A stretch of 35,399 bases of DNA from positions 1-35,399 of the forward strand of contig JAKAXT010000009.1 in the NCBI GenBank assembly GCA_021816425.1, written 5' to 3'. The translations under genes were made by a program, and so were the position numbers. The DNA is from Pseudomonadota bacterium (GTDB lineage: Bacteria > Pseudomonadota > Gammaproteobacteria > Acidiferrobacterales > Acidiferrobacteraceae). The notes beneath the pieces were generated by a model that ran no database searches, was not told the origin of the DNA, and saw only the letters and a program-made list of their open reading frames with translations. This document shows, piece after piece, positions 1 through 35,399 of this stretch (positions within the stretch are counted from its first letter, which is position 1; each line of letters begins with the position of its first letter).

Positions 1-385
1 GTAATCGACAAGGGTCGCGTCCGGCTCCTGTGAGCGGCGAGGGATGGGTCGCGTGCCAGCGGGTAATGGTACGTGTACCAAAAAATGTCACCGCATTTGC
101 CTATCGTTTCGCTGGCGTGAATTTTACCAAGAGCTTTCCAACAATGACGCATGGAAGCTAGGCCGCACACGCGCATAGCAGTGGCTTGCTGCCCAGCTTG
201 GCTTGGAGAGCATGCATATCGGAGATTTAGGCGTAGCACAATGCGAAGCAATAATAAAAGTATGCTCGGCGAATCGTGTGAGCGCGCAAGCTATTCGGAG
301 TTGGGTGGAGAGCAAAAAGTAGGCACCGAGAATAAGCGGTCTGTGCAGCCTCGGCTTGACCTGCTGAGGCCGGAGCGGTAACGCT
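1..385. other. Non-coding stretch upstream of integrase remnant
   Basis: No gene could be recognised here. One plus-strand frame entering from the left edge closes at a TGA at 31-33 after about ten codons and could be the tail of a gene outside the window. Another frame is open to about 156 but has no recognisable motif or ribosome binding site. The part from about 60 to 310 is visibly richer in A and T than the core genes further right, which fits island DNA. It contains a short perfect inverted repeat at 67-80. The region probably holds the old promoter of the integrase and the residue of a mobile island. Confidence 0.5.
67..80. promoter_or_regulatory. Perfect 6+6 bp inverted repeat, possible operator
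   Basis: TGGTAC and GTACCA are separated by GT, followed directly by a run of six A residues. It lies about 300 bp upstream of the integrase remnant. A short palindrome next to an A tract could be a repressor or recombination-accessory site of the former island, but nothing ties it to a known regulator. Confidence 0.3.
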
Positions 386-1414
386 ATGGGGATGGGGCGT
401 CGTCGCCAAAGCGGTCTACCCCTGCCGCAGCACCTGCACAAAAAGGGGCGCGTGTACTACTACGTCACCGCGCAAGACGGTAAGCGGACTTGGATTCGCC
501 TGTCGGATCAGTATGCCGAGGCCCTGGCACAGTGGGCCAAGCTCGAGGGTCGGGATTACGCTGGCATGTAGGTGGCGGACGGCATCGACCGGTACCTGCT
601 CGAGTGCCTGGGAGATCTGGCGGAGATCACGCAAGCTGAGTTATCGCCGCATGGGCGTCTTGCTTCGGGCCGTCTTCGGCCATATGCGCTTTGCAGAGAT
701 TGAACCCCAGCATATCGCCGCCTATCTGGACACCAAACGGCCCGGGTGAGCGCCAATCGCGACATCACGCTCCTGCAGACCGTTTTCGCCTACGCCATGC
801 GGTGGGGTTGGTGTACACAGAATCCCTGTCGCGGCGTGCGCAGGCACACCGAGAAGCGGCGCGAACGCTATATTACGGCCGCCGAGTTCGTGGTGATCAA
901 AGCTGCGGCGGACGAACAATGGCGCTGTATCCTGGATCTCGCGTATCTCACCGCTATGCGCCGCGGTGACATCCTGAACCTCAGGCTTTCCGACATCACG
1001 GACCAGGCGCTCGTGATCGGCCAGGGTAAGATGGGGGTGCGCCAGGCCTTCGAGCTGACGCCGGTGTTGCAATCGGTTCTGATCCGGAGTCGCAAACTGC
1101 GTCGGCGCGTGGGCTCGCTGTGGCTTTTCTGTGCCCGGGAAGGACAGCCGTACAGCGTAAGTGGCTGGAACAGCGCCTAGCGTCGTCTCGTGGCGCGGAC
1201 GGCCCTCGAGGACCTGCACTTTCACGACATCCGCGCCAAAGCCCTGACGGACGCCAAGCGGGAGGCCGGCCGCGACTATGCGCAGGCCTTGGCCGGCCAT
1301 GCATCGGGCGAGATGACGGAGGCCTATGTGCGTGCGCGGGACACGCAAATCGTGCGGCCGCTGGGCGGAATTGTAGAAATCGCCGGGAATTGTAGAAAGA
1401 CAGACCCCGAATAA
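386..1414 (+). pseudogene. Tyrosine-type site-specific integrase, degraded by stops and frameshifts
   Basis: Catenating frames across 386-1414 gives one phage/island integrase of roughly 340 residues. It starts at ATG 386, about 10 nt after a GGAG. The catalytic constellation is still readable: Arg in TAMRRGD near 950, HDIR near 1225, GH in LAGHASGEM near 1300 and the Tyr in EAYVRARD near 1325. The reading frame is broken at least four times: TAG at 569-571, a frame change at about 635-645, a second at about 740-748 that restores the first frame, and TAG at 1178-1180. Both stops would be reversed by one T-to-C change (TAG to CAG). The gene points at, and ends 22 nt from, the 3' end of tRNA-Pro, the usual position of an integrase that entered at that tRNA. 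It cannot make a full-length recombinase unless lesions are sequencing errors. Confidence 0.85.
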
Positions 1415-1435
1415 CGCTCGTAAGTCCTTGATTTA

Positions 1436-1513
<78 letters not shown>

Positions 1514-1524
1514 TTCCGGACGGC

Positions 1525-1553
1525 ATCATACCGTAAGCGCCCTGCCGTATCAA
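1525..1553 (-). promoter_or_regulatory. Sigma-70 promoter of tRNA-Pro
   Basis: On the minus strand TTGATA (1553-1548) and TATGAT (1530-1525) are separated by exactly 17 nt. Transcription would start near 1518, about 5 nt before the mature tRNA. The stretch after the -10 box is GC-rich, as in stringently controlled stable-RNA promoters. Confidence 0.75.
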
Positions 1554-1669
1554 AGCACTTTGGGCGATGCGGATGAGGTCGGGCGGGGTGGCGAGGCGGA
1601 TCGTGGAGCCGGCAAGGGGGTTGGACATTGCGCGTCGCCAACGGTGATCCGAGGCCGTAGAATGGCGCC

Positions 1670-3523
1670 ATGCTGAATGTCCGTGATTTGTCGTTTCGCG
1701 TGGGCGGCGAGGAGCTCTTCCGCGCCGTGTCTTTTGAGGTGTACCGGGGCCAGCGGATCGGGCTTGTGGGCCGCAATGGCTCGGGGAAGTCGACGCTCCT
1801 TAGGATCATTCAGGAGCGCCTGGAGGCCGAGGAGGGGCGGCTCGAGTTCGCGGGGGCGGTGCGGGTCGTGGCGGCCGCCCAGGAGATCCCGGACACCGGG
1901 GCCACTGTGCTCGCGTTCACTCTGGACGGAGACCCGGAGCTGCGGGCCCTGGAGGAGACGCTGGCAGGCCGCGTCCATGACGAGCGCTACTTCGCGGCCC
2001 AGGCGCGCTACGAGCTGATCGAGGGCTTTAGTGCCGCCGCCCGGGCAAGCCAGCTCCTGGCCGGGCTTGGGTTCTCGCAGGAGGATCTGGGGCGTCCGGT
2101 GCGGGTCTTGAGCGGTGGCTGGCGCATGCGCCTGAACTTGGCGCGCGCGTTGATGGCGCGCGCCGATCTCCTGCTCTTGGACGAACCGACCAACCACCTG
2201 GATCTCGAGGCGATCGCATGGCTCGAGCAGTATCTGGCGCGGTTTGACGGGGCGCTCCTTGTCGTATCGCATGACCGGGATTTTCTGAATACGGTCGTCA
2301 ACCGCATCGCCGCGATCCACGATCGCACAGTGTCCCTCTACACCGGATCCTACGACGATTTTGTCGAGCGGCGTGCCCTGGAGTCCGCCCAGCGAGAAGC
2401 CGCAGAGAGCAAGCAGGCCGCCCAGGTGGAGGCCCTGGAGCGTTTCGTGGCCCGCTTTCGGGCCAAGGCCAGCAAGGCGCGCCAGGCGCAGAGTCGCCTG
2501 AAGATGCTGGAGCGCATGGAGCGGGTCACGAAGCTGCGGGGCGAGGTACGCTATACGCTGCCCCTCAAGGGTCCCGAGCGTGCGCCCGATACCCTCATTG
2601 CGCTGCGCGGCGTGTCGTTTGGGTATCCCGGGGCCGCGCCCTTGTTTGCGGGCGCGGGGCTTACGATCGCGCCCGGTGATCGCGTGAGCGTGATCGGTCG
2701 CAACGGTGCGGGCAAGTCCACCTTTCTGAAAGTGCTCTTGGGGGAGCTTGCCCCGACTGCCGGCACCCGTACGGCGGGGGCGGGTCTTACCATCGGATAT
2801 TTTGCGCAACATCAGTTGGAGCAGCTGGATCTCGACGAGACGCCGTTTTCTTATCTTGCGGCCCTGGATCCGACCGCGCAGGCCCAGGCCCTGCGCGACT
2901 ATCTTGGGGGTTTCGGGTTTGGGTCCGCAGGTCTCGAGCGCGCGATTCGTGGGCTGTCGGGCGGGGAAAAGAGCCGGCTCGTTCTGGCCGGGCTTGCGTG
3001 GAGCCGCCCGCACCTCCTGCTCCTGGATGAACCCACCAACCACCTGGATCTGGAGATGCGCGAGGCCTTGAGCTTCGCCCTGCAGGACTACACGGGGGCC
3101 CTGGTGCTGGTCTCGCATGATCGTCACCTGATCCGCTCGTGCGCCGACACGCTCTGGGTCGTGGGGGGTGGGCGCGTAGAGGAGTATGCGGGCGACCTCG
3201 ATGATTATCAGCGGGAGACGGTCGCGGCCCGCGAGGGCAGGGGCGCGTCTAAGCCGAAGAGGGAGGGAAGACGCTCCGGGGTGTCCCCGAAAAGCGTTTT
3301 ACGTGACCAGAAGGCGGTCGAGGCGCGCATGGCGGCCGACAGCGTGCGCTTGAGCGAGATCGACGCCGTGCTCGGCGACCCGCGCGCCTATCAGCAGGGG
3401 GGAGAGCTGATCAAGGCCCTCCAGGCCGAGCGCGCGGCCATCACGGCACGCCAAGAGACTCATGAGGAGGAGTGGCTCGCCTTGGAGGAAAAACTCGCGC
3501 TCGTCTCCGCGCGCCTATCCTAG
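1670..3523 (+). CDS. yheS: ABC-F family ATPase, YheS type
   Basis: A soluble duplicated ATPase of 617 residues (E. coli YheS is 637) with no membrane segment, so it belongs to the ABC-F group that acts on ribosomes rather than in transport. Walker A motifs lie at residues 34-42 (GRNGSGKST) and 343-351 (GRNGAGKST). ABC signatures are [10 protein letters not shown] and LSGGEKSR, and both Walker B motifs read [14 protein letters not shown]. The basic helical linker between the domains carries [20 protein letters not shown], and a charged coiled-coil tail follows GDLDDYQ; this arrangement matches YheS better than Uup or EttA. ABC-F proteins bind the ribosomal E site and relieve stalled translation; the exact YheS substrate is not defined by sequence. 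The start ATG is preceded by a weak GAGG at 15 nt. The last 9 nt overlap the convergent moaE. Confidence 0.93.
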
Positions 3524-3943
3524 ATCCTGCGGGGTCTGACCCGGGACCCACACGGCCCCCTCGGGGGATATCTCCTTTTTCCAGAAGGGTGCGCGGGTCT
3601 TCAGGGCATCGACGATGGCCTGGCAGCCGGCGAAGGCCTGGGCCCTGTGCGCCGACCAGACCGTGACGAGCACGATCCGCTCATGGCTCAGAAGACGCCC
3701 GTAGCGGTGGATGACGAGGACCTCCAGGAGACGGTGGCGATCCTGCACGGCGGCGCCTATGCGCCCAAGCTCGGCGCGGGTCATCTCCGGATAATGCTCG
3801 ATGTCGAGGGCCTCGATGCGGCGGTCCTCCGCGGTATCGCGCACGGTGCCGACGAAGCTCACGCGCGCGCCTGCGCCCCGCACATCGAGCGCCTGCGCCT
3901 CGCGCTCGGGGTCGAAGTCTTCAGCCTGTAAGCGGATGATCAT
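3515..3943 (-). CDS. moaE: Molybdopterin synthase catalytic subunit MoaE
   Basis: This 142-residue protein is the large subunit of molybdopterin synthase, which inserts two sulfurs carried by MoaD thiocarboxylate into cyclic pyranopterin monophosphate in the cytoplasm. Family marks are FVGTVRD (residues 30-36), ALDIEHYPEM (45-54), VIHRYG (77-82) and the lysine-rich catalytic segment KTRAPFWKKE (115-124). The length equals typical MoaE (about 150). The ATG at 3943 shares its A with the TGA of moaD (TGATG), which indicates translational coupling. It is the last gene of the minus-strand run, and its final 9 nt overlap the convergent yheS-type gene. Confidence 0.95.
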   Translation of the reverse strand: MIIRLQAEDFDPEREAQALDVRGAGARVSFVGTVRDTAEDRRIEALDIEHYPEMTRAELGRIGAAVQDRHRLLEVLVIHRYGRLLSHERIVLVTVWSAHRAQAFAGCQAIVDALKTRAPFWKKEISPEGAVWVPGQTPQDLG

Positions 3944-4182
3944 CAGCCGCCGCTCACGGGTGGAAAGAACGCCACCTCGTCGCCGTCTTTCACGGGGCTT
4001 GTCAGGGAGGCGTGTTCGCAGTTGATGGCGACGAGCAGGGGCATGGGAAGATCCGCCGCGCGCTCGCCTGCGATCGCTTTCAGGAGGTCGGATGCGCACT
4101 GCGGCGTGTGCGAGGGCGCAAGCTCGCGCGTCTCGCATCCGAGGATCTCGCGCACCTGGGCAAAGCAGCGAATCGTGATCAT
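3943..4182 (-). CDS. moaD: Molybdopterin synthase sulfur carrier subunit MoaD
   Basis: A 79-residue ubiquitin-fold sulfur carrier. It ends in FPPVSGG, the obligatory C-terminal Gly-Gly that is adenylated and then thiocarboxylated before donating sulfur to the MoaE active site. The N terminus MITIRCFAQVREILG is typical of MoaD, as is KDGDEVAFFPPV near the end. The start ATG lies 2 nt after the moaA stop and the stop overlaps the moaE start by 1 nt, so the two synthase subunits are made in coupled fashion. Confidence 0.95.
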   Translation of the reverse strand: MITIRCFAQVREILGCETRELAPSHTPQCASDLLKAIAGERAADLPMPLLVAINCEHASLTSPVKDGDEVAFFPPVSGG

Positions 4183-4184
4183 GA

Positions 4185-5264
4185 TCAGCCCCCGAGCCGC
4201 ATCATATAAACCGGGGCGGCGCGTCCGGGCTCGTCGTTGAAGGTGTGCCGTTCCGGCTTCTCGTGCCAGACCTTGTGGCGGATGAAATCGGCCAAGGCCT
4301 CGTCTGTGAACCCGCCGCGCAAGGGCCCGAGGAGGTCCACGCCGTCTTCCTGCCCCAGACAATACACGAGCCGCCCGGTAGAGGTGAGGCGCACGCGGTT
4401 GCATCCGGCGCAGAAGTTCTGGCTGATGGGGCTTATGAAGCCGATTTCGCCTGCATAGCCCGCCACGCCGAATCGACGAGCCGGCCCGTCGTCCGCGGCT
4501 CGCGGACGTGCCTCCAGGGCGTGCGAGCGGCGGATACGCTCTTCGGCTTCGGCGACGCTCGCATAGCTTTGCGCACGACTTACGCTGCCTGCGATCCCAA
4601 GCGGCATGGTCTCTATGAACTGGATGTCGAAGCCCTCGCGCAGGGCGAAACCGACGAGTTCCGGGACCTCATCCAGATTTTCGTCCTTCAGGAGGACGAC
4701 ATTCAGCTTGATATGCGGGATGCAGTCGCGGGCCAAAAACAGACCCCGCAGGACCCGCCTCAGATCACCCCCGCGCGTAATGCGTGAGAATCGTTCCGCA
4801 GACAGGCTGTCCAGGCTCATGTTGATGCGCCGCAGGCCCGCTTGCGCGAGCGGTTGGGCGAGGCGGTCAAGCAGATAGCCATTGGTGCTCACGCTCAGCT
4901 TCTCGACACCCAGGTCACGGGCGCGCGCGACGCGGTCGACAAGCCAGGGATAGAGGAGGGGCTCGCCGCCCGTAAAGCGCATATGCCGCACGCCGAGCGC
5001 ATGAAAGACCCCGAGCAGCCGGTCGAGTTCGTCGGGGGCGAGATGATCCTTGCGGGCAAAAAGCGGTGTGCCGTCCTCGGGGGAGCAGTACTGGCAGCGC
5101 AGATTGCAGTGCTCGGTGAGTGAGACCCGCAGATACGAGATGCGGCGGCCGAACCGATCATGGAGATCGGGTGCCGACTGCGCCAGATCCGCAGTTCCTG
5201 CCTTATTGTGCGCGATCCCAGGTTCCAGAGCGGCCCCCCTCCTTGTGCAGCAAACGTATCCCAT
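4185..5264 (-). CDS. moaA: GTP 3',8-cyclase MoaA (radical SAM)
   Basis: MoaA catalyses the first step of molybdenum cofactor synthesis, the radical rearrangement of GTP. The radical-SAM cluster motif is C53-x3-C57-x2-C60 (CNLRCQYC), with GGEPLL at 99-104. The C-terminal substrate-binding cluster is C285-x2-C288-x13-C302, and the protein ends in Gly-Gly as functional MoaA requires. All catalytic features are intact. The start is uncertain: ATG 5264 gives 359 residues but overlaps moaC by 62 nt and has no clear ribosome binding site. A strong AAGGAGG at 5244-5238 instead precedes an in-frame CTG at 5228, which would give 347 residues. No ATG, GTG or TTG was found in frame between that CTG and the radical SAM motif. 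Confidence 0.95.
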
Positions 5265-5697
5265 CGATGACCATGCCGCGGTCCATGGCCTTACACATAT
5301 CGTAGATGGTCAGAAGGCCGATGCCTACCGCCGTCAGGGCCTCCATCTCCACCCCGGTCGCGTACTGCGTGCGGACGGTGACCGAGCAACGCAGGCTTAC
5401 GGCATCGAGGAAGTCCCATGCCACCTCGAGCCCGGAGATCGGGACCTGGTGGCAGAGCGGAATCAGCGCGTCTGTGCGCTTGGCCGCCTGGATGGCGGCT
5501 ATGCGCGCCACGCCCAGCACGTCGCCCTTGCGGCTCGTGCCGGCACGGATGACGGCGGCCGTCTCGGGGGCCATCGTGATGCGCCCCTCGGCCGTGGCCA
5601 CCCTGTAAGTGGCCGGCTTGCCACTTACGTCCACCATGCGCGCCTGTCCCTCCGCATCGAAATGCGTAAGCGCGCCCCCGCCTTTCTCGTCCGCCAT
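5203..5697 (-). CDS. moaC: Cyclic pyranopterin monophosphate synthase MoaC
   Basis: MoaC converts the MoaA product 3',8-cyclo-7,8-dihydro-GTP into cPMP. The protein has 164 residues (E. coli 161) and retains MVDVSGK (21-27), the catalytic segment [20 protein letters not shown] with Lys57, LIPLCH (78-83), GVEMEALTA and YDMCKAMD with Lys136. The start ATG follows GAGG at 8 nt. It lies 61 nt downstream of soeC on the same strand, so read-through from soeABC is plausible; a TATAGT at 5738-5733 could be a -10 box but has no convincing -35. The 3' end overlaps the moaA reading frame. Confidence 0.96.
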
Positions 5698-5758
5698 CGC
5701 CCGATCCTCGCATGCTTGATTCTTCGGGCACTACTATAGCGGCAGCCCCCGATGGCCT

Positions 5759-6790
5759 CTAGCGTTCCTCGTAGCTTGGCACGAGACGCCGCTTGCCGGC
5801 GCGCGCCGTGTTCTCGGCCCCGGCACGCAGCGCCGGATGCATCTGCGGCAAGGGGCCCGGCATGCGTCCATGATAGAGGTTAACGACATGCTGCGCCTCG
5901 ACGAAAAAGAGGTAACGCTCAAGCCCGATCCCGACGAAGGCCAGCACCGGCGCAAAGAGTACGGCGAAGCCTATGCCGGCATGGGCTGCTGCGAGCAGGA
6001 TCGCGATCGGCGCCAGGAAGCCGAGCACATAGACCGCGACCTTGAAGCGCAGCGCGCGGCCGGGGCTTATGCAATTGCTGAACTCGTGGGTAAGGAAGGT
6101 CCCGAAGGTATGTCCCTGGTCGAGCAGCCGCACGCGACCGCGCGTGAAGCCCGTGGCCGTCTGCAGGGTGGTCCCGCTCGGGGCGCCGATCCAGAAGTAA
6201 TAGATGGCCTTCATGACAGCGGCCGCGACCAAAAGCGAGCAGGCGATGCTCGCCATGGCGAGGTCGTGGCGATGGGCCAGCAGGCGGCTCGTGGATAGAA
6301 CGGTCATGCCGAGGGCAAGCCCCAGGGCGTAGAAGTTCGCCGGCACGAGCGGCGTGTGCCACTGGCGTATGGTGCGCAGGCAGGCGTAGATCATGCCCTG
6401 ACAGAAGATGGTGACGAGCCCAACCAGCGCTGTCACGTTGCCGAGCAAGAGCGCCACGTTGTCCCTGTCGCTGTTCGTGAAGAACACCCAGCCGAGATAG
6501 GCAATCGCGAGCGGATAGAAAAGCACCGCGAACACACCTTCGCGGGCAAGCCACGAGGTCCGCCAGCGGGTGAAGGCGCGCCATGCGTTCTTCGGGTTCG
6601 CGAGGTGCGCGGTGGACGAGACCATGCCCATGGTGACGAGCAGCAAGGCAAGCGCCACGAGGATCGCGGTGCGTAGCGGGCTCAGGGCGCCGTCGATCGC
6701 GAAGTCGTTGACGACCGCGACCATCGCCATGAGACCAAATCCGGCGCCCGAGAAGAGCGTTAAGAATATGACGGCAAGTGACGGGTTCAT
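5759..6790 (-). CDS. soeC: SoeC-like membrane anchor (DmsC/NrfD-type quinone-reactive subunit)
   Basis: A 343-residue integral membrane protein with about eight hydrophobic segments, beginning with SLAVIFLTLFSGAGFGLMAM near the N terminus. It has the length and layout of DmsC-family anchors. HLANPKNAWRAFTRWRTSWLAREGVF (roughly 62-87) is the conserved loop of this family. In SoeABC-type enzymes this subunit anchors the catalytic pair on the cytoplasmic side and passes electrons to the quinone pool. The ATG at 6790 follows AAGGGG at about 9 nt and lies 23 nt after soeB. It follows SoeA and SoeB, which argues against DMSO or polysulfide reductase, but sequence alone cannot exclude a reductive role. 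Confidence 0.85.
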   Translation of the reverse strand: MNPSLAVIFLTLFSGAGFGLMAMVAVVNDFAIDGALSPLRTAILVALALLLVTMGMVSSTAHLANPKNAWRAFTRWRTSWLAREGVFAVLFYPLAIAYLGWVFFTNSDRDNVALLLGNVTALVGLVTIFCQGMIYACLRTIRQWHTPLVPANFYALGLALGMTVLSTSRLLAHRHDLAMASIACSLLVAAAVMKAIYYFWIGAPSGTTLQTATGFTRGRVRLLDQGHTFGTFLTHEFSNCISPGRALRFKVAVYVLGFLAPIAILLAAAHAGIGFAVLFAPVLAFVGIGLERYLFFVEAQHVVNLYHGRMPGPLPQMHPALRAGAENTARAGKRRLVPSYEER

Positions 6791-6813
6791 ATTTTAAGAC
6801 CCCTTAGTGAAAT

Positions 6814-7509
6814 TTAGCGTTCGACCACGCGGTTGACCCATTCCCTGACCTTACGCGCGAGCGATCCGCGCGGCAGGTCGGAGGTGGGTATCGAAGGCCG
6901 CGTCCGCGGCGGCAGATAATGATTCGTCGGGCTGTAGTTCAGCTCGGGCATGAGCGCGTAGCCGCCGCGCTCGCGCACCGCGCGGCTCGTGACGCTTTCC
7001 GGATCATCCAGGTCGCCGAACAGGCGGGCGTGCGCAGGACAGGCCAGCACGCAGGCGGGCTGGCGGTCCTCCGGAGGCAGCGCCTCGTCGTAGATGCGAT
7101 CCACGCATAGGGTGCATTTCTTCATCGTGCCCGACTCGCGGTCGAGTTCGCGCGCGCCGTAGGGGCAGGCCCAGGAGCAATAGTTGCAGCCCATGCACTT
7201 GTCCTGGTCCACGAGCACGATGCCGTCTTCCGGGCGCTTGTAGGACGCGCCCGTCGGGCACACGGTCACGCACTCGGCGTTCTCGCAGTGCATGCACGAC
7301 ATCGGGAAGTTGATGGTCTTGTTGTTCGGATAATCGCCGATCTCGTAATGGCGGATGCGATTAAACCAGACCCCGGACGGCTCCTTCCCGTACGGATCGT
7401 AGTCGGTGAGCGGCGCTGTGATGGAGCTGGTGTTCCATTGCTTGCACGCGGTTGCGCAGGCGTGGCAGCCCACGCATGTGTCGAGATCGATGACAAGGCC
7501 TAAGCGCAT
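6814..7509 (-). CDS. soeB: SoeB-like iron-sulfur subunit, four [4Fe-4S] clusters
   Basis: This 231-residue ferredoxin-like subunit (DmsB/NrfC type) moves electrons from the molybdenum subunit to the membrane anchor. All sixteen ligands are present in four groups: C12/C15/C18/C22, C72/C75/C80/C84, C105/C108/C111/C115 and C132/C135/C153/C157. There is no twin-arginine or Sec signal, so it should remain in the cytoplasm, as described for SoeABC of purple sulfur bacteria. The start ATG follows AAGGAG at 6 nt and lies 14 nt after soeA, so the two are co-translated in close succession. The last 30 residues are basic and probably contact the membrane subunit. Confidence 0.92.
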   Translation of the reverse strand: MRLGLVIDLDTCVGCHACATACKQWNTSSITAPLTDYDPYGKEPSGVWFNRIRHYEIGDYPNNKTINFPMSCMHCENAECVTVCPTGASYKRPEDGIVLVDQDKCMGCNYCSWACPYGARELDRESGTMKKCTLCVDRIYDEALPPEDRQPACVLACPAHARLFGDLDDPESVTSRAVRERGGYALMPELNYSPTNHYLPPRTRPSIPTSDLPRGSLARKVREWVNRVVER

Positions 7510-7523
7510 GACTTGCTCCTTCT

Positions 7524-10370
7524 TCAGGCTTTGGCGCGCGTGTTATAGCGCAGCACATCGGGTTTGGGGGCGGCGCCCGGCAAGGGCGGCACGTTGGCGA
7601 AGGTGGGCCACACGCCTTCCTCGCCGGGCGCGGCGCGCGTCACCTTCACGCGCAGGTCGTACCAGGCGGCCTGACCTGTGATGGGGTCGGAATTCGTGAG
7701 GCGCCGTTCGCCCGCCTTCTCCGGGAGCAGTTCCGAGATCAGGTGATTCATCAGGAAGCCTTGGGTGGCCTCCGGCGCGTCCGGCTTCAGACCCCAGGTT
7801 CCGGACTGCTTACCGATCGCGTTCCAGGTCCACACGGTGTCTTCCTGGCAGCCCTCGATCAGGCGCAGCTGCACGCGGATCTTGCCGTTATGCGACTCGA
7901 CCCACACCCAGTCCTCGTCATGCAGCCCCAGGCTCTCGCCGCGCGCCCGGTTCATGTACAGATGGTTCTGCGCAATGATCTGCCGCAGCCACGCGTTCTG
8001 CGAGTCCCAGGAGTGGTACATCATCATGGGCCGCTGGTTGACCGCGAAGAACGGATATTCGTTCTTGTCGACGCGCTGCTGCTCCAAAGGCTCGTAGTAG
8101 TCGGGCAGGGGGTCGAAGTAGGTTGCGAGCCGCTCCTGATCGACGCGCTCCTTCGGCATGGGGCCGTCATAGAGGCCGAGCCCGGCCAGGCGGAATTTTT
8201 GTATGGCTTCGGAGTAGAGCTCGATCACGATGGGCTCGGGGCTTTTCAGGAAACCGGCCTCGGTGGCAAATTCCAGGTAGCCCTTGTTGGCGAAGCGCAG
8301 ATAGCGGATACCCTTGGGCAGATGGTACTGGAAGAAGCCCTGGTTCTCGATGTAGCGCTCCCACTGCTCGGGGTTCGGTTCGCCGCGCAGCGACTTGCTG
8401 CCATCGACGCCGCGGTAGCCGGCCAGAAAGCCGATCCCGGGCTCGCGCTCGTAATAGGTGATGAAGTCCTTGTAGCCCTTGTATTTGGGCGTGCCGTCGG
8501 CGTTCGTGAAGACCGGAAGCTTCAGGCGCGCGCCCAGTTCGACCAACACCTCCTGCCAGGGGCGCACGTCGCGGTCGAGCGCAAGCAGCGGGTGCCGTAT
8601 CGAATCGCACACGGCGTCGGGTTCGGAGATCGGGCGGTCGAGCAGCGAAATCGCGTCATGACGCTCGAGGTAGGTCGTGTCGGGCAACACCAGGTCCGCG
8701 AAGTGAACCGTTTCCGAATGAAAGGCGTCGACCACCACGAGGAACGGGATCTTGTATTCCCCGTCCGGGCCCTTCTCGCGCAGCATGTCCTGGATATTCG
8801 CCGTGTTCATGGTCGAGTTCCAGGCCATGTTGGCCATGAAAAAGAGCAGCGTATCGATGGGATACGGGTCGGCCTTCACGGCGTTTGTGATCACCATGTG
8901 CATGAGGCCGTGGTTGGCGATCGGGGCCTCCCAGGAATAGGCCTTGTCGATCCGCAGGGGCTGCCCGTCCTCGTCGATGACGAGATCCTCGGGCGCGGTC
9001 GGGAAGCCGAGCGGGTGCGCGTCGAGCGGCGTATTGGGGGCGCTGCGCTTCGCGGGCTTGCCGGGCGACGGCACCGGACGCGGGTAGGGGGCCTTGGCGC
9101 GGAACCCCCCGGGACAGTCGATGGTACCGAGCAGGATCTGCAGGAAGTGTATCGCGCGCGCCGCCTGGAAGCCGTTGGAATGCGCCGACACGCCGCGCAT
9201 CGCGTGCATCGACACCGGCCGCCCGATGAACTTGTCATGCTTGCGGCCGGCCCAGTCGGTCCACTCGACTGCGACCTCGATGGTCTCTTTGAAGGCCACA
9301 TGGGCCATCTCGAGCGCCAGACGCTCGATCGTGCCGGCCGGGATGCCGCAGATCTTGGCGGCGTTCTCGGGCGCGAAGCGCTCGTCCAGATAGCGCTCGG
9401 CGAGCAGCGTCATGACGGTCTTCACGGTGCGCCCGTCGGGTGTCTTGTGTTCACCGAAGAGCGCCGGATGGGAGGCGGAATCGAGGCCGTTTACGAAGGC
9501 CTCCTGTTTCAGGTCCCATGCAAGCGGGTGGCCGGCCTCGTCCCGATAGATGAGGCCATCACCCTTTTGCCCCGGCGTCTGCACCACGAGGAAGGGCGCG
9601 TTCGTGTAGCGGATCAGAAATTCCCAGTCGAAGAGTTCCCGCGAAAGCAGCACGTGGACCATGGACAGGGCAAGGATGGCGTCGGTGCCCGGACGGATGG
9701 GGACCCATTCGTCGGCGACCGCCTGGTAGCCCGTGCGCGCCGGATTGATCCCGACGAACTTGCCCCCGCGGCTTTTCAGTTTCTCGATGCCGATTTTCAT
9801 GGGGTTGGAGTTGTGGTCTTCCGCTACTCCCCAGAGCATGAAGTATTTGGTGCGATCCCAGTCCGGGTCGCCGAACTCCCAGAAAGCGAATCCCAGGCTG
9901 TAGAGCCCGGCCGCCGCCATGTTGACCGAGCAGAAGCCGCCGTGGGCCGACCAGTTGAGCGTCCCGAACTGTTCGGCGAACAGGCGCGAGAGCGCCTGCA
10001 TCTGGTCGCGTCCGGTGAAAAATGCGAATTTGTTGGGGTCGGTCGCGCGGATGCGGGCCAGGCGTTCGGTGAGCATGTCGAGGGCCTGTTCCCAGGAGAT
10101 CTCGACGAATTCCCCGGCGCCGCGTTCCGTGCCGGGCTTGCGCATGAGCGGGCTGCGCAGGCGCGCCGGCGAGCACTGCTTCATGATGCCGGCCGACCCC
10201 TTGGCGCAGAGCACGCCTTTATTGATGGGGTGATTGCGATTACCCTGAATGAAGCGGACCTGATTGTTCTCTATGGTCACCTTGATGCCGCAGCGGCACG
10301 CGCACATATAACAGGTGGAGTACTTGATCTCCTGTTTGCTATGGTCGTCGCCATGCTGGACTGCGGACAT
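7524..10370 (-). CDS. soeA: SoeA-like molybdopterin oxidoreductase, sulfite dehydrogenase catalytic subunit
   Basis: A DMSO-reductase superfamily enzyme of 948 residues that binds bis-MGD molybdenum and one [4Fe-4S] cluster. The cluster ligands, counted from ATG 10370, are C20, C23, C27 and C55 (CYMCACRC ... GVLCAKGS). FTGRDQMQALSR, HGGFCSVNMAAAGLY and GVAEDHNSNP follow in the molybdopterin domains, and the C-terminal dinucleotide-binding domain includes YHSWDSQNAWLRQI. No Tat signal precedes the first cysteines, which places the enzyme in the cytoplasm. That feature, with the SoeB and SoeC partners, fits the sulfite:quinone oxidoreductase SoeABC, which oxidises sulfite to sulfate. A TTG 33 nt upstream is in frame, but the ATG at 10370 has GGAG 7 nt before it. 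A polysulfide or thiosulfate reductase is less likely, because those are exported by Tat. Confidence 0.88.
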   Translation of the reverse strand: MSAVQHGDDHSKQEIKYSTCYMCACRCGIKVTIENNQVRFIQGNRNHPINKGVLCAKGSAGIMKQCSPARLRSPLMRKPGTERGAGEFVEISWEQALDMLTERLARIRATDPNKFAFFTGRDQMQALSRLFAEQFGTLNWSAHGGFCSVNMAAAGLYSLGFAFWEFGDPDWDRTKYFMLWGVAEDHNSNPMKIGIEKLKSRGGKFVGINPARTGYQAVADEWVPIRPGTDAILALSMVHVLLSRELFDWEFLIRYTNAPFLVVQTPGQKGDGLIYRDEAGHPLAWDLKQEAFVNGLDSASHPALFGEHKTPDGRTVKTVMTLLAERYLDERFAPENAAKICGIPAGTIERLALEMAHVAFKETIEVAVEWTDWAGRKHDKFIGRPVSMHAMRGVSAHSNGFQAARAIHFLQILLGTIDCPGGFRAKAPYPRPVPSPGKPAKRSAPNTPLDAHPLGFPTAPEDLVIDEDGQPLRIDKAYSWEAPIANHGLMHMVITNAVKADPYPIDTLLFFMANMAWNSTMNTANIQDMLREKGPDGEYKIPFLVVVDAFHSETVHFADLVLPDTTYLERHDAISLLDRPISEPDAVCDSIRHPLLALDRDVRPWQEVLVELGARLKLPVFTNADGTPKYKGYKDFITYYEREPGIGFLAGYRGVDGSKSLRGEPNPEQWERYIENQGFFQYHLPKGIRYLRFANKGYLEFATEAGFLKSPEPIVIELYSEAIQKFRLAGLGLYDGPMPKERVDQERLATYFDPLPDYYEPLEQQRVDKNEYPFFAVNQRPMMMYHSWDSQNAWLRQIIAQNHLYMNRARGESLGLHDEDWVWVESHNGKIRVQLRLIEGCQEDTVWTWNAIGKQSGTWGLKPDAPEATQGFLMNHLISELLPEKAGERRLTNSDPITGQAAWYDLRVKVTRAAPGEEGVWPTFANVPPLPGAAPKPDVLRYNTRAKA

Positions 10371-10447
10371 ATGGTCTCCAAAAACGTAAAGGTCCCGATG
10401 CAAGGACCTTACACGAAAACCGAAGCGCGATGCTAGGGAATTGTTTT

Positions 10448-10476
10448 AATAACCTGATAAAAATCAGATAGTTATT
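10448..10476. promoter_or_regulatory. Interrupted palindrome between soeA and the FAH gene
   Basis: AATAAC-CTGAT, a four-A loop, ATCAG, then ATA and GTTATT form an 11-bp dyad with one 3-nt bulge. It sits in a distinctly AT-rich stretch (10434-10520) of the 191-nt divergent intergenic region, 78 nt upstream of the soeA start and 86 nt upstream of the hydrolase start. It could be an operator serving both promoters, or a small hairpin. No known consensus was matched with confidence. Confidence 0.5.
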
Positions 10477-10561
10477 TCATGGCATTATGGAGGGTATCAC
10501 GGTGATTTATAGGAGAGCGGCGAAGCGTCCAAAAGGGGCATCTCAAAAACAGGGGTGAAGC

Positions 10562-11476
10562 ATGGAGTTTCTGCGTTATAAGGTCGCACAGGACCGCTAT
10601 CGCCTCGGCGTGAGAACGCCCGAGGGTCTATATGATCTGGCTGGCTGCTATAGCCGCTACCGGGAGCAGGGCGGGGGCGCGATCCCGGGGATCGCCAGGG
10701 CATTCGCGCAGGGGAGTCTGCGCGCGCTGCTCGAAAGGCCCGGTGTAAGCGCCTTCCTCGAGGCCGTACGCCTGAGTGACGCGCATTGCCGGCCTGCGGT
10801 GCTGAACGAGGACGCGGTGACGTTCGGCCCGCCGCTCCACGACCCCGGTCGCTTCATCGGGATCGGTCTCAACTACCGCTGCCACGCGCGCGAGATGGGG
10901 CACCCGATACCCTCGGAGCCGCCGCTCTTCGCGAAATGGGCCAACGCCATCTCGGGGCCGGGCGATGACGTCATCTTGCCGGCAAATTCGCAGGCGGTCG
11001 ACTATGAGATCGAACTCGGCGTCGTCATGGGTCGGCGCGCGCGCGGCGTTTCGGTCAACGATGCCCTCGACCATGTCTTCGGCTACACCGTGATCAATGA
11101 TGTGAGCGCCCGCGACCTGCAGTTTCGTACCAGCCAATGGCTCGCCGGCAAGATCGCTGATGGCTTCGCGCCCATGGGGCCTGCGGTCGTGGAGAGGGAT
11201 GACATCGGTCCCTCGCAAGGCCTCACGCTCGAGACCTGGGTCAACGGGGAGTTGCGCCAGCACGGCCATACGTCGGACATGATTTATGACGTCCCGGCCC
11301 TCGTGAGCTATTTGTCGCATCTCATCACGCTGGAGCCGGGAGATGTCATTGCCACCGGCACGCCCGCCGGGGTCGGCATGAGTCGCAAACCGCCCCGCTA
11401 TCTCAATTCGGGGGATGTCGTCCGCATGCGCATTGCGGGGGTGGGAACGATAGAGAACCGCTTTCGCGCGCCTTGA
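10562..11476 (+). CDS. Fumarylacetoacetate hydrolase (FAH) family protein
   Basis: A 304-residue protein with the FAH fold. The first 80 residues are a variable N-terminal domain and the rest the catalytic core. Metal ligands are visible as E149, E151 and D180 (DYEIELGVV and GYTVINDVSARDLQ), with GLNYRCHAREMG at 102-113 and LEPGDVIATGTPAGVG near the C terminus. Members cleave or decarboxylate 2-oxo acids: fumarylpyruvate hydrolase, oxaloacetate decarboxylase and acylpyruvase belong here. The exact substrate cannot be read from sequence. The ATG follows AGGGGTG at a good distance. It is transcribed divergently from soeA and shares the palindromic intergenic region, but no metabolic link to sulfite oxidation is evident. 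A hairpin terminator follows. Confidence 0.9.
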   Translation: MEFLRYKVAQDRYRLGVRTPEGLYDLAGCYSRYREQGGGAIPGIARAFAQGSLRALLERPGVSAFLEAVRLSDAHCRPAVLNEDAVTFGPPLHDPGRFIGIGLNYRCHAREMGHPIPSEPPLFAKWANAISGPGDDVILPANSQAVDYEIELGVVMGRRARGVSVNDALDHVFGYTVINDVSARDLQFRTSQWLAGKIADGFAPMGPAVVERDDIGPSQGLTLETWVNGELRQHGHTSDMIYDVPALVSYLSHLITLEPGDVIATGTPAGVGMSRKPPRYLNSGDVVRMRIAGVGTIENRFRAP

Positions 11477-11494
11477 GCGGCGCACGAATGAAGG

Positions 11495-11514
11495 CCCCCG
11501 GCTCTGCCCGGGGG
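11495..11514. terminator. GC-rich hairpin between convergent genes
   Basis: CCCCCGG and CCGGGGG flank a 6-nt loop (7 bp perfect stem), 18 nt after the FAH stop and 13 nt from the stop of the convergent methyltransferase. There is no strong U tract on either side, so efficiency is uncertain, but the position suits a shared bidirectional terminator. Confidence 0.55.
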
Positions 11515-11527
11515 ATGGTCTCCGCCG

Positions 11528-12292
11528 TCAGGCGCCGGCCTTTCGGCATTGTGCGGTGAGCACGTCGAGATGAAACGACCCATCCTCCAGGACGCCTAGA
11601 CGGTCACGCGCCTCGATCGGGGCATTGCGGAGCAGATCCTTGAGTGTCGCCACGCGCGCCGATGGGGTCAGGGCGCGCGCAACCCAATCATCGAACCCGA
11701 TTCGGATCCGGAAGTGGTCTGTGCGCGCGGGCATCAGGCCATGGAGGGCCAAGACCGCCATCCACGCGGAGACGGTGTAATTGCGGACATGGCTCGTATC
11801 GCGCAAGAGTTCGATCGTTTGCAGATGGGTGTCGGCCAAGGCATCGTCCGGGGCCACGCTGTCGGTCACGATGAAGGTGCCCCCGGGACGCAAGACGCGG
11901 GCGATCTCTTGCAGGCCCGAAGACAGATGGCGCCAGTGGTGGGCGCTGAAGCGGCACGTCACGAGATCCATGCTGGCGTCAGGGAACGGGAGATCCGCGG
12001 CCGCGGCCTGTTGGCACACGATGTTCGCAGGGGCCGCGCTGGCGGCGCGCGCGCTCGCTATCTTCACCATCTCGAAACTCGCATCGACCGCCTGCACGGC
12101 CCCACAGAAGGGCGCCAGGACCAAGGCGACGTGTCCGGGCCCGCAACCGACATCGAGGGCGTGCCGCGGTCGCAAGGACTCGGCTGCGGCCCGGAAGAGG
12201 GGGAGATCCGGGCCATCGGCGTGTATCGGGCTCTTTTCGTAGCGCGCGGCGACTGTGTCGAATTGGCGGGTGACATCCTGTTCATGGCTCAT
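11528..12292 (-). CDS. Class I SAM-dependent methyltransferase
   Basis: A 254-residue Rossmann-fold methyltransferase. Motif I is DVGCGPG (47-53), the acidic strand-2 residue is in AVDASFEM, and post-motif signatures are ADLPFPDASMDLVTCRFSAHHW and RVLRPGGTFIVTDS. The layout (Methyltransf_11 type) resembles UbiE/COQ5 and small-molecule methyltransferases, but the substrate is not predictable. The ATG at 12292, 36 nt inside the longest frame, was chosen because GGAGA precedes it at about 9 nt. It is divergent from an MmyB-type regulator across an intergenic region with two overlapping inverted repeats, so it may be that regulator's target. Confidence 0.88.
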   Translation of the reverse strand: MSHEQDVTRQFDTVAARYEKSPIHADGPDLPLFRAAAESLRPRHALDVGCGPGHVALVLAPFCGAVQAVDASFEMVKIASARAASAAPANIVCQQAAAADLPFPDASMDLVTCRFSAHHWRHLSSGLQEIARVLRPGGTFIVTDSVAPDDALADTHLQTIELLRDTSHVRNYTVSAWMAVLALHGLMPARTDHFRIRIGFDDWVARALTPSARVATLKDLLRNAPIEARDRLGVLEDGSFHLDVLTAQCRKAGA

Positions 12293-12328
12293 GTGGCACG
12301 TTCTCCAAAGGTGGGTGCCGCCAAGCAT

Positions 12329-12373
12329 ACCCGTGTTATATACGGGTACCAGATGGGCTGGTTATACTGGTAC
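12329..12373. promoter_or_regulatory. Two overlapping inverted repeats in the methyltransferase/MmyB divergent promoter
   Basis: ACCCGT (12329-12334) pairs with ACGGGT (12342-12347) across 7 nt. GTACCAG (12346-12352) pairs with CTGGTAC (12367-12373) across 14 nt. GTTATA occurs twice, 26 nt apart (12335 and 12361), and TATACT at 12363-12368 could be the -10 box of the regulator gene. This fits an autoregulatory operator between divergent genes. Confidence 0.5.
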
Positions 12374-12381
12374 AAGCACCC

Positions 12382-13164
12382 ATGGGATCGGCGATGACCG
12401 CGCGACGAAAAGAACTCGGGCGCTTCCTGCGGACCCTGCGGGAGCGCTCGCCCGCCCCGACCGGGGCGCGCAGGCGTCGCACGCCGGGGCTTCGCCGCGA
12501 GGAGTTGGCCGCGCAGTGCGGCATCAGCGCGACCTGGTATACATGGATCGAACAGGGGAGGGCCGGCGGCGTGTCGCCGGACACCCTGGCGCGGCTGGCC
12601 GACGCGCTGCTCGTCACCGATGCCGAGCGGCGCTACCTCTGGGAGATCGCGGGCCTGGGGCCGCAGCGCCTGCCGCGCACGGTCCCGCAGGCGCCCGCTG
12701 AGGTCGTCTCCGTCCTTGCCCATATCGCCGCGCCAGCCTACTGCCTGGGGCGCTACTGGGATGCCCTGGCGTGGAACGACGAGGCGCGGGAATTGTTTCC
12801 GGACTGGCTGGGGGAGGGGGCCTGCGAGCGCAACCTGCTCGACTTCGTCTTTTCTGTGCCGGCCGCCCGTGACTTCATCGTGGACTGGCCGGAGCGGGCA
12901 CGCCGTTTGGTCGCCGAGTTCGCGGCGGACGCGGCCGATCTGGCGGCTGATCCGCGATACGACGAGATGGTGGTGGATCTCTCGGCGCGCAGCGTCGAGT
13001 TTCGCGATTATTGGCAGCGCCGGGAGGTTTCCTTCAGGGACCCGGCCCTGAAGAGCTTTCGCCACCCCGTCCGCGGTCTGGTCGTTTACGAACAGACCAC
13101 GTTTGCCCCGCTCGTGATGCGCGACCTGAAGCTCGTGATCCTCTGCCGCCGTTCAAGCGGTTGA
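12382..13164 (+). CDS. XRE-family transcriptional regulator with MmyB-type ligand domain
   Basis: A 260-residue regulator. The N-terminal helix-turn-helix (about 9-70) contains TPGLRREELAAQCGISATWY and WIEQGRAGGVSPDTLARLADAL, the hallmark of the MmyB-like XRE family. The C-terminal domain (about 105-250), with YWDALAWNDEARELF and EFRDYWQRREV, is the PAS-like MmyB pocket reported to bind fatty acids in homologues. Such regulators usually sit divergently from a single oxidoreductase or transferase gene that they control, here the methyltransferase. The start may be ATG 12382 or ATG 12394; neither has a strong ribosome binding site. If TATACT at 12363-12368 is the -10 box the mRNA would be nearly leaderless. 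Confidence 0.9.
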   Translation: MGSAMTARRKELGRFLRTLRERSPAPTGARRRRTPGLRREELAAQCGISATWYTWIEQGRAGGVSPDTLARLADALLVTDAERRYLWEIAGLGPQRLPRTVPQAPAEVVSVLAHIAAPAYCLGRYWDALAWNDEARELFPDWLGEGACERNLLDFVFSVPAARDFIVDWPERARRLVAEFAADAADLAADPRYDEMVVDLSARSVEFRDYWQRREVSFRDPALKSFRHPVRGLVVYEQTTFAPLVMRDLKLVILCRRSSG

Positions 13165-13173
13165 CGGGCGCGG

Positions 13174-13200
13174 CCAGCGGACGAACCGCCTGTCCGTTGG
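13174..13200. terminator. Stem-loop between convergent genes
   Basis: CCAGCGGAC and GTCCGTTGG form a 9-bp stem (one G-U pair) around a 9-nt loop, 10 nt after the MmyB-type gene and 27 nt from the stop of the convergent ArsR-type gene. No U tract follows, so it is only a possible terminator. Confidence 0.35.
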
Positions 13201-13226
13201 TCGCACCGTCTTCTATCTATCCGGGC

Positions 13227-13628
13227 TTACCGACCCTTGCGGCCGGCCTTCTTTTTCGTCGCCGCGGCCTTGGGGGCGCTCTTCGGAGTCGCCTTGGGGG
13301 CCGACTTGGACGCCGACTTCGGTGCCGTCTTTTCCGTGGGGCCGCCGCTCAGGTTCTCCTCGAGAAACGCGAGCAATTCCCCGATGGTTGCGAGGACCGG
13401 CGAATAGCGTATCGATCGCCCCTCGCGAGACGGCTTGATAAGTCCAGCCTGAGTGAGCTGTGACAGATGGAAGGAGGAGGTGGCCGGCGCCAGTTTCAGG
13501 CGCAGGGCGATTTGCCCGGCTACGAGCCCATCGGGCCCGACCTTGACCAATAGACGCACGATACCAAGCCGCGTCTCCTGCGCCAGTGCCGTCAATGCCC
13601 GCGTTGCCGCTGTAATCTTCATTGTCAT
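13227..13628 (-). CDS. ArsR-type winged-helix regulator with lysine-repeat tail
   Basis: Residues 5-95 form an ArsR/SmtB winged helix: ALAQETRLGIVRLLV, then the recognition segment APATSSFHLSQLTQAGLI and the wing SREGRSIRYSP. No cysteine or histidine metal site is visible (the only His is in the recognition helix), so it is probably not a classical arsenic or zinc sensor. The tail from residue 97 to 133 is unusual, with lysine at every fourth position from 100 to 120 separated by Ala, Ser and Pro, then a KKK/RKGR end, like bacterial histone-H1-like tails. TTGACG (13668-13663) lies 17 nt from a poor -10 (TAAGGT, 13645-13640) just upstream. No partner gene lies downstream on the strand, so its target may be itself or distant. 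Confidence 0.85.
   Translation of the reverse strand: MTMKITAATRALTALAQETRLGIVRLLVKVGPDGLVAGQIALRLKLAPATSSFHLSQLTQAGLIKPSREGRSIRYSPVLATIGELLAFLEENLSGGPTEKTAPKSASKSAPKATPKSAPKAAATKKKAGRKGR
13269..13331 (-). repeat. 12-nt tandem coding repeat (Lys-x-x-Pro/Ser tetrads) in the ArsR-type gene
   Basis: Residues 100-120 of the ArsR-type protein place Lys at 100, 104, 108, 112, 116 and 120, giving five imperfect four-residue units in the DNA. Such short repeats expand and contract by slippage and give a flexible, strongly basic tail. Confidence 0.7.
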
Positions 13629-14023
13629 CGATTGGGTTTACCTTAAAAAATGACCGTCCATTCGTCAAAGACAACGCAATTCCTTTATGGTTCCACGGAT
13701 GCCTACCTTAAAGGATCGCTGTCCATCTTGGTACCGAGAAAAGGCCCAGTCTTGGCCCTTTGCGTGCGCACTATACCGCATTTTAGCGACAATAGCAGCA
13801 CCTCTTTTTCTCCAGCGCGATTATTGGCTGTCATGCGTTATTGGGCATGGAATCATAGACGTGTGAAACTGCCGGCATACGCACAGGGAAAGTGCGCCAA
13901 TAGCTGGCGCCGGTCGTGGCGGTTTGCTGGGCCCCGGGACCCGATCCGGGTGCCCGGAGGCGGGTTCGATATGGGATAATGAGCGGACTCGGGGTCGATG
14001 AACGGCGTCAATGGGAGGACGGA
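13629..14023. other. AT-richer intergenic region before cysQ
   Basis: No gene was recognised in these 395 nt between the ArsR-type gene and the preferred start of cysQ. TACCTTAAA occurs twice (13639-13647, overlapping the putative ArsR-type promoter, and 13704-13712), a candidate repeated operator. A GC-rich stem-loop at 13934-13957 (CCGGG/CCCGG and CCCG/CGGG with small bulges) lies in the presumed cysQ leader. The middle part (13640-13870) is notably richer in A and T than neighbouring genes. Confidence 0.5.
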
Positions 14024-14809
14024 GTGGGCGGGAACTACGAGCATTACCTGAAACCGGCGCAAGAGGCCGCTGAACGCGCGGCGGCGGCGATACTGAAACA
14101 CTATCGGGCAGAAGGGCCCGTTGCCTTGAAAAGCGACGGAAGCCCCGTGACTCCGGCGGATCATGCCGCGCATGAGGCGATCATGGAAGTCCTCGGGCGC
14201 GCCACGCCGGAGGTTCCCGTGGCCTCCGAGGAGGGCGATGAGATCACGGGAGGCCGGTATTGGTCCGTGGATCCGCTGGATGGGACCAAGGAGTATGTGG
14301 CGCGCACCGATGCGTTCGTGGTGAATGTGGCGTTGGTCGAGGACGGGCGGGCCGTCGTGGGCGTGATCCATGTCCCCGTCACGGGCGAATGCTACTTCGC
14401 GGCGAAAGGTGGCGGGGCGTTCAAGAAGGACCGCGAGGGGATTCGCCGTCTTGGCGGGCGGGCCTTCCCGGGCGGGACTGTGCGCGTCGTCGGAAGCGCG
14501 CGCCACGGCACGGAGGCGGTGACGAGCCTTTGCGAGGCCCTGGCATGCGATGAGCGCGGGATAGAGCGGGCGGCGCTCGGCTCGGCCTGGAAGTTCGGCT
14601 GGCTTGCGGAAGGCCGCGCCGATCTCTACCCACGTTTCGGTCCCACTCATACGTGGGATACGGCTGCCGGACAATGCCTGGTGGAGGAAAGCGGGGGCGC
14701 GATATGGACTGCCGGGCGGCGGCCGCTTGCGTACGATCACCCGCGACAGCTGAATCCCTCGTTCGTGGCGGTCGCCGATCGCCGTTACCCATGGCCGGAT
14801 TTTCTCTGA
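14024..14809 (+). CDS. cysQ: 3'(2'),5'-bisphosphate nucleotidase CysQ
   Basis: A Li-sensitive inositol-monophosphatase-fold enzyme that hydrolyses 3'-phosphoadenosine 5'-phosphate (PAP), the by-product of PAPS-dependent sulfate assimilation and sulfotransfer. Metal-binding motifs are intact: SEEGDE (about 68-73), DPLDGTKE (83-90) and WDTAAG in the C-terminal half. SPVTPAD and YPRFGPTHTWDTAAG match E. coli CysQ closely. The GTG at 14024 (261 residues) is preferred because GGGAGG ends 5 nt before it and the protein then matches family length; an in-frame ATG at 13979 would add 15 residues but lacks a ribosome binding site. It stands alone on the plus strand. Confidence 0.93.
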   Translation: MGGNYEHYLKPAQEAAERAAAAILKHYRAEGPVALKSDGSPVTPADHAAHEAIMEVLGRATPEVPVASEEGDEITGGRYWSVDPLDGTKEYVARTDAFVVNVALVEDGRAVVGVIHVPVTGECYFAAKGGGAFKKDREGIRRLGGRAFPGGTVRVVGSARHGTEAVTSLCEALACDERGIERAALGSAWKFGWLAEGRADLYPRFGPTHTWDTAAGQCLVEESGGAIWTAGRRPLAYDHPRQLNPSFVAVADRRYPWPDFL

Positions 14810-14895
14810 TCCCGGGGGGGCGGGCCTTCCGGGGACAGGCAGCCGGCTCGCTTGGGTATTTCCAAAGCGATGTGGGCTTGCATCACCGTCCACGT

Positions 14896-15348
14896 TCAGG
14901 GGAAGCGATAGCCGATGCCCAGGAACTCCCAGCCGAGATTCGGGCCGGATCGGTCGAAGCCGCAGATCTGCTTACAGTTGCTGAAGTGCGTCCATAGGGC
15001 CTCGAGGCGCGGCGTGAAGCGGTAGGCCAGGCGCAGCTCGAAGTTCCAGTGCGTGCCGTTCACGAAGGTTGTGTGCGTGAGATACGCGCCGCCCAGACCC
15101 AGGACGACCGATCCTATCCGGTAGTTGTAATCAAGGCCTGCCACCGCGCTTTTTTGAAACCCCCCGACGAAGACGCCGACCGGCCCCTGTCGTCGCCTTA
15201 CGAAGACCGCCTTCTGGGAGGCGGCGTATTTGACGGCCGTGGCCCCCACGAGCGTCCAGTGGGCGGGGATCCAGAAGGATGTCAAAAGCGGGGGCAGGAA
15301 CGAAACAAGCGGGGCGCGGCCCGGATGGCGGACGAGGCCTTTCAGCAC
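14896..15348 (-). CDS. Small outer-membrane beta-barrel protein, PagL/acyloxyacyl hydrolase-like
   Basis: A 150-residue protein whose second half alternates hydrophobic and polar residues as in a beta-barrel and ends in GIGYRFP, an aromatic-rich outer-membrane C terminus. H121-x-S123-N124, then PNLGWEFLGIGYRF, recall the His-Ser active site of PagL lipid A 3-O-deacylases; E141 could be the third residue, though spacing differs. A disulfide is possible between C125 and C129. The N terminus is doubtful: the GTG at 15348 has no good ribosome binding site, and residues 12-43 are hydrophobic but not a textbook signal peptide. The barrel portion is shorter than characterised PagL (about 150). Assignment is tentative; a truncated or frameshifted N terminus is possible. 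Confidence 0.55.
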   Translation of the reverse strand: MLKGLVRHPGRAPLVSFLPPLLTSFWIPAHWTLVGATAVKYAASQKAVFVRRRQGPVGVFVGGFQKSAVAGLDYNYRIGSVVLGLGGAYLTHTTFVNGTHWNFELRLAYRFTPRLEALWTHFSNCKQICGFDRSGPNLGWEFLGIGYRFP

Positions 15349-15517
15349 GGTATGGTCCTGATGGCAGTTGATGAGGGCCGGTCGATTCGTGGGGCAGTGC
15401 CCACGGCGGCACGGTCATGAAATCATAAGAGCGTCGGGCCCGCCATCCGTCCGTGGTGCCGAGTGACCCACGCCAGTGGGGGCCCAAACCACCCCCTCCC
15501 ACCACATTAGCCGGTAG

Positions 15518-15531
15518 TGATATACTATACT
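15518..15531 (+). promoter_or_regulatory. Extended -10 promoter of the DUF2892 gene
   Basis: TG-A-TATACT (15518-15526) is an extended -10 element, overlapped by a second TATACT at 15526-15531. No good -35 box is visible. Transcription would start near 15535, leaving a short leader with GAGGTGG before the ATG at 15562. Confidence 0.55.
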
Positions 15532-15561
15532 CTAAAAACAATCTTCACTTCGAGGTGGCTT

Positions 15562-15765
15562 ATGTCTGTGGAACGCGTGGTATTGGCCTTCGCAGGTAGC
15601 GTGATCTTGGCGAGTCTGCTGCTCGCCCATTATGTCTCGGCGGATTGGCTGTGGTTGACGGCATTCGTCGGCGCCAACCTCCTGCAGTCCTCGTTCACGG
15701 GCTTCTGCCCGCTCGCCAAGATACTGAAGGCGATGGGTCTCCAGGCCGGCTGCGCCTTCCAGTAG
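15562..15765 (+). CDS. DUF2892 (YgaP-type transmembrane) protein
   Basis: A 67-residue inner-membrane protein with two hydrophobic helices (about 5-25 and 30-49) followed by the family motif TGFCPLAKIL and a second cysteine in QAGCAF. In YgaP this domain is fused to a rhodanese; here it stands alone. Standalone copies are common near sulfur-handling genes, but no biochemical role is established. The ATG at 15562 follows GAGGTGG at about 6 nt. Its own extended -10 promoter and strong hairpins downstream suggest a single-gene transcript. Confidence 0.85.
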   Translation: MSVERVVLAFAGSVILASLLLAHYVSADWLWLTAFVGANLLQSSFTGFCPLAKILKAMGLQAGCAFQ

Positions 15766-15774
15766 ACTGCCCCC

Positions 15775-15812
15775 CCGGGCGGCAGGACGGCCGAGGGGCC
15801 GTCGCCGCCCGG
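15775..15812 (+). terminator. Long GC hairpin after the DUF2892 gene
   Basis: CCGGGCGGC pairs with GCCGCCCGG and GACGGCC with GGCCGTC around a 4-nt loop, giving 16 bp with one 2-nt bulge, starting 9 nt after the stop. There is no U tract, so it may protect the 3' end rather than terminate. Confidence 0.5.
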
Positions 15813-15856
15813 AACCCGCCATCCGACTCCGGGAGGGTGAGTGCGGGATTTCCGAA

Positions 15857-15889
15857 AAGGGGCCCGGCCCGCGTTGCCGGGCGCCCCTT
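15857..15889. terminator. Bidirectional terminator-like hairpin
   Basis: AAGGGGC/GCCCCTT and CCGGC/GCCGG form a 12-bp stem with a 2-nt bulge. On the minus strand it is followed by TTTTCGG, a short U tract suited to ending the olsBA transcript. On the plus strand it is followed by CGCTTT. Confidence 0.55.
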
Positions 15890-16158
15890 CGCTTTAGCAT
15901 GGCCCCCTTCTTTTCGTGACGCCTCCCCGATCGTATCGGGGCGTGGTTTACAGGCCCGCCTACCGGGCAATATCTTTCCGAGGCTCCGGCACGGCGACGA
16001 CCCGCCGGCCGAGTCGCCCCCGGTGCCCGCGGGCCATGTCCGCCATCGCATGCGTGGCAGCCCTCAGGGGACGCCGCCCGTCTCGCTCCCAGGACCCCGT
16101 TTCCGTCTTCGGCCGACGCCGGATCGGTTTTGGCGCGGGGCCAGGGCACGGCCCGTTT

Positions 16159-16929
16159 TCAGAGGCCCTGGGCGGAGGTGTCGCGGGTGGTGCCGTTGTG
16201 GGCGACGATCACATCGCGTGCGCGGGTCGCGAGGGCGCGCGCCGTGAGACCCGTCGACAGCTCGGGGGCGAGAAAGCGGAGTTCGACCGTGAACTCACCG
16301 CGTGCGCGCAAGAGTCCCCATAGGTGGTGGAGCAGGGTGTCGTCGCCGATGAAGGGCGCGGCGGGATGGGTGGCGCCCGAGCGGTCAGGGTAGCGTACGG
16401 CGACGGGCTGAACCGGGCATCCCGCCTCGATCGCCGCCGCAAAGAGGCGCGCGTGGAAAGGGCGCACCTGGCGGCCGTCGGTCGAGGTCCCTTCGGGGAA
16501 AAGCAGGACCGACTGATCGCGGATGAAGGCTTCGGTCATGCGGGCCGCGACCGCCGCCGAGGCTTTGCGGTCCCCGCGCCTGATGTAGAAGGTCCCGGCT
16601 CGGCGCGCAAGCCAACCCAAGAGCGGCCATGTCTCGACCTCGGACTTCGCGACGAAATGTCCCGGACAGAGGGTCCCGAGGGCGGCGATGTCGACCCAGG
16701 AGATGTGGTTGGCGACTATGAGGGTCGGCCCCTCCACCGGGCGGCCCAGGGCCTCGAGGCGGATGCCGAGGAGCGAGAGGACGCCCCAGTGCCAGAAACG
16801 CACCACGCGCTGGCCGGCGGCCGTGTCGCTGAGCGCGTCCGAGGGGACGACGGCGGCGACCAGCGTCCCCCACAGGGCGTGCGCGATCAGTCCCAGGAGT
16901 CGGACCAGGGCCCCGCCCGGCAGCTTCAC
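16159..16929 (-). CDS. olsA: 1-acyl-glycerol-3-phosphate acyltransferase family (PlsC/OlsA-like)
   Basis: A 256-residue membrane-associated acyltransferase with an N-terminal hydrophobic helix (about 8-28). The catalytic NHISWVD places H75 and D80 in the H-x4-D motif, and FPEGTSTDG (144-152) is the glycerophosphate/acyl-acceptor motif. PlsC makes phosphatidic acid, whereas the homologous OlsA O-acylates lyso-ornithine lipid. The OlsA assignment rests on context: the GTG start overlaps the stop of the olsB-like gene by 4 nt (GTGA), as in known ols operons. An ordinary plsC or lysophospholipid acyltransferase role cannot be excluded from sequence alone. Confidence 0.8.
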   Translation of the reverse strand: MKLPGGALVRLLGLIAHALWGTLVAAVVPSDALSDTAAGQRVVRFWHWGVLSLLGIRLEALGRPVEGPTLIVANHISWVDIAALGTLCPGHFVAKSEVETWPLLGWLARRAGTFYIRRGDRKASAAVAARMTEAFIRDQSVLLFPEGTSTDGRQVRPFHARLFAAAIEAGCPVQPVAVRYPDRSGATHPAAPFIGDDTLLHHLWGLLRARGEFTVELRFLAPELSTGLTARALATRARDVIVAHNGTTRDTSAQGL

Positions 16930-17681
16930 GCGACTTGTTGCTTATAGGAGCGCCCGAGGAGGCGCTCGAGATAGCGCCGGTTGAAGCGGCTACGGAATAA
17001 AAGGATCAGGACATCAGCCACGTCGAAGGCCGGATCGAGGCACGGGGCGCCCCCCACATAGGCGCCGAGGCGCATGTAGGCGCGTAGCAAGGCGGGAGCG
17101 GCGCTCTCGTCGCCCGCGCCCTCGTCGCCCGTGTCCGCGGCGAGGGGGTTGCGCGGCGTCACGCGAATGGGCTCCGGGCAGCCGTAGCGGCGGATGAGGG
17201 TCGCCACGGTGCGCAAGGCCTGGGTGCGATCCGGATTCAAGGGAACGCTGCCGCACCCGATCAGGTAATCGTAAGGCCCCTCCTCCATGAATCGGGCGAG
17301 ACCGGCCAACAGAAGGGCGATGGCGGGACCGCGACGGTAGTCGGTGTGGACGCAGATCCGTCCGATCTCCATGATGCGGCCAGGCAGGGCCAGGACGGGC
17401 GCGAGATCGAACTCCGCCTGCGAGTAGAAGCCCTCGCAACGGCCGGCGGCCTCCTGGGTCAGGATGCGCGAGCACGCGACCACACGGTCCATGTCGTCGC
17501 GGACGACGATGTGGACGCAGTAGGGGTCGAAGCGGTCCTCGTCGTATTCGCGATCCTTGTCGCCGATCGCCGCGCCCAGCTCGCGGGCGAACACCTGATA
17601 GCGCAGCCTTTGCGCTTCTGCGATTTCGTCCGCCGTTTTCGCGAACTCCACTCGCAGATTCTGCGCCCTCAAGTCATCCAT
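16926..17681 (-). CDS. olsB: L-ornithine N-alpha-acyltransferase OlsB-like (GNAT fold)
   Basis: A 251-residue protein of the OlsB / hemolysin-like acyltransferase family. LRYQVFARELGA (26-37), the RFDPYCVHIVV segment and IMEIGRICVHTDYRRGPAIALLLAGLARFM (about 103-132) are the family signatures. OlsB transfers a 3-hydroxyacyl group from acyl-ACP to the alpha-amino group of ornithine, giving lyso-ornithine lipid, which OlsA then acylates. Ornithine lipids replace phospholipids under phosphate limitation and raise acid tolerance in several bacteria. The start ATG lies 84 nt after the FHA-domain gene; the stop overlaps the olsA-like start. The weakest point is the C-terminal 60 residues, which carry an acidic Gly/Asp-rich insert. 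Confidence 0.82.
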   Translation of the reverse strand: MDDLRAQNLRVEFAKTADEIAEAQRLRYQVFARELGAAIGDKDREYDEDRFDPYCVHIVVRDDMDRVVACSRILTQEAAGRCEGFYSQAEFDLAPVLALPGRIMEIGRICVHTDYRRGPAIALLLAGLARFMEEGPYDYLIGCGSVPLNPDRTQALRTVATLIRRYGCPEPIRVTPRNPLAADTGDEGAGDESAAPALLRAYMRLGAYVGGAPCLDPAFDVADVLILLFRSRFNRRYLERLLGRSYKQQVA

Positions 17682-17765
17682 ATTCGTTCCCCGCGCCTCG
17701 GCTACCAGTATGGCTCATCGTAATGGGCCTAAAGCTACTGTTACCGTGGCGGGCGCGTCAAGCGC

Positions 17766-18362
17766 TCAAGGTTGGTAAAACTGGAGGCGGGTGTCTCCCA
17801 CCTCGATGATATCACCCGATGCCAGGAGTTGGCCGCCGGCGGCTACGGCCTTGCCGTTATGGGAGACATGGGTCCCGTCGGTGCCCACCATCAGGGTGTA
17901 GCGATCGCCTGTACGGGAAAGGAACGCGGCCGACTGGCCGGCCATCCCCAGATGGGTGACCGTGCTCGTGAGCTCGATGCGCTTGCCGCTGTTGAACCCC
18001 GTGAGGACGAACAAGGCGGCATCGCCGAACGTCGCGGGCTGCGGCGTCGCAGGCACGAGATCCTGGTCCTGGTCCTGGTAGAGCAGGGTGTATTTGCCGA
18101 TCGTGATCTCGTCCCCGGGTTTCAGGTGGTGCTTGCGCATGCGGCGCTTGTTGATGTAGGTCCCGTTGGTGCTGTCCAGGTCCTTCAAAAAGGAGTCCTG
18201 GCCGACTGTGAATATGCTCGCGTGGTCGGCGCTCACGGCGGCGTCCTCCAGAACGAGCGCGTGGGTGGGGCGGCGGCCGATGGACAGGTCTCCCTGGGGG
18301 AGCTGAAGTTGGCGGATGACGGCTTTATTCAGGGTTACGATGATGCTCGGCATGCTGTCCAT
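17766..18362 (-). CDS. Protein with two FHA domains
   Basis: A 198-residue cytoplasmic protein. The first FHA domain (about 7-95) is canonical: SIGRRPTHALVL, then SADHASI with the phosphothreonine-binding Ser/His, DLDSTNGTYIN and LKPGDEITIGKYTLLY. A second domain (about 110-196) repeats the pattern in degenerate form, with VTHLGMAGQSAAF, DGTHVSHNGKAV and GDIIEVGDTRLQFY, but lacks the GR and S-x2-H pair. FHA domains bind phosphothreonine peptides, so a Ser/Thr kinase partner is expected, but none lies in the window. The ATG at 18362 follows GGAG at 12 nt; a second ATG lies at 18353. It follows dapE by 46 nt on the same strand. Confidence 0.88.
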   Translation of the reverse strand: MDSMPSIIVTLNKAVIRQLQLPQGDLSIGRRPTHALVLEDAAVSADHASIFTVGQDSFLKDLDSTNGTYINKRRMRKHHLKPGDEITIGKYTLLYQDQDQDLVPATPQPATFGDAALFVLTGFNSGKRIELTSTVTHLGMAGQSAAFLSRTGDRYTLMVGTDGTHVSHNGKAVAAGGQLLASGDIIEVGDTRLQFYQP

Positions 18363-18408
18363 AAACGTCGTGTCTCCGAGATGATGAGTATAGACGATAC
18401 CGCCACCC

Positions 18409-19539
18409 TTAAGGACTTAGGAGGCGCTCCAATGCCCCCTGATAGATCCGTGTGAGGCGCGCGAGATCGTCAACCCCGACTGCTTCGTTCACCTTATGAA
18501 TAGAGCCGTTTAATGGTCCGAATTCAAGGACTTCAGTACCAAAGGGGGCAACGAACCGACCATCGGACGTACCCCCGGCGGTCGAGTATCCGGGCTCCCT
18601 CCCGGTCTCCGCCTTGATGCTGGCCGCGAGCGCCGTCTTGAGCGGGCCGTTGGCGGTCAGAAACGGTTCGCCGGAGAGCCGCCAGGTCAATGAGTAACGC
18701 AGGCCGTGGGCGGCGAGCAGCTGCTCGATGCGCTCGCGCAGCAGGGGCGCCGGCGTGGTCGGGGCATAGCGCACATTGAAGAGGGCGCGCAGGCTGCCGG
18801 GGATGACGTTATCGGCCCCCGTGCCGGCTTCGATGTTGGAGAACTGGAGGCGGGTTGGGGGAAAGTCCGCCGAGCCCTCGTCCCAGACCGTCGACACGAG
18901 GGCCTGCAAGGCCGGCGCGAAGCGGGCTATGGGGTTGTCGGCGCGCTCCGGATAGGCGACATGGCCCTGGACCCCGTGGATGACGAGATCTCCGTTCAGG
19001 GAGCCGCGGCGCCCATGCTTTACGGTGTCGCCCAAAGACTCGCTGCACGAGGGCTCCCCGACCACGCAGTAGTCGATCGTTTCGCCGCGCGCCGCGAGTG
19101 TCCTCAGGACCTGCACGGTGCCATCACGGGCGACCCCTTCCTCGTCCGAAGTCAGGATAAGGCCCACCGAGCCCCGATGCGCGGGGTGCTGGCGCACGAA
19201 GGCGATCAAGGCCTGCACGAAGGCCGCGACCGCGCCTTTCATGTCGGCTGCGCCGCGCCCATAGAGCATCCCGTCTTTGATGGTCGGCACGAAAGGGGGC
19301 GTCGCCCAGTCGGAGAGGGGTCCGGGCGGAACCACGTCGGTGTGCCCGAGAAAGATGACCAGGGGTGCGGCATCCCCGTGGCGCGCCCAGAGGTTGGTGA
19401 CGTCGCCGAATACGAGGGATTCCGTGTGGAAGCCGGCGGCCGACAGGAGGTCTGCGATGTGGGCCTGGCAGCCGGCGTCGTCGGGCGTCACCGACGGGCG
19501 GCGGATCAATTCCAGGGCCAGTTCGACGGTCGCGTCCAT
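18409..19539 (-). CDS. dapE: Succinyl-diaminopimelate desuccinylase DapE
   Basis: A di-zinc M20 metallopeptidase-fold enzyme that hydrolyses N-succinyl-LL-2,6-diaminopimelate to LL-DAP and succinate for lysine and peptidoglycan synthesis. It has 376 residues (E. coli 375). Zinc ligands and catalytic residues align: H66 and D68 (GHTDVVPPG), D99 (GRGAADMKG), catalytic E133 with E134 (SDEEG), E162 (GEPSCS) and the C-terminal His in NGSIHKVNE. STAGGTSDGRF is also diagnostic. It starts 3 nt after the dapD stop, in a dapC-dapD-dapE operon. Confidence 0.97.
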   Translation of the reverse strand: MDATVELALELIRRPSVTPDDAGCQAHIADLLSAAGFHTESLVFGDVTNLWARHGDAAPLVIFLGHTDVVPPGPLSDWATPPFVPTIKDGMLYGRGAADMKGAVAAFVQALIAFVRQHPAHRGSVGLILTSDEEGVARDGTVQVLRTLAARGETIDYCVVGEPSCSESLGDTVKHGRRGSLNGDLVIHGVQGHVAYPERADNPIARFAPALQALVSTVWDEGSADFPPTRLQFSNIEAGTGADNVIPGSLRALFNVRYAPTTPAPLLRERIEQLLAAHGLRYSLTWRLSGEPFLTANGPLKTALAASIKAETGREPGYSTAGGTSDGRFVAPFGTEVLEFGPLNGSIHKVNEAVGVDDLARLTRIYQGALERLLSP

Positions 19540-19542
19540 CGG

Positions 19543-20361
19543 CTAGATGTCACGCAGCAGGGCGTTGATCCCGACCTTGGCGCGGGTCTTGGCATCCACG
19601 CGCTTGACGATCACCGCGCAATAGAGGCTATGGCTCCCGTCCCGGGCAGGCAGCGAGCCCGATACCACGACCGAGCCCGCCGGCACGCGCCCATAGAGGA
19701 TTTCGCCGGTCTCGCGATTCAATATCTTCGTGCTTTGCCCGATGAAGACCCCCATGGAGACCACGCTGCCGCGTTCGACGATCACACCTTCCACGATCTC
19801 CGAGCGCGCGCCGATGAAGCAGTCGTCTTCTATGATCGTCGGGGCCGCCTGCAAAGGCTCCAGGACGCCGCCTATGCCGACCCCTCCGCTTAGATGGACG
19901 TTCTTGCCGATCTGCGCGCACGAGCCGACGGTGGCCCAGGTGTCCACCATGGTGCCTCTGTCGACGTAGGCCCCGATGTTGACGTAGGAGGGCATGAGCA
20001 CGGTCTGCGGCCCGATGTAGGCGCCGCGGCGCACGGCGGCCGGCGGCACGACCCGAAACCCCCCCTCGCGAAACATGTGAGAGTCATAGGCCGCGAACTT
20101 GGAAGGCACCTTGTCGTAATAGAGGGCATCGCCCCCCTTGACGAGGACATTGTCCTCGATCCGGAAGGAGAGCAAGACGGCCTTCTTGACCCATTCGTTG
20201 ACCTTCCAGCCCGCGTCCGTGGGTTCCGCGACCCGCAGGGTGCCCCGGTCGAGGTCGTCGATGACGCCCTGTATGGCCTCCTTGAGTCCGGTGTCGACCT
20301 TGCGTGGCGTGATGTTCGCCCGGTCCTCATAGGCCGCTTCAATGAGCGATTGACGTGTCAT
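19543..20361 (-). CDS. dapD: Tetrahydrodipicolinate N-succinyltransferase DapD
   Basis: Transfers succinyl from succinyl-CoA to tetrahydrodipicolinate, the committed step of the succinylase branch of lysine/DAP synthesis. The 272-residue protein has an alpha-helical N-terminal domain and a left-handed beta-helix of hexapeptide repeats (about 105-235), with [29 protein letters not shown] read in two adjacent conserved parts and [16 protein letters not shown] after it. Its length equals E. coli DapD (274). The ATG at 20361 lies inside the 3' end of dapC (23-nt overlap), consistent with coupled translation. Confidence 0.97.
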
Positions 20362-21568
20362 CGTGGTTCCTCGTTAATGATTCGACATAGGATCTGAGGC
20401 GCCGCGCGCCTTCCAGACATTCGGCGCGGGGTCCCACGAGGGCCAGGCGGATGTAGCCGGCCCCCGGATCGCCCCCGCCACTCGGTCGGGAGAGGTAGGA
20501 GCCCGGCAGCGCCAGTACGTTCTGGCTGGCATAGAGCCCAGCGACGAAGGTCTCGTCGTCGATGGGAGTGCGGACCCAGAGATAAAAGCCCCCGTGGGGC
20601 CGCGAGACCGGCAGGACATCGCCAAGAACGGCGATGACATCGGCGAATTTCTCACGGTATTGCCGGCGATTTTCACGGACGTGCGTTTCGTCGGCAAGCG
20701 CCGGGATGGCGACCATCTGGGCGAGCTGCGAAGGGGCCGACCCGAGATAGGTGCGCAAAGTGAGCAGTCCCGCCATGAACTCCGCCTCGCCGCCCGCAAA
20801 GCCAAAGCGCAGGCCCGGGACGTTGGAGCGCTTCGAGAGGCTGTGCACCGCCACGCAGTGCGCGAAGTCATGGACTCCATGGTCGTAGGCGCACGCCAAG
20901 AGGCCCTCGGGCGGCGCCTCCTCGTCCAGGTAGATCTCCGAGTAGCACTCGTCCGCCACGATCAGAAAGTCATGCCGGTGGGCGAGATCCAGGAGTTCGC
21001 CGTACTCCGAGCGCCCCATGACCTGTCCGGTCGGATTCCCGGGACTGCACGTGATGACGGCCTGGGTGCGTTCGAGGATGGGGCGCGGGATGCTCGAGAG
21101 GTCCATGCGAAAATCGCGCGCGGCGTCCGTGTTCACATAGTAGGGTTCGGCCCCGGCCAGGAGGGCCGCCCCTTCGTAGATCTGATAGAAGGGGTTGGGC
21201 ATGACCACGACCGGACGTTCGGCGCGGCGGTCGACGCAGGCCTGGATGACCGAGTAGAGCGCCTCGCGGCTCCCCGAAGTCGGCAGCACGTGACGCTTGG
21301 GGTCGATGGCGCCCGCCGGCAGCCCGAAACGGCGCGTGAACCAGGCGGCGATGGAGGCGCGCAGCGCGTCCGTGCCGCGCGTCTGGGGGTAGGTCGACAA
21401 GCCGTCGAGGGCGCCTGTAAGCTCCGCGGTGATCACAGCGGGCGCCGGGTGGCGCGGTTCGCCTATCGCCATATTGATGCGCGTAAGCGCAGGGGCCTCA
21501 AGGCCGGCGGTCAAGGCGGCAAGGCGCTGAAACGGGTAGGGGTGCAGCAGTGCGAGACTGGGGTTCAT
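20339..21568 (-). CDS. dapC: Succinyldiaminopimelate transaminase DapC
   Basis: A 409-residue fold-type I PLP aminotransferase. PLP-contacting residues are N178 (SPGNPTG), D206 and Y209 (ADECYSEIY), the Schiff-base lysine K246 ([15 protein letters not shown]) and the C-terminal Arg in GYIRLAL. The sequence type and immediate dapD-dapE context identify it as the enzyme that aminates N-succinyl-2-amino-6-oxopimelate. The same frame is open 333 nt further upstream, but the ATG at 21568 was chosen because the promoter lies just upstream of it and the protein then begins with the family [16 protein letters not shown]. Confidence 0.93.
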
Positions 21569-21596
21569 GGGCGATGTGGGCGCATAAGTTTGGTGG

Positions 21597-21625
21597 ATTA
21601 TACGGGAGCGGGGGGCGGTGACCAA
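21597..21625 (-). promoter_or_regulatory. dapC: Sigma-70 promoter of the dap operon
   Basis: On the minus strand TTGGTC (21625-21620) and a perfect TATAAT (21602-21597) are 17 nt apart. Transcription would start near 21590, giving a leader of about 20 nt before dapC. The -35 box overlaps the first codons of the divergent EamA gene. Confidence 0.6.
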
Positions 21626-22469
21626 GAAGGCCGCCATGGCGGGCGGCGCACTCCTGGTCGGCGCAGGCTCATGGGGCGTCATCTGGTACCCGCTGCGGGC
21701 GTTGAGCCGTGCCGGCCTGTCCGGTCTGTGGCTTGCGCTTTTCATGTACGGCGGCGCGGCGGTGGCGGGCCTGCTCCTGTTTCGTGGGAGGCGAAGCGCG
21801 CATGGGCCGCGTTGGGTATGGCCTGCATTGGCGATCCTGGGGGGGATCACCAACATCGGTTTCGTGGTGGCGATCCTGCATGACGACATCCTGCGCGTCA
21901 CCCTGCTCTTCTATCTTTCCCCCGTGTGGTCGGTGCTCGCGGCGCGCGCGGCTTTGGGCGAGCGCCTCACAGCGCCCGTCATCAGCGGCATCGGCTGCGC
22001 GCTTCTCGGGGTCCTGGTGCTCCTCTGGCGGCAGGCGAGTCTCGCCTTAAACGGCTATGACGTCTTGGCGCTCTTCTCGGGAGCGGCGTTCGCCTTGGCC
22101 AACGTGCTATTGCGGGCCTATCCGGGTCTTGCCTTGGAGGTGAAGGTCCAGGCGACCTTCGTCGGCGTGGTGGTCGTCGGGGGTCTGGCGCTCGCCTTCA
22201 GCGCGCCCGCCCTCCCGCAGGCGCACGCGCTCCCGGTGCTGATCGCCATGGTCGCAGGCGGGCTCGCGATCTTCGCCATCACTTATCTCGTGCAGTACGG
22301 GGTGACGGAGCTGCCGGTGCGCCTGTCGTCGGTCCTTTTGCTCTTCGAGGTGGTGACGGCGGCGTTTTCGCAACACATCCTCTTGCATGGCGCGCTGGGC
22401 GCGCAGGCGATCGCGGGGGCGTGCGCGGTCGCCCTGGGGGCGACCCTGGTGGCGATCTACGGGGCCTGA
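21618..22469 (+). CDS. EamA/DMT-family inner-membrane transporter
   Basis: A 283-residue protein with about ten hydrophobic helices in two five-helix EamA repeats. The first includes LSPVWSVLAARAALGERLTAP, with the conserved Pro and the ALGE motif at the end of the repeat. The second ends with a variant LLFEVVTAAFSQHILLHGALG in place of the usual EP motif. DMT family members export amino acids or other metabolites, but the substrate cannot be inferred. GTG at 21618 follows a G-rich GGGAG stretch. The 3' end overlaps the convergent yggS by 13 nt. Its divergence from the dap operon makes a role in amino acid export conceivable, not shown. Confidence 0.85.
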   Translation: MTKKAAMAGGALLVGAGSWGVIWYPLRALSRAGLSGLWLALFMYGGAAVAGLLLFRGRRSAHGPRWVWPALAILGGITNIGFVVAILHDDILRVTLLFYLSPVWSVLAARAALGERLTAPVISGIGCALLGVLVLLWRQASLALNGYDVLALFSGAAFALANVLLRAYPGLALEVKVQATFVGVVVVGGLALAFSAPALPQAHALPVLIAMVAGGLAIFAITYLVQYGVTELPVRLSSVLLLFEVVTAAFSQHILLHGALGAQAIAGACAVALGATLVAIYGA

Positions 22470-23173
22470 GCGGCGGCCGGAGCGCGCTCGCCAAAGAGCG
22501 CACGCCCGACACGGATGATGGTGGCGCCCTCGGCGATCGCCCAGGGATAGTCGTCGCTCATGCCCATGGAGAGCTCATTGAAGCCTGGCAGGTCGAATGC
22601 CTGGCGGCTTGCGCCGGCAAGCTCGCGCAGGCGCGCAAAGGCCTTGCGCACGACGCCCTCCGAACCGCCGTGGGGCGCCATGGCCATGAGGCCCACGAGA
22701 TCGAGGCCCATGCGGGGGTGTGCGCCATAGGCCTCGAGGAAGGGGAAGAGATCGGCCGGGGCGACGCCATGCTTGCGCGGGTCGGCGGTGACGTTGACCT
22801 CGATCAGGACGCGCAGGCGGGCGTTCGAGGCGGCGAGCTGTCGGGACAAGGCGTCGGCGGTCTGCAGGTTCTCGAGCGAGTGCAGCCAATGGAAGCGACC
22901 CGCGATGACCCGCGCCTTGTTGCGCTGCAGGGGGCCCAGGAAGTGCCACTCGAGGGCGGAGTCGGATAAAGCCGCGATCTTGGCGCCGCCCTCCTTTGCG
23001 CGGCTTTCCCCGAAATCCCGTTGGCCGCAGGCGGCAAGCTCCGCAAGCGCCTCCGGCGGGTGAAACTTGGAGACCGCGACCAGCCGCACGGCCGCGGGCT
23101 CGCGGCCGCTCGCGCGCGCCGCCTCCTCGATGCGCGCCATGACACGGGCATATCGTTCGCAGGTCTCGTCCAT
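22457..23173 (-). CDS. yggS: YggS-family PLP homeostasis protein
   Basis: A 238-residue alanine-racemase N-domain-like TIM barrel (PROSC/PLPHP family). K36 in LVAVSKFHPPEAL binds PLP. GQRDFGESRAKEG, EWHFLGPLQRNKAR, LIEVNV, GLMAMAP and the phosphate-binding LSMGMSDDYPWAI with the C-terminal RVGRALFG complete the family signature. These proteins carry and buffer PLP and affect amino acid balance; no catalytic reaction is known. The ATG at 23173 has no strong ribosome binding site. It is convergent with the EamA gene. Confidence 0.96.
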   Translation of the reverse strand: MDETCERYARVMARIEEAARASGREPAAVRLVAVSKFHPPEALAELAACGQRDFGESRAKEGGAKIAALSDSALEWHFLGPLQRNKARVIAGRFHWLHSLENLQTADALSRQLAASNARLRVLIEVNVTADPRKHGVAPADLFPFLEAYGAHPRMGLDLVGLMAMAPHGGSEGVVRKAFARLRELAGASRQAFDLPGFNELSMGMSDDYPWAIAEGATIIRVGRALFGERAPAAAQAP

Positions 23174-23235
23174 GGCGGCAGTGTAGCGGGTAGGGGCGCG
23201 TATCCAAAGTGCGGCCGCTCTGGCATACTCTCGCC

Positions 23236-23676
23236 ATGCAAGCCATTGCCCGGATTCTCCATCACTCGCTTCCGAAGCCGCCCGTGGATCTGGTGCTGGG
23301 GCCCGATCTGCAAGCGGTCTGGGAACGATGCCGGCCGGAGGGGCTTAAGGCGGTGGAGGTCCTTTTCTATTGCCGGGGGCGCTTGTTCCTCATGGTCCCC
23401 GGTTCGGCGGCCGCGGCCAGGCTCCGGCAGGAGGGCCCCGATCTCCTGGCGCGCCTGCGTACGCAGCCGGGCCTGGGCGATCTGCGCGAGATCGTGACCC
23501 GTCGCACCGGGCGCCAGCCGCCGGGCGCCGTCACGAAGGCTGCGGTGCCATCCCGGTCGGCGCTTGGCGCGCGGTGTTTCGGGTCGCTTGCCGAGGCGGT
23601 CGACGACCCTTCGCTGAAGGCGAGCCTCGCGCGGCTTGCCGCGGCGCTCGCAACGGACGACTCACGGGGCGCATGA
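23236..23676 (+). CDS. DUF721 / DciA-like protein
   Basis: A 146-residue protein. The first 90 residues, with VLFYCRGRLFLMVPGSAAAARLRQEGPDLLARLR and the following GLGDLREIVTRR read in sections, fit the KH-like DUF721 domain found in DciA, the ancestral DnaB helicase loader. The rest is Ala-rich and probably disordered or helical. The catalogued DciA core is short, so the protein is a plausible but not certain DciA. The ATG at 23236 has CATACT, an extended -10-like element, ending only 6 nt upstream, so the mRNA might be leaderless. Its stop overlaps the lolC/E start by 4 nt (ATGA), placing a possible replication protein first in an envelope operon. Confidence 0.6.
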   Translation: MQAIARILHHSLPKPPVDLVLGPDLQAVWERCRPEGLKAVEVLFYCRGRLFLMVPGSAAAARLRQEGPDLLARLRTQPGLGDLREIVTRRTGRQPPGAVTKAAVPSRSALGARCFGSLAEAVDDPSLKASLARLAAALATDDSRGA

Positions 23677-24920
23677 CGCGATTTTTCGAGCTTTTCGTCG
23701 GCCTGCGCTACATGCGCGCGCGACGGCGGAATCATTTCATCTCCTTCATATCGGCCACGTCGCTGGTCGGCATTGCGCTTGGCGTCATGGCGCTCATCAC
23801 CGTCTTGTCGGTGATGAACGGCTTCCAGAGTACGCTGCGTAACCGAATACTGGGCGTGATCTCCGATGTGACGATCAGCGGTCCCCAGCATCGCATGGCC
23901 CATTGGAGGAGGGCGGAGCATGTCGCGCTGGCGCAGAAGGGCGTGCTCGCGGCGGCCCCCTACGTGCGCGGCGAGGGCTTGCTGGTCCACGGGCGCTATT
24001 CGAGCGGGGCATTGATTCGCGGGGTGGTTCCGCAGAAGGAGAAGGCGGTATCGGACATCGCCGCCCACATCGTGCAAGGGCGACTGACGCGTCTGCGTCC
24101 CGGACGCTTCGGCATCGTGCTGGGCCGTTATCTCGCGTGGCGCCTCGGCGCCACCGTGGGTTCGCGGGTGTTGTTGGTGGCGCCGGGCGGCATGGTGACG
24201 CCCGCGGGCTTCCTGCCGCGCCTCAGAAGCTTCAAGGTGGTGGGGATCTTCGACGTCGGCATGTATGAATATGACGCGGGGCTTGCCCTGATCGACATGA
24301 ATGATGCGCAAGCCCTCTACCGGATGGGTGCCAACGTGAGCGGCGTGCGCCTGAAGATCGCGAATATCGACCGCGCGCCCCACATACGCCGGGTGCTGCG
24401 CACGAAACTCCCGGGCTATGACGAGGTGCGTGACTGGAGCCAGGAGCACGCCAACTTCTTCCGGGCCCTGAAGATCGAGAAGACCGTCATGTTCGTGATC
24501 CTGCTGCTCATCGTGGCGGTCGCGGCCTTCAATATCGTGGCGACCCTGGTCATGGTCGTGACCGATAAGCGCGCGGATATCGCGATTTTGCGGACGCTCG
24601 GGGCGAGCCCGGCAAGCGTGCTTGTCATATTTCTCGTGCAGGGCACCTTGATCGGGCTCTTCGGGACCTTGCTGGGCGTGGTTGCGGGGGTCCTTCTGTC
24701 CTTGAACGTGACCACGATCGTGCCGTTCATAGAGCATGTGTTCCATACGCATTTCCTGTCGGCCAACGTCTATTACATAAGCGAGCTGCCCTCGCGTCTG
24801 CGATGGCAGGATGTGTGGCACGTGGCGGTCGTTTCCTTCTTGATGAGCTTCCTTGCGACCGTGTATCCGGCGTGGCGGGCGGCCAAGACCCAACCCGCCG
24901 AGGCCTTGCGTTACGAATGA
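23673..24920 (+). CDS. lolC: Lipoprotein-releasing ABC transporter permease LolC/LolE
   Basis: A 415-residue inner-membrane permease that extracts outer-membrane lipoproteins and hands them to LolA. The N-terminal helix is preceded by [20 protein letters not shown] and carries [23 protein letters not shown] periplasmic domain spans about 50-265, followed by three C-terminal helices. [14 protein letters not shown] is the coupling helix that contacts LolD, and the protein ends [18 protein letters not shown] as the family does. Only one permease gene is visible, so it may work as a homodimer (LolF type) unless a paralogue lies elsewhere. The ATG overlaps the upstream stop and the lolD start by 4 nt each. 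Confidence 0.95.
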
Positions 24921-25630
24921 GCGACGTGATCCGTGCCGAGGCGTTGGCGAAGACCTTTACCGAGGATGTCTTGTCGGTCGACGTCCTGCGCCACATCGAC
25001 CTCGTCGTGAAGCCCGCGGACATGCTCGCCATCGTCGGGGCCTCGGGGGCCGGCAAGAGCACGCTGCTCCACCTTCTGGCGGGGCTCGACAAACCGAGCG
25101 CGGGCAGGGTCTTCGTGGACGGGCGCGACATGGGGCGGCTGAACGAGACGGAACGGGGGCGGGTGCGCAATCGGGCGCTGGGCTTCGTCTACCAGTTCCA
25201 CCACCTCCTGCACGAATTCACGGCGCTCGAAAATGTCGCCATGCCGCTTTTGATCAGACGCGAGGCGCCGAGGACCGCGAGCAAGCGGGCGCGCGAGATG
25301 CTAAAGCGCGTGGGGCTCGCCGATCGCGTCGCGCATAAGCCGGCCGAACTCTCCGGAGGCGAACGTCAGCGCGTCGCCATCGCCCGCGCCGTGGTCCACG
25401 AGCCGCGCTGTGTGCTGGCCGACGAGCCGACCGGCAACCTCGATTCGCGCAACGCGGCCGATGTCTTTGCGCTTTTGCGCGATCTGAACGTGTCGCTCGG
25501 GACGAGCCTCGTGCTCGTGACCCACGACCACAAGCTGGCGCGATCGTTGGGGCGCGTCGGCGTCATAGCCGACGGCTGCCTGTCGTTTGCGGACGCGGCC
25601 ACGCTTCCCAGCTCGGAGAGGCCTTGCTAG
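24917..25630 (+). CDS. lolD: Lipoprotein-releasing ABC transporter ATPase LolD
   Basis: A 237-residue MacB/LolD-type ATPase that powers lipoprotein release. Walker A is GASGAGKST (41-49), followed by the LolD-specific Q-loop segment [17 protein letters not shown] (90-106). The signature [14 protein letters not shown], Walker [12 protein letters not shown] and H-loop VTHD are intact. ATG at 24917 overlaps the lolC/E stop as ATGA, giving tight coupling to its permease. The exbB-like gene follows after about 20-30 nt. Confidence 0.96.
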
Positions 25631-25660
25631 AGTAATGACGATCAGAGAAGGATGGGTGCG

Positions 25661-26275
25661 GTGCTGGATCTCATAAAGGCAGGCGGCTTCGTCATGTGGC
25701 CGCTCATGTTGTGTTCGGTGTTGGCGGTCGCGATCATCGGGGAACGTCTCGTGGCCCTGCGCCGGGGGCGGGTCGCTCCCCCCGCCGCCGCGGCGGCGGC
25801 GCGGGAATGGGGCATGCGCGGGGATGTGAGCCCCGAGCAGCTGAAGACCCTCGAGGAGGGCTCGGCGTTGGGACAGGTCCTGGCGGTGGGGCTCGTGAAC
25901 AGACGGCATCCGCGGACGATCGTGCGTGAGGCGATCGAGGACGCGGGACGCCACGTGGCCTCCGAGCTCGATCGCTACCTGGACGCCCTGGGAACGATCG
26001 CCGCGGTCGCCCCGTTTCTCGGGCTCCTTGGCACCGTTCTTGGCATGATCCGCATGTTTTCGGGGCTTGGCGAGGCCGGCGTCGGGAACCCGGCCGTACT
26101 CGCGACCGGCATAGCCCAGGCGCTCACGGATACGGCCACGGGGCTTGGCATCGCCATACCGAGCCTGATCTTCTACCGGTATTTGCGTTCCCGGGTCAAC
26201 ACGCTGCTCGTCGACATGGAACGCGAGGCCGTGCGCCTCGTGGAGATCCTGAAAGGCGAGCGCGAGGGCGGCTGA
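25661..26275 (+). CDS. exbB: ExbB/MotA/TolQ-family proton channel
   Basis: An inner-membrane motor subunit of about 204 residues with three transmembrane helices: one near the N terminus (about 8-27), then two around LDALGTIAAVAPFLGLLGTVLGMI and LTDTATGLGIAIPSLIFY. GLLGTVLGMIRMF and the Thr in DTATGLGIAIP are conserved channel features. ExbB with ExbD uses the proton gradient to drive TonB-like work. No tonB lies nearby, so the pair may serve an envelope or lipid transport function, as in other genomes where exbBD sit beside msbA or lpxK. GTG 25661 is preferred since AAGG lies 9 nt before it; an ATG at 25652 is in frame but abuts that AAGG. The stop overlaps exbD (TGATG). Confidence 0.92.
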   Translation: MLDLIKAGGFVMWPLMLCSVLAVAIIGERLVALRRGRVAPPAAAAAAREWGMRGDVSPEQLKTLEEGSALGQVLAVGLVNRRHPRTIVREAIEDAGRHVASELDRYLDALGTIAAVAPFLGLLGTVLGMIRMFSGLGEAGVGNPAVLATGIAQALTDTATGLGIAIPSLIFYRYLRSRVNTLLVDMEREAVRLVEILKGEREGG

Positions 26276-26685
26276 TGCGTTTTCGTAAACGCGCCGTGGA
26301 CGAGCCCGAGATCAATCTCGTGCCGATGATCGATGTGCTGCTCATGACGCTCATCTTTCTTGTGCTCACGACGAGCTTCGCGCACGAATCGGCCCTGAAG
26401 GTCCAGTTGCCGCAGGCGCATCCCAAGCAGCCGGTTAAGGCGCAGGGCGTGCACATCGTGATCGATGGGGCGGGAACATTCTCGGTGGATGGCGCGGTCG
26501 TGCAGGGCAGCGAACGGTCCATCATGCGAGCGCTCGCCGCGCACGCGCATGGCCCGAAAACGCTCGTGATCCTCTACGCCGACCGCAACGCACCCTATCG
26601 CGCGGTGGTCCACGCGCTCGATGCAGCCCGGCGCCTGGGCCTCGGTCGGATCGTGTTTGCGACCAAGGTGCGCGGGACATCGTGA
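26275..26685 (+). CDS. exbD: ExbD/TolR-family motor protein
   Basis: A 136-residue bitopic protein with a single N-terminal helix (about 15-36). It starts with INLVPMIDVLLMTLIFLVL, where D20 is the essential membrane aspartate of the ExbD/TolR proton path. The periplasmic domain (about 45-130) has VHIVIDGAGTFSVDG and VILYADRNAPYRAVVHALDAARRLGL, matching the family fold. It pairs with the preceding exbB, whose TGA shares a nucleotide with this ATG. Its own TGA overlaps the GTG of msbA by 3 nt. Confidence 0.94.
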   Translation: MRFRKRAVDEPEINLVPMIDVLLMTLIFLVLTTSFAHESALKVQLPQAHPKQPVKAQGVHIVIDGAGTFSVDGAVVQGSERSIMRALAAHAHGPKTLVILYADRNAPYRAVVHALDAARRLGLGRIVFATKVRGTS

Positions 26686-28409
26686 CGCGGCAGGACAAGG
26701 CTCTTTACCGGAGATTGCTGCGCTATACCTGGCCCTATCGCGGGGCCTTTCTCCTGGCGGTCGTCGGCATGATGGTCGGGTCGGCGACCGAGCCCGTGTT
26801 CGCCGCGCTCATGCGGCCACTGCTTAACGGCGGCTTCGTCCACAAGAACCCCACGAGCATACGGCTCATGCCGGTCGCCGTGATCGGTCTTTTCCTCGTG
26901 CGCGGCATCGCATCCTTCACGGCGAATTACCTCATGAACTGGGTGGGCCGGCGCATCGTCTTCGACATCCGGGGGGAGATGTTCGCGCGCCTCCTGTATC
27001 TGCCGACCACCTTCTTCGATGTCCACTCCTCCGGCGTCCTCATCGCCAAGCTCATCTATGACGTAGAGCAGGTGGCGAGTGCCGCGACGCGCGCCTTGTC
27101 CACGCTCGTGAAGGACAATGCCACGGTGTTGGGGCTCCTTGGCTGGATGTTCTATCTGAACTGGAAGCTGACGATCGCGATCCTGGTGGCGGCCCCCGTG
27201 ATCACGCTCATGAACCGACGCATGGGGAAACGGTTTCGGCGGACCAGCCACTCGATCCAGGAATCCATGGGCGCGATCTCGCACGTGGTCCAGGAGGCGG
27301 CGGACGGGCATAGGGTGATCAAGACCTTCGGCGGTCAGGACGAGGCGCTGAAGAACTTCAGGGAGACCAACGAAGCGAACCGGCGCGAGAATATGCGCCG
27401 GGCGCGGGTGGCTGCATCCGGGGTTCCCATAGTGCAGCTCATGGCGGCATCGGCGCTGGCCTGGGTCGTCTACGAGGCCATGCGCGAACCGCACGCGACG
27501 GTCGGGGGGTTCATGTCCTACGTGACGGCCATGATGATGCTGCTTGCGCCCATCAAGCGGCTCACGCAGATCAACGAGACCCTGCAGACCGGAATCGCCG
27601 CCTCGCAGAGCGTCTTTTCGTTCATCGACGAGCCGCGCGAGGCCGAGACCGGGGGGCGCACGCTAAGCGCCGTGCGCGGCGAGGTCGCCTACCACGATGT
27701 CACCTTCCGCTATACCCGCGAGGGCCGGCCCGCCGTTTCCGGCGTGTCCTTCGTGCTGCGTGCCGGACAGACCCTCGCGCTGGTAGGGACATCCGGCAGC
27801 GGCAAGACCACGATCGCCAACCTCCTGCCGCGTTTTTACGAGCCGGAGTCGGGCACGATCACGCTCGATGGCGTGGACACGCGCGACCTCGCGCTTGCCG
27901 ACCTGCGCTCCCACATCGCGCTCGTGAGCCAGGAGACCATGCTGTTCGACACGACCATTCGGCAGAATATCCTGTATGGGCACAAGGGCGGGGTGGAGGA
28001 GGCGCGGCTCATGGAGATCGTGGAGGCGGCCCACGTCGCCGAATTCCTGAAAGATCTGCCAAAGGGCCTGGATACGCTCGTAGGTGAACGCGGCGTGCGA
28101 CTGTCCGGAGGGCAGCGGCAGCGGATCGCCATCGCCCGCGCGCTGCTGAAGGATGCGCCGGTCCTGATCTTGGACGAGGCGACCGCGGCTCTGGACACCG
28201 AATCCGAACGGCATGTGCAGGCGGCCATGACGCGCCTCATGCGTAATCGCACGACGCTCGTCATCGCCCATCGCCTGTCGACCATCGAGCATGCCGACTG
28301 CATCCTCGTGATGAGCAAGGGGTGCGTCGTGGAGCGGGGCACGCATGCCGAACTTCTGGCCCTGAACACGATGTATGCGCGACTGCACCAGATGCAGTTC
28401 CATGGTTGA
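26682..28409 (+). CDS. msbA: Lipid A export ABC transporter/flippase MsbA
   Basis: A half-transporter of 575 residues (E. coli MsbA 582) that flips lipid A-core across the inner membrane. An N-terminal six-helix exporter domain (about 20-310) is followed by the nucleotide-binding domain. Walker A is GTSGSGKTT (369-377), the signature LSGGQ (474-478), Walker B LILDEAT with E499, and the H-loop His is 530. Coupling helices sit around FFDVHSSGVLIAKL and KTFGGQDEALKNF. The GTG start overlaps exbD as GTGA. It directly precedes a Kdo-transferase-like gene and lpxK, which supports the lipid A role rather than a drug exporter. Confidence 0.95.
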   Translation: MTRQDKALYRRLLRYTWPYRGAFLLAVVGMMVGSATEPVFAALMRPLLNGGFVHKNPTSIRLMPVAVIGLFLVRGIASFTANYLMNWVGRRIVFDIRGEMFARLLYLPTTFFDVHSSGVLIAKLIYDVEQVASAATRALSTLVKDNATVLGLLGWMFYLNWKLTIAILVAAPVITLMNRRMGKRFRRTSHSIQESMGAISHVVQEAADGHRVIKTFGGQDEALKNFRETNEANRRENMRRARVAASGVPIVQLMAASALAWVVYEAMREPHATVGGFMSYVTAMMMLLAPIKRLTQINETLQTGIAASQSVFSFIDEPREAETGGRTLSAVRGEVAYHDVTFRYTREGRPAVSGVSFVLRAGQTLALVGTSGSGKTTIANLLPRFYEPESGTITLDGVDTRDLALADLRSHIALVSQETMLFDTTIRQNILYGHKGGVEEARLMEIVEAAHVAEFLKDLPKGLDTLVGERGVRLSGGQRQRIAIARALLKDAPVLILDEATAALDTESERHVQAAMTRLMRNRTTLVIAHRLSTIEHADCILVMSKGCVVERGTHAELLALNTMYARLHQMQFHG

Positions 28410-29520
28410 CGACCGCGCGTATGAGGGGGGCCGCCTCGCGGGCCTGGCGGCCGATATCCGCGACCGTTTGAGCGGAAACGCGCCGCGCGCCAATGCGCGA
28501 CGGGGGTTCCTGCGGCCGGCCCCGGGCTCCGGGCGCACGCTCTGGATCAAGACCGACAGCCGCGAGGTCACGGGCAGGCTGGCCGCGGAGATCGCGCGGT
28601 CGGTGCGCGAGCGGCGCGCCGACCTGCCGATCGTCGTCACTTTCGAACAGGAGCATCGCGCCATCGAGGCGCATCTCGCGGCGGTTCCGAACCTCGCCTA
28701 TGGTTTCGGGCCGGCCGACCGGCCCCGCGCGACCCGGCGGGTGATCGAGCGTCTCCGACCCGCGGTGGTGATCGCGCTTGGCGCGGCCATGCGCGCGCGG
28801 CTCTCGGCGGGCCTCGCAAAGGCCGATGTGGCCTCGATGGTGGTCCACGGACCGCCACCGCCCCCCTCGGCCCGTGATTGTCTGGGCTTCGTCCACACGG
28901 CGAGCGAGCAGAGGGCCTGGCGCGGTCTGGACCCGTGGGATGCCCCGCTTCTTGCGCTGCTCGTGGCAGCCCAGGTGGAACCGGTTTTTCAAGGGCTCGC
29001 AGGCGCCCGCGCGCGGGCCCTGTTCTGGGTCGCGGACCCCTCCGAGGCCGTGGCGGCGCAGATCGTCGCGCGCTGGCGTGCGTCCGAGGCCGCGGTCCAC
29101 GACATCCTGTTCGTCGGGGCGCCGGCCCCCGGGGCAAGCCGCCTGAGCGACTGGGACAGGGACCGGGCACCGCTCGCCCCGGGAAGCATAGTCTGGGTCG
29201 ACGAGGAACGCTTCTGGCCCGCGCTCGCCGCGAGCTGTACGGCCATTCACCTGGTAGCGCCGCCAGAGCCCCTGCTCTGGGCGGCGCTTGCCGGCGGCCG
29301 CGTCGTGACCGCCGAGGATGTCCGGGGGCTCGACCTTTTGGGGGCGGCGCCCGTCATCGAGGTCGCCCGCGGCGACCTTCAGGCGTTCTGGCAGGACCTG
29401 TTGGACAGGCCGTCTGCGGCGCGAACCGCGGCCGACGCGCTGCGGCGCTATTTTTGGCAGGAACGCCGACGCGCCGCCGATGCCGCCCTGGCGCTCGTGG
29501 AGCGGGCCTGCGCATGCTGA
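28402..29520 (+). CDS. Degenerate Kdo-transferase-like (GT-B) protein
   Basis: A 372-residue protein not securely recognised. Residues 44-125 recall the N-terminal domain of WaaA/KdtA: TLWIKTDSREVTGRL (46-60) sits where KdtA has its HAVSVGE motif with the catalytic Glu (here E55), then DLPIVVTFEQEHRA and a YGFGPADRPRATRRVIERLRP stretch in the place of the Asp-Pro-containing segment. The key ETELWPN motif of KdtA is absent, replaced by VVIALGAAMRARL, and the second half (about 190-340) has a GT-B-like pattern but no convincing CMP-Kdo site. It could be a pseudoenzyme, a transferase of altered specificity, or a decaying gene; the frame is intact. The ATG at 28402 overlaps the msbA stop by 8 nt and the stop overlaps lpxK by 7 nt, so it is made with lipid A enzymes. 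Confidence 0.55.
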   Translation: MVDDRAYEGGRLAGLAADIRDRLSGNAPRANARRGFLRPAPGSGRTLWIKTDSREVTGRLAAEIARSVRERRADLPIVVTFEQEHRAIEAHLAAVPNLAYGFGPADRPRATRRVIERLRPAVVIALGAAMRARLSAGLAKADVASMVVHGPPPPPSARDCLGFVHTASEQRAWRGLDPWDAPLLALLVAAQVEPVFQGLAGARARALFWVADPSEAVAAQIVARWRASEAAVHDILFVGAPAPGASRLSDWDRDRAPLAPGSIVWVDEERFWPALAASCTAIHLVAPPEPLLWAALAGGRVVTAEDVRGLDLLGAAPVIEVARGDLQAFWQDLLDRPSAARTAADALRRYFWQERRRAADAALALVERACAC

Positions 29521-30476
29521 GAGACCCGTGGCGCCATTGGGCTGCCAGGGGGCCTTGGAGCCGGGTCTTGTGGCCGGCCGGGGCTCTCTACTGCGCGGTC
29601 GCGACACTGCGGCGTGGATTGTACGCCTCCGGCCTGTTACGGACGCGCACGCTAGCCGTGCCTGTGGTCGTGGTGGGCAATGTGACCGTGGGCGGGACCG
29701 GGAAGACGCCGTTTGTGCTGTGGCTCTGCGAGAGGCTCGCTGCGGAGGGCAGGCGCCCGGGCATCGTGCTGCGTGGTTATGGGGGCCGCAATCGCGGGGT
29801 GTTGCCCGTGGGTCCGGCGGCGGATCCGGGGCTTGCGGGCGACGAGGCGGTGCTGCTGGCCCGCCACGCGCGGGGCCCGGTGGTGGCCTCCCGCGACCGC
29901 GTGGCCGGCGCGCAAGCCCTGGTCGATCAAGGGTGCGATGTGGTGATCGCCGACGATGGACTGCAGCACTATCGTCTGGGACGCACGGTGGAGATCGGCG
30001 TGCTGGACGGTGTACGCCGCTTCGGCAATGGGCTATGCCTGCCGGCTGGCCCCCTGCGGGAACGGGAGCGGCGATGGGAGGGGCTGGATTTTCGTGTCAC
30101 GCAGGGGCGCGCGGCGGCCGGCGAATGGTCCATGGGCCTCTTGGGCGAGTACGCCCGGGCCGTGGGCGGTGACGTGCAGGAGCCGCTTTCGGCGCTAAGG
30201 CGCGTGCACGCCGTCGCCGGTATCGGGCATCCGCAGCGCTTCTTCCGGGCCCTCGAGGGCTTCGGGATCGACGTCATTCCTCATCCGTTCGCGGATCATC
30301 ACCGGTATTCGGAAAAGGATTTGATGTTCGCCGGCGACGAACCCGTGGTCATGACGGAAAAGGATGCCGTGAAGTGCGAACGGTTTGCGCGCCCCGGGCT
30401 TTGGTATGTGCCGGTACGCGCGGTACTGGACGACGAACTCGCGCGACGCATCATCGCCAGGCTCCGGGGGTCTTGA
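29514..30476 (+). CDS. lpxK: Tetraacyldisaccharide 4'-kinase LpxK
   Basis: Phosphorylates the 4' position of tetraacyldisaccharide 1-phosphate to give lipid IVA, the sixth step of the Raetz pathway, at the inner membrane. It has 320 residues (E. coli 328), with an N-terminal amphipathic/hydrophobic helix (about 18-42). The P-loop is GNVTVGGTGKTP (55-66), the conserved catalytic DDGLQH spans 146-151, and VLRGYGG and MTEKDAVKC are also typical. ATG 29514 overlaps the upstream stop (ATGCTGA). A 129-nt gap follows, with a possible -10 (TACAAT, 30536-30541) for the genes after it. Confidence 0.95.
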   Translation: MLRDPWRHWAARGPWSRVLWPAGALYCAVATLRRGLYASGLLRTRTLAVPVVVVGNVTVGGTGKTPFVLWLCERLAAEGRRPGIVLRGYGGRNRGVLPVGPAADPGLAGDEAVLLARHARGPVVASRDRVAGAQALVDQGCDVVIADDGLQHYRLGRTVEIGVLDGVRRFGNGLCLPAGPLRERERRWEGLDFRVTQGRAAAGEWSMGLLGEYARAVGGDVQEPLSALRRVHAVAGIGHPQRFFRALEGFGIDVIPHPFADHHRYSEKDLMFAGDEPVVMTEKDAVKCERFARPGLWYVPVRAVLDDELARRIIARLRGS

Positions 30477-30605
30477 GGGCCTTTCGCCGGGACGGCCGCG
30501 GGCCTCCGATCGTAGCCGTGCCGCGATGCCTGTTCTACAATAGACCCCTTAGGGCCGCGCCTCGCGAAGAGTCCGGCAACCAAAGAACATAGGAAGGGCG
30601 GGGAT

Positions 30606-30794
30606 ATGGACAGACGGCTTTTGGAGATTTTGGTATGTCCGGTCTGCAAGGGGCCGCTGCGCTTTAGGCGCGATGCCCAGGAGCTTGCGTGCCGCCCCTG
30701 CCGTCTCGGCTATCCGATCCGCGACGACATCCCGGTGATGCTCGAGGAAGAGGCACGGAACTTGAGCGATGAGGACCTGAAGGGCCTCGACTAG
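30606..30794 (+). CDS. ycaR: Trm112/UPF0434 family protein YcaR
   Basis: A 62-residue Zn-ribbon-like protein with [18 protein letters not shown] at the N terminus. C11, C14, C29 and C32 form a complete zinc site, which E. coli YcaR retains only in part. [15 protein letters not shown]-type ending (here [10 protein letters not shown]) is the family mark. Trm112 homologues elsewhere activate methyltransferases; the bacterial role is not settled. The gene often sits between lpxK and kdsB, as here. AGGAAGG lies upstream at a suitable distance, and the TAG shares one nucleotide with the GTG of kdsB. Confidence 0.93.
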
Positions 30795-31525
30795 TGCTTG
30801 TCATCATTCCAGCGCGTTACGGCGCCACGCGCCTGCCGGGGAAGCCGTTGCGGGAGGTCGCCGGACAGCCTTTGATCCTCCGCGTCCATGAGCGCGCGCT
30901 TGCGAGCGGCGCGGCGCGCGTGATCGTCGCCACCGATGATGCGCGCATCGCGCGGGTGGTGGAGGCGGCGGGTGGCGAGGTGGCGATGACCGCCTCGACC
31001 CATGCCTCGGGGACCGACCGCATCGCCGAGGCGATAGAGCAGGCCGGCTTGAAAGACGACGAGATCGTCGTGAACCTCCAAGGCGACGAACCGTGCATGC
31101 CGCCGGAACTGGTGGCGGCCGTGGCGCGCGCCCTGGAGGCGCGGCCGGACGGCAGGATGGCGACGGCCGCGCGGCGCCTGCAAGGCGTGGAGGCGTTCCA
31201 TAACCCGCATCAGGTGAAGGTCGTCTGTGACGCGCAAGGGCGGGCGCTCTATTTCTCGCGCGCCCCCATCCCGTGGCCGCGCGATCCCCTGGCGACGCCG
31301 GACTTCCTCGGCCACATTGGACTGTACGCCTATACCGCGGGCTTCGTCCGGGCCTTCACCGCCTGGGGACCCTGTCCCCTGGAGCGCCGCGAGGGCCTGG
31401 AGCAGCTGCGCGCCCTGGACCATGGGGCGCCCATACAGGTGGTGATCACTGATGCCGACCCCGGTCCCGGGGTCGACACGGAAGAGGATCTGGCGCGGGC
31501 CAACCGCGTGTGGAGACCGGTATGA
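30794..31525 (+). CDS. kdsB: 3-deoxy-manno-octulosonate cytidylyltransferase KdsB
   Basis: Activates Kdo with CTP to CMP-Kdo, the donor used by WaaA in lipopolysaccharide synthesis. The 243-residue protein (E. coli 248) has the nucleotide-binding N terminus IIPARYGATRLPGKPL (4-19), the metal-binding D98 in QGDEP, FSRAPIPWPRD for the sugar site and a closing GVDTEEDLARAN. Start is GTG at 30794, one nucleotide overlapping ycaR (TAGTG). The stop overlaps the next gene as ATGA. All catalytic signatures are present. Confidence 0.97.
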   Translation: MLVIIPARYGATRLPGKPLREVAGQPLILRVHERALASGAARVIVATDDARIARVVEAAGGEVAMTASTHASGTDRIAEAIEQAGLKDDEIVVNLQGDEPCMPPELVAAVARALEARPDGRMATAARRLQGVEAFHNPHQVKVVCDAQGRALYFSRAPIPWPRDPLATPDFLGHIGLYAYTAGFVRAFTAWGPCPLERREGLEQLRALDHGAPIQVVITDADPGPGVDTEEDLARANRVWRPV

Positions 31526-32259
31526 GCGCGCTGCGCGATGCGATAGCGCGGGCTTACCGCAGCGGCTGGACGGGGGCCTTGATCGCGTTCGAGCTGGTCG
31601 GCGCTTTGCTCGTGGGCCTGCATTCGCGTACCACCGCCCTATGGCCTTTTCTTTCGTGGCTCGGATGCGCGCCTCTCGTGCGATTCCTCTATCTCCATAA
31701 GCTGCACCGCGGTGGCCCGCTTTTCTGGGGGCGGGCGGCACGGCGCGCCTACGCCATTACCGGCTGGTTGCTGCTTGCCGGCATCGGCCTCGGCGTGGCG
31801 GCCGCCGGGCTCTTGTGGCTCGTTCGCCATCTTCCGCTCGTGCTCGCGATCCTGGCGCGCCACGCGGGCTATGTGGGCGTGGCCGGCGCCACCCTCGTGC
31901 TCGCCGCGACCTTGGTGGCGGCGACGAGCGCCCTGTGCCTGTGGGGAGGGCTCGTCACCGTCGCTTACGCGAAGGCGGTGGTGGATCCCACTGAACATGC
32001 GCGCAAGGCCATCGCCCGCGGTATCGCCTGTGTGTGGCGCGAGGCCCCCTTGGTCATCGGCATGAGCTTGTTCCAGGGCCTTCTCGTGGCCTATGCGCTC
32101 GGCGCGCAGCTTGTCAAGCCGAGCGGAATCACGGTCACGCCGATGGTGTGGCCGGCGGTCTTTTTCGCGCCCGTCGCCCTGGTGTTCCTGTTGGCCCTGA
32201 CGGAATCCCCTTCGACGCGTGGATCGCCGGGCGACCTCCGGACGCGAGGCCCGGCATGA
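31522..32259 (+). CDS. Unrecognised multi-pass membrane protein
   Basis: A 245-residue protein with five or six hydrophobic segments, approximately 20-37, 80-104, 110-145 (long enough for one or two helices), 178-197 and 209-229, plus a possible weak one near 43-57. The ends are basic at the N terminus and Arg/Gly/Pro-rich at the C terminus, both probably cytoplasmic. No motif identified its family. It starts at ATG 31522 overlapping kdsB by 4 nt and ends overlapping the phosphatase gene by 4 nt, so it is co-translated with Kdo activation and a tyrosine phosphatase. In Pseudomonas-type operons the neighbourhood holds ptp and murB instead. A role in envelope sugar or polymer handling is only suggested by context. 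Confidence 0.75.
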   Translation: MSALRDAIARAYRSGWTGALIAFELVGALLVGLHSRTTALWPFLSWLGCAPLVRFLYLHKLHRGGPLFWGRAARRAYAITGWLLLAGIGLGVAAAGLLWLVRHLPLVLAILARHAGYVGVAGATLVLAATLVAATSALCLWGGLVTVAYAKAVVDPTEHARKAIARGIACVWREAPLVIGMSLFQGLLVAYALGAQLVKPSGITVTPMVWPAVFFAPVALVFLLALTESPSTRGSPGDLRTRGPA

Positions 32260-32732
32260 TCAAGGTCTTGTTCGTCTGCCTCGGCAATATCTGTCGATCC
32301 CCCATGGCCGAGGGTCTGTTCCGGGATCTCGTGGGAAAGAGGGAGCTGGCCGACCGCATCCACATCGATTCCGCCGGGACGCATGGCTATCACATAGGCG
32401 ACCCGCCGGACGAGCGGGCGTGCCGGGCCATGGCCCATCACGGCGTCGACATCGGCCGGCTCGAAGGGCGTAAAGTGCGCGCCGTCGATCTGGACGAATT
32501 CGATTACGTGCTGGCGATGGATCGCAGCAATCTGCGCGACCTGGAGCGGCTCGCCGGCGGACCACGCTCGCATGTGCGGCTGTTCCTGGAATTCGCGGGC
32601 AACAGCACGGAGCGCGAGGTCCCCGACCCGTACTATGGCGGACCCGAGGGCTTCGAACGCGTTTATGCGCTCCTCGAAGATGCCGCCGTGGGCCTGCTTG
32701 GCGACATCGAACGCCGGCTGAGTCGTCCCTGA
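32256..32732 (+). CDS. Low molecular weight protein-tyrosine phosphatase
   Basis: A 158-residue cytoplasmic phosphatase. The P-loop is C8LGNICRS15 with the nucleophile C8 and R14 (CX5R), and the general-acid D124 lies in VPDPYY. SAGTHGYHIGDPPDERA is characteristic of the LMW-PTP family. In Gram-negatives such enzymes often oppose tyrosine kinases of exopolysaccharide export, but no kinase gene is in the window. The start overlaps the upstream membrane-protein stop by 4 nt (ATGA). Followed by a 321-nt gap before the convergent rne. Confidence 0.94.
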   Translation: MIKVLFVCLGNICRSPMAEGLFRDLVGKRELADRIHIDSAGTHGYHIGDPPDERACRAMAHHGVDIGRLEGRKVRAVDLDEFDYVLAMDRSNLRDLERLAGGPRSHVRLFLEFAGNSTEREVPDPYYGGPEGFERVYALLEDAAVGLLGDIERRLSRP

Positions 32733-33053
32733 CCCGTTACCTGTTACGCGGCGATCCCCGTCGCCGTAGGCCGTACATGCCAGGCCGCCTGGTCGATGCC
32801 TATGGCCGCACGCATGTCGCCGCGACGTCCTCCCCCGAAGCCGGGAGAAGAGTCTCCAGGGGACGCGGGCGGGCGCGCCGGGCGCGTGAACAGGCCCGCG
32901 GATCAAGGGCGGCTCAGGGCCACGCCTGAGCGTCTTGGTAAGGAAACCCCGATCTCTCCATGGACGCGCCCCGCATCGCGGGTCGAAGAGGCCGCACCGC
33001 GGCCCCTCGGCCCGCAAGATCGGGGAGGATGGGGCAGTCGGCGATACCCGCGC
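32733..33053. other. Gene-free gap between phosphatase gene and rne
   Basis: No protein gene is supported in these 321 nt. The interval holds a perfect 7-bp stem (GCTCAGG/CCTGAGC, 32912-32931) and the large nested structure at 32947-33025. Both genes flanking the gap end here, so it is a shared 3' region. A structured RNA or a double terminator are the simplest uses. Confidence 0.6.
32947..33025. terminator. Large nested hairpin between convergent transcripts
   Basis: An outer 9-bp stem (CCCCGATCT 32947-32955 with AGATCGGGG 33017-33025) encloses a 5-bp stem (32978-32982 with 33011-33015) and an inner 6-bp stem GGCCGC/GCGGCC (32990-32995 with 32999-33004) extended by two pairs after a CC bulge. 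On the minus strand, after rne, it is followed by TTTCC. It could end rne transcription, stabilise the 3' end or be part of a structured RNA. Confidence 0.45.
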
Positions 33054-35345
33054 CTACTCGCCGCCCCGGGGTTCGTCGTGGCCCTGCGTCTCGCGCACCG
33101 TGGACCGATCGGACTCCGAGGGGCGTGCGGCCTCAACGGGGCGCGTGGCCTCAGCGGGGCGCGTGGTTTCCGCCGGACGCGGGGTCTCCGTGGGGCGTGG
33201 CGCTTCCGCCGGACGCGCGACCTCGGCGGCAGCGGAAGACAGAGGCGTCTGGTCACGCGGCATATCGCGGACCGGTGTCGGACTATTATCCGCGGGACCG
33301 CGGGTTTCCGGGCTCACAGCCGCTTCGCGCTCGCCAGCCGGCTGCGCCTGGGCCTCGCTCCCCCCATCGGGGCGCTCGGCGCCGTGACGCCCGCGACCGC
33401 CGCGCCGTGACCGATGTCCGCGTGAGCGGCCGGGCCGTTCCCCCTTCTCCTGGGTGCGCTCGCCTTTTTCCGCGACACGCTCGGCCGGGGCCTCCCGTGG
33501 GCGTTCACGTGGCTCGGCCGGGGTCTTGCCGGCCGGCCGCGGGCGCGCTGCGGCGCTGCGGCGTGGTGGGCGGGGCGGGCGCGCCACGGGCGCTGCCGGC
33601 GTGGCCTCGGGAGCGGCCGCCGCCGGTTCGCCGGCCGCCCTGGCCGCCGGCGGATCGCCCAGGAGGCGGTGCAGGAAGGACCGTATCAGGCCGTTGGATG
33701 CCGTCGGCATGGGAGTGCTTGCCGGTTCCGGCCGTGGCGGGGTGACGGGGGCAAGCTGGCCGACGGCGGGGCGCTCCACGACAGGGCTCGGGCCCGGACG
33801 CGGAGGCTCGGTGGGCTCCACCTCGAGCGGGATCAGATAGCTTGGCGCAATGCGCTCGGCCTCGACCTCCTCGGCCTTGAGGCGCTTTATGCGGTAATGC
33901 GGGGTTTCGAGATCGACGCAGGGCACGATCGTGATGGGCGTGCCGAGGCGCGATTCTATGCCGCTGATTTCGTAGCGCTTTTCGTTCAGAAGGAGGGTGG
34001 CCGTCGCAAGGGGCAGGTGGACCTGCAGGGCCGCGGTGTTCTCCTTCATGGCCTCTTCCTGGATGAAGCGCAGGACCTGCAGGGCGGAGGAGGGGACGCT
34101 ACGGATGTGTCCCGTCCCTTCGCAGCGCGGGCAGGTCAGGCTGCTGGATTCCCCCAGCGAAGGCCGCAGGCGCTGACGCGACATCTCAAGCAGACCGAAG
34201 CGGGAGATGCGTCCCACCTGGACGCGCGCGCGGTCGGCCTTCAAGGCCTCGGCGATCCGCGTCTCGACGGCGCGCTGATTGCGCGTTGGGGTCATGTCGA
34301 TGAAGTCGATGACGATCAGGCCCCCGAGGTCGCGGATCCGCAGCTGGCGGGCGATCTCGTCAGCCGCCTCGAGATTGGTGTTGAGGGCGGTCTCTTCGAT
34401 GTCGCTGCCGCGCGTCGCGCGCGCCGAGTTCACATCGATGGTGACGAGGGCCTCGGTATGGTCGAATACCACGGCGCCGCCGGATTCGAGGCGCACCTCG
34501 CGCGAAAACGCGGATTCGATCTGGTGCTCGATCTGGTAGCGCGAAAAGAGCGGGATCTCGTCTTCGTAGAGCTTGAGTTTGCCCACATTATGCGGCATGA
34601 CCTGCTGCATGAACTTCAGGGCGCGCTCATAGATATCCTGATTGTCGATCAGGATCTCGCCAATGTCCCCGCGCAGGTAGTCGCGGATGGCGCGGATGAC
34701 GAGGCTGCTTTCCTGATAGATCAAGAAGGAGGCCGGCTGGTCCTGGCTTGCGCGGTTGATCGCATCCCACAGCTGGATCAGGTAGTCGAGATCCCACTGC
34801 AGCTCCTCGACGCTCTTGCCGATGCCCGCCGTACGGATGATGACCGAGTAGTCGTCGGGCAACTTGAGCTGCGCCATGGTGTCGCGCAGCTCCGCGCGCT
34901 CTTCGCCCTCGATGCGGCGCGATATGCCGCCGCCCTTGGGGTTGTTCGGCATCAGGACAAGATAGCGCCCGGCGAGGCTGATGAACGACGTCAGGGCTGC
35001 GCCCTTGTTGCCGCGCTCCTCTTTCTCGATCTGAACTACGATCTCCTGGCCTTCCCGGATGACGTCCTTGATGCGCACCGGTCCTTGCGCGTTCTTGCTC
35101 TCTTGCCCGCTGAAATAGGTGCGCGAGATCTCCTTCAGGGGAAGGAAACCCTGCCGCTCGGAGCCGTAGTCGACGAATGCCGCCTCGAGGCTGGGTTCGA
35201 CGCGCGTGACGCGCGCCTTATAGATGTTGCCCTTCTTTTGCTGGTAGTTCGCTGATTCTATGTCCAGATCGATCAGTTTCTGGCCATCGACGATCGCCAC
35301 TCGCAATTCTTCCGAGTGGGTGGCATTGAAAAGCATTCTCTTCAT
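33054..35345 (-). CDS. rne: Ribonuclease E
   Basis: The main endonuclease of RNA decay and processing. The catalytic half (1-490) is nearly collinear with E. coli RNase E: S1 domain (about 35-125), 5' sensor, and DNase I-like domain with D304 ([12 protein letters not shown]) and D347 (DFIDMTP). The Zn-link is C405-x2-C408. [14 protein letters not shown] (550-563) looks like the amphipathic helix that binds the inner membrane. The C-terminal half is short and disordered, rich in Pro, Ala and Arg, with an RNA-binding Arg-rich patch (about 640-660) and six RPxExx repeats (711-746). Total 763 residues against 1061 in E. coli, so the degradosome scaffold is reduced. The ATG at 35345 has GGAG 9 nt upstream. 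Confidence 0.97.
33108..33215 (-). repeat. rne: Six tandem 18-nt units coding RPxExx in rne
   Basis: Residues 711-746 of RNase E consist of six 6-residue units, each starting Arg-Pro and with Glu fourth, coded by six imperfect 18-bp direct repeats. They lie in the disordered tail, where repeat number is expected to vary between strains. Confidence 0.85.
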
Positions 35346-35357
35346 GAATTTCGACTC

Positions 35358-35372
35358 CGCCGCGTTGCGGCG
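35358..35372 (-). promoter_or_regulatory. rne: Hairpin abutting the rne ribosome binding site
   Basis: CGCCGC and GCGGCG pair across a 3-nt loop, and the GGAG ribosome binding site begins at the base of the stem. In E. coli, rne leader hairpins mediate feedback on rne mRNA stability; here the position could affect translation. The window ends 54 nt upstream of the start codon, so the leader is incomplete. Confidence 0.4.
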
Positions 35373-35399
35373 CGCGACCGCCCGTCCTTAAGGAGGGTC

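Follow-up and report, generated by a model that had tools for sequence, protein, structure and literature searches.

A conserved two-way control region between soeA and an FAH-family gene in Acidiferrobacteraceae, with a lineage-specific dyad of putative CRP/FNR type

Background

SoeABC is a cytoplasmic sulfite-oxidizing enzyme whose regulation was not found described in the accessible portions of the literature. What governs the expression of its genes where they lie back to back with a gene of another family? The question is raised by a stretch of 35,399 nucleotides (the window, i.e., the whole of the DNA analysed here) belonging to a 2.3-Mb draft genome of the Acidiferrobacteraceae (G000, 160 contigs). 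Here soeA (7524-10370, minus strand, ATG at 10370), the first gene of soeABC-moaCADE, and a gene of the FAH family (PF01557; 10562-11476, plus strand, ATG at 10562) are divergent, with 191 bp between their starts (10371-10561). An initial annotation of the window had singled out this gap as AT-rich and had proposed a bulged palindrome within it as a possible switch of soeABC-moaCADE. The base composition bears out the first of these points, as the gap has 44.5% G+C and its conserved core (10433-10513) 33.3%, against 66.2% for the whole window.

Gene content of the locus

The soeA gene encodes a molybdopterin oxidoreductase and is accompanied on the minus strand by soeB (6814-7509, a 4Fe-4S protein) and soeC (5759-6790, a DmsC-type membrane anchor). 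The locus thus has the three-subunit operon of molybdoprotein, Fe-S protein and membrane anchor, related to annotated soeA, by which SoeABC is recognised. In the comparison with NCBIfam, soeA fell short of the cut-off of every model, as did soeB for the 25 models shown and the FAH protein for all models. By sequence, the nearest solved structure to soeA is a thiosulfate reductase entry (2vpw), and soeA shares 54-56% identity with its counterparts in two further genomes of the order (G028 and G023). Sulfurifustis variabilis skN76 and Sulfuricaulis limicola HA5, both placed in the Acidiferrobacterales, are annotated with soeABC in the available part of PMC5024460. We regard soeABC-moaCADE as a putative sulfite-oxidizing gene set.

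Elsewhere in the window, a tRNA gene (1440-1513) adjoins ORFs (513-1180) that by eye resemble a broken tyrosine recombinase, possibly left behind by an element that had integrated there. Near the soe genes, an ORF at 14896-15348 has an outer-membrane-like ending (HWNF...HFSN...GPN.GW.F) and presumably resembles the PagL-type lipid A deacylases; an ORF with such an ending also adjoins soeA in another family of the order (L082, L084, and L085).

A conserved core between the two genes

A DNA search of 41 genomes recovered the region in 12, counting that of the window, and protein searches of 57 genomes of the order (cut-offs of 1e-40 for FAH and 1e-200 for soeA) added five further genomes, for a total of 17. 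The divergent pair and the core between its members are kept in every one of these, i.e., in 14/14 genomes of genus g1 and 3/3 of genus g2, at soeA-FAH distances of 179-197 bp (in G001 and G017, soeA is split between contigs or runs off the contig). The 18th genome of the family (G015, genus g3) yielded neither gene at the same two cut-offs.

The core spans 10433-10513 in the window and measures 81 bp in all genomes of g1 and one base more (82 bp) in the three of g2. Invariant columns of the 17-way alignment number 31 of 81 within it and 4 of 110 in the remainder of the gap (Fisher p 8.5e-10, a value that is only a guide, the rows being related), and eight chosen, more divergent rows gave 32/81 and 5/110, respectively. 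Compared pairwise, the rows have a mean identity of 0.716 over the core, but of 0.468 and 0.366 over the two leaders, the lengths of which vary (57-63 and 37-55 bp) while that of the core is fixed within each genus. The conservation of this stretch is far beyond chance, and the initial view of the gap as a divergent control region holds: 10433-10513 is a real, well-conserved two-way regulatory region of a known, ordinary kind. It is apparently undescribed at the soeA/FAH locus, as the available parts of the literature on SoeABC, Acidiferrobacter and regulation contain no description of it.

Conservation is strong in block 1, GAATTGTTTTRATARC (10438-10453), which adjoins the predicted soeA -35 and is present at the locus with at most one mismatch in 17/17 genomes, its stretch GAATTGTTTTRATA (10438-10451) being nearly invariant. 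To its right lie further conserved words, i.e., ATAA (10457-10460, invariant in 17/17 genomes), ATT (10474-10476), T-ATG (10485-10489), TAT (10495-10497), and T-AT (10507-10510).

Such a stretch might instead work as RNA (a leader, a Moco-family riboswitch, or an attenuator) or encode a small peptide, a reading that we consider very improbable. A terminator-like hairpin does stand just before soeA (minus strand, 10410-10389; one site versus 0.2 expected), but by eye its stem is not kept beyond the nearest relatives of the window. Only 1/60 column shuffles matched the consensus fold of the entire gap on the minus strand, yet this fold amounts to only -0.26 kcal/mol, the six consensus tests ranging from 0 to this value; single-sequence folds gave z-scores of -1.16 and -0.85, and the region had no Rfam match even at E up to 10. 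As for a peptide, block 1 lies within an open frame of 24-44 codons in G007, G009, and the g2 genomes, but this frame is cut short in the other genomes, and the two longest ORFs listed per strand and genome (at least 12 codons) have no start codon in common. A Moco riboswitch had also been considered for moaCADE and was rejected, no Rfam covariance model matching.

Predicted promoters

The predicted soeA promoter (10408-10436, minus strand) consists of a -35 CTAGCA (10436-10431) and a -10 TGTAAG (10413-10408) separated by 17 bp. It has the top mean score on its strand over the 17 genomes, at a narrow lead (3.27, the next being 3.22), and in five of the seven genomes that lack the dyad its -10 reads TACACT, TAGACT, or TAAACT. 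For the FAH gene there are two candidates on the plus strand. P1 (10485-10513; TTATGG at 10485-10490, 17 bp, TATAGG at 10508-10513) was chosen by eye prior to scoring and came fifth (2.57), and its -10 is not kept in the three g2 genomes; P2 (10446-10475; TTAATA at 10446-10451, 18 bp, AGTTAT at 10470-10475) came first (4.31). All these scores were computed with E. coli frequencies, and every mean stays below 5.1, the single-position 99th percentile of the shuffles. Taken together, the predicted soeA promoter and P1 have their midpoint at exactly 10460.5, which is also the centre of the dyad. Given that conservation about this point is not mirror-symmetric (r = 0.009), we place little weight on the exact midpoint, which may be a coincidence.

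A comparable layout is seen in other families of the order, where seven of 13 soeA upstream stretches carry, by eye, TTAT (TAAT once) 20 bp (21 once) before a TTGGCG/A/C -35 that is followed by a TATAGT-like -10; five of the other six have different sequences, and one is cut short. In the window, TTAT also stands 20 bp before the predicted soeA -35, an agreement in position that lends the prediction some support.

The palindrome and its inner site

The palindrome is situated at 10448-10476, in position and sequence as initially annotated, and comprises 11 pairs with a bulge. Its left arm is formed by AATAAC (10448-10453) and CTGAT (10454-10458), its loop by AAAA (10459-10462), and its right arm by ATCAG (10463-10467), a 3-nt bulge ATA (10468-10470), and GTTATT (10471-10476). 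The gapped inverted-repeat score of this dyad, 8, was attained in 72/300 dinucleotide shuffles of the 191-bp gap and in 57/200 of the 81-bp core, and the gap has another inverted repeat (10386-10412) with the same score. A bulged palindrome of such a score is not beyond chance, and alone it is weak evidence.

The inner site of the palindrome, CTGATAAAAATCAG (10454-10467), is a putative binding site that reads CTGAT-N4-ATCAG and has the half-site spacing of the CRP/FNR type. The shorter form TGAT-N4-ATCA arose in 14/5000 shuffles of the gap and the full form in 1/5000, both patterns having been chosen after seeing the sequence. The full pattern occurs at a single place in the 2.3-Mb assembly, namely 10454-10467, and at one or two other places in each of G005, G010, and G014. 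The relaxed pattern YTGATN4ATCAR was found at 8, 15, 20, and 11 places versus 0, 1, 1, and 0 for its reversed form, which is a poor control with its ACTA/TAGT words, and this excess was left out of the evidence.

All five pairs of the inner site are present in ten of the 17 genomes (G000, G011, G003, G006, G012, G005, G002, G008, G004, and G013), and across these ten all ten arm positions are unchanged. In the other seven, the site is broken (0 to 3 of 5 pairs) though the soeA/FAH pair is kept. The outer arms RATAAC/GTTATT retain 5 or 6 of 6 pairs in the ten dyad-bearing genomes, 6/6 in G009, 5/6 in G016, and 2-4 in the rest. Footprinting in relatives, as the initial annotation had suggested, accordingly gave a divided answer: the core is kept in 17/17, and the dyad is broken in seven relatives that keep the gene pair, which by the criterion set in that annotation counts in part against the dyad as the switch. 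The proposal of a switch for soeABC-moaCADE stands as far as a conserved region with a likely regulatory role is concerned, but not for the palindrome as its essential part, complete as it is in only 10/17. On a tree of the FAH protein, one change places the ten dyad-bearing genomes on one side of one branch (support 71/82, recovered in 70% of 200 bootstrap trees; 8 of the 14 inner branches of this tree are open). The control region is old, and the CTGAT dyad is a lineage-specific part of it.

The lineage-specific element might alternatively be an IHF site, AATCAG-ATAG-TTA (10462-10474), bending the DNA between the two promoters. It has one mismatch to the consensus WATCAANNNNTTR in the window, and the dyad-less G009 has AATCAA-TGAG-TTA with no mismatch (alignment read by eye); however, such sites are loosely defined, and we deem this reading improbable.

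The seven genomes without the dyad show another repeat over nearly the same bases. At the place of GGAATAA-N11-TTATTCC (10454-10478 in the window) they retain 5-7 of 7 pairs (7/7 in G007 and G010, 6/7 in G001 and G014, and 5/7 in G009, G017, and G016), as against 4/7 in the ten with the dyad, and g2, outside genus g1, has the GGAATAA half-site. When the G007 and G010 gaps were each shuffled 1000 times, 7-bp arms separated by 3-20 bp arose in 139 and 160 cases, respectively, and arms separated by exactly 11 bp in 10 and 11, so that taken alone this repeat is weak versus chance. An operator replacement in place is conceivable, by which one lineage would have swapped GGAATAA-N11-TTATTCC for a CRP/FNR-type site, moving the control of soeA and the FAH gene to an oxygen or redox regulator while promoter spacing stayed fixed; we consider such a course of events unlikely.

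Candidate regulators

Proteins that could read a CRP/FNR-type site are present throughout the family, HTH_Crp_2 matches being found in 18/18 genomes. The window genome encodes an FNR-like protein with an N-terminal Cys motif (CSNCSLREIC) and a recognition helix of the E--SR form (ETVSR), both identified by eye. FNR-like loci were examined in 12 of the 18 genomes (six dyad-bearing, six without the site), and by eye the Cys motif and the ETVSR helix are present in 12/12. In ten of the 12 loci, a box of the form TTGAT-N4-[AG]TCAA stands 83-106 bp ahead of the aligned start of the FNR-like gene; that of G017 has no such box, and that of G007 is cut by a contig end. The occurrence of FNR-like genes in the six examined genomes without the inner site is as expected for a global regulator.

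How closely does the soeA site resemble the operators of known FNR/ANR systems? The TGAT/ATCA half-sites and their 4-bp spacing are found at 10454-10467, complete in 10/17 genomes, and are shared with the consensus TTGAT-N4-ATCAA given in the accessible text of PMC3688515; FNR-like proteins occur in the soeA/FAH clade, too. The site also lies upstream of an operon for a DMSO-reductase-family molybdoenzyme, as do the FNR sites of E. coli dmsABC and narGHJI, which the same text puts at -41.5. In contrast, its outer bases are C and G in 10/10 genomes instead of the T and A of the consensus, which the boxes before the FNR-like genes have in 10/10, and its predicted position is about -59.5 instead of the usual -41.5. 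In the part of PMC3688515 at hand, sites of FNR-activated promoters are mostly near -41.5, with 1/23 at -60.5, and E. coli FNR sites may match the consensus only partly. Because the outer bases differ in all ten genomes and the position is about -60 rather than -41.5, we set the FNR-type reading of the inner site below even odds.

A real possibility, though one we doubt, is that the two-way promoter is ruled by another factor acting through block 1 and half-sites of the form ATAA-N11-TTATT, in which case CTGAT-N4-ATCAG would be a product of drift and bind nothing itself. Drift agrees with the full or near invariance of block 1 and ATAA across the 17 genomes, which the palindrome does not share, with the many bulged palindromes of this score in shuffles, and with the presence of FNR-like genes both with and without the inner site. 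It sits less well with ten arm positions unchanged in ten genomes and with the rarity of the inner pattern in shuffles, even if that pattern was picked afterwards.

The initial annotation had named LysR as a candidate regulator, and this suggestion found no backing in the gene neighbourhood: the genome has eight LysR-type HTH matches, none of them on the window's contig, although the cognate gene of a LysR-type operator is expected nearby and is commonly divergent from the target. A LysR protein encoded at a distance is conceivable as regulator. The regulators encoded near the locus are XRE/MmyB-like and ArsR-like, and by eye their upstream regions have other conserved blocks and nothing in common with the soeA/FAH core. 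Sites of RsrR and TspR in the thiosulfate pathways of the acidophile Acidithiobacillus caldus are likewise inverted repeats upstream of sulfur-oxidation genes; however, their sequences (AACACCTGTTACACCTGTT; TGTCCCAAATGGGACA) are by eye unrelated to the soeA/FAH core, they act on tetH and sox, and no regulator of soeABC is named in the available part of that paper (PMC6335251). After by-eye comparison with the respective consensus sequences, readings as MerR, sigma-54, ModE, NarL, UP-element, and LysR T-N11-A sites were dropped.

A model of two-way control

Divergent sigma-70 promoter pairs can share a central operator. The soeA/FAH region has their back-to-back genes, fixed spacing and conserved inter-promoter DNA, and it differs from them in that neither local regulator gene carries the motif upstream and in that the starts are predicted ones. 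We tentatively favour, at somewhat short of an even chance, a compact two-way promoter-operator at 10433-10513 that holds a CRP/FNR-type site in ten genomes; its promoters, starts, binding and sign of regulation are inferred. A leftward sigma-70-type promoter (-35 at 10436-10431, -10 at 10413-10408) would drive soeABC-moaCADE, and a rightward one, P1 (10485-10513) or P2 (10446-10475), the FAH gene. The DNA from the soeA -35 to about -75, i.e., block 1 and the central repeats, would be bound by at least one transcription factor, and such binding would set the expression of soeA and probably that of the FAH gene as well. In the ten dyad-bearing genomes, a dimer of the CRP/FNR family at 10454-10467 would act from about -59.5, by arithmetic on predicted starts, and would couple sulfite oxidation to the oxygen or redox state. 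In the seven dyad-less genomes, the same DNA would be read by another factor through the remnants of GGAATAA-N11-TTATTCC. The kept pairing of the two genes makes it plausible that the FAH gene is co-regulated with soeA.

A table in the accessible portion of PMC8790237 gives anaerobic reduction of ferric iron, with sulfur as the electron donor, for the probable relative Acidiferrobacter thiooxydans, and oxygen-dependent control of the sulfite step would therefore make sense. For footprinting and reporter work, the aligned core defines a target of exactly 81 bp, and genomes with and without the dyad lend themselves to comparison.

Related elements and neighbouring gaps

The motif appears to be confined to this locus within the family at the stringencies used. 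TTGTTTTRATAACCTGATAARAATCA (up to 3 mismatches) was found once in each of 11/14 g1 genomes, always at soeA/FAH, and GAATTGTTTTRATARC (up to 2 mismatches) gave 17 matches at the locus (0-1 mismatch) and 17 elsewhere in the 18 family genomes; the latter all had 2 mismatches and are near the level of the reversed control, 11 matches. Outside the family, block 1 is not clearly present, its best matches having 3-6 mismatches in 13 loci (113-460 bp around the soeA start, both strands).

Other families have a soeA upstream element of their own, approximately CTTATNNRCCCNTTAATAANNCTGA, directly before the TTGGCG...TATAGT-like promoter (seen in L082, L084, L085, L087, L089, L093, and L094). The pattern of this element had one match each in 7/57 genomes, all beside soeA, six of the seven having been used to write it.

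Two neighbouring divergent gaps of the window contain conserved DNA as well. That between the ArsR and cysQ genes (13629-13984) has conserved blocks in the alignment near TATACCGCATTTTAGCGACAATAGCAGCACC and GCATGGAATCATAGACG, which stand out best in g1. Across seven loci of both genera, the ArsR-like protein shows 88-94% identity to that of the window, and this identity exceeds those of the methyltransferase and XRE proteins in each locus that has them (no XRE match was found in the examined stretches of G010 and G014, and no methyltransferase match in that of G010). In the gap between the methyltransferase and XRE (MmyB-like) genes (12293-12381), GGTAC words recur within a conserved stretch (in the window, GGTACCAGATGGGCTGGTTATACTGGTAC) that is seen in five aligned loci, of which G016 is the least alike, and that may be the operator of the XRE regulator itself. 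In G005 (L095, 7640-9308), an ORF pair that by eye is IS200/IS605 transposase-like splits the XRE and methyltransferase genes.
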